This document shows, piece after piece, positions 1-51,601 of a stretch of 51,601 nt of DNA. The translations under genes and the position numbers were made by a program. Location: contig JAOZSV010000004.1 in assembly GCA_029939505.1 (NCBI GenBank), forward strand, positions 1 through 51,601. The letters run 5' to 3'. Under the pieces are notes generated by a model. That model did not search any database, had not been told where the DNA came from, and was given only the letters and a program-made list of their open reading frames with translations. The stretch's first letter is position 1, and every line of letters starts with the position of its first letter. The stretch comes from Thiotrichaceae bacterium. GTDB taxonomy: Bacteria > Pseudomonadota > Gammaproteobacteria > Beggiatoales > Beggiatoaceae.

Positions 1-157
1 AACGTCTTTTTGTTGCCCACCGAACGTTGTTGCCGGCCCCAAAATATGTCACACCATCAGTGGTGAGCAATAAAAACACATTGCCCACCCTACGACTGTA
101 CCTAGGGCGTTGCCCTAGGCTGTAATAATTCGCCCCGTTGGGGCTAGGAATTAGCAT
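1..157. repeat. Family A and B repeats at window edge
   Basis: Positions 1-93 hold degenerate family A arms (TTGTTGCCCACC and TTGCCCACCCTAC). A family B pair follows: CCTAGGGC-GTTG-CCCTAGG at 101-119 and GCCCCGTTGGGGC at 132-144. No gene is visible before 222. Confidence 0.8.
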
Positions 158-221
158 TTGAAAATTTATGTGTGTTTTTTTTCCAATTTCTTTCCCGTTG
201 TACCCATTCCCTTTTAATAAA

Positions 222-980
222 ATGAGTATAAATACATTGGCATTACACAAAGCGGGAATAGAAATCGACAACCGCTGGTTAATGCAAGACGCTTCATTAA
301 CGCTATTATCTGGGCAATTAACGGCGTTTATTGGGCAAAATGGTGCCGGTAAAACTACGTTGCTCCGATTATTAGCGGGACTCTGGCAACCGACGGTGGG
401 TTTGGTGACGCTGAATGGGCGCGAATTGCAGCAACACCTCGCTTTTGTACCTCAAAACAGCCAGATTGATTTTGCCTTTACCGTAAAAGCTATCATTACA
501 ATGGGACGTAATCCGCACCTTGGACGCTTTCAGCATGAAACCGAATATGATCATCTATGCGTAGAGCAAGCCATGATAAAAACGGATGTGGCTCACCTTG
601 CTAATCGGCTAGTGACTGAACTCTCCGGCGGGGAATGGCAACGGGTTGTGATCGCCCGCAGCCTTGCCACGGAAGCCAATATTATTTTATTAGATGAACC
701 CACCGCCAGTCTCGACGTGGGTCATTCTCTTGAAGTCCTTGATTTATTAAAAGAATTAGCTAAAGAAGGCAAAACGGTGGCATTTTCTATGCATGATATT
801 AATACAGCAGCGCGCTATGCTAATAAAATCGTGCTGGTGCATCAAGGTGGCATTGTTGATAGCGGCAAACCTGAAAAAGTGTTGACGGATGAGGCGATTA
901 GTGATGTTTTTGGAGTGAGTGTGGAAAGGGTGGCGGTTTCTACGGGGGAAACCATTTTATTTTTTTATTCAAATTATTAA
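222..980 (+). CDS. ABC transporter ATP-binding protein, FeCo/vitamin B12 type
   Basis: This is the ATPase of an iron-siderophore, haem or vitamin B12 importer. It would hydrolyse ATP at the cytoplasmic face to drive a BtuC/FecD-like permease, which is not in the window. In 252 residues I see Walker A GQNGAGKT (38-45), the Q-loop at Gln78, signature LSGGE (134-138), Walker B IILLDEP (154-160) and switch His191, so it looks catalytically intact. ATG 222 was preferred to an in-frame start at 168 because the extra 18 residues are a Phe/Pro-rich run encoded next to repeat DNA. The stop lies 12 bp before a cobalamin adenosyltransferase gene, which favours corrinoid as substrate (BtuD-like). A haem transporter ATPase (HmuV-like) is the main alternative. 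Confidence 0.88.
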   Translation: MSINTLALHKAGIEIDNRWLMQDASLTLLSGQLTAFIGQNGAGKTTLLRLLAGLWQPTVGLVTLNGRELQQHLAFVPQNSQIDFAFTVKAIITMGRNPHLGRFQHETEYDHLCVEQAMIKTDVAHLANRLVTELSGGEWQRVVIARSLATEANIILLDEPTASLDVGHSLEVLDLLKELAKEGKTVAFSMHDINTAARYANKIVLVHQGGIVDSGKPEKVLTDEAISDVFGVSVERVAVSTGETILFFYSNY

Positions 981-992
981 GCAGGAGCAATT

Positions 993-1570
993 ATGGCAAG
1001 TATTTCAACCAAACGCGTTGATGCTGGACAAACTAGCCTTATCGGTGGTTTCGTGTTCCTAAAAGTAGTTTGCGTGTTGAAGCCGGTGGGACAGTTGACG
1101 AACTGAATGCCGTTACGGGCTTTGCCCGTTCAATCTGCGAAGATACTGAAGTGTGTGAACTCGTCAAAGTCATTCAACGTGAATTATTTACCGTTGGCTC
1201 ATCATTGGCGACACTGCCTAATGGTAAAAAATTACCGCCCAAAATCACTGATGAAATGGTTGATGTGCTCACTGAGCATGTTCATCGTATAGAAAGTATT
1301 GAAGGCCTGTTATTTGATTGGTCGTTACCGGGGGAACACACGGTTTCAGCGGCCTTTGATATGGCGCGTACCGTTTGCCGTCGCGCTGAGCGTCATATTG
1401 TCCATTTGATCGAGTCAGGCGAACAAATCGATTCAAACATTTTGCCTTACATCAGCCGCTTGTCAGATATGTTGTGGTTACTGGGTCGTTTGGTTGAATT
1501 ACGGGCAGGAGTGGATGCCGGCTTACGCGATGATACAAATAAAAAGGCGCGTTGGTCACGCGCTTGGTAA
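993..1570 (+). pseudogene. PduO-type ATP:cob(I)alamin adenosyltransferase, frameshifted
   Basis: The family transfers adenosyl from ATP to cob(I)alamin to make coenzyme B12. An ATG at 993 with GGAG just upstream opens MASISTKRVDAGQTSLIGG, the expected N-terminus with the ATP-binding start of the fold. Near 1045-1050 the frame is lost. Family sequence resumes one base earlier in register as SSLRVEAGGTVDELNAV and runs to 1570. This fits a single missing base. The rest is well conserved: VGSSLATLP, CRRAERHIV (the Arg-Arg-Ala-Glu-Arg motif) and YISRLSDMLWLLGR. It follows the ABC ATPase by 12 bp, probably as one corrinoid operon. It could be a real recent mutation or a sequencing/assembly error in one base. 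The high conservation after the shift favours a recent event. Confidence 0.87.
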
Positions 1571-2281
1571 GACCTCCTATCAATTGTCGCTGGTCAAATT
1601 GGAAGCCTTAGCAATAATGCTCGGAACACTTTTTGCATGACTTATCGCTGTTCAGATAAATAATTAGGTTGGCTTCATTACGCCTTTAGGCGATGTCTCT
1701 GATCAATGGTATAGATATGCAGAGGCTCTTGCAAAACGGGTAATAGGTCATCATAGCTTTTGTCTAGGCGTTTGTCGGATTTCGTGAGCTAACATATTGA
1801 TTGTATTGGTTTATGATTCACAATTCATTCTAAGGCGGTTGCAGAATGACCACTTTTTTATGGTCTCTCCCTTAACACCTATCAGTTTGTAAAAAAGGCT
1901 ATTTTTCGAGTGTGACCTCCATTTGATGTAGATTAGGTGGGCAACAAAAAGACGTTGCCCACCCTACGAACTGGAGTCCAAACTTTAGTTTGTGCATATC
2001 AAACTAAAATCGTCGATTGGACTCCGTCACCCACATTGCTCAGTTTTTTGAGCGCAAGCCTATTAGCTTGATAATTTGGTAGTCCTGTAAAAGTAGTGAT
2101 GGTGTTCAAACGGATACTATCCCGGCAAGGGATAGCATCCGTCAAATCGCTACATGTTTAGGACTACCGATAATTTATTAATAACCTGTTTATTTATAAG
2201 CTATTTTACCTACGAGGTTCGGAAAACCATTTTCGCTTTCAAAGTTGGTTAGTTGACTTAAAATGTATTGGTAATGATCCC
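1571..2281. repeat. Intergenic repeat block (families A, I, C)
   Basis: No gene is seen. A family A hairpin lies at 1937-1967, preceded by the outer arm GAGTGTGACCTCC (1908-1920) that flanks other A copies. A family I inverted pair spans 1973-2025 (GGAGTCCAAACTTTAG ... ATTGGACTCC). A family C hairpin at 2111-2143 is itself bracketed by inverted GGTAGTCCTGTAAA (from about 2079) and TTTAGGACTACC (about 2157-2168). The stretch 1571-1900 shows nothing recognisable. Confidence 0.75.
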
Positions 2282-2863
2282 ATGAAAAAGCGTCTCAGAT
2301 GGGGTAGTACGCTCATTGGTATGACCTTATGTATTGCGACATGGCAATTCAGCCAAGGCAAAGGGCTCTATTTCCAAGCTTGGTTAGCACAGGGTTTGCT
2401 GCACACGGCTTGGGTACGTACTCAAGCCAGTGGTCATCAAGTCAAACCTTGGCCTTGGGCAAACACTTGGCCCCTTGCACGTTTATTAGTGCCCCGCTTA
2501 AGCGTGAAGCAAGTAGTCCTTTCCCATACCAACGATGGCATGTCCGCTTTCGCACTCGGGCATTTGGACAATAGCGTTCTGCCCGGTGAATTGGGCAATA
2601 GTGTCCTCAATGTGCGTTATGGTACCTATTTTGGTTTTTTGAAGGCATTAGAGTTGGGCGACATGTTGGTGCTGGAATCCCTACGCAGTGGGCGCTGGCA
2701 CTATCAGGTTTCAGCCATTTATATTGTTGATAAAACGGACACCCTTTTGGTTGAACCGAGTTTGAATCGGCGTTTAACCTTAGTGAGTTGCTATCTTTGT
2801 ACTGAAGAAAAAGATAGACGACGTTATGTTGTGGTTGCCGATGAAGTTGAGACAATGGCATGA
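2282..2863 (+). CDS. Class GN sortase-like protein lacking the catalytic His
   Basis: Class GN sortases of Gram-negative bacteria are membrane-anchored transpeptidases that usually act on one vWA/VIT-containing target. This 193-residue protein has a membrane segment at about 8-26 and the family motifs RPWPWADTW-like VKPWPWANTW (54-63), VPRLSV (70-75) and LPGELGNSVL (100-109). The Cys is present in LVSCY (Cys170) and the Arg in RRYVVVA (Arg180/181). The family's AGHRDTH stretch is NVRYGTY here (110-116), so the position of the essential His is Arg112 and the second His is Tyr116. No sortase target gene lies in the window. It may be an inactive or repurposed sortase. The ATG at 2282 has no strong Shine-Dalgarno sequence. 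Confidence 0.85.
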   Translation: MKKRLRWGSTLIGMTLCIATWQFSQGKGLYFQAWLAQGLLHTAWVRTQASGHQVKPWPWANTWPLARLLVPRLSVKQVVLSHTNDGMSAFALGHLDNSVLPGELGNSVLNVRYGTYFGFLKALELGDMLVLESLRSGRWHYQVSAIYIVDKTDTLLVEPSLNRRLTLVSCYLCTEEKDRRRYVVVADEVETMA

Positions 2864-2875
2864 ATTTATTGATTG

Positions 2876-2896
2876 TTGTCAATTGTCAATTGTCAA
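2876..2896. repeat. Heptamer tandem repeat TTGTCAA x3
   Basis: Three perfect copies of a 7-bp unit sit between the convergent sortase and DUF945 genes. The complementary strand supplies the last codons and TGA stop of the DUF945 gene. Confidence 0.8.
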
Positions 2897-4216
2897 AGCG
2901 GTTATCGGTAACCGTTGTCCATTCACTTGTAATACACCTGCCTGCAATTGCATACGGGTGTAATAGTAGTCAGGCTTATTCTTGGCAGGCACCAAAATTC
3001 CTTGAACTAACCATGTTTTTAGGTGTTGTCTTATTTTATGCTGTGCTGCGGGTGTGATTCCCGGCAAAGTTTCTTCGGTGAGTTGCTGGAACAAAGATTG
3101 AGGAATGTGCATTTCCAGTTGTGCATTCAGGGCATTGATAAGCAAAGACGGATTGAATAAAGCAAAAACAATCCCCTCAAACGCTTCAATTTTAATCCGC
3201 AGATCACCCTGTAATTCACCCTTTGGCGTGTTAAAATGCAAGTGAGTCATCGCAAATTCGGGCGCGTTTTTTAATAACGCCATGCCATCTGACATTAATC
3301 GATACATCGCCATGTTACCCCCCCCATTTGGGGATGACAATCTTTGATGATGTATTTTTACCAACGTGTTTTTGATACGTTGCAAAGTCGGCGCATGCAA
3401 ATGACGTAGTTCAAAATCACCATAAATAGGCCCATAGTGCTCAGTCCCGACGTGTATTTGCTGCAAATTCGTGTTTACCGCTATTCTCAAATTTTCGTCA
3501 ATGACGTGATTCGAGCCATGCAGCTTAATCCCTTCTAATTTCACCGGTAGCATTTGAAAACCCGTTAGTTGCATATCTGCAATACTGAGACTACCTTCAT
3601 TTGGTATGAAATCCGCGCCCGGCTGCGTCAAAACATTGAATTGAGCATTTTGTATGACCATGCGACCTTGAGGGGTGTTTAATTGCACTTGTGGGCTGTG
3701 CATTTCCGCTTCTACGGTGGCGAAGTTGTGCTTAACGTACACACTGCCCTGTAAACCTTGCCATTGCAGATGAACGTTATTGTTTTTAATCGTTAATGCT
3801 GGCATGGTTAGTGTGCTGAGACTATCGCCATTAGTCTGCACTGCCGTCCGCACTTCTAGTAGTGCCGCTTCAACTTCAGTTGATTTAGCACTGCTTAAAG
3901 GGGCAGTGTGCAAGGTGGTACGAACTAAAGTCGATTGTATTGGCACAAATCCATGCTCAATTTCATGTAGTAAGACAAAACGCTCATTGGGCGCGGGTTC
4001 AAAGGTTGCCGGCGTATCAAAAGTGGATACTGCATAAGAGCGAAACCAACCTCGCTGATAGGTATTTTCTACCGGTTTGAGGTTCATTGCAGAATAAAAG
4101 GTTTGGTTGAATTGAGCCAAGTGTTGTTCCGCTTCACCGCCCGCCCAATAAGGAATGGTCATTATCGCTGCGAGTATGAGGAGTATAATAAACAAAAAGA
4201 ATAGCCGTTTGTTCAT
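2879..4216 (-). CDS. DUF945 (YdgA-like) family protein
   Basis: This is a 445-residue protein of the DUF945/YdgA family, whose function is not established. It has an N-terminal membrane anchor at about residues 4-24 followed by a long, beta-rich periplasmic region. Features typical of the family are the QRGWFRSYAVST stretch after the anchor, alternating LQWQGLQGSVYV-type strands and the C-terminal LPITALTIDN end. ATG at 4216 starts MNKRLFF. An upstream in-frame start at 4270 would add 18 residues before the anchor and is less likely. The stop lies in the heptamer repeat at 2876-2896. The gene converges on the sortase gene with a 15-bp gap. No operon partner is seen. Confidence 0.85.
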   Translation of the reverse strand: MNKRLFFLFIILLILAAIMTIPYWAGGEAEQHLAQFNQTFYSAMNLKPVENTYQRGWFRSYAVSTFDTPATFEPAPNERFVLLHEIEHGFVPIQSTLVRTTLHTAPLSSAKSTEVEAALLEVRTAVQTNGDSLSTLTMPALTIKNNNVHLQWQGLQGSVYVKHNFATVEAEMHSPQVQLNTPQGRMVIQNAQFNVLTQPGADFIPNEGSLSIADMQLTGFQMLPVKLEGIKLHGSNHVIDENLRIAVNTNLQQIHVGTEHYGPIYGDFELRHLHAPTLQRIKNTLVKIHHQRLSSPNGGGNMAMYRLMSDGMALLKNAPEFAMTHLHFNTPKGELQGDLRIKIEAFEGIVFALFNPSLLINALNAQLEMHIPQSLFQQLTEETLPGITPAAQHKIRQHLKTWLVQGILVPAKNKPDYYYTRMQLQAGVLQVNGQRLPITALTIDN

Positions 4217-4270
4217 AGTGTTGTTTAATGGGTAATGGGCGCTATGCAAAAGTTGACAGCATCGCTCCAA

Positions 4271-4616
4271 CTTTCGCGACGATTGGGTAATGGGTGAAAT
4301 AAGTCATTATACCAATTACTAACGCAGATTTTGCGGATTACGTCGGTTACGCAGATTACTGTGCTTTAAAAATCCAAATGGTTTTCCAAGCGGTTTTTGT
4401 TCAAATTACTTTCTAAATCAACTTGTTATTAACGAATGAGAAATGGTTTATGAAATATTCGCCACCTTTTGTTCGCTATTTTTGAACCATGCCATTTATT
4501 TTTATCATCTTATTAAAGAACTCAAAAATAGCCTCTTACCTATTACTCGACTCGCAAGTTTTTAGTCTGACAATAAGAACTCCAATGCGATTGCATATGA
4601 ACAGATTAAAACCGTT
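4271..4616. other. AT-rich intergenic stretch, nothing recognised
   Basis: I see no gene. It holds a short degenerate duplication around ACGCAGATT (4323-4361) and otherwise unstructured AT-rich DNA. Confidence 0.5.
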
Positions 4617-4839
4617 AACGACAAGGATTGTATATAACAAAGGATTGGTGAGCGAGCTGTCTGGTTGAAATCCACATCTCTTAGGTTGTTGAATTTGCCC
4701 AAACATTTTATATCGATGCGGATTGGTGAGTTTGTTGTTTGGTTGAAATCCACATCTCTTAGGTTGTTGAATTTGCCCAAACAGACACTTGTCGTTATAG
4801 GTTTTTTAAATCCTTTTTTATATACAATCCTTGTAGTTT
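4617..4839. repeat. Family D inverted pair enclosing a 78-bp tandem repeat
   Basis: The left arm carries CGACAAGGATTGTATATAAC (from 4617). The right arm carries the inverse, TATACAATCCTTGTAG (about 4820-4836). Between them a unit starting GGATTGGTGAG repeats with 78-bp spacing (4642 and 4720), ending GAATTTGCCCAAAC each time. Since 78 is a multiple of 3 it leaves an open but meaningless minus-strand frame. Confidence 0.75.
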
Positions 4840-4980
4840 AGTTTTAGAAAAAACTTGTGAGTCGAGTATTACCAATGATCAGTCAATGAGACTAGACTTA
4901 CCATTGTCATTGTGAGTTTGTTTCTCTCGGTTTTCATACAAAAAACGCAGTTTTTCGTCGTAAATATTAATTACAATTAC

Positions 4981-5099
4981 ATTTTCCACCGGTTGCACCT
5001 GTGGCTATTCATATTCAACCCCTTCGGGGTTGGCGCGTCGGGCACATTTTCCACCGGTTGCACTAAAGCTATTCACATTCAACCCCTTCGGGGTTGGCA
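4981..5099. repeat. 65-bp tandem repeat with GGGGTTG hairpins
   Basis: ATTTTCCACCGGTTGCAC starts at 4981 and again at 5046. Each copy ends with TATTCA-ATTCAACCCC-TTC-GGGGTTGG, a small stem-loop that also occurs near 18290 and 18610. Confidence 0.75.
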
Positions 5100-5101
5100 C
5101 T

Positions 5102-5132
5102 TTGATAAGGTATCAACAAAATCCGTTATAAT
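5102..5132 (+). promoter_or_regulatory. Possible sigma-70 promoter for DUF484 gene
   Basis: TTGATA (5102-5107) and a perfect TATAAT (5127-5132) lie 46 bp before the ATG at 5179. The 19-bp spacer is longer than ideal, so this is tentative. Confidence 0.35.
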
Positions 5133-5178
5133 CAGTATTTGGCAACCCTGGTATTTAAATCCAAAACGGTGTAACAAT

Positions 5179-5889
5179 ATGACTTTAAAGAAGAAACAAC
5201 TAAAAAACTGGCAACAGATTGAAGAACCCACGGAAAAAGCCATCGCTGAGTATCTACAGCGACATCCTGACTTTTTTTCCCGTCATAAAGATTTATTAGC
5301 CAAATTGGAAATTCCTCACGACAGTGACGAAGCAGTCTCATTGCAGGAACGAAAATTGGCAGTCTTACGTGAAGAAAATCAGCAATTGCAGCGCAAACTG
5401 GGAGAGTTGGTTGTTATTGCTCAGCAAAATGAACAACTCAATCAGCGTGTCCAACGCTTAGTCGCAGCCCTCACGAATGTCGACGGGGTAGATGAGTTTT
5501 TTCATACTTTATACAGCATGTTATGCAATGAATTTAACACAGATACGGTGGTTATGCGGTGTTTTGAAGTGCCCCACTCTTCCGTAGCTGCAGAGCGTCA
5601 GGAATTTGTTGAATATGATGCTCAAATCTTTACTTTGTTTGAAAGTTTGCTGGAAAACAACAAACCCATCTGTGGAGAATTATCGCCAGAGCAAATTGAA
5701 TATCTATTTTCTAATAGTCAAATTGCCTCAGCGGCATTAATTCCATTAGGCACGCCGGAACCACAAGGATTATTAGCGATGGGTAGTCACGATGCTTCGC
5801 GCTTTCATGCGGACATGGGTACCGATTTTCTCACATACTTAGGCAAAATAGTCAGCCATTTACTAAGAATATGGGTACGGCCTTTATAA
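5179..5889 (+). CDS. DUF484 family protein (GAF-like)
   Basis: This 236-residue protein belongs to DUF484, small cytoplasmic proteins with a GAF-like fold and no firm function, usually found beside dapF and xerC in gammaproteobacteria. Neither neighbour is present here. Visible family features are the N-terminal AIAEYLQRHPDFFSRH motif (about residues 22-37), a coiled-coil SLQERKLAVLREENQQLQRK (about 54-75), and a C-terminal GAF-like half with SAALIPLGTPEPQGLLAMGS. ATG 5179 was chosen because the 89 in-frame codons upstream translate repeat DNA. Length matches the family. It stands alone between repeat blocks. Confidence 0.87.
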   Translation: MTLKKKQLKNWQQIEEPTEKAIAEYLQRHPDFFSRHKDLLAKLEIPHDSDEAVSLQERKLAVLREENQQLQRKLGELVVIAQQNEQLNQRVQRLVAALTNVDGVDEFFHTLYSMLCNEFNTDTVVMRCFEVPHSSVAAERQEFVEYDAQIFTLFESLLENNKPICGELSPEQIEYLFSNSQIASAALIPLGTPEPQGLLAMGSHDASRFHADMGTDFLTYLGKIVSHLLRIWVRPL

Positions 5890-6576
5890 GCTATTAATGA
5901 ATTATTTATTTTCTGTTTTTAACGCTCCGCGAGGAAATGCTTTCTTTGACGCGGGGCCTCAAGTCATCATGGCACGGACAGAAATCCAATCATAAAATAA
6001 GTTTGCTTTGTTGATAACGATGGATTATGATACGCTTCACTCATTGCCCTCATATTTATAGTTTTTCTTCAACCGTAAAGCGTTTCCAAAACCTTGAAGG
6101 TTTCGTTACTCATCTTCAGTAAAAAACCGTAAAGCGTTTCCAAAACCTTGAAGGTTTCGTTACTCATCTTGACAAGATAGGAGTACAAGGCGAACCTTGT
6201 ACGAAACCGGGCGCGATGATATAGGAGTACAAGGCGAACCTGGTACGAAACCGGGCGCGATTTTAAAGGAGTACAAGGCGAACCTGGTACGAAACCGGGC
6301 GTGATGAGATAGGAGTACAAGGCGAACCTGGTACGAAAAAATAGCGTGATGATTGAAATGTCACGTTGTAAAGTTAATTTGTCTAGTGACAAACGGATTT
6401 GGGGGAAGCCCGTGTTCGTGACTTTAAGTACTGAAGCATAAATTTTGAGGTATTTTAAAAGAATCATGTAGGGGGCCGGCAAAGTCTTTTATTGCCCACC
6501 ATCTTCTGGAAAAAGGTGGGCAACAAAAAGAAGTTGCCCACCCTACAATGATACGCACTAACATAAGGAGACGCTT
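5890..6576. repeat. Intergenic repeat block (families G, E, A)
   Basis: No gene is seen. Two family G copies (AACCGTAAAGCGTTTCC) start at about 6070 and 6127. Then a 44-bp tandem array of family E begins at 6179, 6223, 6267 and 6311. A family A pair ends the block at 6481-6546. A 45-bp stretch at about 6424-6468 (ACTGAAGCATAAATTTTG) recurs at 35021. Confidence 0.8.
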
Positions 6577-8229
6577 ATGACATCTTTCTTAAAATGTTCT
6601 GTTGCCAGACTGATACATGTCGGTATCCTGCTGACCATCATTGGCTCACCAGCCGTTTGGGGGGCACAAACCATCGATCTGGTTTTCACCTACGGCTCTG
6701 AAAAACAAAAATGGCTCGCGGACGTGACGACCCAATTTAATCAACACCGCTTTAGAACCAGATCGGGCAAGCAAATTCAGGTACAAGCGATCCCGATGGG
6801 CTCTGGGAAAGCCATACAGGAAATTGCGTCGGGTGAACGCAAAGCCCATTTAACGAGTCCCGCCTCGGCGGCCTTTATCGAGCTTGGTAACGCAGAATCA
6901 CGAACAAAACACGGTAAACAGCTGGTTGGGCCAACCAAAAATCTTGTGCTTTCCCCGGTGGTGATTGCAATGTGGAAACCAATGGCCGAAGCCTTGGGTT
7001 GGGGGGAAGAACCTATCGGCTGGGCCGAAGTGTTGAATATGACTGATCATCCTGATGGCTGGGCAGCTTATGACTACCCTGAATGGGGCCAATTCAAATT
7101 TGGTCACACCCATCCAAAACATAGCAATACGGGGTTGCTTTCGCTTTTAGCAGAAGTTTATGCGGGTGCTGGTAAAACCAAGAGACTAACACTGTCCGAT
7201 GTCAATAACCCCGACACTCATCATTATGTCCAAGCCATTGAAAAAGCGGTTGTTCATTATGGGAGTTCCACCGGTTTCTTTGGGCGAAAAATGTTTGCCA
7301 ATGGCCCAGAATTTCTGAGTGCGGCGGTGCTGTATGAAAATATGGTGATTGAGTCTTATAGCTCCAAATATGATTTGCCGTTTCCGATTGTCGCGGTTTA
7401 TCCAAAAGAAGGGACTTTCTGGAGCGATCATCCAGTGGGCATTGTTGAACGTAGCTGGGTGACGGCCGAACATCGGAAAGCCGCTGAAATTTACATCAAC
7501 TACTTGTTGGCAAAACCCCAACAAGAAAAGGCCATGAGTTATGGTTTTCGTCCCGCCAACACGCGCATTCCGCTGGCAGCACCGTTTGATGCCGCTCATG
7601 GCGTTGATCCTGATGAACCTAACACGCTGTTAAAAGTGCCTTCGGCGGAAATCATCAATGCGATTTTAGCCCTGTGGCAGGCGCGTAAAAAACCTGCCAA
7701 TATCGTGTTGGTCATAGATATTTCGGGCAGCATGAAAGGCCAGAAAATCAACAATGCGCGTAAAGGTGCGTTGGAAATGCTTGCTGTCATGGGAGATGCA
7801 GATACGTTTTCAATGCTGGCCTTTAATAATCGTATTATGTGGCCCGTTAAAGGCATCTCTCTTGAAACCAAGCGTAAAAGGGCGGAACGGAAGATTAAAA
7901 CGTGGTTCGCGGCAGGTGGGACAGCCCTTTATGATGCTATTGCTGATGCACATCAGTATCTTAGCGACAATCCTACCCCGGATATGATAGCCGCGCTGGT
8001 GGTACTCAGTGACGGTGAAGACACTTCCAGCCGGTTGAAACTGGATAAATTGCTGAACTAGATCAAATTGCATGAAACCAACATGATTCGGGTATTTCCA
8101 ATTGGCTACGGTAAAGGTGCCAATGAAAACGTGCTGAAAAGCATTGCCGATGCAACTCACACTAAGGCTTATAAGGGTGAAGTCAAAGACATTAAGCAGA
8201 TATTCGCGGAGATTGCTACTTTTTTCTAA
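6577..8229 (+). pseudogene. Secreted solute-binding/vWA fusion with in-frame amber codon
   Basis: The N-terminal signal peptide (cleavage after about residue 29, VWGA) is followed by a periplasmic solute-binding domain (about 32-340; TYGSEKQKWL, NTGLLSLLAEVYAGAG). A von Willebrand A domain starts at about 375. Its metal site is complete: DISGS (381-385), Thr449 in GGTALYD and Asp479 in LSDGED. Translation stops at TAG 8059-8061 after 494 codons. The same frame then continues for 55 codons (VFPIGYGKGANENVLKSIA ...), exactly the vWA C-terminal strand and helix, to TAA at 8227-8229. The stop therefore cuts off the end of the vWA fold; a CAG-to-TAG change would explain it. The start ATG has AAGGAG upstream. 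Family members are presumed extracytoplasmic ligand or adhesion proteins; the ligand is unknown. It may be recently inactivated, or expressed as a truncated form. Confidence 0.85.
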
Positions 8230-8295
8230 CCCCGATCCAACTCATGCAGGATCATTTCCATATCCATACCACCCCGAAATCCGATTGCTTTCAAC

Positions 8296-8410
8296 GAGTG
8301 TGAGCTCGATTTGATGTCACGTTAGTAGGGTGGGCAACAAAAAGACGTTGCCGGCCCCCTACATTAGCTAAATGAAGGTCACACTCCTTTCAACAATCGG
8401 ATTTCTTTAA
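8296..8410. repeat. Family A element within larger inverted repeat
   Basis: AAATCCGATTGCTTTCAAC with GAGTGTGAGCTC on the left (from about 8276) and AGGTCACACTCC with CAACAATCGGATTT on the right (to about 8405) are inverted arms around a family A hairpin at 8327-8362. The same outer arm occurs at 1908 and at 20085-20105. Confidence 0.75.
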
Positions 8411-8446
8411 CTTCAATCAGATTTAGCTTTGGAAATATATGGGTAA

Positions 8447-9565
8447 AACAGAAACTCGTCGTATTGCTTAGCGACTTTTTTAGGCTCGCTATTTGGGGTT
8501 GCCGCGCAATTAACGGATGTTCTTGATACCGTCGAAGTTATTGCGATAGCCATTAACCCTAGTCCTAAGCTCAGAATCGTAGGAAGTCACACAGTGTTAG
8601 GTGAGGGCTTGCCGCTGTCGGCGGAATGGCAAAAAGAATTCAAGGCGTTGACTAGGTGGGAAGACTCTATTCCAATGGTGGGCACAATAGAACGAACAGT
8701 TGATATCACGGTGACAGATGTTGGCAGCCATCTGGGGATAGAACAAGCTATAGAAGGCAACGTCGATTTATTGGTGGCTTCTGAGCCTCTGCCTAATGAG
8801 AAGATAAAACAACTTTATAATCAGGGTATCTCCATTCGTTGTGCGGCAGAAATTGGCTATGATGTGATTGTTTTTGTCACTCACTTACAGAATAAGATAG
8901 ATTCTGTTTCTGAACCTTCTATAAAGAAAATCTTAAAGGGAGAATATACGCATTGGTCAGATGTGAATCCGAACTGGGAAGCAAAACCCATTCATTTTTT
9001 TGCGCGTACTCAAAGTGGTACCACCAGTCTCATCTTAAAAGCTTTCACTGATTCAGATAAGGTTCGCTCGCACTTTATTGAATGTGCCTCCAATTCGGAT
9101 TGTTTCAATAGAATGTTGGGTATGCATGGTTCTACTTATTGGGTGAGCTCAAGTTGGCTTTATACTCAACCACCAAACTATTTACACCCTTTCTTTATTC
9201 GACACGAGAAGTTTGAACGCCCTCAAAATCCATTTAAGGACTATTTTAAACCGGAACACTATCATCCCAAGATGATTCACCCGCTTTACATGTATGTGTT
9301 AAGTGGTGGCTCGATTGATCCCATTTCTTCGGATTACGCTAAGCTAAGCAGTTTTTTGAATATGGAGCCCTCGTGCAAGGTTCGCCTTGCACTCCTCCTG
9401 TTAATCAAGTTTAGTTATCAATCATTCAGTTATCAGTTATCACACAATTCAAGTTTTAGAGTTCATTTTCCGATTGTGTCTCTCTTTAGAAGAAAGGATT
9501 TTAAAACATTAACGACAGGGATTGTATATAAAAATTTTAAAACCCTAACGACAGGGATTGTATAA
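8447..9565 (+). pseudogene. PstS-like phosphate-binding protein, decayed at both ends
   Basis: The middle (about 8570-9360) is a phosphate-type ABC solute-binding protein: LRIVGSHTVLGEGLP, the VDLLVASEPLPNEK stretch, TQSGTTSLILKAF (phosphate-loop region) and YVLSGGSID. The open frame starts at 8447 without a good start codon; GTG 8594 is the first plausible one inside the frame. An ATG at 8439 in another frame begins MGKTETRR and the signal-like CLATFLGSLFGVAAQ follows in the main frame, suggesting a frameshift at about 8455-8470. From about 9370 the frame runs into repeat DNA: CKVRLALLL is a family E-like repeat and FKTLTTGIV, present twice, is family D. The true C-terminus is lost. It sits behind another solute-binding gene that is also damaged. 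Confidence 0.75.
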
Positions 9566-9750
9566 TCGATGCGGATTAGTACAAAGTGATGTTTAGGTTT
9601 AATGGCATACACGATAAACTCTCAATTATGTGTGTCATTAAAATTGGCTCTATAAACCCAGAAGATAGCACAATCCAATCCTTTATTATATACAATCCTT
9701 GTAGTTATCGGCTTTAATCCCTTCTTATATACAATCCTTGTAGTTATCGG
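9491..9750. repeat. Family D locus: two direct copies facing two inverted copies
   Basis: Two left copies (AACGACAGGGATTGTATA, about 9510-9563) and two right copies in inverse orientation (TATACAATCCTTGTAGTTAT, about 9690-9707 and 9728-9747) enclose about 120 bp. The left copies form the tail and stop codon of the preceding PstS-like frame. Confidence 0.75.
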
Positions 9751-9810
9751 AATTTATGCTGTCAGTCCGTTGCATTCACATCACTGATAACTGCTCACTG
9801 TTCACTGAAG

Positions 9811-10758
9811 TTAATTTAATTTTTCTTCAATCACGTTGAGTAATTCTCCGGCAATATCCAGCCCATAAAGTTTGTCCAATTCCCTAATGCAAGTCGGACT
9901 GGTGACATTGATTTCAGTCAAAAAATTGCCGATGACATCCAAACCAACAAATATCAAACCTTTTTCACGCAACACGGGACCCACTTGACCACAAATCCAT
10001 TGATCGCGTTGACTCAGCGCAATCCCTTCACCACGTCCACCGGCCGCCAGATTGCCACGCACTTCGCCAGCGGCTGGAATCCGCGCCAACGCATAAGGCA
10101 TCGACTCGCCGTTCACCAGTAAAATGCGCTTATCACCCTGCTCAATTTCGGGGATAAACTGTTGCGCCATAACAAAACGCTGCTCGTTCTGCGTGAGGGT
10201 TTCAATAATCACCGACAGATTCGCATCCCCTTTGGCTACCCGAAAAATAGATTGCCCACCCATGCCATCAAGGGGTTTAAGAATGATTTCCTGATGCGTC
10301 TGCAAAAAATCGCGCAAATCCGTAGCGCGGCGCGTCACCAAGGTGGGCGTACAACATTGAGGAAACCATGCTGTGTACAACTTTTCATTGGCATCACGGA
10401 GACTTTGGGGTTTATTAACAACGAGCGTACCGGCAGCTTCTGCTTGTTCCAACAGATAGGTGGCAATAATATATTCAAGATCAAACGGTGGATCTTTTCG
10501 CATTAATATCACGGACAAGCTGCTTAAAGGTGCTGTTTGTGACGGCCCTAGCGTAAACCAATTGTTAGGTTCATCACGCACTTGCAATGGCAGCATCTCT
10601 CCATAAGCTTCCCCATCGCGCAATAATAAATCGTTTAATTCCATATACCACAGTGTCCAACCGCGTGCTTGTGCCGCGAGTAGCATCGCAAAACTGCTGT
10701 CTTTGGACACTTTGATCTTGTCGATGGGATCCATAACGATGCCGAGGTGAATAGACAT
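9811..10758 (-). CDS. gshB: Glutathione synthetase
   Basis: GshB joins gamma-glutamylcysteine and glycine with ATP, the second step of glutathione synthesis in the cytoplasm. The 315-residue length is normal. The N-terminal domain starts MSIHLGIVMDPIDKIKV. The family motif LMRKDPPFDLEYI (about 85-97) and the ATP-grasp elements ILKPLDGMGGQSIFRV (Lys and glycine-rich loop), GDKRILLVNG and FVGLDVIGNFLTEINVTSP are all intact. The ATG at 10758 has AAGGAA seven bases upstream. It is a single gene. The usual neighbours in gammaproteobacteria (RNA methyltransferase or yqgE) are absent. Confidence 0.96.
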   Translation of the reverse strand: MSIHLGIVMDPIDKIKVSKDSSFAMLLAAQARGWTLWYMELNDLLLRDGEAYGEMLPLQVRDEPNNWFTLGPSQTAPLSSLSVILMRKDPPFDLEYIIATYLLEQAEAAGTLVVNKPQSLRDANEKLYTAWFPQCCTPTLVTRRATDLRDFLQTHQEIILKPLDGMGGQSIFRVAKGDANLSVIIETLTQNEQRFVMAQQFIPEIEQGDKRILLVNGESMPYALARIPAAGEVRGNLAAGGRGEGIALSQRDQWICGQVGPVLREKGLIFVGLDVIGNFLTEINVTSPTCIRELDKLYGLDIAGELLNVIEEKLN

Positions 10759-11092
10759 AATATTCCTTTTTCATTTAATCTTGAGCAAGCGAAGTGGGGA
10801 TGGTGTTAAGGTTAAGGTATTATCCCGCCTTTTCCCCCTTCGCTTGTTTTTGATGGATGTGTCTTCAGAAATGGCGGTGTGATGAAAAAAACAGATCCTT
10901 CAAGAAACTGGGTTTTCCACCTATCCGTTTTTCACATTAACACAGAGTGCACAGAGTTTCACAGAGTTTCACAGAGATTGAAGTATGTGAGTTGCTCTCT
11001 CTAAATAATGAAAATAATGACTTTGACAAACTGATAGGTGGTAAGAAAAAACGGTTTTTTTGCAAATTATGACTGGCTCTAGATCTGGCAGT
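10759..11092. other. Intergenic region with short CACAGAG repeats
   Basis: Direct repeats of TTTCACAGAG occur at about 10938-10977. No gene or clear hairpin is seen elsewhere. ACCTATCAGTTTGT (reverse strand near 11030) also appears near 1877. Confidence 0.5.
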
Positions 11093-13612
11093 TCATTTTG
11101 AATGAGTAGAATCTTCAAGCGGTGCTGCCGCTTTATCTGAAGGTGTCGAGCCTTCCGGCAGTCCATCTTCCACAACCGCGTCAATTCCAGAAGCTGTTTC
11201 TTTCAAAGCATCAATGTGAGCCTGTGCTTGTTTGCCAATTTCGCCCGTTTTATCAAGTTCCACCGCCTTTTGATATTGCGTTAAGGCCGCCTCGTTTTGC
11301 TTCATAACAGCGAGAATTTGTCCCAATTTGTAGTAGTAAAAAGCATTCTCCGGCTTCAATTTCACCGCAGCTTCATACTGCGTCACCGCTTCATCAGGTT
11401 TGCCCTGCAAAATCAGGACATCTCCCAAGCACCAATAAGCCCAGTCTTCTTTCTCGGAAAGTGTCAAGGCAGTTTGACAGCTTTTAAGAATCTTTTCTGG
11501 TTGATTAAGTTGTATCTGTGCCAAGCCGCAAAGAGCATGAGCGGCAGATTGAGCGGTATCACTCGCCGAAGTTGATTTCAAAACTTCTTCGCATTGCGTC
11601 AAGGCTTTCTCAGGCTTTTGAACCTTTATCAGTGCATAACCCAACCAGATACGGCTCCACACATAAGTCGAGTCTACTTCCAAAGCCTTGTTATATTGGA
11701 CTATGGCTGGTTCATATTGTCCTAGTGCCGCCAACGTGCGACCATAAACATAATAATAACGCCATTTTAAGCGGTTCTCCTGACTCTTTTCTATAATAGG
11801 TTCATACTGAGCAAAATATTCCGGTTTATTGAGCTTTTCAAGCGCAGTCAGCAAATCGTTATAAACCAAGACAGCCTTTCTATGTTTGAGGTTCAGTGCT
11901 TCTTCATATTTAACCAGTGCCTCCTCGTATCGCTTGAGTCCAACCAACGCATTTCCCCAACCACTGTAAGTCCACGCCTGCGTTGATTTTCTTTTCAGTA
12001 ACGGTATTGCTTGTTTATATTTAACCAGTGCTTGTTCATAGTCCATCAAATCAATAAGGACATTGCCCCATCTGAAGTAGTAGAACCCTTCGTCTGGTTT
12101 CATTTCCAAAGCTTGTTGGTATTTGGCAATGGCAGCCTCATATTGCGCCAAGCTGGCTAAGACAGTGCCCCATTTCTCGTAATAAGAGGCTCCTCGCCCA
12201 AGTTTCAACGCCACCTCTTTATATCGTTCAAACAGTTCCGGTTTTTTAAGGTTTTTCAGTGCCTTTACCAATTCAGGATAAACCCAATTTGTCTGTTTTA
12301 ACGCCAACGATTTGGCAAATTTTTCCAGTGCTTTTTTGCTTTCCTTCAGATTAACCAGTGCTATCCCCCAATTGCCATAAAACCAAGCGATAGTTGGATC
12401 GAATTTTACCGCGGTTTCATATTTATCACTGGCTGCACGATACGCCTTTTGGTGAAGCAATGCTTTTCCCCAAGCTGCATAAGCCAGCGCGTAAGAAGGT
12501 GCCTCTTGCAGTGCTCGTTTAAATTGTGTCTCGGCTTTTTCAAATTCTTCTTTTGCAGCGTCAGCATTATCATTTGCCAAACATCTTATTGCCTTCTCTG
12601 TGAGTTGTTCACCCCAATTGGTATAAATGGAAGGATTATGAGGGTCCTTTTTTGAAGCCCGCTCATATTGACGCACAGCTTTATCAATTTTTCCAATCTT
12701 GATAAAAGCTTCCGCCAACTTGCTGTAAATGCCACCATTGTTTGGATCATGTTTCAGTGCCGTTTTATAGGCATCAATCGCATCATTAGGCTCATCCGAC
12801 TCTAATAGCGTATTACCTTTCATCAGGAAAACACGCGGATTTGTTGGATCATGTTGTTCGGCTTGCGTCAATTTTTCTAAGGCTTGTTCATACTTTTTCT
12901 GATTTGTCAAAAGGCAGCTTTCCAACATCAAAGCAACCGCCGGTTCTTGACGAGACATTTGACTTTGTTGAACTTCATCAATCAGTGCGGCTAGTAACTC
13001 ATCTTTTTGGTTCAAACAATAATTGTTGCCAAACAGCAATGGTTCAACCGTCTTAAGCACATATTCAGCGGCTTTTTTGATAAGCGGCTCTAGATTTTGA
13101 ACATTCTTATCAGCAGATAAAGTTTTTGGCTGCTGACTGGTAATGCGAATGGTCAGGTGCAATTGGTTATCTCTTATCACAAGATCACCGTTGAGCTGAT
13201 GCTGTCCAAGCCCTAACAGCCATCTGATTTGAGACACAATGGCATTCACAGAAAGCCCCAAGGTTGGCACATCAATTTCTTGGGTTGCAAACTCAGTAGA
13301 CTGAACGGCTGCCATCCCTTGATGCGTTTTCAGGGTAGAACTTCTCTCAAGTTTGTAACGTTGTTCGTCCATATAACTCTGTAGCCGATGGGCAACCACT
13401 TTCCCTGAATAACCTTGCTTTTCCGCAAGCTCTAATGGCACTTCAAATGGTTGAATGATGAGTTCGTCTCGGAACAACTCCATAACCATATAGGGGAGTA
13501 ACACCAAAAACAGGAGAAAGATAAAGACTTTTATGCCAAAAATAACAGACGCTTGTAATTTATCTCCCCAGTCTTTTAAGGTTTGAGCACTTGGCATTTT
13601 GATATTTGCCAT
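11093..13612 (-). CDS. Membrane-anchored tetratricopeptide repeat protein (copy 1)
   Basis: This 839-residue protein has one membrane helix at about 22-46 (IFGIKVFIFLLFLVLLPY), a conserved 150-residue region of unknown function, then some fifteen TPR units of the A-x-W/Y-x3-G-x3 type (for example YALAYAAWGKALLHQK) and a charged Ser/Pro/Asp-rich tail. TPR arrays mediate protein-protein contacts. No catalytic domain is visible, and the TPR region is probably periplasmic (inference from the positive N-terminus). ATG 13612 is preferred over GTG 13624 because in the sister gene the same ATG has a GAGGTGG ribosome-binding site. The first 240 residues and upstream DNA are nearly identical to the next gene, at a 2323-bp offset, so this is a recent tandem duplication. 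It has about two more TPR units than copy 2. Confidence 0.85.
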   Translation of the reverse strand: MANIKMPSAQTLKDWGDKLQASVIFGIKVFIFLLFLVLLPYMVMELFRDELIIQPFEVPLELAEKQGYSGKVVAHRLQSYMDEQRYKLERSSTLKTHQGMAAVQSTEFATQEIDVPTLGLSVNAIVSQIRWLLGLGQHQLNGDLVIRDNQLHLTIRITSQQPKTLSADKNVQNLEPLIKKAAEYVLKTVEPLLFGNNYCLNQKDELLAALIDEVQQSQMSRQEPAVALMLESCLLTNQKKYEQALEKLTQAEQHDPTNPRVFLMKGNTLLESDEPNDAIDAYKTALKHDPNNGGIYSKLAEAFIKIGKIDKAVRQYERASKKDPHNPSIYTNWGEQLTEKAIRCLANDNADAAKEEFEKAETQFKRALQEAPSYALAYAAWGKALLHQKAYRAASDKYETAVKFDPTIAWFYGNWGIALVNLKESKKALEKFAKSLALKQTNWVYPELVKALKNLKKPELFERYKEVALKLGRGASYYEKWGTVLASLAQYEAAIAKYQQALEMKPDEGFYYFRWGNVLIDLMDYEQALVKYKQAIPLLKRKSTQAWTYSGWGNALVGLKRYEEALVKYEEALNLKHRKAVLVYNDLLTALEKLNKPEYFAQYEPIIEKSQENRLKWRYYYVYGRTLAALGQYEPAIVQYNKALEVDSTYVWSRIWLGYALIKVQKPEKALTQCEEVLKSTSASDTAQSAAHALCGLAQIQLNQPEKILKSCQTALTLSEKEDWAYWCLGDVLILQGKPDEAVTQYEAAVKLKPENAFYYYKLGQILAVMKQNEAALTQYQKAVELDKTGEIGKQAQAHIDALKETASGIDAVVEDGLPEGSTPSDKAAAPLEDSTHSK

Positions 13613-13691
13613 TTTTGTCACCACTTCTTGTCAGTTTTAATTTTCTCAAGGTTAACTAGGAGTGCAAGGTTAACTTGCACGAGAAAAGTCA

Positions 13692-15935
13692 TTACTGAAT
13701 CGTTTGCTCTTCAGTCGTCATTGAGTTTTCTTTCAATGCATCTTTCACTTCCTCCATGTTAATCTGAGCTTGTTTGCCAATTTCACCGTTTTTATCAAGT
13801 TCGACCGCTTTTTTATATTGCGTTATGGCTGCTTCGTTTGGTTTCAGCTCAGCGAGGCTTTGTCCCAATTTGTAGTAGTAAAAAGCATTATCAGGCTTCA
13901 ATTTCACCGCTGCTTCATACTGCGTCACCGCTTCATCAGGTTTGCCATGCAAAATCAGGACATCTCCCAAGCACCAATAAGCCCAGTCTTCTTTCTCGGA
14001 GAGTGTCAAGGCAGTTTTACAATTTTCAAGGGCTTTCTCTGGTTGATTAAGCCCGAACTGTGCTAACCCACAAGCCTGAGTGCCCGCTTCAGTAATATCA
14101 CTCACTGAGGTTGATTTCAAAACTTGTTTGCATTGCGTCAACGCTTCATCAGGTTTTTGAACCTGTATCAGTGCATAACCCAACCAGATACGGCTCCACA
14201 CATCAGTCGAGTTTACTTCCAAAGCCTTGTTATATTGGGTTATGGCTGATTGGTATTGTCCTTGTGCGGTCAAAGCGCGACCATAAGCGTAGTAATAACG
14301 CCTTTTTAAGTTGTTCTTATTACGTTTTTCTATGAAAGGTTTATACTGAGCAAAAAATGCCGGTTTATTAAGCTTTTTAAGCGTATCTAGCAAATGATTA
14401 TAAACCGATTTTTTGCTAGGTTTGAGCTTCAGAGCCTCTTCATATTTAACCAATGCCTCCTCGTATCGTTTCAAGCTGACTAAAACAGTGCCCCATTTAT
14501 CGTAATAAGAGGCTTCTCGCCCCGGTTTCAACCCCACCTCTTTATATCGTTCAAACAGTGCCGGTTTTTTCAGGTTTTTCAGTGCCTTTACCAACTCGGG
14601 ATAAACCCAATTGGTCTGTTTTAACGCCAACGATTTGGCAAATTTTTCCAGTGCTTTCTCGCTTTCCTTCATATTAACCAGTGTTATCCCCCAATTACCA
14701 TAAAACCAAGCAATAGTTGGATCGAATTTCACCGCTTTTTCATATTTCTCACTGGCAGCCCGATACGCCTTTTGGTGAAACAATGCTTTTCCCCAAGCAC
14801 CATAAGCCAGCGCGTAAGAAGGTACCTCTTGCAGTGCGCGTTTAAATTGTGTCTCTGCTGCTTTAAATCCTTTTGTTGCTGCGTCAGCATTATTATTTTT
14901 TGCCAACTCGCTTGCCGACTCTGTGAGTTGTTCCCCCCAATTGGTATAAATTGAAGGATTATGAGGATCCTTTTTTGAAGCCCGCTTATATTGAGCCAAA
15001 GCTTTATGAATTTTTCCCGTCTTGATAAAAGCTTCCGCCAACTTGGTGTAAATGCCACCATTGTTTGGTTCATGTTTCAGTGCCGTTTTATACGCATCAA
15101 TCGCATCATTAGGCTCATCCGACTCTAATAGCGTATTACCTTTCATCAGGAAAACACGCGGATTTGTTGGATCATGTTGTTCGGCTTGCGTCAATTTTTC
15201 TAAGGCTTGTTCATACTTTTTCTGATTTGTCAAAAGGCAGCTTTCCAACATCAAAGCAACCGCCGGTTCTTGACGAGACATTTGACTTTGTTGAACCTCA
15301 TTAATCAATGCGGCCAGTAACTCGTCTTTTTGGTTCAAACAATAATTGTTGCCCAACAACATGGGTTCAATCGTCTTAAGCACATATTCAGCGGCTTTTT
15401 TGATAAGCGGCTCTGGATTTTGAACATCCTTATCAGCAGAGAATGTTTTTGGCAGCTGACTGGTGATGCGAATAGTCAGGTGCAATTGCTTATCTCTTAT
15501 CACAAGTTCACCGTTGATATGATGCTGTTCAAGTCCTAACAGCCATCTGATTTGAGACACAATGGCATTCACAGAAAGCCCCAAGGTTGGCACATCAATT
15601 TCTTGGGTTGCAAACTCAGTAGACTGAACGGCTGCCATCCCTTGATGCGTTTTCAGGGTAGAACTTCTCTCAAGTTTGTAACGTTGTTCGTCCATATAAC
15701 TCTGTAGCCGATGGGCAACCACTTTCCCTGAATAACCTTGCTTTTCCGCAAGCTCTAATGGCACTTCAAATGGTTGAATGATGAGTTCGTCTCGGAACAA
15801 CTCCATAACCATATAGGGGAGTAACACCAAAAACAGGAGAAAGATAAAGACTTTTATGCCAAAAATAACAGACGCTTGTAATTTATCTCCCCAGTCTTTT
15901 AAGGTTTGAGCACTTGGCATTTTGATAATTGCCAT
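13692..15935 (-). CDS. Membrane-anchored tetratricopeptide repeat protein (copy 2)
   Basis: This is the tandem paralogue of the gene at 11093-13612: 747 residues, the same membrane helix (about 22-46), the same conserved region and the same type of TPR array. ATG 15935 has GAGGTGG at a 9-base spacing. Compared with copy 1 it lacks about 76 residues in the middle. Copy 1 reads WGTVLASLAQYE ... WGNALVGLKRYEEAL, whereas copy 2 jumps directly to WGTVLVSLKRYEEAL, as expected for unequal recombination between similar TPR units. The C-termini differ: this one ends with a short acidic Glu/Thr tail. Both genes point the same way with an 80-bp gap and are probably co-expressed. The partner proteins are unknown. 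Confidence 0.85.
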   Translation of the reverse strand: MAIIKMPSAQTLKDWGDKLQASVIFGIKVFIFLLFLVLLPYMVMELFRDELIIQPFEVPLELAEKQGYSGKVVAHRLQSYMDEQRYKLERSSTLKTHQGMAAVQSTEFATQEIDVPTLGLSVNAIVSQIRWLLGLEQHHINGELVIRDKQLHLTIRITSQLPKTFSADKDVQNPEPLIKKAAEYVLKTIEPMLLGNNYCLNQKDELLAALINEVQQSQMSRQEPAVALMLESCLLTNQKKYEQALEKLTQAEQHDPTNPRVFLMKGNTLLESDEPNDAIDAYKTALKHEPNNGGIYTKLAEAFIKTGKIHKALAQYKRASKKDPHNPSIYTNWGEQLTESASELAKNNNADAATKGFKAAETQFKRALQEVPSYALAYGAWGKALFHQKAYRAASEKYEKAVKFDPTIAWFYGNWGITLVNMKESEKALEKFAKSLALKQTNWVYPELVKALKNLKKPALFERYKEVGLKPGREASYYDKWGTVLVSLKRYEEALVKYEEALKLKPSKKSVYNHLLDTLKKLNKPAFFAQYKPFIEKRNKNNLKRRYYYAYGRALTAQGQYQSAITQYNKALEVNSTDVWSRIWLGYALIQVQKPDEALTQCKQVLKSTSVSDITEAGTQACGLAQFGLNQPEKALENCKTALTLSEKEDWAYWCLGDVLILHGKPDEAVTQYEAAVKLKPDNAFYYYKLGQSLAELKPNEAAITQYKKAVELDKNGEIGKQAQINMEEVKDALKENSMTTEEQTIQ

Positions 15936-16016
15936 TTTTGTCACCACCTCTTGTCGGTTTTAATTTTATCAAGGTTAACTAGGCGTGCAAGGTTAACTTG
16001 CACGAGAAAAGTAATT

Positions 16017-16101
16017 ACCAAATCGTTTGCTCTTCAATAGTCGTTGATTTATTCTGTCAATGTCTCTTTCAATCCTTCCATGTTAGCCTGAGCTTGTTTG
16101 C
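16017..16101 (-). pseudogene. Relic 3' end of a third tandem TPR gene
   Basis: The DNA from 15948 to 16101 matches 13625-13780: the same spacer with AGGTTAACTTGCACGAGAAAAG, then the last codons of the TPR gene. In reverse it reads KQAQANMEGLKETLTE, aligned with KQAQINMEEVKDALKE of copy 2, and then meets stops. The rest of the gene is gone. A palindrome AGTACAAGCT-AA-AGCTTGTACT (about 16108-16129) marks the break. Confidence 0.75.
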
Positions 16102-16138
16102 TAAGAAGTACAAGCTAAAGCTTGTACTCCTACCTAAA

Positions 16139-17323
16139 TCATGCATCACTCTTAGCCGTGGCAATGAACAAAATCATATAACCCATAATTGCAGAGATAA
16201 ATGAGCCTAGCAAAACAGCAAGGCGGACTTGATCCATATAAGCGGCATTGGCATTTGCGAATGCTAAAGAGCCTATAAAAAAACTCATGGTAAAACCAAC
16301 ACCACACAGGGTAGCTACGCCGTAAATTGTCCCCCAAGTGGCTCGTTCCGGTAATTGGGCAATGCCCAATTTGATCGTCAGCCAGGTAAATCCAAATACG
16401 CCCAATTGTTTACCCACAAATAAACCTAACACAATGCCCAAAGGTACCGGCTCCCAAAGAATATCCAAGGACATGCCTTCAAAAGATACGCCAGCATTAG
16501 CAAATGCAAAGATTGGCAAAATGCCGTAAGCCACCCAAGGATGTAATGCTTTTTCCATACGGTGTAATGGGCTATGCCCATGACTATCTTTAACATTGGG
16601 AATAAAAAATGCTAGCGCAACGCCAGCGATGGTTGCATGTATACCAGATTTTAGCACAAAAAACCATAAAATTATTCCAACAATAAGGTACACTGTGATA
16701 TTTGTTATGCCTTTCCAATGGAATAATATCACCGGCACCGCCAGTGTCACCGCGGCAAACGCCAAATAGGACAGGTCCAAATGTCCAGAATAAAACAGGG
16801 CAATAATAAGAATAGCCCCTAAATCGTCGATAATAGCCAGTGCCATTAAAAAAACTTTTAAAGATAACGGCGCGCGACTACCCAGTAACGCCAATATCCC
16901 CAATGAAAAAGCAATATCGGTGGCTGCAGGAATAGCCCACCCATTAAGTGTGATTGGATTATGCCAGTTAAAAGCGACATAAATCAATGCGGGCACTGCC
17001 ATGCCGCCCACCGCCGCAATTGCGGGTAAAACCACTTGGGACCCAGTTGATAATTGCCCTTCAAGCATTTCGCGTTTTAATTCAAGGCCGACTAGCAAGA
17101 AAAAGATAGCCATTAAGCCATCATTAATCCAAAATTCCAGCGGTTCTAATTCAGTATTCAGGGGGGTTATCGGAATGGGCGTGTGTAACAGTGCTGAATA
17201 AAAATTCGCCAACATGGAATTACTCATCAACAAAGCCAATATTGCCGCAATTAATAGTAAAATACTGCTGGACGATTCCAGTTTGACAAATTCACGAAGT
17301 GCCCTATGAATAGGGGTAGACAT
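16139..17323 (-). CDS. nhaA: Na+/H+ antiporter NhaA
   Basis: NhaA exports Na+ in exchange for protons across the inner membrane and protects against salt and alkaline stress. The 394-residue length is standard, with about twelve membrane segments. Key residues are present: Asp136 in ATDIAFSLG and the pair Asp166-Asp167 in ALAIIDDLGAI, equivalent to Asp133 and Asp163-Asp164 of E. coli. WINDGLMAIFFLLVGLE is the family signature. ATG 17323 has AGGAGTT upstream. An in-frame start at 17398 would add 25 unlikely residues. It lies directly after the relic TPR gene in the same direction. No nhaR-like regulator is seen. Confidence 0.95.
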   Translation of the reverse strand: MSTPIHRALREFVKLESSSSILLLIAAILALLMSNSMLANFYSALLHTPIPITPLNTELEPLEFWINDGLMAIFFLLVGLELKREMLEGQLSTGSQVVLPAIAAVGGMAVPALIYVAFNWHNPITLNGWAIPAATDIAFSLGILALLGSRAPLSLKVFLMALAIIDDLGAILIIALFYSGHLDLSYLAFAAVTLAVPVILFHWKGITNITVYLIVGIILWFFVLKSGIHATIAGVALAFFIPNVKDSHGHSPLHRMEKALHPWVAYGILPIFAFANAGVSFEGMSLDILWEPVPLGIVLGLFVGKQLGVFGFTWLTIKLGIAQLPERATWGTIYGVATLCGVGFTMSFFIGSLAFANANAAYMDQVRLAVLLGSFISAIMGYMILFIATAKSDA

Positions 17324-17380
17324 AATACATAACTCCTGGCTTTTAAGCCTTTGAAACGGTTGAATAAATTCAAACTGTAA

Positions 17381-17410
17381 TGGATAGCATCCCTTCAAGG
17401 GATGTTATCT
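17381..17410. repeat. Family C hairpin upstream of nhaA
   Basis: TGGATAGCATCCC-TTCAA-GGGATGTTATCT forms a stem-loop about 60 bp before the nhaA start, in the divergent intergenic region. Confidence 0.7.
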
Positions 17411-17503
17411 GTTGCACTCTTTATCTAACGCAAATCCCAAATAAATAAATAATAATATACCAGCGGGAAGTTCGATTTTCCCCCTATAGTTTGTAAGAAT
17501 AAT

Positions 17504-17687
17504 ATAGTACACGATCGCGCAAGGATCCAGACCACATCAGCCAACGGCTAAAGCCGTTGTCTAAAAGCTCAAGTACCCTAAAGGGCACTAAGAGGGTTAG
17601 TCGGCTTTAGCCTCAGACAAGCTTGCAGACAACTGCCCAACGCTGTTGGCTGGGGGTGGTATGGATATTTTCGCTCTCGTGTACTAT
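17504..17687. mobile_element. Family F MITE-like element (184 bp)
   Basis: Ends are inverted: ATAGTACACGATCGCG at 17504 and CTCTCGTGTACTAT to 17687. Inside each end the arms continue as AAGGATCCAGACCAC and GGTGGTATGGATATTTTCG. The interior holds further palindromes (ACGGCTAAAGCCGT). Related elements are at 25390-25645 and 44281-44353, with a half copy at 43679-43713. No transposase is encoded. Confidence 0.75.
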
Positions 17688-18237
17688 GGCTATTCACATT
17701 CAACATACTTATGGGTTGATAAAAGTGATTTGGTTAGTTTTCTGGTATGTTAATTTTTTGGAGTTACCTAAACATCTATAGTGTTTGGACGAAAACCATT
17801 TAATACGAAAGGCTGTCATTTCGATCTTCGCTGTCAATCTTTTTATTAGTAATGTGTTAATATTTATCATATTTCCAATACGTCGAAATGAAATGACACT
17901 TAGGCAAAAAGTTTTCGTTCTGGCATTCATTGCCTAATAACCTATTACCTATTAGCACTCAGTTTAGTACAACGAATCCCAGAAATAAACGAATAAAAAT
18001 GAGTGCCTGACTGAAATCAATCGTTTAGGGCAAAACCTTCAAGGTTTCCAAAACCTTGAAGGTTTATAACTCAAAATATTAAATGGGAATACCGCAAAAT
18101 TTGGCAGAAAGGCTGCTTTGCTGAACGACAAATCAATAACTTAGGTTCTTACTTGGCTTGATCTTGCGTTATTGCATTAAATGATTAAATTCGTTGATTT
18201 TTTGGATTCGTTGCACTTATAAAAACGGCTATTATAT
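17688..18237. other. Intergenic stretch, no gene recognised
   Basis: A minus-strand frame at 17709-17930 has no ribosome-binding site or family resemblance and is not called. AAACCTTGAAGGTTT copies (family G) lie at about 18040-18067, and AGTACAACGAATCC at 17967 resembles the arm of the element at 43503. Confidence 0.5.
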
Positions 18238-18519
18238 TAGACATTATATCGATTTAATCTTAAGCTTACCCTAGGTTTCACCTAGGGCTATTCAAATTCA
18301 ACCCCTACGGGGTTGTCCCGGTGTTTCCAGGTTTTATTAAGGGTATTTTTAAAACACCAACCCTGAAGGGGTTTTCAGGCTAAAGTTTTTGCGAGCAAAA
18401 ACTTTAGCCTGAAAATGTGAATAGGCTTTCAGCCAAAAGTTTTTCGGAGAAAAACTTTTGGCTGAAAAGGTGAAACCTAGGGTTTTGATTGAGCTCACAT
18501 TAAATCGGTATAATGTCTA
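18238..18519. mobile_element. 282-bp nested inverted-repeat element
   Basis: The outer 21-bp inverted repeats (TAGACATTATATCGATTTAA / TTAAATCGGTATAATGTCTA) match at 20 of 21 bases. Inside them CCCTAGGTTTCACC (18269-18282) and GGTGAAACCTAGGG (18469-18482) are perfect inverse copies. Inside those lie two long family H hairpins, 18376-18411 and 18430-18464. No coding potential. Confidence 0.8.
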
Positions 18520-18780
18520 TTAGTTTTGCAAATTACGAATGTCAGTAGATATCGGATTGAGAATATCCTGATTCTAACGGATTTTGTTGATAGCTTATCA
18601 ACACACCAACCCTGAAGGGGTTAAATATGAATAGCCCTTTGTTCCACCTGGGGAAAGCCATATCAAAAATGCCTCAACCTCGAAGGGGTTTTCAGGCTAA
18701 AGTACTTTGAGCTAAACTTTAGCCTGAAAATGTGAATGATACCATTTATGCCAATTCAGTAAAATTCATATCGTTATAGT
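18520..18780. repeat. Further family B/H repeats before transglycosylase gene
   Basis: CCAACCCTGAAGGGGTT (about 18605-18621), a second AAGGGGTTTTCAGGC and a family H hairpin CAGGCTAAAG ... CTTTAGCCTG (about 18693-18727). No gene. Confidence 0.6.
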
Positions 18781-18796
18781 TTTCAACAAAAAAAGT

Positions 18797-18802
18797 TATA
18801 AT
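18797..18802 (+). promoter_or_regulatory. Possible -10 element of lytic transglycosylase gene
   Basis: A perfect TATAAT lies 84 bp before the ATG at 18887. I see no good -35 hexamer, so this rests on one box only. Confidence 0.3.
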
Positions 18803-18886
18803 CAGAGAATATTATCTGAAAAACGCCTATCAGAAGATGATTAATTGAGTTGTTTTTTGGTTTAAAACCGTCAAAAGGAAATTCCG

Positions 18887-19636
18887 ATGAAAAAATGCAA
18901 TTTTGTTATTTACCTTTTAGGTGCGATGTTATTAGCCAATGGTTTGCCGCGGTTGGTATCGGGTGGCGAAATTTATAGCTACGTTGATGAGGATGGTGTG
19001 CTAAATTACACGGATCGTCAGCCCATCAATCGCTCTCGCTTCAAGGTTGAACCTGCGACTGAGCAAGACATTGTCAATCAGGCAGTTCGGATTTATCAAT
19101 TTGTGGATTCAAAAGGTGTTATTCACATCACCGATCAACCCAAAGATTCACGCTACCAACTGATTTACCAAGGTAGTGTGAGTATTCCCTTATTTTCAAC
19201 TGAACTTGACATCGCGCCTTCGGCACCCATACATCAAAAATATGATCATTATAACCCCTTGATACAAGATGTTGCAACTCGCACTCAGTTGGAACCGGCA
19301 CTGTTACATGCCGTCATTCAAATCGAATCGGCTTACAATTCTAATGCGATTTCACCAAAAGGCGCAGTGGGTTTGATGCAATTAATGCCTGCTACGGCTA
19401 AACGCTTTGGAGTCACGGATCGTACCGATGCCACTACCAATGTGTACGGGGGCGCACTTTACCTGCGCCATTTGTTGGAATTATTTGATGGTGATATGAA
19501 TTTAGCATTAGCAGGCTACAACGCTGGTGAAAATGCAGTAAAGCGTTACGGCAATGAAATCCCGCCCTATCGGGAAACCAAAAATTATGTCAAAAAAGTG
19601 ATGGCACTTTACGATACTTATCGGGATCATATGTAA
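18887..19636 (+). CDS. Lytic transglycosylase (SLT) with DUF4124-like N-terminus
   Basis: Soluble lytic transglycosylases cleave the glycan strands of peptidoglycan to 1,6-anhydro products in the periplasm. The 249-residue protein has a signal peptide (about 1-26, ending RLVSG). Two DUF4124-like units follow (IYSYVDEDGVLNYTD at 29-43; IYQFVDSKGVIHITD at 69-83), then the SLT domain from about 120. The catalytic Glu is Glu147 in IQIESAYNSNAIS, followed by GAVGLMQLMPAT and LALAGYNAGENAV, the hallmarks of family 1. AAAGGAA precedes the ATG. It is probably a housekeeping wall-remodelling enzyme. A second, smaller SLT gene lies 570 bp downstream. Confidence 0.92.
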   Translation: MKKCNFVIYLLGAMLLANGLPRLVSGGEIYSYVDEDGVLNYTDRQPINRSRFKVEPATEQDIVNQAVRIYQFVDSKGVIHITDQPKDSRYQLIYQGSVSIPLFSTELDIAPSAPIHQKYDHYNPLIQDVATRTQLEPALLHAVIQIESAYNSNAISPKGAVGLMQLMPATAKRFGVTDRTDATTNVYGGALYLRHLLELFDGDMNLALAGYNAGENAVKRYGNEIPPYRETKNYVKKVMALYDTYRDHM

Positions 19637-19689
19637 ACGATAGATTTATGGCAGGCATCAGCCAGATTTATCGCTGCTGACTCCTATTT

Positions 19690-19745
19690 TTTAGAAGCCC
19701 CAACTTTAGTTTCGCCCACCACCCAAACTAAAGTTTGGACTCCGT
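19690..19745. repeat. Family I inverted pair
   Basis: CCCAACTTTAGTTTCG and CCAAACTAAAGTTTGGACTC form an imperfect hairpin 55 bp after the transglycosylase stop, and could act in transcript termination. Confidence 0.6.
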
Positions 19746-19825
19746 CACCCACATTGTACTAAATTTTGTGCCCAAATATTCGCATTTGATGTAGATAATG
19801 CTAATGTAGCTAATGTAGGGGCCGG

Positions 19826-20105
19826 CAAGGTCCTTTTGTTGCCCACCATAACCAAAAATAGTGGGCAACAAAAAGGCGTTGCCCGCTAAAAAAACGTGAC
19901 ATAGGGTGGGCAACAAAAAGGCGTTGCCCGCTAAAAAAACGTGACATAGGGTGGGCAACAAAAAGGCGTTGCCCGCTAAAAAAACGTGACATAGGGTGGG
20001 CAACAAAAAGGCGTTGCCCGCTAAAAAAACGTGACATATGGTGGGCAACAAAAAGACGTTGCCCACCCTACTAAAAAACGTGACATCAAATCGAGGTCAC
20101 ACTCC
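19826..20105. repeat. Family A element expanded to five 45-bp tandem units
   Basis: GTGGGCAACAAAAAGGCGTT starts at 19861, 19906, 19951, 19996 and 20041, exactly 45 bp apart. Units are joined by CGCTAAAAAAACGTGACATA. The right flank AAATCGAGGTCACACTCC matches the outer arm seen at 1908 and 8296. Because 45 is divisible by 3, reverse frames stay open with a 15-residue repeat, but no start signal supports a protein. Confidence 0.9.
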
Positions 20106-20203
20106 TATATTTGTTTTGGAAACGCTTTATGGCTTTACCCTAAATAAATAATTTTTCTGAACGTTTATATTATAACTTTACTTAACGAAAAGGTTTATGT
20201 CTC

Positions 20204-20707
20204 TTGAAACCATTTGCGAAAACTGTTAATGCATTTATGATTGGTATTGCTGTGGGCATGATTCTTGGTGTTTATGTTGGTTTTCATTTTGATATTGTCC
20301 GCAAACCTTATTTTGGCTCTAGTGACTATCGGGGCATCGCATGGGAAATAGCACGTCAGCATCATATTGAGGTATCGCTACTTTTTGCGATTGTGCAGCA
20401 AGAATCGAAGTGGAATCCAAAAGCGATTTCACCCAAAGGCGCTATCGGACTCATGCAAATTATGCCCGCCACCGGAGATGATTTTTGCGGGTTGACTGAA
20501 CAACAATTGCTGAATCCCAGACTCAATTTGGAATGTGGTACCGCTTATTTCGCTAAACAATTTAAGGCGTTTGGTTCAGTACGGCTCGCGCTTTGTGCTT
20601 ATAACGCTGGGCCTGCCAGAGTGCGAAAGTTAGGTAAATGTCCAGATTTTAAAGAAACTACCCGGTATGTGCATAATATTTTAAAAAACTGGAATGGGGG
20701 TAAATGA
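20204..20707 (+). CDS. Small membrane-anchored lytic transglycosylase
   Basis: This is a 167-residue SLT-family protein: a membrane anchor at about 9-27, then a compact lysozyme-like domain with catalytic Glu67 in VQQESKWNPKAIS, GAIGLMQIMPAT (79-90) and ALCAYNAGPARV. It would cut peptidoglycan close to the inner membrane. Small SLTs of this type often accompany secretion or phage/plasmid systems. The start is TTG 20204 (no in-frame ATG before residue 12), with AAAAGG about 11 bases upstream. Its stop codon overlaps an ATG (ATGA) at 20704 that once opened the next gene, so the two genes formed a translationally coupled pair before the junction was duplicated. Confidence 0.87.
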   Translation: MKPFAKTVNAFMIGIAVGMILGVYVGFHFDIVRKPYFGSSDYRGIAWEIARQHHIEVSLLFAIVQQESKWNPKAISPKGAIGLMQIMPATGDDFCGLTEQQLLNPRLNLECGTAYFAKQFKAFGSVRLALCAYNAGPARVRKLGKCPDFKETTRYVHNILKNWNGGK

Positions 20708-20931
20708 TGAGCAGAGGATTGCAAATGTCACTCGTTGGTATGGGGTTATTTTTTATCCTGCTGGACATTTTTTCAAATTTCCAAAGTTAGATAGGTGTCC
20801 AGCTTTTGAAGAAACTGCCCGGTATGTGCATAATTTTTTAAAAAACTGGAATGGGGGGTAAATGATGAGCAGAGGATTACGAATTTCACTTATTGGTATG
20901 GGGTTATTTTTTATCCTGCTGGGCATTTTTT
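20636..20931. repeat. 158-bp tandem duplication of a gene junction
   Basis: The 3' end of the SLT gene plus the 5' end of the following membrane-protein gene (20636-20770) recurs at 20794-20931. ATGATGAGCAGAGG is at 20704 and 20862. The first copy of the membrane gene decays after 28 codons (MMSRGLQMSLVGMGLFFILL then a stop at about 20788). The second copy of the SLT tail has no start. Confidence 0.85.
20704..20790 (+). pseudogene. 5' fragment of the downstream membrane-protein gene
   Basis: The frame MMSRGLQMSLVGMGLFFILLDIF is a diverged copy of the start of the gene at 20862 and stops after about 28 codons. It overlaps the SLT stop codon by the ATGA arrangement. It is a by-product of the junction duplication. 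Confidence 0.7.
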
Positions 20932-21881
20932 TGAATTTCCAACTTTACACCAGTTTAGCGGGGGGTTCCTCCCTGCATAAATATAGTTATGGGATTATTG
21001 GTATTGGGTTAGACGTTTCTAAAGTCATCTGCCTGATTCTAGGCGTTTTTTTACTCAGACAAGCGACTAGCGTACTTCTCATCGCGGGTTTCATTTCCAT
21101 CGCATTTTACTTGGTTTTATCTCTCATCAGTTGGGCGGCGAGCTGGGGGTTTACTTTGGTAGTCACTCAACATTATGAAACCCAAACATTTCAAAAGAAT
21201 ACCCAAGTACAAGCCATGCAAGTCAGTGTTGACGAAGCCACTGCTGAAGTTCAACGACTTTCCCAATACGCGGATTCCGCGGCTGCGATTCAAGCGCAAT
21301 CTAAACTGAATGAATTACAAGCACAACTTGATGCGTTATGGACTTCCCCCGCCCGAAACAGCTTAGGGCAACGCACTGGGCAAAATGTTCGCTCGCAGAT
21401 AGGTGGGACATGCCCGGGTACCAGTTGGTATCAAAAAAAATATTGCGTTCAAATACAAGCACTTGAATCACAGGTAACGTCACATCAAACCATTATCGAC
21501 AGTCACGCAACGTACCTTGCGGCAGTCAAACATAAAAATGCGATGATTAAGGAATCGGGACAAATGGACTTAGTCGGTGTCAATCAAAATTCCTATATGC
21601 ACCCACTTTTTGTTGGTATGGGTACTGTGCTTGATACTTCTCCACAGTTGGTAAAATATCGTTTACTATTGCTCACCTCTGCGATGATTGAATTGTTGGG
21701 AAGTTTGTTTTTTGTCATAGGTATTATTATTCAAGGGCAAGCGTATACAGTGGCAGACATTGTGGCGATGGAAAAACAGAAACATAAAATATTGGCAGAC
21801 TTAGGCGCGAATGTTATAGAACTTGGAAAGACTGAGTATGCTAAACTCAACGTCAGTGATCAAGAAACGGATAAGGAGTAA
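20862..21881 (+). CDS. Membrane protein with coiled coil, function unknown
   Basis: I do not recognise the family. The 339 residues predict three membrane segments near the N-terminus (about 8-25, 43-65, 69-101), a soluble loop of some 160 residues with a helical, coiled-coil-like part (about 110-165, VDEATAEVQRLSQYAD) and four Cys or Gly/Cys motifs (GGTCPGTSWYQKKYC), then a fourth membrane segment at about 264-290 and a charged tail. The loop is likely extracytoplasmic and the Cys pair may form a disulfide. The gene was originally coupled to the small SLT gene, which suggests a joint role at the cell wall, perhaps in a trans-envelope apparatus. That is inference only. Confidence 0.75.
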   Translation: MMSRGLRISLIGMGLFFILLGIFLNFQLYTSLAGGSSLHKYSYGIIGIGLDVSKVICLILGVFLLRQATSVLLIAGFISIAFYLVLSLISWAASWGFTLVVTQHYETQTFQKNTQVQAMQVSVDEATAEVQRLSQYADSAAAIQAQSKLNELQAQLDALWTSPARNSLGQRTGQNVRSQIGGTCPGTSWYQKKYCVQIQALESQVTSHQTIIDSHATYLAAVKHKNAMIKESGQMDLVGVNQNSYMHPLFVGMGTVLDTSPQLVKYRLLLLTSAMIELLGSLFFVIGIIIQGQAYTVADIVAMEKQKHKILADLGANVIELGKTEYAKLNVSDQETDKE

Positions 21882-22564
21882 GGAGGTGAACCGTCCAAGG
21901 TGAAAGGAAAAAGGATTATTCATTTATTTGCAATTTTTCATACATTCGCCAATGGCGAATGGTAAATTTTGCCTCGGTGTCATTTTGACTTATCGGTTGA
22001 CGTTTTTGTGCGCAAAAACGTTAACTGAGAAAGGATAAATCTTAACTACTCAGCTCAGCCCTGAAAGGGCGCTTTATTAAAGCCCAGGGCTGCGCCCTGG
22101 GAACCTTTTTAATGCGCCCAGAAAGGGCTTTAAATCATAAACGGTACCTGGGGCGTTGCCCCAGGCTATAATAATAAGCCCCGTTGGGGCTGAGTCGTTA
22201 TGGATAAAAAGCCACCCGGTTAGGTTTTCTGGTCATTTTTTTTGGTTACTATCGTTTTTCAGATAAATCATTTCAGTTATAAACCGTAAAGCGTTTTGGA
22301 AACGCTTTACGGTTTTGCTCTAACAGTGCCTGAACAAAAAAAACTTGTCATAATGAGCATGTAGGGGCAATCCTTTCGAGGCAAAAGTTTTGGCACGCAA
22401 AAACTTTTGCCTCGAATATGGTTGCCCCCGATATTTTTGAAGGCTGCCTTTTTGAATCATAAGATTTTCGTTCAAGCATTGGCTATTCGCTATTCGTAGT
22501 TCGCATTATGCGAACAAAAGTATTGAATTACCAACCAATTAAGGGTACAGGAGATATTTTTGAC
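21882..22564. repeat. Intergenic repeat block (H, B, G families)
   Basis: Family H hairpin near 21995-22035 (GTTGACGTTTTTGTGCGC and inverse), family B pairs at about 22043-22090 (CAGCCCTGAAAGGGCGC, CCCAGGGCTGCGCCCTGGG) and 22143-22192, a family G hairpin at about 22282-22318, and an H hairpin at 22379-22417 (GAGGCAAAAGTTTTGGCACG). No gene is seen. Confidence 0.75.
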
Positions 22565-23686
22565 ATGGCAAAATCTATTGGCATATTAACCGCCGGTGGC
22601 GACAGTCCAGGGCTCAATGCAGCCATTCGAGCAATTGGCAAAACCGCCACTGATTCTTTTGGAATGCAAGTGATTGGTTTTCGCGATGGATTTAGAGGTT
22701 TGGTGGAAAACCGAACCGTGCGTTTGGATGAAACTGCGCTATCGGGCATTTTAACTGTTGGTGGGACACTTTTGGGCACCAGTCGTGATAAGCCCCATCG
22801 AATGCCAATGGGGGATAAGGTGTTGGATATGACGGATGCCATCGTTGACACTTACCAAAAACATCATTTGGACGTGTTGGTTTGTCTCGGCGGGGGCGGC
22901 ACCCATAAAAATGCTTTTCGTTTGCTGCAAAAAGGCTTGAATATCATCACTTTGCCTAAAACTATTGATAATGATCTTGCCATGACGGATAGCACGATTG
23001 GCTTTGACACAGCACTGGGTATCGCAACGGAAGCGATTGATCGTTTGCATAGCACCGCACATAGTCATCATCGCATCGTCGTTGTCGGCGTTATGGGGCA
23101 TAATGCCGGTTGGTTGGCTTTGGGGGCTGGTATTGCAGGCGGTGCCAATGTTATTTTGATTCCTGAAATTCCCTATGATATAAAGAAAGTCGCCGATGCC
23201 ATTCGTCAGCGCCTTCGTAGTGGGAAAAGTTTTAGCATCGTTGCTGTTGCTGAGGGTGCCTTCCCCAAAGAAGAGGCAAGGGCTACGCAAGCTGCTGTTG
23301 AGGCTAAGGAAAAAGCCAAAACCAAAGAGGAGAAAAAAAAGGTTAAGGCTCAGTTAGACAAATTAAAAACGCAGCAGACTGATAATACCCTCAATTTCTC
23401 CAAGCAACTTGAGAATCTAACGGGTTTAGAATCACGAGTCACCATTTTAGGGCACCTACAACGTGGTGGAACGCCTTCCGCGATTGATCGTTTGTTAGCC
23501 ACTCAGTTAGGGACAACTTGTACTGCTTTGATTGACGAAGAAAACTACGGGGTTATGACAGCTCTGCGAGGCAAACACGTTGAACCGGTGCGATTAGAAG
23601 AGGTGGTTGGAAAACGCAAAACGGTGCCACTCGATCATCCTTGGATAGAAACGGCACTGAAAGTCGGTATTAGTTTGGGGAATTAG
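22565..23686 (+). CDS. pfkA: 6-phosphofructokinase, Gly/Lys active-site variant
   Basis: This enzyme phosphorylates fructose 6-phosphate to the 1,6-bisphosphate in glycolysis. The 373 residues include [12 protein letters not shown] (11-22), the catalytic PKTIDND motif with Asp135 as base (131-137), [16 protein letters not shown] (178-193), VAEGAFPKE and [15 protein letters not shown] (295-309). At the phosphoryl-donor site the protein reads GGGGT (109-113), so the residue equivalent to E. coli Gly104 is Gly, as in ATP enzymes. The Gly124 equivalent is Lys132, as in PPi enzymes. Donor use therefore cannot be read off simply. A Lys/Glu-rich insertion of about 40 residues (236-275, [18 protein letters not shown]) is unusual. 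ATG 22565 has AGGAGA at a 9-base spacing; an in-frame start at 22508 is less likely. Confidence 0.92.
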
Positions 23687-23814
23687 TTTGAAAAGGAGTG
23701 CAAGGTGCAGATGTGCAAAGGGAGCGAAGCACTCCTTGTTAACCCAATTCACAATCTAGTGCAACGGATTAGCGAAATAAACGGATAAAACCGGCAATAA
23801 CTACAAGGATTGTT

Positions 23815-24137
23815 TATAAGAAAGGATTAAATCAAAACCTTGTCAGTCAAAAATTAATTTGATAGATATTATTCCGAGTTAATTTAAGTGTTTGATTTTA
23901 TTAAATTTATCATAGTAACAATATCAAATAAATCAATGAGTTACGTTAAATCGATATAAACTCTAATAAACATGATTTATAAGAAAGGATTAAATCAAAA
24001 CCTTGTCAGTCAAAAATCAATTTAATAGATATTATTCCGAGTTAATTTAAGTGTTTGATTTTATTAAATTTATCATAATGACAATATCAAATAAATCAAT
24101 GAGTTACGTTAAATCGGTATAAACTCTAATAAACATG
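23815..24137. repeat. 161-bp tandem duplication (x2)
   Basis: TTTATAAGAAAGGATTAAAT starts at 23815 and again at 23976; the copies are almost identical through CTCTAATAAACATG. Each begins with the right part of a family D arm. Each carries CGTTAAATCGATATAA or CGTTAAATCGGTATAA, similar to the terminal repeat at 18499. No coding frame is supported. Confidence 0.85.
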
Positions 24138-24535
24138 AAACGATTTGAAAAGTTTTGGGGCGAAACTTGGCATTGTTTTTATGGTGGTGTTCATTTATCA
24201 CAGATTGTGACAATGTTATCCTTTCATAAGCAAGTAATCCTTGTCGTTATATACGCTTATTTCAAACTTGAACATTGGGTTTAATGAAATTATTTTTCTG
24301 AACATCTATAGTTTGTAAGAATAATAATTTCAGTTAGAAACTTTCAAGGTTTTGTTATAAACCGTAAAGCGTTTTTTCAAGCTTTACGGTTTTGCCCTAA
24401 ATATTTTTCTGAACGTCTATATAGCTGCAAAAAACTCCCAAAACAACGAACTCAACAATAAAACTCCCCCTATGCGTCGCTTAATCATTTTGGGCACATT
24501 GCTTTTGTTAGCCCGAAAAGTTGTTCATTTGTTAG
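24138..24535. other. Intergenic stretch with single repeat copies
   Basis: An inverse family D arm (TAATCCTTGTCGTTATAT, about 24234-24251) and a family G hairpin (AAACCGTAAAGCG ... CTTTACGG, about 24359-24388). An open frame from 24472 (MRRLIILGTLL) may be frameshifted upstream sequence of the CHASE2 fragment that follows. Confidence 0.5.
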
Positions 24536-25024
24536 CCTATCTTATTCTCCCTTTTCACCGTTTCGGGCAATTCTTTCAACGCTATCTTTGCCGCTGGTGT
24601 GTGCATTGTTGTGGGCACTGGCGAAAACTGCCACTTTTTTATCGTGTCGATAGGGTTGACGATTACTTTGTTAATAATGGCAGTGCATGACGTTCGCTTT
24701 TTGCACGAGACGGAAGATTTGGGCATTGATTGGGTGATGAAAATGGATCGCAATACGGCGCCTACTCAAGATAGCCCCCCGTTTGTGTGGCTGGATATTG
24801 ATGAGTACACTTATCAACATTGGCAAGAACCTTTGTTAACGCCCCGCGATAAACTTTTGAAATTGTTACAGTTTGCGGTAGAAGGGCAGCCTAAGGTTAT
24901 TATTGTCGATATTGATCTCAGTTACCCCATCAATCGCGCCAGCGATAAACGCAATCTGGCTGATCAGGCGTTGTATGATTTGATTGTGATTTGCCAAATA
25001 CCGACAGTCCATTTATCTCAATGA
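24536..25024 (+). pseudogene. CHASE2-domain protein fragment
   Basis: The readable part is a membrane segment (about 24620-24690, FIVSIGLTITLLIMAVHDVR) followed by LHETEDLGIDWVMKMDR, PPFVWLDIDEYTYQHWQEP and PKVIIVDIDLS. This is the start of the extracytoplasmic CHASE2 sensor domain found in adenylate cyclases and kinases of this bacterial group. The rest of CHASE2 and any output domain are missing: the frame ends at 25024 exactly where repeat DNA begins. The 5' side also lacks a proper start, with GTG 24599 as the first candidate. It is best read as a remnant. No output-domain sequence is seen on the far side of the repeats. Confidence 0.7.
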
Positions 25025-25031
25025 AATCCAG

Positions 25032-25166
25032 TACCACAAATCCAGTTTTATTGTAGGGTGGGCAACGGTTTTTTGGTTGCCCACCAAAACTTACCACAAA
25101 TCCAGTTTTATGATTTTATCAAAATACCTTAAAATTCTTAGCGAAGGTACTTACCACAAATCCAGT
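25032..25166. repeat. Family A hairpin between direct repeats
   Basis: TACCACAAATCCAGTTTTA occurs at 25032-25050 and 25092-25110, with a partial third copy at about 25151. Between the first two lies a family A hairpin (25053-25086). The arrangement resembles an insertion with duplicated flanks, although the third copy suggests a pre-existing tandem repeat. Confidence 0.7.
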
Positions 25167-25274
25167 ACAGCGAATCGAGTACAGCGAATCGACGAAATAA
25201 ACGAATAAAACCTAAAAACAAACAAAAAAAGCCGAGTTGTTTTTAATCCGTTTAATCCGGAAAGAAGTTGTACT

Positions 25275-25391
25275 AGGAGTCTGTCGGATTTAACGGCTAA
25301 CCTATTGTTTATATTGAAATTTTAATTTTTGGCTCAATTGGTAAATCACTTGTATATCAATCACTTAACACAACAAGTCCGACAGACTCCT
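25275..25391. mobile_element. 117-bp MITE-like element, AGGAGTCTGTCGGA ends
   Basis: AGGAGTCTGTCGGATTT (25275) and AAGTCCGACAGACTCCT (to 25391) are inverted termini around AT-rich non-coding DNA. It abuts, and shares two bases with, the family F element that follows. Confidence 0.75.
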
Positions 25392-25645
25392 AGTGCAGGA
25401 GAGCGAAAATCCCCATACCCCCCCCGCCAACTAAAGCAGTTGTCTAAAAGCTCAAGTGCCCTAAAGGGCACTAATCAAGTCAAACTAATTATTGGGTGGA
25501 CGGATTTTTAGCGGTTTTAATACATTATCAATAAAATCAGTGTGTTAAAAAAATAGCAGAAAAACAGAAATGCGCCCTTATTGGGTAGTGCCCTTTAGGG
25601 TACTTTGGCTGAGGTCGTCTGGATCCTTCCGCGATCGTGCACTAG
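25390..25645. mobile_element. Family F MITE-like element (256 bp)
   Basis: It starts CTAGTGCAGGAGAGCGAAAA and ends GGATCCTTCCGCGATCG then TGCACTAG, the same arms as at 17504-17687 in opposite orientation. The interior is longer than in the other copies and carries inverse GCCCTAAAGGGCAC and TGCCCTTTAGGGTAC. Confidence 0.75.
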
Positions 25646-25971
25646 ATATTTAATCCGTTTAATCCGGAAAGAAGTTGTACTCGATATATGTTGTACTAGA
25701 TATATCGCCAAATACCGACACTCCATTTCTATGTACAGGATAAAAAAGTGTTCAAGCCGTGATGCTATCGCTTTTGGTTTTGAGTCTCACTCAAACCCTC
25801 GTGAAAAAGCCGTGATGCTATCTCGCAAAAGTGATACTATCGCCAAAAAAGCGATAGCATCACGAAATACATTTTAAAATCAATATGTTATAATTTAAAA
25901 CTGATACTATCCCGGTAAGGGATAGCATCCGTCAAAGACTATAACTAATAACTAATAACTGATAACTGAAA
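25646..25971. repeat. Degenerate and intact family C hairpins, heptamer repeats
   Basis: GTGATGCTATCGC-type arms at about 25755-25870 form imperfect hairpins. An intact family C hairpin spans 25901-25933. The 30 bp before hisF are heptamer-like: TAACTAA, TAACTAA, TAACTGA, TAACTGA (about 25941-25967). No gene is called here. Confidence 0.7.
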
Positions 25972-26745
25972 ATGGGATTAGCAAAACGTATTATCCCCTG
26001 TCTTGATGTCGATGCTGGACGGGTGGTTAAAGGTGTTAAGTTTGTCAATATCCGCGATGCCGGTGATCCGATAGAAGTTGCCAAGCGTTATGATGAACAA
26101 GGCGCGGATGAAGTGACTTTCTTGGACATTACCGCGAGTTCGGATGCCCGTGATACGATGGTGCATGTCGTTGAAGAGGTTGCCAGCGAAGTGTTTATTC
26201 CGTTAACAGTCGGTGGCGGCATTCGTCAATTGGCCGATGTTCGGCGTATGCTTAAAGCAGGTGCGGATAAAGTGGCCATTAACACGGCCGCAGTGTTCAA
26301 TCCTGAGTTTGTCAAAGAAGCCAGCGATCATTTTGGTTCACAGTGCATTGTGGTAGCGATTGATGCTAAACAAGTCAGCAAAAACGGTGAGCCCCTGCGT
26401 TGGGAAATTTTCACGCACGGTGGGCGAAAACCGACGGGCCTTGACGCGGTGGCATGGGCAAAAAAAATGGTCGATTTTGGCTCTGGCGAAATCTTGCTCA
26501 CCAGTATGGATCGGGATGGCACGCGCAATGGTTTTGATTTGGCGTTGACACGCACTATCAGTGAGGCCGTTAGTGTACCCGTGATTGCGTCCGGTGGCGT
26601 GGGCACGTTAGAGCATCTTGCCGAGGGTGTCCTTGAAGGTAAGGCTGATGCGGTGTTAGCAGCGAGTATTTTTCATTTTGGTGAATATACCATTGTTGAG
26701 GCTAAACAAGTGATGGCAGCGCAGGGGATTGAGGTGCGCTTGTAA
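25972..26745 (+). CDS. hisF: Imidazole glycerol phosphate synthase subunit HisF
   Basis: HisF is the cyclase half of IGP synthase. With ammonia from the HisH glutaminase it converts PRFAR to imidazole glycerol phosphate and AICAR in histidine synthesis. This 257-residue TIM barrel shows [20 protein letters not shown] with catalytic Asp12, VGGGIR, the second catalytic Asp131 in [22 protein letters not shown], and phosphate loops IASGGVG and [11 protein letters not shown]-like [10 protein letters not shown]. It is complete and intact. No other his gene is nearby. Its ATG directly follows a TAACTGA heptamer array, with no Shine-Dalgarno sequence, so initiation or control may involve that array. 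Confidence 0.96.
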
Positions 26746-26773
26746 TTAGTGTCCATGCATAGTGTCCATGCAG

Positions 26774-27069
26774 TTCCCAGGGCGTTGCCCTGGGCTTTAA
26801 TAAAGCGCCCTTTCAGGGCTGAACCGCAGGTGTTCAGCCCCAACGGGGCGAATTATTATAGCCTGGGGCAACGCCCCAGGTACAGGTATGCCCTTGTCTT
26901 TGCGCATTAAAATAGGTTCCCAGGGCGTTGCCCTGGGCTTTAATAAAGCGCCCTTTCAGGGCTAGCCCCAGGTGTTCAGCCCCTTTGGTGCGAATTATTA
27001 TAGCCTGGGGCAACGCCCCAGGTGCCCCTTTGGTGCGAATTATTATAGCCTGGGGCAACGCCCCAGGTG
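26774..27069. repeat. Tandem family B block between hisF and lolD
   Basis: Repeated CCCAGGGCGTTGCCCTGGG and CCTGGGGCAACGCCCCAGG hairpins, alternating with GCCCTTTCAGGGC and GCCCC-AAC-GGGGC. The last unit (CCCCTTTGGTGCGAATTATT) repeats at 45-bp spacing (26980, 27025). It lies between convergent genes and could terminate both transcripts. Confidence 0.85.
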
Positions 27070-27082
27070 CTCTGCTAGCCTG

Positions 27083-27763
27083 TTATTCTTCCATCAACAT
27101 GCCATCAACTAACCGCAACGTCCTATCCATACGATCTGCGAGGGTGGGCGCATGTGTGACTAGCACTAAACTTGTGCCGACGGCATGATTTAACTCAAGC
27201 ATACGTTGATACACTTGTTCCGCCGTGCGATGATCTAAATTGCCAGTGGGTTCGTCGGCTAAGACACATTTGGGTTCTGTTACCAGTGCCCGGGCTACCG
27301 CTGCCCGTTGCCGTTCCCCGCCTGACAGTTCCCCCGGTTTATGTTTTAGGCGTTGCCCTAAACCCACTTGCGTCAAGACAGAAACGGCCTTTTCGCTGGC
27401 TTCCGCAGGGGACAAGCCACGAATCAATAAGGGCATGCCAACATTTTCTAAGGCGGTAAATTCTGGCAATAAATGGTGAAATTGGTACACAAAACCTAAG
27501 TTTTGATTGCGCCATAAACCCGCTTTGGCTGGACTTAAGCGGTTTATCAGTCGCCCCGCCACCCAGATTTTACCTTGGCTAGGATTGTCTAAACCGCCCA
27601 ACAGATGCAACAAGGTACTTTTACCAGCCCCAGAGCTACCAACAATAGCCACTTGTTCACCGGCTTTGATACTCAAATTGATACCGCATAAGACATCAAC
27701 AGAAAGATCGCCTTCTTTGAAACGCTTATGCACATTTTGACAACTCAGCACAACTTCACTCAT
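27083..27763 (-). CDS. lolD: Lipoprotein-releasing ABC transporter ATPase LolD
   Basis: LolD powers release of outer-membrane lipoproteins from the inner membrane to the LolA carrier. The 226 residues have Walker A GSSGAGKS (42-49), the family-specific [16 protein letters not shown] (93-108), signature LSGGE (146-150) and Walker B VLADEP (167-172). ATG 27763 was chosen because [13 protein letters not shown] is the normal start; 36 bp further upstream lies inside lolC. It overlaps the end of lolC by 8 bp on the same strand, so the two are co-translated. No second lolE-like permease follows, which fits systems using one LolC/E-type (LolF) dimer. Confidence 0.96.
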
Positions 27764-29006
27764 AACGCAAAGCCTCAGCCGGTTGGGTACGGGATGCACG
27801 CCAAGCGGGATAAAGGGTTCCTAAGAAACTGATTATTAAAGATAAGCTGCTGATTTTATAAACATCAGCCCATCGTAAGTCTGAAGGTAAATCACTGATG
27901 TAATAGATGTCTGGGGACAGAAATTGAACCCCAAAAAAGTGTTCAATCGCCGGAATCACCGTTTCAATATTCAAGGCTAAACTAATCCCGCCGCCTAATC
28001 CTAATAGGGTACCAAAGATACCTATTAACGCGCCCTGCACCATAAAAATTGCCATCACAGTGCCCGGTGTCGCGCCCAACGTTCTTAAAATCGCAATATC
28101 GGCCTGTTTTTCCGTCACCACCATGACTAACGTGGAAACAATGTTGAAGGCTGCCACCGCAACAATCAACGTCAAAATGATAAACATCACAGCTTTTTCC
28201 ATTTTAATCGCTTCAAAAAAATTTTTATGGCGATAAGTCCAATCGTAGCTGTGATAACCTAATGGTAATTCTTCTCGTAAACCATGACTGAATGATTGGG
28301 CGAGAAACATATCATCCAATTTGACATTCAAACCGTGAATGCTGCCCGCAGGCATTCGCAGTAATTTGGCTGCGTCTTCAATGTGCAATAATACTAAGCC
28401 GCTGTCAAATTCATGCATACCGATGTGAAAGATACCTTGCACGGTAAAACGTTTCATGCGGGGCAGTAAACCGATGATTGTTACCGAGATTTGTGGTACA
28501 ACCAGCGTGACTTTATCGCCCACCCAAACACCGAGTGTATGTGCCAGTTCTCTTCCCAATACAATGCCAAATTTACCGGCTTTAAGATTATCTATACTGC
28601 CGGCCTCCATTTTCTCTTTGACTTGAGAAACTTGGGGCTCAAGTTCGGGAGAAATACCTTGCAAAAATGTGCCTTCGACATTTTTGTTATGGGTGAGCAT
28701 GGCTTGGCCTTGTATAAAGGGTGCGACCCCGGTGACATGGGGCCGTGTCTGTAATTGTTGCACCAAACTTTGCCAGTCGCGCCGATTGTTCTCGCTAGTG
28801 AGAACGACGACATGCGCGGACATGCCCAACATGCGAAGACGTAATTCCTTTTCAAAACCATTCATCACCGATAATACCGTAATGAGTGCTGTCACGCCTA
28901 AAGCGATACCCAGTATGGAGGTTAACGATATGAATGAAATGAAATGATTACGACGTTTTGCGCGTGTGTAGCGCAAACCAATATAGAAAGGGAGTGGTTT
29001 AAACAT
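27756..29006 (-). CDS. lolC: Lipoprotein-releasing permease LolC/LolE type
   Basis: This is the membrane subunit of the LolCDE complex, 416 residues. The first membrane segment is at about 24-50 ([20 protein letters not shown]). A large periplasmic domain follows (about 50-270, with [17 protein letters not shown] and [13 protein letters not shown]). The last third is an FtsX/MacB-type permease with three membrane segments ([31 protein letters not shown] and [16 protein letters not shown]), ending PAEALRYE as usual. ATG 29006 was chosen from family length; the in-frame stretch to 29156 translates repeat DNA. A TATAAT box sits only 6 bp upstream. Confidence 0.95.
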
Positions 29007-29012
29007 GAGCGA

Positions 29013-29021
29013 ATTATACCA
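29013..29021 (-). promoter_or_regulatory. Extended -10 box directly before lolC
   Basis: On the minus strand TGGTATAAT ends 6 bases before the lolC ATG, with no ribosome-binding site between. If used, the transcript would start at or next to the ATG (leaderless). A heptamer array lies directly upstream at 29037-29061. Confidence 0.4.
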
Positions 29022-29036
29022 GATTGATATGTTGAA

Positions 29037-29061
29037 ATGGGTAATGGGTAATGGGTAATGA
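29037..29061. repeat. Heptamer tandem repeat ATGGGTA x3
   Basis: GGGTAATGGGTAATGGGTAA, read on the lolC strand as repeated CATTACC. It lies about 30-55 bp upstream of lolC. Confidence 0.85.
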
Positions 29062-29535
29062 ATATTCCCAATTAATTCCTTAAGGTAAAAATTGTGTTCA
29101 CGCCTAAAGTTTTTGCGCACAAAAACTTTGCGGGCAAAACGCTTTACGGTTTCCAAAACGCTTTACGGTTTCTAATTTGGACAAAACCTTCAAGGTTTCT
29201 AAAACCTTGAAGGTTTCTAAAACCTTGAAGGTTTCTATATTAAATTGTTTTTAGTCCTAATTTTAAATGTTTAAATTCGTTATTCTCGATTCTAGATTCT
29301 CAATTTAGAGATTAACAGATTTTAAGGCCTTGAAATTAGGGGTTATCTAAAATCCGTTATAATAAATTCGTTATTATAAACATAATGTTGAGTTATTTTG
29401 GGCAAAACCTTGAAGGTTTCTAACTTTTGGCCTTGAAATTTTATTTCAAGGTATTATAATAATTAACTTATTTTATATTATAGTTTTTTATACTAACAAT
29501 AACGACAAGGATTATATATAAGAAAGGATACGGTA
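29062..29535. repeat. Family H and G repeats, family D arm
   Basis: CTAAAGTTTTTGCGC-ACAAAAACTTTG at about 29103-29130, AACGCTTTACGGTTT copies at 29139-29171, AAACCTTGAAGGTTTC repeated in tandem at about 29183-29236, and a family D arm (CGACAAGGATTATATATAAG, about 29502-29521). No gene. Confidence 0.7.
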
Positions 29536-29640
29536 ATGACACGCACGATAGAAATTTTGGTTGTGCAAGAACAGCCAGGGGCACAGCCAGGGGCGTTGCT
29601 CCTGGCTTTAATAATACGCACCAAAGGGGCTAGGTTTTAA
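29536..29640 (+). pseudogene. Possible gene start interrupted by a family B repeat
   Basis: ATG 29536 with AAGGAT upstream opens MTRTIEILVVQEQPG, then the frame enters a family B hairpin (CAGGGGCGTTGCTCCTGG) and stops after 34 codons. It may be the remains of a gene. It could equally be chance. Confidence 0.3.
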
Positions 29641-29658
29641 AGCCCTTTGGTGCTTGGC

Positions 29659-29710
29659 TCAGGAGTCCAAACTTTAGTTTGGGCGGTCCAAGATAAATCT
29701 TGGACTCCTG
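29659..29710. repeat. Family I hairpin before ccmD
   Basis: CAGGAGTCCAAACTTTAG ... AATCTTGGACTCCTG forms an inverted repeat about 65 bp before the ccmD start. Confidence 0.65.
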
Positions 29711-29773
29711 CTACCCGTCAATAGAACATTGACAGAATACCAGGCTTGTCGTTATTGCTTTTCGGACATCACT

Positions 29774-29944
29774 ATGAAAGAGTTTTTCGATATGGGCGGT
29801 TACGCCTTTTTTGTCTGGATGAGCTACGGTTTAACCCTAGTCGTCCTTGTTGCTAATTTAATCAGTCCTATTGTTTGGGAACGCAACTTGTTGCGTGTAT
29901 TGGCTCGTAAACTACGGAGAAAAAATCGTGATAACAATCACTAA
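29774..29944 (+). CDS. ccmD: Haem exporter accessory protein CcmD
   Basis: CcmD is a tiny inner-membrane protein that helps release haem-loaded CcmE from the CcmABC complex in cytochrome c maturation. The 56 residues contain MGGYAFFVWMSYGLTLVVLV (7-26), the typical Tyr-rich membrane helix, followed by a basic tail (RKLRRKNRDNN). ATG 29774 gives the normal family length. The gene overlaps ccmE by 17 bp. The genes ccmA, ccmB and ccmC that normally precede it are not in the window; repeats occupy that place. Confidence 0.9.
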   Translation: MKEFFDMGGYAFFVWMSYGLTLVVLVANLISPIVWERNLLRVLARKLRRKNRDNNH

Positions 29945-30389
29945 AACCCATAAAAAACGCCTTGGTACCGTATTCTTGATAGTTTTCGGTATCGGCGTTA
30001 GTGTCGCTTTGCTACTGGTTGCGGCTGGCATCTTTACGTCTATTTTTGTCACGCCTACCCAAGTCATGGCGGGAGAAGTGCCAAAAGATAGACAACTTCG
30101 TCTCGGTGGTGTGGTGACTAAAGGAAGTGTGCAACACGCTTCCGATAGCTTGCTGATTACGTTTGATGTCACCGATTGCGACCACACGATATCGGTGCAA
30201 TACGAAGGCATTTTGCCGGATTTATTCCGTGAAGGGCAAGGTATTTTGGCAGAGGGGCGGTTACAAGAAGATGGCACTTTTTTAGCTGAAACGGTGTTGG
30301 CTAAACATGATGAAAATTACGTGCCGGCTGAATTGGCTGATACCTTGGAAGATAATGCTTGTTTTGAAAGTGGACATGAAAAAATATGA
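29928..30389 (+). CDS. ccmE: Cytochrome c maturation haem chaperone CcmE
   Basis: CcmE carries haem covalently from CcmC to the CcmF ligase in the periplasm. The 153 residues comprise a membrane anchor (about 12-34), the OB-fold beta-barrel (LRLGGVVTKGSV, FDVTDCDHTISVQYEG, LPDLFREGQGILAEG) and the haem-binding His127 in LAKHDENYVP. The start is GTG 29928, chosen because GGAGA lies 7 bases upstream and the frame before it translates ccmD sequence. The stop overlaps the ccmF ATG (ATGA), so ccmD, ccmE and ccmF form a tightly coupled operon. Confidence 0.95.
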   Translation: MITITKTHKKRLGTVFLIVFGIGVSVALLLVAAGIFTSIFVTPTQVMAGEVPKDRQLRLGGVVTKGSVQHASDSLLITFDVTDCDHTISVQYEGILPDLFREGQGILAEGRLQEDGTFLAETVLAKHDENYVPAELADTLEDNACFESGHEKI

Positions 30390-32443
30390 TACCTGAACTT
30401 GGACAGTTTGCGTTAATTTTGGCTCTTTGTTTGGCCGTGGTACAAACGATATTTCCGTTCATTGGCGCAGCGCGTGGCATTCCTAATTGGATGGCGGTGG
30501 CTCGTCCGGCGGCGACTGGGCAGTTGGTGTTTATGAGTCTGGCTTATGGCTGCTTGACTTATGCCTTTGTTAATAATGACTTTTCTGTCAGTTATGTCGC
30601 TAATCACTCCAATAGTGAATTGCCGCTGATTTACCGATATGTCAGCGTTTGGGGTGGACACGAAGGCTCTTTACTGTTATGGGCTGTGATGTTGAGTTTA
30701 TGGACTTTTGCAGTTGCTATCTTCAGTCGTAGCCTGCCAACAGCGATGGTGGCGCGAGTTATTGCGGTGATGGGCTTTGTCAGCGTTGGCTTTTTGCTGT
30801 TTATGCTCTTTACGTCTAACCCGTTTGATCGCGTTTTTCCAGCACCCATTGATGGGCGCGATCTTAACCCGTTGTTACAAGATCCTGGCTTGGTGGTACA
30901 TCCACCGATGTTATATATGGGTTATGTTGGTTTTTCGGTGGCGTTTAGTTTTGCGATTGCAGCCCTGTTGGGTGGGAAACTGGATAGTGCATGGGCGCGA
31001 TGGTCAAGGCCTTGGACATTGGTGGCTTGGCTGTTTTTAACTTTGGGCATTACTTTGGGCAGTTGGTGGGCTTATTATGAACTGGGTTGGGGCGGCTGGT
31101 GGTTTTGGGATCCGGTCGAAAATGCGTCATTTATGCCTTGGTTGATTGGCACCGCTTTGATTCATTCCCTGGCTGTCACTGAAAAACGGGGGGCGTTTAA
31201 AAACTGGACCGTGCTATTGGCTATCCTCGCCTTTTCGCTGAGTTTATTAGGGACTTTCTTAGTCCGTTCTGGCGTATTAACCTCGGTTCACGCGTTTGCG
31301 ACTGATCCCGCCCGAGGCGTTTTTATTCTGGCCTTCTTGGGTGTGGTCATCGGTTTCTCTTTGTTCCTCTATGCGTGGCGTGCGCCGAGTGTTGGCAAAG
31401 GCGGTCATTTTGGACTGCTATCACGGGAAACGTTATTACTGCTCAATAATATATTGTTACTCGTTGCTTGTGCCGCTGTGTTGTTAGGGACTTTATATCC
31501 ACTCTTTATAGATGCGTTGGGCATGGGCAAAATGTCAGTGGGTCCCCCCTATTTTGGCTTGGTCTTTTTCTGGATTATGGCACCGTTGTTGTTTCTACTC
31601 GGTATTGGGCCGCTCACGCGCTGGAAAAGCGAGCAGATGAAAACCTTATTTATTCGTTTACGCTACATTTTTCTTGCCAGTATCGCGTTGGGATTATGCC
31701 TAGCGGTCGTGATGATAATCTCATTTCCTGATGCCATTTACAACGGGTTACTCGGAAAAGATGTCGATTTGACGGCTTTCTGGGATAAGGTGACAACCGC
31801 TTTGGTGGTTTTTTCTGGTCTTGCAGTGGCAGTGTGGATTATTTTGAGCAGTGTGCAAAATGTTCGTGAAAAACTCTCCCACAAAAAGGGCTGGGCGGGG
31901 TTACGCAGTTTACAGCGTAGTTTTTACGGTATGACGGTGGCTCATATTGGCGTAGCGGTGTTTGTGATCGGTGCTATCTTATCCAATGCGTTTAGCATTG
32001 AAAAAGATGTGCTGATGAAACCGCATGAACCATTGGAAGTCATGGGACATCGCTTTATCTTTGAAGGCACCCAATCGCTTAATGGCCCGAACTATGATGC
32101 TGAACAAGGCGTTGTCAGAGTGCTTAAAAATGGTGAAAAAGTGACGGTATTGTATCCCGAAAAACGGGTTTATCGGGCACAACAACAGATGCCGATGACG
32201 GAAGCAGATATTGACTGGGGCTTCACACGCGATATTTATGTGGCGTTAGGTGATCCACGGGGCGATGAGGGCGCGTGGAGTGTGCGCGTCTATTATAAGC
32301 CATTTATTCGCTGGATTTGGTTGGGCGGATTGCTGATGGCATTGGGTGGTTTGTTGGCTGCCACTGATAAACGCTATCGTCGGACGAGAGTTCGTCCTGC
32401 GGCTAAGCCGGTAGTGGGTGTTGCGGTTTCTTCAGCGGCTTAG
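30386..32443 (+). CDS. ccmF: Haem lyase subunit CcmF
   Basis: CcmF is the polytopic inner-membrane core of the system I cytochrome c synthetase. It transfers haem from CcmE to the CxxCH sites of apocytochromes. The 685 residues form some 14-15 membrane segments. The periplasmic WWD signature WGGWWFWDPVEN (235-246) is intact, as are conserved His residues such as His173 in VVHPPMLYMG and His260. The C-terminal domain (about 500-650) and final membrane helix are present. Length is normal. It starts by a 4-bp overlap with ccmE. The normal successor ccmG lies after a 490-bp repeat block. Confidence 0.97.
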   Translation: MIPELGQFALILALCLAVVQTIFPFIGAARGIPNWMAVARPAATGQLVFMSLAYGCLTYAFVNNDFSVSYVANHSNSELPLIYRYVSVWGGHEGSLLLWAVMLSLWTFAVAIFSRSLPTAMVARVIAVMGFVSVGFLLFMLFTSNPFDRVFPAPIDGRDLNPLLQDPGLVVHPPMLYMGYVGFSVAFSFAIAALLGGKLDSAWARWSRPWTLVAWLFLTLGITLGSWWAYYELGWGGWWFWDPVENASFMPWLIGTALIHSLAVTEKRGAFKNWTVLLAILAFSLSLLGTFLVRSGVLTSVHAFATDPARGVFILAFLGVVIGFSLFLYAWRAPSVGKGGHFGLLSRETLLLLNNILLLVACAAVLLGTLYPLFIDALGMGKMSVGPPYFGLVFFWIMAPLLFLLGIGPLTRWKSEQMKTLFIRLRYIFLASIALGLCLAVVMIISFPDAIYNGLLGKDVDLTAFWDKVTTALVVFSGLAVAVWIILSSVQNVREKLSHKKGWAGLRSLQRSFYGMTVAHIGVAVFVIGAILSNAFSIEKDVLMKPHEPLEVMGHRFIFEGTQSLNGPNYDAEQGVVRVLKNGEKVTVLYPEKRVYRAQQQMPMTEADIDWGFTRDIYVALGDPRGDEGAWSVRVYYKPFIRWIWLGGLLMALGGLLAATDKRYRRTRVRPAAKPVVGVAVSSAA

Positions 32444-32500
32444 AAATAGGAATCCAAACGAAAGTGCCAGGTAGTTACACTGGCTATAGTTTTTCAGACA

Positions 32501-32534
32501 CGGATGCTATCCCTTCCTAGGGATAGTATCCGTT
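32501..32534 (+). terminator. Family C hairpin after ccmF, possible terminator
   Basis: CGGATGCTATCCC-TTCCTA-GGGATAGTATCCG is a stem of about 13 bp starting 58 bp after the ccmF stop. It lacks a U-tract, so termination is not certain. Confidence 0.4.
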
Positions 32535-32935
32535 AACTTTGAAAAGGGGCTTTAAACCAGAGGCGTTGCCCCTGGCTATATTAATTTCGCACCAAAGGGG
32601 CTTTAAAACTTCCAGGGACGTTGCCCCTGGAACTAAAATTGTATTTTACGCAATCGGGAAATGCTATATTCCATTTTTGGGCAGATCTGGTGGGCAAGCG
32701 GGCTGAAAGAGGGTGGTATTTTTTAAGTTTCGAGCGCCCGCTTACCCACCCTACAAATCCTATTTTTCTGTCTGAATTCTGATTCAGACAGAAAAATAGG
32801 GTGAAAAATGAGGAGCAAAATCAGTTCAAATTTAACACCCTAGTTCCAGGGGCGTTGCCCCTGGCTATATTAATTTCGCCCCGTTGGGGCTTGAGTATCA
32901 AAATTTTTTACCACAAACCGGAAACAATAATATTT
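32535..32935. repeat. Repeat block inserted between ccmF and ccmG
   Basis: Family B hairpins (CAGAGGCGTTGCCCCTGG at about 32563-32580; CAGGGACGTTGCCCCTGG; CAGGGGCGTTGCCCCTGG at about 32847), an A-like pair (GTGGGCAAGCGGGC ... GCCCGCTTACCCACCCTAC, about 32690-32756), and a long hairpin CCTATTTTTCTGTCTGAATT/ATTCAGACAGAAAAATAGG at 32759-32800. Inverse arms GGGTGAAAAAT and ATTTAACACCC follow. Confidence 0.8.
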
Positions 32936-33460
32936 ATGTTACGTCATTTACTCCCTTTGGGCCTATTTTTGATATTGGCGGGCTTTTTATATGTGGGTTT
33001 GGGTTTAAACCCACGCGAGATGAATTCGGCTCTGATTGGTCAACCGGCGCCGGCTTTCATATTACCAGCACTCAGTGGTTCTGAAAACACATTGAGTAAT
33101 AAGGACTTTATGGGTAAAGTCTCATTACTTAATATATGGGCTTCTTGGTGTGTCACTTGTCGTTATGAACATCATATATTGATGCAAGCAAAGGAAGAAG
33201 GCTACGTTGTCTATGGACTGGATTATAAAGATACTTTGGCAGAGGCCAAAATGGTGTTAGCGCGTAGCGGAAGTCCTTATCAAAAAAGCGGCTTTGATTC
33301 AGATGGTAACGTCGGCATGGAGTGGGGCGTGACAGGCACGCCTGAAACCTTTGTGATTGATAAACAGGGGATTGTGCGCTATAAAAAAGTCGGGCAAATG
33401 ACGGAAGAACTTTGGCTGGAAACCATTAAGCCGTTGATTCAGGAATTGGAAAAAAGTTAG
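32936..33460 (+). CDS. ccmG: Thiol:disulfide interchange protein CcmG/DsbE
   Basis: CcmG is a membrane-anchored thioredoxin that reduces apocytochrome c cysteines in the periplasm before haem attachment. The 174 residues have an anchor (about 5-23), the IGQPAPAFILPAL start of the domain, the active site WASWCVTCRYEH (Cys72-Cys75) and the cis-Pro loop GTPETFVID. ATG 32936 was chosen because the 45 codons before it translate family B repeat DNA. The order ccmDEF-G is normal, but the repeat block breaks the usual overlap. The genes ccmH and ccmI do not follow. Confidence 0.94.
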   Translation: MLRHLLPLGLFLILAGFLYVGLGLNPREMNSALIGQPAPAFILPALSGSENTLSNKDFMGKVSLLNIWASWCVTCRYEHHILMQAKEEGYVVYGLDYKDTLAEAKMVLARSGSPYQKSGFDSDGNVGMEWGVTGTPETFVIDKQGIVRYKKVGQMTEELWLETIKPLIQELEKS

Positions 33461-33476
33461 GTGTGAACTCTGTATC

Positions 33477-33515
33477 AAACCTTCAATGTTTTGGAAACCT
33501 TGAAGGTTTTTTTTT
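33477..33515 (+). terminator. Rho-independent terminator after ccmG
   Basis: AAACCTTCAA ... TTGAAGGTTT stem followed by a run of T (to 33515), starting 16 bp after the ccmG stop. It is made from a family G repeat. Confidence 0.7.
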
Positions 33516-33552
33516 CTATAGATGTTCATATAATTAATTTCACTCAAAGTAA

Positions 33553-33585
33553 CGGATACTATCCCTAAGAAGGGATAGCATCCGT
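33553..33585. repeat. Family C hairpin
   Basis: CGGATACTATCCC-TAAGAA-GGGATAGCATCCG, between the ccmG terminator and the next gene. Confidence 0.8.
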
Positions 33586-33648
33586 TTCGTTATGTTGTCT
33601 TTTTTTATTGCCCTGTTCAATTCCAACCTATAAGAGGGAAAATCTAAG

Positions 33649-34083
33649 ATGACAACACATTTCACTGCGACAGAACTCGCTGATTTATCTGCTCAAGTCG
33701 ATGCACAACTGGGTGAACTAGACAATATGGTGCCTACCACCATGCGTGGTGCTAAATCAGCGTTGCCACCGGATAAACCCCCAACTGAGTTGCCACCCAA
33801 GCAACGCAAAGACATTGAGGAGACTGCTCAAGAAGAGGCGGATCATTTTTTGGTGAAATTGACGGATACTGCTAAACATATTTTCTGCAATGCCGATAGT
33901 GATTTGCAAAAACGCTATGGGATGTTTGGCAATCTCAAAAAGGACGAATTGTTGGAAAAATTAGCCGGCGGTATAGCGGTTCTGGGCTTTTCTGGAATAG
34001 CATTACATATTTTATCGGTGGCGATTGCGGTGTATATCTTGCATATTGGTGTTAAAGCGTTTAGTAGCAAATATTGCCAGTAA
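33649..34083 (+). CDS. Small membrane protein of unknown function
   Basis: I do not recognise this 144-residue protein. The N-terminal two thirds are hydrophilic, with a Pro-rich linker (LPPDKPPTELPPKQ, about 44-57) and an acidic helix (IEETAQEEADHFLVKL). The C-terminal part has one hydrophobic stretch at about 108-133 (GGIAVLGFSGIALHILSVAI) and could be a tail anchor. Real translation is suggested by GAGGG 12 bases before the ATG. It is the first gene of the accessory segment that contains the ligand-gated channel. No link is proven. Confidence 0.65.
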   Translation: MTTHFTATELADLSAQVDAQLGELDNMVPTTMRGAKSALPPDKPPTELPPKQRKDIEETAQEEADHFLVKLTDTAKHIFCNADSDLQKRYGMFGNLKKDELLEKLAGGIAVLGFSGIALHILSVAIAVYILHIGVKAFSSKYCQ

Positions 34084-34090
34084 TCTATAG

Positions 34091-34178
34091 TGCAGCTTCT
34101 TTATGGATTGTTCGGATAGTACAGCTTCTTTATGGATTGTTCGGATAGTACAGCTTCTTTATGGATTATTCGGATAAA
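34091..34178. repeat. 29-bp tandem repeat x3
   Basis: GCAGCTTCTTTATGGATTG begins at 34092, then ACAGCTTCTTTATGG at 34121 and 34150, each ending TTCGGATA. The inverse TATCCGAACAATC recurs at about 34282-34294. Confidence 0.8.
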
Positions 34179-35174
34179 TTAGTTCGTAGGGTGGGTAACG
34201 TCTTTTTGTTGCCCACCTCTATTGTGAGGATAAACTCAATCTCAAAATCCGAACAATCCGTCAATCCGTTGTACTAATTTATCCGAACAATCGAGTTTGG
34301 TGGGCAACAAAAAGACGTTACCGGCCCGAACTTTGTAAAGAAGGTGGGCAACAAAAAGACGTTACCCACCCTACGAACTGATGAAAAGAATTGGATTAAT
34401 CCGTTAATACCCAAAATCTTAGAACTGATAAGGTAACTCCAAATAACCAGAAAAAATCATATTATCAGGAGTACAAGGCGAACCTGGTACGAAAAAACGG
34501 CCGAATATGGAAAGGAGTACAAGGCGAACCTGGTACGAAAAAACTTTATTCTGATTGAAATTGTTTATCGTTCCCACGCGCCTGCGTGAAAACCAGAAAA
34601 TAAATAGCTCACTGGTACCAAGGACACTTATGTATAACGATGAAGGTGCAACCTGGGGGAAAAATCGAACCCTGGTTGGTATATTATTATTTCGACTGAT
34701 GCCAAACTAAAGTTTGGACTCCTGAAATACCCATCTCAATTTTTTGTCACGAACCAATTATTTTTTTATCAAGCACTTTCAAAAATTTGGCCCCTATTAA
34801 TAAGGCTTGCATTGAAAAATGGTCGAATGGGTAAGGTAGGCTCGAAAGAGTTGGCTTCTATCGCTTTTCAAGGAACTCAGGAATCTGAAGCGTTCCTTAT
34901 CCACACCGATATTTTTTAAATTTTATTCGACAATCGCAAGTCTGGTAGGTACTGAAGCACAAATAAACAGATATTTTACTGCAAAGGGTTTGCGCGGGGG
35001 ATTGCCCCTACGCAGTGCCAAGTACTGAAGCATAAATTTTTAGGTATTTTAAAAAAATCATGTAGGCAAAGGAAAAAGGTGGGCAAACCAAAAAACGTTT
35101 GCCCACCCTACAAAATACCAGAAAATTTATGAATTGCTTCTGTTAAAATACCTGAAAATTTATGGTTCAGTACT
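34179..35174. repeat. Intergenic repeat block (A, E, I families and a nested element)
   Basis: Family A copies at about 34187-34220 and 34298-34373; family E copies at about 34470-34498 and 34515-34543; a family I arm near 34702-34722. An element at 35021-35174 has inverted ends AAGTACTGAAGCATAAATTT and AAATTTATGGTTCAGTACTT with a family A hairpin (35078-35110) inside. 34560-34690 and 34730-34960 show nothing recognisable. Confidence 0.75.
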
Positions 35175-35198
35175 TATTTATAAGGAGGCAAATTCTTT

Positions 35199-35909
35199 AT
35201 GTTAATAAGTATTTTTAGTACTTCAAATACTCAAGATGTGGTACCCAGTCTGCTCCAAGGATTGCAGCGTTTGGAGGTAGAATATGGCAACTTCGACGGT
35301 GTCGGTATTGCCACCTTAATGGATGGGCGCATCCAACACCAATACACAGAAGGAACCGGACAAGATTTGCTTAATCTCTTGCAAAAACAGCCGATTTCTG
35401 GACACTTGGGCATCGCTTACATGCAGCCAAAAAGTGCCAAAGACGATAAAAACGGTCCCGCACTGCATTTCTACATGACTGAGCGTTTGGCGGTAGCCTA
35501 TTACGGTGTTATCGACAAGGACAACTTGTCTGACATCCGGGACAATTTGTGGGCACTGGGGTATGAATTTGAGACGAGAACCAACGGTGAATTAGTTCTA
35601 TCTTTTATCCAGCGTTATTTGGATTTGGAGATTAATTTGGATTTTAATATGGAATTTTCACCCCTTGACGCGATGAAAGTCAGTGCTGGACGTTTACAAG
35701 GCAGCTTTGCGATGATGGCACTTTTTGCCGAACCAGATTTGCTCCTTGCGGCTGGTAAGTACTGTCCACTTCCGCTTGGCGTGAATGGTAACTTCGGTTA
35801 CCTTGCTTCTGATACCAATGCGTTGAGTCTTCTCTCAATTCCCATTATGTTCGTGGCTGAAGGTAACCCGGTGGTGTTACGTCCCGTGACAACGGCACTT
35901 GTCAATTGA
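35199..35909 (+). CDS. GlmS-like class II glutaminase domain, catalytic residues lost
   Basis: This 236-residue protein aligns throughout with the N-terminal Ntn-type glutaminase domain of glucosamine-6-phosphate synthase (DVVPSLLQGLQRLE, ISGHLGIAYMQ, LRDNLWALGYEFETRTNGE-like, LQGSFAMMALFAEPD, LLAAGKYCPLPLGV, YLASDTNALS). The sugar-isomerase half is absent. The catalytic N-terminal Cys of MCGI is replaced (MLISIF). The RWATHG motif has become YMQPKSA, the oxyanion HNG has become YYG, and the glutamine-binding Asp of TDTE is Asn (TNGE). It therefore cannot be a normal glutaminase. An AAGGAGG ribosome-binding site 10 bases before the ATG and an uninterrupted frame suggest a functional pseudoenzyme. 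It lies about 590 bp upstream of the channel gene, same strand. Confidence 0.82.
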   Translation: MLISIFSTSNTQDVVPSLLQGLQRLEVEYGNFDGVGIATLMDGRIQHQYTEGTGQDLLNLLQKQPISGHLGIAYMQPKSAKDDKNGPALHFYMTERLAVAYYGVIDKDNLSDIRDNLWALGYEFETRTNGELVLSFIQRYLDLEINLDFNMEFSPLDAMKVSAGRLQGSFAMMALFAEPDLLLAAGKYCPLPLGVNGNFGYLASDTNALSLLSIPIMFVAEGNPVVLRPVTTALVN

Positions 35910-35910
35910 A

Positions 35911-36051
35911 TCAGTTAGAAATCTTCAAGGTTTTGGAAACGCTTTACGGTTTTGCCTTCAGTTAGAAATCTTAAAAGTTTTGGAAACGCTTTACGGTTTT
36001 CCCCTCAGTTAGAAACCTTCAAGGTTTTTGCAACGCTTTACGGTTTTACCC
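35911..36051. repeat. 47-bp tandem family G repeat x3
   Basis: TCAGTTAGAAATCTTCAAGG starts at 35911, with copies at 35958 and 36005, each followed by GGAAACGCTTTACGGTTTT or GCAACGCTTTACGG. It begins immediately after the stop of the GlmS-like gene. Confidence 0.85.
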
Positions 36052-36502
36052 TATTTTTCTGAACGTCTATAGGTTAGGAGCGAGGGAAATTTAATTAATT
36101 TTAACGTCGCCCCAAAGGGGCTCTAGCCTGGGGTGTGCCCAACGCTAGAAATCCGATTTTTCCCCAAAATCGGATTTCAAGAGTTACGGTGAGATTGACA
36201 ATGGAATAAAACTAGGGTGAAAAATAATCCGTAAAACCACGTCATATTTAACACCCCAGTTTTATCCGTTAATAAAACATTGATAGAGTACTAGTCAAGT
36301 GGGTATAAGTTGTGTCCACCGACATCAGCGAGTGTCTTTACTGGTAACCATATAAAAATAGCGGTATTGCGTTCAAAACTAAGCTTGGTATGGTCTCTGA
36401 CAAAGCTTCGCTTTGAACTCCTTCAGACCCTAATCTCAACAAGGAGAAACAAAGTGATACCAAAAACCAATATGACCAGCCTCAAACGGGAGAAACGAAG
36501 TG
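36052..36502. other. Leader region of the channel gene
   Basis: GCCCCAAAGGGGC and a hairpin AAATCCGATTTTTC-CCC-AAAATCGGATTT at about 36151-36178, then inverse arms GGGTGAAAAAT and ATTTAACACCC (about 36219-36256). GGGAG at 36488-36492 is the likely ribosome-binding site of the next gene. An open frame at 36310-36513 is not supported. Confidence 0.55.
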
Positions 36503-39500
36503 ATGAAACTTAAACGCAATGCGAGGAACGTTGTCGTCGCTCTGGCGATATTGGCATTAGCCTTTGTTATCGCTTCCAAAGCGGGCCTATTTTCTGAACA
36601 GCCGTTTTATATCGCCGTTGTCAGTACGATGAGTGGCGAGTCTCAAGCCAAGGGACAGGCCATGGTCAACGCAATCCGCCTCCAGATTGATCGCGTCAAC
36701 CAGGCCGGTGGCATCAATGGCAAACCAGTCGAATTGCTTGTGTTTGACGACGAAGGCGATCCCATAGTGGCTCAAAAGAAAGCCTCGGAAATTGCAGCGC
36801 AAAATAAAGCCCTTGTGGTGCTTGGGCATTATTTTAGTAACGCCTGTGTTGCAGGGGGGGAAGTTTATCAAAAAGCGGGCATTCCCGCCATTACGCCTTC
36901 ATGTACGGCTGACCGTGTCACGGAAGGCAATGACTGGTATTTTAGAGTCGTTCCCAACAATGGTGCCGAGGGTACGTTTTTGGCCAATTATGCCAAACTG
37001 GTCATGAAACACGACCGAGTCACCATCGTCTATGATGACCAAAATGATTATTCTCGTTCGTTGGCGAATGGTTTTGAAAACCCCTTTCGAGGTTTGCGGG
37101 GAACGATCCAAAATAAATGGATTGTCAATGCCAAAGCGGACAACGCGGATCAGCAGATTGGGGTTATTGCCAAAGCCTTCTTACGGGAAAACCCCGGCTT
37201 GATTTTTCTCGCATTGCAAGCTAATGATGCGAAAAAGCTTATCGTTTCCATCAGACGCAAGGGTTTACAATATCCCATCCTTGGTGGCAATGCGCTGAGT
37301 CAAAAAACCTTCGCGACACTTTTTAATGAATATCCCGAAGAACAAGTACAACCAGGCTATTTTTCGGATGGTATTTATGCGGCCGCGCCCCTGATCTTTG
37401 ATGTGGCGGGTGAACGTTTACAACAAGGCCGAGATCTGTTTATAAAAAGATTTGGCGAAGAACCTAGTTGGGTGGTGGCAACCGCTTTTGAGGCAGTTCA
37501 GGTGGCCATTGAGGCGATTAAAAAGACCAAGATTCAAGGCAAGCCAGAAAATCTGGTCAAAGAACGCCAAAAAATTCGGGATTACTTGGCCAAACGGACT
37601 AGCATGAAGAAGGCCTTTAAAGGCATCAACGGGCCGTTTTACTTTGATAAGCAGGGTAATGCGGTTAAACCCTTAGCCATTGGCGTGTTTAAACATCAAC
37701 AGTTTATCTCGGCTTTGACACAATTTCAGCCGGTGGATGATCTCCAACAGGTTGATCATCTTGAGGAAGAATTAGCGGCCGAACGCATTGTGACTATTGC
37801 CGGACAATATATGTATAAAACCCATATTGTTTACACTGGCATAGATTTCAATGCCGTCAGTGATATTGATGTCAAAAATTCCACTTACCAAATGGATTTT
37901 TACCTGTGGTTTCGCTCTAAAAAAGGGGTTGATGCCAGCGACATTGAATTTATCAATTCGGTCGATTCCTTCCAAAAACTTCAAAATGATCAGGCCATTA
38001 TTGAGGAAACAGTGGTATTGGATAATGCCATTAAGGACCTTGGGGAAGATATAACCTATAAGGCTTATCGTGTGAAAGCTGATTTTAAGGGGCAATTCCA
38101 TTTCAAAGATTACCCCTTTGATAAACAAACATTGGCGGTTCAATTTCGCCATACTAAATTAACTCGCAACAACTTCATCTATGTTGTTGATTTTGTGGGT
38201 ATTGGTGAAACCACCAAACAAGGTATTTTGGCTAAATTGGAACGCAACAATGTTTTCAGTTCTATTAGCGATTGGAAAATCAAGGGTGCGAATTTTTTTC
38301 AGAACATTATGGACAACGAATCCACTTTAGGTAATCCCAATTTGTTTAGAACCGGTTCCCATATTCAGTATTCACAGTTCAATGCTGTCATTAAAATCAA
38401 AAGGGATACACTGGGTTTTCTCACCAAAAACTTGCTACCTCTGTTGTTTTTGGTGGGTATCTCATATTTGATCATGTTTTTACCTTTTGATGAAAATACC
38501 GTTATGGCTATCAGCGGCACTTTGATGGCGGTGGTTTTTTTCCATTTAAGTCTGGCAAGTGCTTTACCTGACGGGATTAGTTATGCGGTGGCATTGGATC
38601 AGGCATTTTATGTCATTTATGGGTTAATTACCTTCCAACTCTTGTTGGTGGTAATTGCTCAACGTGAGACGGTTAACGGCAATGAGATCGCGTTGAAACG
38701 TATTGTTTTGACGGGGCAAGTGGTTTACCCCATCGTGTTTTTAATCGCTGTCATATTAATGGCTGATATCTATGGCGGAATACGCTTATTCCCGGTTCAA
38801 TCTGGTCCAACTTCTGAGGTATCCCAAACCGCTTCTCAAAACCTGACGGCTCCAAAAACCATTGACGAGAAAGTCACTTTGACTTTCGGGGCTTGGCGAA
38901 CAGCAAGGATAGACAAAATCAACCGAGTGCTTGCTGTATTCACTGCACAACATCCCAATATTACCGTCAAACCCCAGCCAGCGGCGGTAAAATGGTATAC
39001 CCCAATGCTGGAATTTCAACTGGAAAAGGGTATCGCGCTGGATGTGTTCTATTTGAGATCATTTTCGCGTTCTCAACCGTTGTTTGAAGCCGGTTATCTG
39101 GAACCACTGGGGAATTTGCCCGGCTTGAAGGAAAACTTTGATCTACCAGCGCGTCAACCTTGGCTATCTGAGAATGGCGAGCCGTATGCGGTACCATTCC
39201 AAGCCGTCTCTCACGGAATATACTACAACATTGATATTTTCAAAGATCTGAACTTGGCTGTTCCCACAACGTGGGAGGCCTTATTGAGCACCGCGCAGGC
39301 CATAAAAAAGGCTGGGTATCTCCCATTTGCCAATGGGATCAAGACGGGTTGGGCAACCTCTGATATTATCTTTATGGGCTTGGCACCCAACTTTATTGGT
39401 GGGCGTGAGGGAAGACAAAAATATGAGTCAGGTGAACGTTGCTTTGACGATGAACACGTTGTCGCTGCGTTTCAAGCGGTCGCTGATCTCGCGCCCTTTT

Positions 39501-40072
39501 TGCCAGACAATCCGGAAGAAATCAGTGTCGGGCAAAGCAAGCAGTTGTTTCTGCAAGGTAAAGTGGCTATGTTTATGGGCAGTTCATTGAACATTTCAGC
39601 TTTTAAACAAGGACGGCCAGACTTTGAATGGGGTATTTTTGCGATACCAGCACTGAAGGGACAACCTGAATATGTCACCTATCATCCGGATTTTGGGATT
39701 GGGCTGAATGCTGCTTCAAAGCATAAGACAGAGGCGAAACTGTTGTTGGAATGGCTTAGTCAACCTGAAACGGGTGAATTATTGAGCAATGAGTTCCCCG
39801 GCTTTTTTCCGATGCATAAAAAAGCACCAACTATCCGTAATAAACACGCGAGGGCCTTTCTGGCGTTGAATGAGGGGCGTGAAACAGACGTGCGTTGGGC
39901 CTTTCCAAAGTTGATGGGTAGATCACCAAACGGTAAGGCACTGATGCAGAATAACACGGCCGCTGTAATCATGGGCCAGAAAACACCTCAAGAAGCAGCC
40001 GAGGCTTTGCAAGATGGATTGGGTCAATGGTTTAAACCGGCCCAAAGATGCTTTCAATTTGCTCAACGTTGA
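36503..40072 (+). CDS. Ligand-gated ion channel flanked by two periplasmic binding domains
   Basis: This 1189-residue fusion reads in order: membrane anchor or signal (about 10-27); branched-chain-amino-acid-type binding protein (about 34-405; FYIAVVSTMSGESQAKGQAM, VNQAGGINGKPVELLVFDDE, GHYFSNACVAGGEVYQ); pentameric ligand-gated channel (ligand domain about 437-634 with VSDIDVKNSTYQMDFYLWF and the Pro-loop YPFDKQTLAVQF at 537-548, no Cys pair); membrane helices at about 642-660, 665-689, 692-719 and 733-756; a linker; a sugar-type family 1 binding protein (about 787-1185; VPFQAVSHGIYYNIDIFKDL, FIGGREGRQKYES). Channel topology puts both ends of the core, hence both binding domains, in the periplasm. 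Acidic Asp663-Glu664 before helix 2 favour cation selectivity (inference). ATG 36503 has GGGAG upstream; GTG 36500 is possible. Ligands are unknown. The frame is intact, so it is probably functional. Confidence 0.9.
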   Translation: MKLKRNARNVVVALAILALAFVIASKAGLFSEQPFYIAVVSTMSGESQAKGQAMVNAIRLQIDRVNQAGGINGKPVELLVFDDEGDPIVAQKKASEIAAQNKALVVLGHYFSNACVAGGEVYQKAGIPAITPSCTADRVTEGNDWYFRVVPNNGAEGTFLANYAKLVMKHDRVTIVYDDQNDYSRSLANGFENPFRGLRGTIQNKWIVNAKADNADQQIGVIAKAFLRENPGLIFLALQANDAKKLIVSIRRKGLQYPILGGNALSQKTFATLFNEYPEEQVQPGYFSDGIYAAAPLIFDVAGERLQQGRDLFIKRFGEEPSWVVATAFEAVQVAIEAIKKTKIQGKPENLVKERQKIRDYLAKRTSMKKAFKGINGPFYFDKQGNAVKPLAIGVFKHQQFISALTQFQPVDDLQQVDHLEEELAAERIVTIAGQYMYKTHIVYTGIDFNAVSDIDVKNSTYQMDFYLWFRSKKGVDASDIEFINSVDSFQKLQNDQAIIEETVVLDNAIKDLGEDITYKAYRVKADFKGQFHFKDYPFDKQTLAVQFRHTKLTRNNFIYVVDFVGIGETTKQGILAKLERNNVFSSISDWKIKGANFFQNIMDNESTLGNPNLFRTGSHIQYSQFNAVIKIKRDTLGFLTKNLLPLLFLVGISYLIMFLPFDENTVMAISGTLMAVVFFHLSLASALPDGISYAVALDQAFYVIYGLITFQLLLVVIAQRETVNGNEIALKRIVLTGQVVYPIVFLIAVILMADIYGGIRLFPVQSGPTSEVSQTASQNLTAPKTIDEKVTLTFGAWRTARIDKINRVLAVFTAQHPNITVKPQPAAVKWYTPMLEFQLEKGIALDVFYLRSFSRSQPLFEAGYLEPLGNLPGLKENFDLPARQPWLSENGEPYAVPFQAVSHGIYYNIDIFKDLNLAVPTTWEALLSTAQAIKKAGYLPFANGIKTGWATSDIIFMGLAPNFIGGREGRQKYESGERCFDDEHVVAAFQAVADLAPFLPDNPEEISVGQSKQLFLQGKVAMFMGSSLNISAFKQGRPDFEWGIFAIPALKGQPEYVTYHPDFGIGLNAASKHKTEAKLLLEWLSQPETGELLSNEFPGFFPMHKKAPTIRNKHARAFLALNEGRETDVRWAFPKLMGRSPNGKALMQNNTAAVIMGQKTPQEAAEALQDGLGQWFKPAQRCFQFAQR

Positions 40073-40077
40073 TTTGA

Positions 40078-40114
40078 CGGATGCTATCCCTTCCGAGGGA
40101 TAGTATCCGTTTTA
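40078..40114 (+). terminator. Family C hairpin terminator after the channel gene
   Basis: CGGATGCTATCCC-TTCCG-AGGGATAGTATCCG followed by TTTT, starting 6 bp after the channel stop. Its position and U-tract make it a good Rho-independent terminator built from a repeat. Confidence 0.6.
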
Positions 40115-40438
40115 ACATGAAAATTTTGGTTATGTTTTTATCGACTCAAGATATTTACATTTTGGATAAGTTTTATTGTAGGGTGGGCAACGGGTTTTTT
40201 GTTGCCCACCAAAACACTACAATTTTAGGAGTCCAAACTTTAGTTTGGTAGATGGGCAAACTAAAATTATATTTCAATCAGAACCAAGTTTTTCGTACCA
40301 GGTTCGCCTGAAACGAATGATAAGCTTTGTACTCCTTTAAACTATAACTCACGCCGTTTTTCGTACCAGGTTCGCCTTGTGCTCCTGATAAGCTTTGTGC
40401 AATGGTTGGTGTATGAAGTCAAAGTCGAACTCATGTTA
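40115..40438. repeat. Family A, I and E repeats between convergent genes
   Basis: Family A hairpin at about 40178-40213, family I arm at 40229-40247, and two inverse family E copies (TTCGTACCAGGTTCGCC, about 40290 and 40358). No gene. Confidence 0.75.
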
Positions 40439-43366
40439 TTAATTTCTAAACAGTTTAATATAAAGAAAAAATTCATCATAATCGTTGCCGGCTTGATCCC
40501 AAGCGCGTGCGAAACCTAATGATAAAGTGGCATCTATGGTATAGAAGTTAGTCAAGTACCAGTTACTTTGGATACCCAGGTTATAATATTGGGCTGATGT
40601 GTCTTCAAATTCAGAATAGAGCCGTTGATGAAAAACCGAGATATCCGCTCGTATCAAATAACTATCCCCAAATCGTTGGCCTATTTTGACGGAGGGGAAA
40701 ATATTTTCTACTGTGAATTTGGCAAAGCGATCCGCGATTTGGCTGTTGTCGCCAAGTCCGGAGAAGTTTTCAATTTGCCGATAGCGTCGGTTGGTTCCTG
40801 CTTCTAAGAGTTGGTTGCCAAAACCTTCAAAGTAAAATAGCCCTGCCCCAATGAAATCGCCCCAGCTTTTTCCAGCCGCTGTTTGAACGCTGAAAATATT
40901 ATGGGGGGTAAAAATCGGGGTGAACCAATTGAATTCACCAGACAATGTGGTGGCGTTGGTGGCGAAATCATCGGTTAAATGCGTTTTTCTGAGTTGGGCG
41001 TTCCATTCATAGCCTTTTTCTGCATCGACACTGCCAATCGTTCTTCGCAGGTTAACGCCTTGAAAGCCGGTTCCATAACTGAGCGTTTCTTCGGTACTTT
41101 CTTGGCCAAAATCATCGTATTTCCATTGGTTCCAGCCTAGAGAAAACGACTGTGTCAGGGTTTTGGGTCGATCATAGACCCAGAATTTATTGTATGCGGT
41201 GAAAATCCCGTTATTGACGCGCCGCACCTCACGTCGATTCGCCAAATCATAAAAGGAAGTCGGCAAATGTTGTAAGCCGATACTAAACCGATTCAAATAT
41301 TCATAACCACCATTTAAATGAAAATCGTAGCCAGAATCGGGGTTTTCCTGTTTGGAAAGGCCGGTTTTTAGGTACAAACGATGTTCGTTCAACGGATCTT
41401 TCATTTCTCCATAGAGTCCTAACGCTGTCTGCTTACCATAAGAGGCGATGGTTGGAATCAGCGCGGTTTTTTGGAGGTTGAGCCAGCCGTGATATTTTTC
41501 ACCAACCAGTTTTTTGTCAGCGAGAATTGTAGGATCGGGCTTTAATCGCCATTCGCGCAATTCTGGATGGTTTTCAATGACTTGTTGGCCGCGATAGTGG
41601 ATGGCTGCTACACCGTCCACCGGTTGGTTAGGTATGATGACGGGTTGAAAACCTTGGCTGGTGAATTGATAGGCAAAAATGCGTTCTTGATCTAAGACTA
41701 ATGGATGAAACAGTCCGGTTGGGCTGTTGCTTAACACTTCTATCTCATTACTGTCCACCGCTTTGCGGAAAATATTGGAGACACCGCTGGTGTATGCGTT
41801 CCAATAGGCGCTGTTGCCGTCTATTCCCCAACTGGGATGCTCTGGGCTGCCTTCATTTGTTAAAACTTTATACAAAAACCGTTTTTCTTTCAATACTTTC
41901 ACTAAATCAATTAAGATGAACTGTTGTTCGCCAGTGCCTTTTCGGAGCGTGGCTAACATGGTTTTGCCGTTAGGATGAATCTGAAGATGACCCAAAATGG
42001 TGCCGACTGGCAGTAAAATCTTTGGTGAAATCTGTTGATACGGAAAAGGGGACATCACTAAGGCGGATTGTGAATGGCGGATTTGAATACCCCACAGCGC
42101 GTGATTGTGCGGATTGATCGCCAAATTGCCGAGACGCGCATCCTGAAATAAGCGTTTACTCTCTCCATTGTTAATATCGACGGCCCACAAATCACGATAG
42201 CCTCTGTCATTATGCGTGGTGAAAAAGAAAAAACCTGTTTGTTGATCAAAGGCGGTGGCGGCGACTTGTATCAGCGTTGGGGTTGGCAGCGTGTGAATTT
42301 CCTTGAGTTCGCCGGTGTTTAAATCCAGTTGTTCAATCGCGGTGAAGTGATGCGGGCGGAGGCTTGCCAATAGGATTGAATTGTCGCGGTTCTGGTAGCC
42401 TCTGGTTACCCAGCCGAGTGGCGCGGTGATTTTTTGCGTGGCACTCAATGGGTATTTTTGGATTCTTTTGAGGTTTTGCTGTTGAAATTGTTGTTCGGTG
42501 GTGAGGAAGAGTGCCCAAGCATCTTCTAGGCTGGTGCCGAAAACTTGCTGAAATTTGGTCTGAAAATGAATATGTCCTGGTTTTGGATCGAGTCGCACCC
42601 ATTGCAATAGTCCTTGCAAACCATATTGGATAGCGAGGTGGCTCATAAAGCGGGTGCCATATAAATAGGCGGTGCTGCCTAATAAAAAAGAATCGTCATT
42701 AAAATCCACATCTCCCCATGCCAGCCACGGCGCGTTTTCATAAGTCAAGGTCCGAAAATACATTTCGTCATAACTGCCCAATACTCGCCCATAGCCACCA
42801 CTAAACCAGGTTTCCATAAATACCGCGATGCCTTCTTGATACCAAGTGGGCGTAAAGCGTCCCTGATTCGTCAATAAAGAAAAGGGCAACGTCAGCGGAC
42901 TATGTTTGATTGGCATGACTTTACCAAAAATACGGCGTAAGCGTGCCTGGGTTGGGGAGGCTTGATCGCCAATGACGATATGGACTAATTCATGGCTGAA
43001 TAACCACAGAAACTGATCGTCAAAACGGGTAGATTCATAATCCGATTGGTCAAAAGGGGCGACATCCAGCGTCATTGTGTTGTGGGGTAACGCGGTGGCT
43101 CTGCCGCTGCCAGTGTCTTGATAATCCCGGATTATGACGGTAATGATTTCGGTGGGTTGATAATGGAAAATTTGTTTGAGGCTGTGCAATGACACTTCGG
43201 CACCAATGATAATACGAGGAAGCAAGGCTTGATGTTGTTTTTGATAAATGAAGCGAAAGTTGTCGGTGCTGAGATGAAGCCATTCGCTGGCGAAGGAAAA
43301 GATGGGAAACCATAAAAAACCAAGAAAACTGGCTATTTTTAGTATTCTTAACAAAGTTAATGTCAT
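40439..43366 (-). CDS. Secreted metallopeptidase / beta-propeller / outer-membrane barrel fusion
   Basis: The 975 residues start with a signal peptide (about 1-27, FSFA). A gluzincin-type peptidase domain follows, with HELVH (His125, Glu126, His129) and a second Glu ligand in WYQEGIAVFMET (Glu178), like the peptidase-MA group. Residues about 320-620 are TolB-like propeller repeats (LWAVDINNGESKRLF, HPSWGIDGNSAYWNAY). The last third (about 650-975) is made of alternating amphipathic strands typical of an outer-membrane barrel (GYEYLNRFSIGLQHLP, YEWNAQLRKTHLTDDF, YNLGIQSNWYLTNFYT), ending FFLYIKLFRN. The zinc site is complete, so it is probably a protease held at the outer membrane. The substrate is unknown. 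It is convergent with the channel gene. Confidence 0.82.
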   Translation of the reverse strand: MTLTLLRILKIASFLGFLWFPIFSFASEWLHLSTDNFRFIYQKQHQALLPRIIIGAEVSLHSLKQIFHYQPTEIITVIIRDYQDTGSGRATALPHNTMTLDVAPFDQSDYESTRFDDQFLWLFSHELVHIVIGDQASPTQARLRRIFGKVMPIKHSPLTLPFSLLTNQGRFTPTWYQEGIAVFMETWFSGGYGRVLGSYDEMYFRTLTYENAPWLAWGDVDFNDDSFLLGSTAYLYGTRFMSHLAIQYGLQGLLQWVRLDPKPGHIHFQTKFQQVFGTSLEDAWALFLTTEQQFQQQNLKRIQKYPLSATQKITAPLGWVTRGYQNRDNSILLASLRPHHFTAIEQLDLNTGELKEIHTLPTPTLIQVAATAFDQQTGFFFFTTHNDRGYRDLWAVDINNGESKRLFQDARLGNLAINPHNHALWGIQIRHSQSALVMSPFPYQQISPKILLPVGTILGHLQIHPNGKTMLATLRKGTGEQQFILIDLVKVLKEKRFLYKVLTNEGSPEHPSWGIDGNSAYWNAYTSGVSNIFRKAVDSNEIEVLSNSPTGLFHPLVLDQERIFAYQFTSQGFQPVIIPNQPVDGVAAIHYRGQQVIENHPELREWRLKPDPTILADKKLVGEKYHGWLNLQKTALIPTIASYGKQTALGLYGEMKDPLNEHRLYLKTGLSKQENPDSGYDFHLNGGYEYLNRFSIGLQHLPTSFYDLANRREVRRVNNGIFTAYNKFWVYDRPKTLTQSFSLGWNQWKYDDFGQESTEETLSYGTGFQGVNLRRTIGSVDAEKGYEWNAQLRKTHLTDDFATNATTLSGEFNWFTPIFTPHNIFSVQTAAGKSWGDFIGAGLFYFEGFGNQLLEAGTNRRYRQIENFSGLGDNSQIADRFAKFTVENIFPSVKIGQRFGDSYLIRADISVFHQRLYSEFEDTSAQYYNLGIQSNWYLTNFYTIDATLSLGFARAWDQAGNDYDEFFLYIKLFRN

Positions 43367-43502
43367 TATGCTACTCGGTGTTTTGCTATTTTCCTGTGGG
43401 GGAGGCTATTGTAATAAAAATCTTAATAGAAATCTGTGAAATAAATCTGTGAAATACGGAACGTATTTGAAAAAGGCGAAAATATTTCTCCCTCTTGAGT
43501 TG

Positions 43503-43675
43503 AGTACAACGAATTACGTGGATAAACGAATGATGCATCAAATCTTTGATTATTTATCAGACGCGGATGGGATTCGTTCGATAAATGGCAACGAAAGATA
43601 AGTTCGCCATGTCTTCTCAATCAATGAGAAACACGTTTAGGGAGTAATTCGTTTATCCACGTAATTCGTTGTACT
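43503..43675. mobile_element. 173-bp MITE-like element
   Basis: AGTACAACGAATTACGTGGA (from 43503) and its inverse TCCACGTAATTCGTTGTACT (to 43675) are terminal inverted repeats that extend about 28 bp with one or two mismatches. The 115-bp centre has no coding potential. Related arms occur at 17967, 23762 and 34270. Confidence 0.8.
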
Positions 43676-43856
43676 AAAGGGGTGGTATGAAAACTTTCGC
43701 TCTCCTGCACGAGTGGAAATCCCTTTTCATCTTAGGAAAATCGTCTGGGTTATTGGGTGCCATCAAATAATAGACGTGATTCGGCATAATACATAAACCA
43801 TACAATGCAAATTTATATTTTTTTGATTGGTGCCAGGTATCGGAACCTAAATACAA
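43674..43856 (-). pseudogene. Fragment of REP-associated tyrosine transposase (Y1/HUH type)
   Basis: The 60-codon frame contains KFALYGLCIMPNHVYYLMAP, matching the MPNHVH motif region of IS200-like, REP-associated (RAYT) transposases. The second metal-binding His is Tyr here (HVY). N- and C-terminal parts including the nucleophilic Tyr region are missing. The last residues (KVFIPPL) and the stop come from a family F half copy (43679-43713). Such enzymes mobilise short palindromic repeats, which abound here. Confidence 0.65.
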
Positions 43857-43872
43857 AGAGAGATAACCAAAA

Positions 43873-43907
43873 AAAAGGCATTCCCTTTTACATGGGAATG
43901 CCCTTTA
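43873..43907. repeat. Perfect hairpin GGCATTCCC/GGGAATGCC
   Basis: AAAAGGCATTCCC-TTTTACAT-GGGAATGCCCTTT, directly beside the transposase fragment. It could be a REP-type substrate or a bidirectional terminator. Confidence 0.7.
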
Positions 43908-43963
43908 GGATTTGACCACATTAAGATGAGGTTGAACCGCAACGATATTTATTATGATGTCTA

Positions 43964-43998
43964 TGGTGGGCAAACAAAAAGACGTTTGCCCACCCTAC
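43964..43998. repeat. Family A hairpin
   Basis: GTGGGCAAACAAAAAGACG followed by TTTGCCCACCCTACC. Confidence 0.85.
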
Positions 43999-44193
43999 CT
44001 ACTACTGGGGTGATAAAAATTGTGAATTGTGAATGAAAAACTAATTATCACGATCACGGTATCGCATCGGCTCCCAATCAAATCAGATTTGATGAAAAGG
44101 CATTATAAAGCCAATATAAGAAATGTAAAATATTGATTGGTTGTGGTAATCCTAAATAGTTTTTTGTTAATTTGACAAATCACTCCAGAGGCG

Positions 44194-44428
44194 AACTACA
44201 AGGATTGTTTATAAAAAAGGATAAACCAAAGCATTCGTGTTTTTTATCCGTATCGATTAAACAATCTATGTAATTATATACTAGTGCAGGAGAGCGGAAA
44301 TTCCCATACCACCTAGCTGAAGTGGTCTGGATCCTTCCGCGTTCGTGTACTAGGGTTTTAATCCGTATCGATTAAACAATCCTTGTAGTTATATTCTTAT
44401 CCTTTCTTATAAGCAATCTTTGTAGTTT
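44194..44428. mobile_element. Family D inverted pair with a family F element inside
   Basis: Left arm AACTACAAGGATTGTTTATA (44194) and two inverse right copies (about 44374-44393 and 44398-44428). A short, 73-bp family F element (44281-44353) sits inside, splitting a GTATCGATTAAACAATC sequence that appears on both sides of it. Confidence 0.75.
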
Positions 44429-44981
44429 TGGTCAAAAACCTCTCAATTACGTTTTCAAACAAATCAATAAGTTATAGATGGTTCGGTTTTTTTTCGCTCT
44501 GACTGAGATGAAGATAAACGTTTTTTAGGCCGGTATTGGGAAGGGCTTCAATGATTAAATAGCCTTGAAAGTCAGTGACTTATAGATTAAACGTTTTTTG
44601 ATGCTCAAAAATATTTTAAAATGCGAAAATGGCGCGTCAGATTTTTGTAGCCTTATTATTACCCGAAATCGCTAAAATATTTTTCTGACAGCGCAATAGA
44701 CTGGGTACCTATTTTAATATAAGTACTTGATTTTTTTGTTATTTTATTGAAAGGCACAAAATGGTTATTTCTTATAAATCAATAACTTATAAATAATCAA
44801 TGTCATGTCTATTCTAAAACCGCCAAAGCTTGCTTAACAGGCAAAAACATTAGATGTTTGGCAAACATCGGATGTTTATCCTTTCGTCTGTTTCTGGAAT
44901 ACTATAAATATATTGCACTAGCAGCCTGAGCCTGTCGAATAAAATCAACTAACTCATTATTTAAAACAGTTTTAGAATATT
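44429..44981. other. AT-rich intergenic DNA without a clear gene
   Basis: A 36-codon reverse frame at about 44460-44570 (VTDFQGYLIIEALPNTGL) looks protein-like but matches no family I know and has no start. The rest is AT-rich without clear structure. Confidence 0.4.
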
Positions 44982-45104
44982 AACTACAAAGATTGTTTAT
45001 AAAAAAGGATAAACCAAACCATTCGTGTTTTTAATCCTTTCTTATAAGCAATCCCTGTAGTTATAGGGGTTTATCTGTATCGATTAAACAATCCCTGTCG
45101 TTAT
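44982..45104. repeat. Family D copies abutting the AlbA_2 gene
   Basis: Left copy AACTACAAAGATTGTTTATA (44982) and inverse copies at about 45032-45064 and 45077-45103. The last one contains the stop codon of the gene at 45101. Confidence 0.75.
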
Positions 45105-46249
45105 TGCTGGCTAATAATCACCTGAAATTTATTGCCATCCCTATCATCAATAAAATCAATCGCTTGCCAAGCTTTATAGGCGCGACGAATACCGGTACCC
45201 AGCCCTCGGTAAGGCAGTAAATGAATCGCATGAGAAACCAATACCGGATTACGCATATTGGAAATGCCATGTCGAATGTTTTCTATCGTTAAATTATTGG
45301 GCAAACGTCCAGGGCTAATAATCTCAATACGATTATCAAACATAAACACCTTGATAGGCGCAGAAATAAAATAATCACGGTGTAGCAGCGCATTAACGAT
45401 TATTTCTTCAATGACGATTTTGGGAATTTCAAGTTTCCCCAATGAATTCACATTTTGCCCTTGCTGAACTCGATGCAAGTTTCGGCTAATAAAACTCAAT
45501 GTTTGTTCAAAAACGGCAGAAAGTACTCCAGTAATATCTTGACTATCAATATAATGTTCAATATCAATATCATTGCCTGGCCACACGACGGCTTTAACCA
45601 TAAAGGCGGGTTTGAGGATTTGTGGTGTTTTCCCAAACAATAACAAACCGGTGAGTGTGAGTTGCCCATGACGAAACAAATTTAAGTTTTCCAGCAAACG
45701 GGGTAACGGCAGTCCATATTCTTCTAAGGTTTCCTCATAACGGTTTTCGTAATAATGCTGAAACAGAGATCGCTCAATATCTGCTATTGAACTATGAGGC
45801 ACTGGGACTTCATCCGCATAGATAAGCCCTTCAGATTGAAACAAGCGTTGCATTTCTTCTCTCGCGGTGACTTTGCGTTTATCTGCACCACTTTTAACCC
45901 AAATTGCGCCTTGATTATCCATATAGGGTTGACTAATCCCTGCGGAAACCTCAATGATGATAACCAATCCTTGCTCAAAGCGAATATTTTTTGTATTTGG
46001 ATTAATCGGTGGATGTACAGACTGGGAAGCCACGTTAGATATCAACTGATTTAAACGTCCAATATCCGGTGTCAATAAGCCAGAAATTGAGCCATCGTCA
46101 TTCACGCCGACAAGAATTTGCCCTCCACCTGAATTAGAAAAAGCCACCATTTCAGCAGCTAACTGGTTAGCGTTTTTGAAATCAGCCTTAAATTGGATGC
46201 GGCTACTTTCACCACACGCAATTGTATCAAGAAGTGTTTTTTCGTTCAT
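45101..46249 (-). CDS. AlbA_2/Schlafen-type DNA-binding ATPase-like regulator
   Basis: This 382-residue protein has the divergent AlbA_2 (AAA_4/Schlafen-type) domain at its N-terminus (GESSRIQFK at about 13-21; EMVAFSNSGGGQILVGVNDDG at 33-53; PYMDNQGAIWVKSGADKRKV). A C-terminal RecG-like/HATPase_c_4 part follows (EEIIVNALLHRDYF, RIEIISPGRLPNNLTIENI, GLGTGIRRAYKAW). Family members are putative nucleic-acid-binding regulators; some belong to defence or toxin systems. The ATG at 46249 is preferred over a GTG at 46279, although neither has a good ribosome-binding site. The stop lies at the edge of a family D repeat. It follows the adenylate cyclase gene on the same strand with a repeat between. 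Confidence 0.85.
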   Translation of the reverse strand: MNEKTLLDTIACGESSRIQFKADFKNANQLAAEMVAFSNSGGGQILVGVNDDGSISGLLTPDIGRLNQLISNVASQSVHPPINPNTKNIRFEQGLVIIIEVSAGISQPYMDNQGAIWVKSGADKRKVTAREEMQRLFQSEGLIYADEVPVPHSSIADIERSLFQHYYENRYEETLEEYGLPLPRLLENLNLFRHGQLTLTGLLLFGKTPQILKPAFMVKAVVWPGNDIDIEHYIDSQDITGVLSAVFEQTLSFISRNLHRVQQGQNVNSLGKLEIPKIVIEEIIVNALLHRDYFISAPIKVFMFDNRIEIISPGRLPNNLTIENIRHGISNMRNPVLVSHAIHLLPYRGLGTGIRRAYKAWQAIDFIDDRDGNKFQVIISQQ

Positions 46250-46311
46250 TTTTTTAAATGATTTGATATTCGATTTCACCGTTTTTTAAAAATTTCGTAA
46301 CTACTTAGCTA

Positions 46312-46390
46312 AGTGGGCAAGGTATTTTTTGTGCAACGGCACTTTTTTAATGAGGAAGCCGTTGCACTAAAAAGACTTTGCCCACCCTAC
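46312..46390. repeat. Family A element with an inner hairpin
   Basis: GTGGGCAAGGTATTTTTT on the left and AAAAGACTTTGCCCACCCTA on the right enclose GTGCAACGGC ... GCCGTTGCAC, a 10-bp perfect inner stem. The element's outer edge supplies the TAG stop of the adenylate cyclase gene. Confidence 0.8.
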
Positions 46391-47451
46391 TTTACTACAT
46401 GACTACTAATCTTATACACCGTTTGAGGACCGTCAATCCCTTTAAGATTGACAGAATGGCGATTCAGATTTTTCAGGCCCCGTTCTTTCAAACATTGCAT
46501 AAATACAGCGTCTTGATATACTTGTTCAGAGAAGCAAATTTCACCACTCTTAGCGATGGCTTGAATACGCGCTGCTTTATTAATCGTCGAACCAAAATAA
46601 TCAAGTCTCTCATTAAGATTGACCAAAATTGCAGGTCCTCGATGAATACCAATTTTGATATGAACTTGTTCATCAGTACAGTGCTTATTATTGTATTGTC
46701 TAAACTGTTCAAGGGCATCAATAATCGCTCTGAGTGCCAACTCGTTGCGAATAAATGAAGCCATTACTGCATCGCCTATCGTTTTAAGAATTGTCCCGCC
46801 TTGTTTTTCGGTTTGCTCAAACAAAATATCAAAATGGTCACGGACAATATTATAAGCCAGCACATCACCCAGTTTTTCGTACATTTCTGTTGAGCCAGTA
46901 ATATCTGTAAATAAAACCGTGACAGAGGCGATTTGCATTTGCTCACGATCAGATAAAACTTGTTCGCCAAATAGGGTACGAAATATCGGATAGTGAATGA
47001 GTTCTAAACCAGATAGGAGTGGGGGTGATGCGAAACCTTCTGCATATAACGGCGTAAATTTGCGATCATCAATTTCTTTATTAAGCGAAAAAGTGACTTC
47101 AATCCACCGCGCAAAATCGGTTTCAAATTCCTTTTTGCACCCTTCGCAATAAGAGAGCCTAGACGCTTTGGATAACTGTTGATAATCCTCAGTAATGGTA
47201 TGGCACTGTGGACAATGTACTTCCCAATTGAGATCAAATAAGCCGTCTAAGACACCATATAAAAACTCTGGTACAACTTGGTTCACCGATAAGTTGGCAT
47301 ACTTTGCTACATCAACAGGACTAATCCGTTGTTTTGGCAATTTTTTTTCAAACTCTAGCACCCAACGTTGTATCGCTTCCACTGCGGGTATGAAAGCGGA
47401 TGGCCTTTTTTTAAGTATTTCTAGCTTTTGTAAAAATAAATAGGTATTCAT
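46387..47451 (-). CDS. Class III adenylate cyclase with zinc-ribbon N-terminus
   Basis: The enzyme would make cAMP from ATP. In 354 residues, an N-terminal region carries a zinc ribbon (CPQC at 80-83 and CEGC at 102-105), followed by a class III cyclase domain from about 174. Both metal-binding Asp are present (Asp183 in FTDITGS, Asp227 in KTIGDAVM). Lys223 and Asp284 (DYFGSTIN) are the adenine-specifying pair, and Asn291 and Arg295 complete the site. There is no membrane segment, so it is cytoplasmic. The start is ATG 47451, preceded by a GGTGAAT heptamer repeat. The stop lies in a family A repeat. No receptor or cAMP-binding protein is adjacent. Confidence 0.93.
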   Translation of the reverse strand: MNTYLFLQKLEILKKRPSAFIPAVEAIQRWVLEFEKKLPKQRISPVDVAKYANLSVNQVVPEFLYGVLDGLFDLNWEVHCPQCHTITEDYQQLSKASRLSYCEGCKKEFETDFARWIEVTFSLNKEIDDRKFTPLYAEGFASPPLLSGLELIHYPIFRTLFGEQVLSDREQMQIASVTVLFTDITGSTEMYEKLGDVLAYNIVRDHFDILFEQTEKQGGTILKTIGDAVMASFIRNELALRAIIDALEQFRQYNNKHCTDEQVHIKIGIHRGPAILVNLNERLDYFGSTINKAARIQAIAKSGEICFSEQVYQDAVFMQCLKERGLKNLNRHSVNLKGIDGPQTVYKISSHVVK

Positions 47452-47470
47452 AATGGTGAATGGTGAATGA
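47452..47470. repeat. Heptamer repeat before the cyclase gene
   Basis: AATGGTGAATGGTGAATG, two and a half copies of GGTGAAT, touches the cyclase start codon. On the coding strand it reads as repeated CATTCAC. Confidence 0.75.
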
Positions 47471-47571
47471 AAAAAATTGTAAGTGATTGTTTTTTTTATA
47501 TTTATTTTCAGTAAATAAAAATAGGTTCAGCTTTGTTCTATACCTCAACAAATTTTCATACCGGTTTGCAA

Positions 47572-47606
47572 GGCTAAAGTTTTTTGAAGAAAAACTTTAG
47601 CCTCGA
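47572..47606. repeat. Family H hairpin downstream of yggT
   Basis: AGGCTAAAGTTTTTTGAAG with AAAAACTTTAGCCT, just after the yggT stop on its strand. It could serve as terminator for proC-yggT. Confidence 0.65.
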
Positions 47607-47609
47607 AAG

Positions 47610-48179
47610 TTATTGAGCCAATTGTCGTAGATAGCCGACGAACAAAATATCTATCAACTGCAAGGCAATGATGACGACAAGCGGTGAAAAATCAATCCCT
47701 TGTATGGGTGGCATTTTACATTGTACAGGTCTCAACAGCGGTTCATTGAGATAATATAAAATATCATGAAAAGGATGGTAGCTACCTGCTGGCGTAATCC
47801 AACTCAAAATCATTTGAATGACAATTGCAAAAATAAAAATGTAAATCAATAAAGATAATAATTCAGCAACAGACAATAGGAATAATCCCATTATTCCCAA
47901 ATTTTGTCCGTACAGAGTGATGATCAAAGTAAATCCCAGCATCTTTAACACCAACATTAAGATAATCGCTGCAAAGTCAATGTTATGCCAGCCAGGTATA
48001 AAGCGATAAAGAAATCGCAAAGGGGGATCAGTGATTTTCAAAAGCAAGAGCAAGAGGGAATCACCGCGAAAGCTAACCCGTAACCATTGCAATAGAAAAC
48101 GCAGCATGAGCAGCAAAATGTAAATGCCAAAGACGGTATTAATTAAAAAGACTAAGGCTTGAGTGACGGGAGTAACCAC
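47610..48179 (-). CDS. yggT: YggT family membrane protein
   Basis: YggT proteins are small inner-membrane proteins linked to osmotic-shock tolerance and, in other lineages, to membrane or organelle division. Their exact role is unsettled. The 189 residues contain two YggT repeats: about 1-90 (FLINTVFGIYILLLMLRFLL, then the loop ITDPPLRFLYRFIP) and about 95-185 (with LNEPLLRPVQCKMPP). They form four to five membrane segments. The start is GTG 48179, because GGAG lies 8 bases upstream and homologues begin at this point; TTG 48194 would overlap proC. It follows proC by 1 bp, the normal gammaproteobacterial order. Confidence 0.92.
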   Translation of the reverse strand: MVTPVTQALVFLINTVFGIYILLLMLRFLLQWLRVSFRGDSLLLLLLKITDPPLRFLYRFIPGWHNIDFAAIILMLVLKMLGFTLIITLYGQNLGIMGLFLLSVAELLSLLIYIFIFAIVIQMILSWITPAGSYHPFHDILYYLNEPLLRPVQCKMPPIQGIDFSPLVVIIALQLIDILFVGYLRQLAQ

Positions 48180-48180
48180 G

Positions 48181-48999
48181 TTATTTTTCTCCAAATTGTT
48201 GAGCTAAATTGATAGCACGTTGTTGGGCCGCATATAAGGCTTGATCAAATAAGGGTTGTAATCCACCCGCTTGTAAAGTATTAATGGCTTCTTCAGTTGT
48301 TCCCCCTTTGGAAGTCACTCTCGCTCGCAAAGTCGCCGCATCTTCTTGACTTTCAAGTGCCATTTTCGCTGCACCAAAGGCGGTTTGTAATGTCAGCAAA
48401 CGCGCGCTTTCTTGTGGCAAACCTAAAGCACACGCGGCTTTTTCTAACACTTCCATTATGAGGAAGAAATAAGCGGGACCACTGCCTGATAACGCGGTTA
48501 CCGCATCCATTTGTGTTTCTTCTTCCAACCAGAGGGTTAATCCCACCGCCCGCAAAATATTTTCCGCCAATTCGCGTTGACTATCACTCACATGTTCACC
48601 TGCAAATAGGGCTGATGCGCCGCTTCGTACCAGTGCTGGCATATTTGGCATGACGCGCACAATGGGCAATTCAGCGCCTAGCCAACGTGCGATATCCGCT
48701 ATGCGTATACCAGCGACGAGGCTGATAAACAAAGGAGGATTTGTGGGGAGAGCAGTGGCGATAGATTTGGTGACATCAGATAATATTTGCGGCTTAACTG
48801 CTAACACAACGACATCGCTCTCTTCGATTGCCGTTAAATTATTCGTGTCGCATCGTACTTTCCATTGTGCGGCAAGCGGCTGAGGCTCAGGATCAGCAAC
48901 TCGTATTTGATCAATGGCCACCCCCGTTTCAATGAGTCCACCAATGAGGCTGCTCGCAATATTTCCACCGCCAATGAATGTAATAATATTGTTTTTCAT
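48181..48999 (-). CDS. proC: Pyrroline-5-carboxylate reductase
   Basis: ProC reduces 1-pyrroline-5-carboxylate to proline with NAD(P)H, the last step of proline synthesis. The 272 residues have the Rossmann motif FIGGGNIASSLIGGL (8-22), LAVKPQ, the RVMPNMPALV stretch and the family signature ALSGSGPAYFFLIMEVL, then TSKGGTTEEAI near the C-terminus. It is intact and of normal length. ATG 48999 is the only reasonable start. It is co-transcribed with yggT. The yggS gene that usually precedes it is missing. Confidence 0.96.
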   Translation of the reverse strand: MKNNIITFIGGGNIASSLIGGLIETGVAIDQIRVADPEPQPLAAQWKVRCDTNNLTAIEESDVVVLAVKPQILSDVTKSIATALPTNPPLFISLVAGIRIADIARWLGAELPIVRVMPNMPALVRSGASALFAGEHVSDSQRELAENILRAVGLTLWLEEETQMDAVTALSGSGPAYFFLIMEVLEKAACALGLPQESARLLTLQTAFGAAKMALESQEDAATLRARVTSKGGTTEEAINTLQAGGLQPLFDQALYAAQQRAINLAQQFGEK

Positions 49000-49653
49000 A
49001 ATCGATTTTTTTTAAACGTTTGCAAATAATTCTAATTTTAAATGGTTTTTAATGAGGCTAAGGTTTTTTGAATCTTTAACCTCGTATATTAATTGGACAG
49101 TTCGACAATCCATCATTCACAAGCTATTATACAACATCTTTGTACAGGACATTTTTTATTGTTTGCTCGAGGCTAAAGTTTTTTGTAACGACTCAGAGCC
49201 TTGAAATTGCAAGGCTAACCGCTGACTCGACTCTCAAAGTAAGTTTTCATTAACATAAAAGGTTTTAAATTCTGTTAATTCTCATTCTAATAATTAAAAG
49301 TGATTTAAATCAATGAATTATAAAAAATATCCTATACAAAGATACAACAGAATAAACAATTTCTTCGCAAAATAAGTGATAGCAAAAACGAAAACATCAA
49401 GTACAAACGTTAAAAATTGAAGTATCGTGAATGGTTGAAAAAGTTTTCGAGTTATAATATAATTTTTAAGGTGTAATATCTTCGTCAATCTGAAAACTTT
49501 TGAGTTTTAGGCTTTTGAAGAAAAATGGTCAGCCTAGAATGGATTATACTCAACAAAAATTTATCATTAAAAATGTTTATAACCGAGTATAATCCTGTTC
49601 AAAAGTTTTTTGATGTTTCACGTTAACTGACTAACTAACTGGTAACTAAAACT
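49000..49653. other. Divergent intergenic region between proC and lpoA
   Basis: It holds degenerate family H arms (about 49053-49083, 49167-49215, 49503-49537), a perfect inverted pair GGATTATACTC (49541-49551) and GAGTATAATCC (49585-49595), and heptamer-like TAACTGA/TAACTAA repeats at 49624-49650 immediately before lpoA. Promoters of both genes should lie here. I could not choose boxes with confidence. Confidence 0.6.
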
Positions 49654-51405
49654 ATGCTTATTCGTACTTTAACTCTCTTATTCATTTTATTCTCGTTTGG
49701 TTGTAGCCAACAAGTTCCAAAGACTGACATTAAGCCGACTGTGACAGATAAAATCCAGACGGCAATCCAAGCGGCTAAAAAACAGGAAACCCAAGGGGAT
49801 TACAAAAAAGCAGCCCAGACGTACCTGCAAATCGCCGCGCAAACTAACCCACCAACACAACAAGGCTACCAATTATCGGCTATCAAAGCTTTTCTTAAAG
49901 CCGAACAGTTCAAAGAAGCAAAAGCCCAGTTGGCAACGTTGGATGTCAGCCAAAGTTTTGGCTTAGAAATCCCGATGGAACTTGTACATATCCAAATTGA
50001 CTTGGTAGAGAAACGCCCTACCAAAGCCTGGAAACGGCTTCAAGCCATCGAATCATCCGCATTGTCTGAGCCATCATTGCAAATAGAATACAAGCAATTA
50101 CATGCAGAAGCACTGGCGGCTAAAGGTAATCTGTCAGAAGCGATGCGTGAATGGATGGAACTTTCCAAATCGGCTGCCTCCGATCCCGTCGTTTTGCGGG
50201 AAAACCACAAGTCTTTATGGCGCGGTTTGTCTTCTCATAAGGAAAGCAATCTTAAAAAAGTGCTGCAAAAAGAACAAGATGGGATTATTTCCAGGTGGAT
50301 AACCTTAGCCTTATCAACAAAAACAGCCCAGCAAAGGGCAAGTATTAATAACTGGAAACTACGCTTTCCAAAGCATCCCGCTACACAGCATGTTATACCC
50401 CGCCTCTTGCAAGATTTGCCAAAGCTAACACCGCCTCAGCAAATTGCTTTGTTATTACCTTTAAGCAGTCGGTTTGCTGATCGGGTTAAAGTGATAAAAA
50501 ATGGCTTTTTCGCCGCGGCGGAAAAAAGCGCGAGCAAAGTAACTATCAAGGTGCAAGATGTCAACGCTGCTAATGTTTTAGAAGCGTATCAAAAGGCAGT
50601 TGATGATGGTGCCGATTTTATTGTGGGGCCCTTAGAAAAAAATGCGCTTGAAGTGTTAGCTAACAGCCAACCTCAATTGCCAGTACCCACTTTAGCTTTA
50701 AATCATTTGCAAACCGCTGTAACCACAGGCAACCTGTATCAATTTAGTTTGTCGCCTGAAGATGAAGCCGTCGCGGTGGCAAACCGTGCCTTGCTAGATG
50801 GACATAATACCGCTTTAGTCATTGTGCCAGAAGGTGCTTTTGGAAAGCGAATCTCGGCGGCATTTAAAACGGCGTTGGAAGAACAGGGTGGAAAAGTGGT
50901 TGCTCAACAGAGTTATGGTGAGAATTTTAAAACCCCCATTTCAAAAGCACTTCGACGATCCATGGCTGTTGATATGGTATTCCTGTTGGCTTTTCCAAAC
51001 ATGGCACCAGAAATTAGCCCTTTAATCAAATCAAGACTGAAAAATGTGCCCATTTATAGTACTTCTCATCTGTACAATGGTACACCCAATCCAAAAGAGA
51101 ATGCCTCACTGAATGGCATCAGGTTCGCCGATATGCCTTGGATATTGGAACCCGATGAAGATGCGAGACAATGGCAACGCACTTTAAAGAAAGAAATGAA
51201 AAAATACAGGCGTTTATTCGCTTTGGGTATTGATGCCTATACTTTAGTTCCCCTGCTCCAACAATTGAGCCAAAAGGAATGGCAAGGTCAATCGGGACAT
51301 TTATTCGTGAACTCTCAGGGCTTCATTCATCGTGATCAATTCAGTTGGGGGCATTTTGTGGGTGGAAAAGCGCGGTTGCTTGATGAGGAAATCGTTTCTG
51401 AATAG
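49654..51405 (+). CDS. lpoA: Penicillin-binding protein activator LpoA
   Basis: LpoA is an outer-membrane lipoprotein that reaches through the periplasm to activate the peptidoglycan synthase PBP1A. The 583 residues show a lipoprotein signal with Cys17 (LFSFGC). An N-terminal TPR-like helical domain follows (about 30-250; QGDYKKAAQTYLQIAAQ, AMREWMELSKSA). The C-terminal domain has a periplasmic-binding-protein fold (about 262-575; QIALLLPLSSRFADRVKVIKNGFFAA-type start, DGADFIVGPLEKNALEVLA, ALGIDAYTL). Length and domain order match the family. The yraN and rsmI neighbours common in E. coli are not visible. The start follows a heptamer array without a clear Shine-Dalgarno sequence. Confidence 0.93.
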   Translation: MLIRTLTLLFILFSFGCSQQVPKTDIKPTVTDKIQTAIQAAKKQETQGDYKKAAQTYLQIAAQTNPPTQQGYQLSAIKAFLKAEQFKEAKAQLATLDVSQSFGLEIPMELVHIQIDLVEKRPTKAWKRLQAIESSALSEPSLQIEYKQLHAEALAAKGNLSEAMREWMELSKSAASDPVVLRENHKSLWRGLSSHKESNLKKVLQKEQDGIISRWITLALSTKTAQQRASINNWKLRFPKHPATQHVIPRLLQDLPKLTPPQQIALLLPLSSRFADRVKVIKNGFFAAAEKSASKVTIKVQDVNAANVLEAYQKAVDDGADFIVGPLEKNALEVLANSQPQLPVPTLALNHLQTAVTTGNLYQFSLSPEDEAVAVANRALLDGHNTALVIVPEGAFGKRISAAFKTALEEQGGKVVAQQSYGENFKTPISKALRRSMAVDMVFLLAFPNMAPEISPLIKSRLKNVPIYSTSHLYNGTPNPKENASLNGIRFADMPWILEPDEDARQWQRTLKKEMKKYRRLFALGIDAYTLVPLLQQLSQKEWQGQSGHLFVNSQGFIHRDQFSWGHFVGGKARLLDEEIVSE

Positions 51406-51430
51406 GAATCCAACGCTTTAATGAACGACT

Positions 51431-51601
51431 GAGAAATCCGATTTTTTCAAAAATCGGATTTCTTAAACCTCTTTTCATTCAAATTAATGGACGGTTGAGA
51501 AATCCGATTTTTTCAAAAATCGGATTTCTTAAACCTCTTTTCATTCAAATTAATGGACGACTGAGAAATCCGATTTTTGAAAAAATCGGATTTCTTAAAC
51601 C
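51431..51601. repeat. 66-bp tandem hairpin repeat at window end
   Basis: GAGAAATCCGATTTTT starts at 51431, 51497 and 51563 (66-bp spacing). Each holds the stem AAATCCGATTTTT/AAAAATCGGATTT and a spacer ACCTCTTTTCATTCAAATTA. The first lies 26 bp after lpoA and may act as terminator. In the third copy the loop is inverted. The array probably continues beyond the window. Confidence 0.85.

Follow-up and report, generated by a model that had tools for sequence, protein, structure and literature searches.

The three-part frame and its channel core

The window, the whole stretch of 51,601 nucleotides of contig JAOZSV010000004.1 from a Thiotrichaceae bacterium apparently in the sulfur-oxidising Beggiatoa group, contains an uninterrupted open frame of 1189 codons (36503-40069) on the + strand, as are all features described below, with an ATG at 36503 and the stop codon at 40070-40072. 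A GTG at 36500 is an alternative possible start, and GGGAG at 36488-36492, read by eye 10 bases ahead of the ATG, is a plausible ribosome-binding site. From the N- to the C-terminus, the product carries a signal anchor, a Peripla_BP_6 domain, a Pro-loop ligand domain, four membrane helices, a linker and an SBP_bac_1 domain. The uninterrupted three-part frame of the original prediction was borne out, and the channel core that it had placed at residues 437-756 fits the ligand domain (432-635) together with the helices, which run through residue 757. The whole single chain was modelled by AlphaFold2 with a mean pLDDT of 85.3. A search for homologues with the same three-part order returned 17 further frames, and we refer to these and the window's own as the 18 fused frames; two-part frames (n = 53) are those with PBP-I and ligand domain but without SBP or MscS match, and natural chimeras (n = 27) carry the same ligand domain on an MscS channel.

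Residues 1-32 (36503-36598) form a signal anchor or signal peptide, hydrophobic at 5-32, with 4 Lys/Arg among residues 1-9 and a model helix at 2-26. A type I periplasmic-binding domain of the LivJ type follows at residues 33-425 (36599-37777). Pfam Peripla_BP_6 matched residues 36-394 (E 1.7e-38, 133.6 bits against a cut-off of 31.7), phmmer of the window protein matched 4gnr (E 2.1e-26), and the matches listed by VIA-align 2 included LivK 3td9 (Z 43.5, rmsd 2.2, 348 aligned, residues 34-412) and LivJ 4gnr (Z 42.6, rmsd 2.2, 347 aligned), confirming the family of the branched-chain-amino-acid-type domain expected in front. At the site of the LivJ-type acid, which presumably holds the ligand's amino group, the window protein has Asn264, and this stretch is deleted or changed in three close relatives (L028:614, L028:8861 and L029:3667).

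The ligand-binding (extracellular) domain of the channel occupies residues 432-635 (37796-38407) and is beta-rich in the model. A profile of the middle part, built on 45 homologous rows of 60 available, matched chains of the Gloeobacter proton-gated channel GLIC with an alignment spanning 12-311 of its 313 positions (E 1.4e-21), and phmmer matched residues 525-759 to solved proton-gated channels (GLIC; E 3.5e-7). The Pro-loop YPFD lies at residues 537-540 (38111-38122), with each of the 4 residues present in 18/18 fused frames, and the pre-M1 arginine is R634 (38402-38404). The AlphaFold2 helices correspond to M1 (636-657; 38408-38473, also seen in hydropathy), M2, the expected pore helix (667-687; 38501-38563), M3 with its cytoplasmic end (693-725; 38579-38677) and M4 (728-757; 38684-38773). 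D663 and E664 preceding M2, as well as H681, are found in all 18 fused frames. The Cys pair of Cys-loop receptors is absent, as expected in bacterial Pro-loop forms (the only Cys of the window protein are at 115, 134, 980 and 1183).

Among the Pfam families looked for, Peripla_BP_6 and SBP_bac_1 were found as anticipated, whereas at E <= 1 the Neur_chan models (Neur_chan_LBD and Neur_chan_memb) did not hit the window protein. They gave sub-threshold matches to two two-part paralogues, and PF02931 across the own genome hit one sub-threshold place other than the window's gene; these models seem to reach this channel branch poorly. Foldseek and VIA-align with the whole model listed (50 matches each) binding-domain clamshell structures only and carry no information on the channel part, whose identification comes from the profile search. 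By its match to GLIC over the ligand domain and four helices, and by its Pro-loop Pro and Asp and pre-M1 Arg, the middle part is a Pro-loop channel homologue (pentameric ligand-gated ion channel superfamily), as had been proposed for residues 437-756. M2 itself is mostly hydrophobic, with Met occupying 2' and 9', Gly 6' and Phe 13' by our own count, and is one or two residues shorter than in relatives, so its role as a conducting pore is putative.

The second clamshell, its topology and its relatives

M4 is followed by a flexible linker of about 30 residues (758-787; 38774-38863), with pLDDT under 50 at 760-787 and a length of 25-40 residues in 14 rows. The C-terminal PBP-II domain then spans residues 788-1183 (38864-40051), where Pfam SBP_bac_1 matched 808-1090 (E 4.7e-31, 109.4 bits against a cut-off of 26) and VIA-align 2 gave, among the matches listed, the chitin-oligosaccharide-binding protein 7eho (Z 41.2, rmsd 2.3, 379 aligned, residues 791-1179). 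Mean pairwise identity among 8 frames was 57.5% for this domain, 51.1% for the first clamshell, 59.9% for the ligand domain, 57.0% for the helices and 25.0% for the linker; the C-terminal domain is thus conserved on par with the core.

A second, unrelated domain of sugar type had been predicted after helix 4. A different binding family indeed stands there, but "sugar-type" is a family name only, and the NCBIfam carbohydrate-binding model reached 48.5 bits, far under its 299-bit cut-off. In Chloroflexota, solo SBP_bac_1 proteins (class of G063; L122-L130, L142) are 49-56% identical to the C-terminal domain and, unlike it, are not fused to a channel. Their neighbourhoods include an adjoining URO-D/methyltransferase-like gene in 6/9, which hints at a ligand away from sugar, as well as ABC permeases in 6/9 and a hybrid histidine kinase in 2/9.

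We also looked at membrane topology. Cys980 (39440-39442) is a Cys in 18/18 fused frames, and its proposed disulfide partner Cys1183 (40049-40051) in all 16 that reach the site, two being cut. Starts that look lipobox-like by eye were found in 5/5 Chloroflexota fused frames holding the N-terminus. In 14 rows, moreover, it is the M3-M4 loop that is Lys/Arg-rich; the M2-M3 loop carries no such residue. Because of the conserved C-terminal Cys pair and the lipobox-like N-termini, both protein ends are probably extracytoplasmic; the loop charges agree, and the periplasmic C-terminal domain of the original prediction is therefore the probable one.

The fused order was found in the Beggiatoa group, Cyanobacteria and Chloroflexota, counts of breadth being lower bounds with at most two candidates per genome scored. 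The classification profiles were derived from the fused frames themselves, whose own matches are thus true by construction; three of the 18 extend to the end of a contig. Among the two-part frames, 4/53 had no match to the four-helix profile, and two of these (L094 and L107) end with the available DNA. A PBP-II gene (SBP_bac_5) lies immediately upstream of 28/53 two-part frames versus 0/13 fused ones, or 0/9 when the count is limited to fused frames whose upstream DNA is long enough (Fisher p 0.002 for 9 versus 51, kinship not corrected). Among the remaining 25 two-part frames, another channel gene precedes 8, the DNA is too short for 2, and 15 fall in neither group, 7 cyanobacterial loci among them.

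In the SBP tree (37 rows), all 18 fused domains fell on one side of a branch with support 98/99. The core tree (87 rows, with the MscS chimeras limited to 8) showed the fused frames scattered, and a one-clade core tree, with the L028:13465 copy counted in, was rejected (p-AU 0.0002, LG+G4; 39 rows, picked after the core tree had been seen). That copy, L028:13465-15780, lies within a fused array and ends directly after M4. The two trees therefore disagree on a single fusion origin, with long branches in play, and either one fusion with repeated loss or several fusions is possible.

MscS chimeras and the gating interface

The window protein is no single curiosity, being a member of a large family that includes the MscS chimeras, in which the channels carry cyclic-nucleotide domains. 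Kinship of their ligand domain with that of the channels is supported by profile comparison with the channel set (probability 100, E 3.1e-69); searched at E <= 10, a profile restricted to the chimera ligand domain (20/27 rows) hit none of the solved structures, and the chimera model was weak (mean pLDDT 68.4, pTM 0.49). W469, R471, D563 and W591 were retained in 27/27 chimeras. The Pro-loop Pro, the Pro-loop Asp and the pre-M1 Arg, each present in 18/18 fused frames (the Arg also in 51/53 two-part frames), were found in only 1/27, 1/27 and 0/27 chimeras, respectively. As these interface residues are lost in nearly all chimeras, which lack the Pro-loop pore, the interface appears to be kept where that pore follows. 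The comparison shows the clamshell-plus-Pro-loop sensor as what looks like a module swapped between unrelated pores (Pro-loop and MscS), and the chimeras offer a natural test of which ligand-domain residues talk to the pore.

Proposed mechanism and significance

By our reasoning, the gene product would assemble, as a subunit, into a homopentameric Pro-loop channel in the inner membrane, each subunit holding a LivJ-type clamshell ahead of the channel's ligand domain and an SBP_bac_1 clamshell attached through a flexible tether of about 30 residues where M4 ends on the periplasmic side. The tethered clamshell would stand in for the separate PBP-II protein encoded beside many two-part relatives; upon closing on its ligand, it may dock laterally or from above on either the ligand domain or the first clamshell, altering the chance of pore opening and thereby giving a membrane response to two solutes. 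We consider this explanation, with its presumed pentamer, conduction, docking and two-ligand logic, slightly better than an even bet. GLIC homology, the interface residues, C-terminal conservation, gene neighbours and the topology signs speak for it, while the M2 features, the 25/53 two-part frames without SBP_bac_5 and Asn264 speak against it.

The second clamshell could instead be a rigid allosteric module whose closing pulls M4 and gates the pore via the membrane helices, considering that it is joined straight to M4, described in published abstracts as a lipid-sensing helix relevant to assembly and gating of animal pLGICs. The linker, disordered in the model, 25-40 residues long and among the least conserved parts, would be a poor lever, and we regard this as unlikely. 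We give the same low probability to a clamshell that merely gathers ligand near the membrane for the channel's own ligand domain, with no integration of two signals. Such a role was proposed by Tasneem and others for fused and operonic binding domains (PMC549065) and would suit the ABC permeases beside solo relatives (6/9 neighbourhoods), but a single tethered copy per subunit would make a weak concentrator and the two clamshells come from different families.

A shade less probable is a membrane part that no longer conducts, the protein being a sensor or scaffold that relays a shape change to partners. The hydrophobic M2 face and the transfer of the ligand domain to another membrane module in the MscS chimeras would fit this; the gating-interface residues, however, are kept in 18/18 fused frames, and the short M3-M4 loop (717-735 as we cut it) has no cytoplasmic signalling domain. 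The draft genome has 497 contigs, but separate genes joined by misassembly or frameshift are ruled out, to near certainty, by the same order in 17 frames from other assemblies in three phyla.

In 2004, Tasneem et al. (PMC549065) already reported operonic binding proteins as well as bacterial ART-LGIC carrying a PBP-I domain at the N-terminus, fusions of the kind that the original prediction mentioned. Excerpts of that paper describe, as here, PBP-I ahead of a Pro-loop ligand domain and four helices, and report neighbouring PBP-II genes in other species; unlike the window protein, they mention no domain after M4. GLIC shares the ligand domain and four helices, but its solved chains (about 317 residues) have neither binding domain. 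DeCLIC is likewise a prokaryotic Pro-loop channel with extra extracellular domains, namely two N-terminal jelly-roll lobes, with nothing after M4 mentioned in excerpts of PMC9897478 and PMC12664993. Our literature searches listed no C-terminal binding-protein fusion on such channels, consistent with the earlier expectation. The suggested parallel with animal ionotropic glutamate receptors holds in that these also combine PBP-I and PBP-II on one channel subunit (PMC549065). It is a resemblance only, since their pore sits inside the PBP-II domain; in the window protein, an iGluR-type pore between PBP-II halves is absent, the domain being continuous downstream of four Pro-loop-type helices.

A new architectural class is a tentative proposal, which we rate somewhat below an even chance: a Pro-loop pentamer with ten clamshells of two kinds, the second after M4 acting as a built-in soluble receptor, with two-signal logic and a sensor module shared with MscS channels. 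Bacterial Pro-loop channels serve as models of nerve receptors, and for most of them, to our knowledge, neither the natural ligand nor the biological role has been established. A channel with two built-in binding proteins from well-understood families provides a direct route to natural ligands, and the two added domains also let one ask how such domains steer gating. A second, different binding protein at the back end in addition to the one at the front, an arrangement present in two further phyla, points to channels that may sense a pair of chemical signals.

A three-part frame found in several genomes

The window gene (36503-40069, forward strand) is open over 1189 codons without interruption. 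Its product starts with a hydrophobic N-terminus and carries both Peripla_BP_6 (PBP-I, residues 36-394, Pfam E 1.7e-38) and SBP_bac_1 (PBP-II, residues 808-1090, E 4.7e-31), confirming the original prediction of one uninterrupted three-part frame. Pfam recognized both binding domains as expected and gave no name to the middle part of the protein, but residues 525-759 matched solved proton-gated channels (GLIC) by phmmer (E 3.5e-7), and a profile of middle parts, made from 45 of the 60 available rows, matched GLIC over positions 12-311 of 313 (E 1.4e-21). By sequence homology, the middle part is therefore a Pro-loop channel. The AlphaFold2 model (mean pLDDT 85.3, pTM 0.80) contains two clamshells, four membrane helices (residues 636-657, 667-687, 693-725 and 728-757) and a disordered linker (residues 760-787, pLDDT < 50). 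Structure alignment of this model matched the first clamshell to LivK (3td9; Z 43.5, rmsd 2.2, 348 aligned) and LivJ (4gnr; Z 42.6, rmsd 2.2, 347 aligned), and the second to a chitin-oligosaccharide-binding protein (7eho; Z 41.2, rmsd 2.3, 379 aligned). On the reverse strand, 46390-47451 encodes a protein with an adenylate/guanylate cyclase domain (Pfam E 1.2e-21), some 6 kb away from the channel gene.

We also looked for homologues with the same three-part order, and these were found. Full-length homologues, 46-64% identical, came from a search of 57 genomes (the window's own and its relatives). Within the window's taxonomic order, the fused arrangement occurs in 6 of 42 genomes (the window's own, G019, G033, G061, G034 and G021), with three copies in G019, two in G034 and a G061 copy cut by a contig end. 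A scan of named genomes gave 180 confirmed stretches, the best 80 of which (78 loci) were classified with profiles built here. Among these best 80 stretches, the arrangement appears under the record names Candidatus Parabeggiatoa, Candidatus Halobeggiatoa and Thioploca, as well as in one Pseudanabaenaceae cyanobacterium and in Chloroflexota assemblies. Class-wide searches added G414 (full-length match in at least two of 396 genomes, G063 and G414) and also G777, where the fused gene occurs twice in tandem (at least two of 388, G068 and G777). Overall, at least 18 distinct fused frames were counted, window included, 3 of which reach contig ends (loci L043, L073 and L110). An assembly artefact is ruled out by the other genomes carrying this order, and the fused architecture is real and conserved.

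N-terminal lobes are described for DeCLIC in two papers (PMC9897478, PMC12664993), and term look-ups in a Pro-loop inventory (PMC4795631) gave no occurrence of periplasmic, fused, C-terminal, PBP, Cache or MscS. Neither a C-terminal binding domain on a Pro-loop channel nor an MscS chimera comparable to those below appeared in titles or abstract starts among the open-access journal papers listed.

Topology and ligands of the two clamshells

Both termini of Pro-loop channels lie outside. In 14 aligned rows, the M2-M3 loop never contains Lys or Arg while the M3-M4 loop has 2 to 12. Cys980 is present in 18/18 fused frames and Cys1183 in all 16 reaching that position, which would suit an oxidising compartment if they pair. 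Moreover, a lipobox-like stretch with a terminal Cys, identified by eye, opens all five Chloroflexota frames having an N-terminus. Taken with the family topology, these features very probably place both clamshells on the extracytoplasmic side, as had been proposed for the two sensors.

Judging from alignments, the first clamshell is LivJ-like. The window protein retains the Ser and Thr aligning with the LivJ residues that presumably bind the carboxylate, and Asn264 occupies the position of the acid that we take to hold the amino group. The solo proteins closest to the C-terminal domain (49-56% identity) belong to the Chloroflexota class covered by the 396-genome search. Nine of their neighbourhoods were inspected (loci L140-L146, L152 and L153), representing fewer independent cases, as L140 is nearly identical to L141 and L144 is cut off by the end of its contig; an ABC permease pair was found in 6/9, a URO-D/MtaA-like gene in 6/9 and a hybrid histidine kinase in 2/9. 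Five of the six loci with the URO-D/MtaA-like gene (L140, L141, L143, L144, L145 and L152) also have ABC permeases, and a corrinoid-reactivating protein (RACo type) is next in L140 and L141. These neighbours hint, as a lead, at methylated compounds rather than sugars as the ligand, and the loci with the URO-D/MtaA-like gene could possibly take up such compounds. NCBIfam carbohydrate-binding models scored far under their cut-offs on the C-terminal domain. Two or three SBP_bac_1-like domains in series were seen in the class of G063 (Chloroflexota; L147:8070-11921, L148:6436-10374 and L154:7985-10918).

One ligand domain on two kinds of pore

Within the 78 loci (best 80 of 180 stretches), the unit of PBP-I and ligand domain occurs in 13 fused frames, in 53 two-part frames with neither SBP nor MscS match (4 of them missing the four-helix match) and in 27 MscS chimeras. 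The latter occupy 20 loci of L041-L118, in pairs at 7; a cyclic-nucleotide-binding domain is present in 17/27, some of the other 10 being cut by contig ends. One chimera lies in a complete genome, on the Desulfonema magnum chromosome NZ_CP061800.1 (L098:4968-8444), and the window's own genome has a pair with domains named by Pfam (contig C359; L035:6325-9792 and L035:10088-13048), besides its fused channel and two two-part channels (contigs C180 and C476). In this genome, a dCache-type sensor also precedes a weak Pro-loop channel match (L039:1478-3448, contig C131).

Results of hhalign (probability 100, E 3.1e-69, 37% identity; 20 of 27 chimera rows against the channel set) indicate that chimeras and Pro-loop channels plainly share one and the same ligand domain. 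MscS channels are built from seven subunits, Pro-loop channels from five. Pro538, Asp540 and Arg634, which we take to be the positions coupling ligand domain to pore in this superfamily, are kept in 18/18 fused frames and in 51, 45 and 51 of the 53 two-part frames, respectively, while the chimeras have them in 1, 1 and 0 of 27 (one row gapped at the Pro column). Trp469, Arg471, Asp563 and Trp591 are retained in 27/27 chimeras. By these alignments, which serve as a natural control, fused channels retain exactly those residues lost where a Pro-loop pore is missing. Its homology and the coupling residues it retains predict that the window protein is a channel, falling short of proof of conduction since its M2 is hydrophobic and slightly short.

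History and role of the C-terminal domain

In the SBP tree, the fused SBP domains stand on one side of a branch (support 98/99), and in the core tree the fused channel cores are scattered among two-part cores. A single clade of fused cores was rejected (p-AU 0.0002) in a 39-row subset picked after the first core tree. Loss and regain, core exchange or more than one fusion are possible histories. One copy (L028:13465-15780) ends after M4 without a C-terminal domain, in a tandem array with two fused channels (L028:614-15780, contig C248 of G019).

Across eight Beggiatoa-group frames, mean pairwise identity of the C-terminal domain is 57.5%, near the values of the first clamshell (51.1%), ligand domain (59.9%) and helices (57.0%), the linker reaching 25.0%; by this measure, the domain is constrained like the remaining parts. 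A gene for SBP_bac_5, a different PBP-II family, is directly upstream of 28/53 two-part frames and of 0/13 fused frames, 9 of which have sufficient upstream DNA (Fisher p 0.002, kinship ignored). This neighbour also accompanies two two-part genes of the window's own genome. The other 25 two-part frames comprise 8 behind another channel gene, 2 short of DNA and 15 with neither. Ten of the 28 upstream SBP_bac_5 proteins contain a PBP-I stretch; such proteins, mostly from Desulfobacterales records, precede one or two channel genes (L064:4818-7592, L075:1974-4772, L083:2081-4822 and others), immediately so in 10 cases.

Considering this distribution, the fused C-terminal domain seems to replace a PBP-II partner encoded on its own. 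The C-terminal clamshell would then be a tethered receptor docking on its channel, which suits the long and poorly conserved linker better than a rigid lever, and a two-ligand mechanism is plausible.
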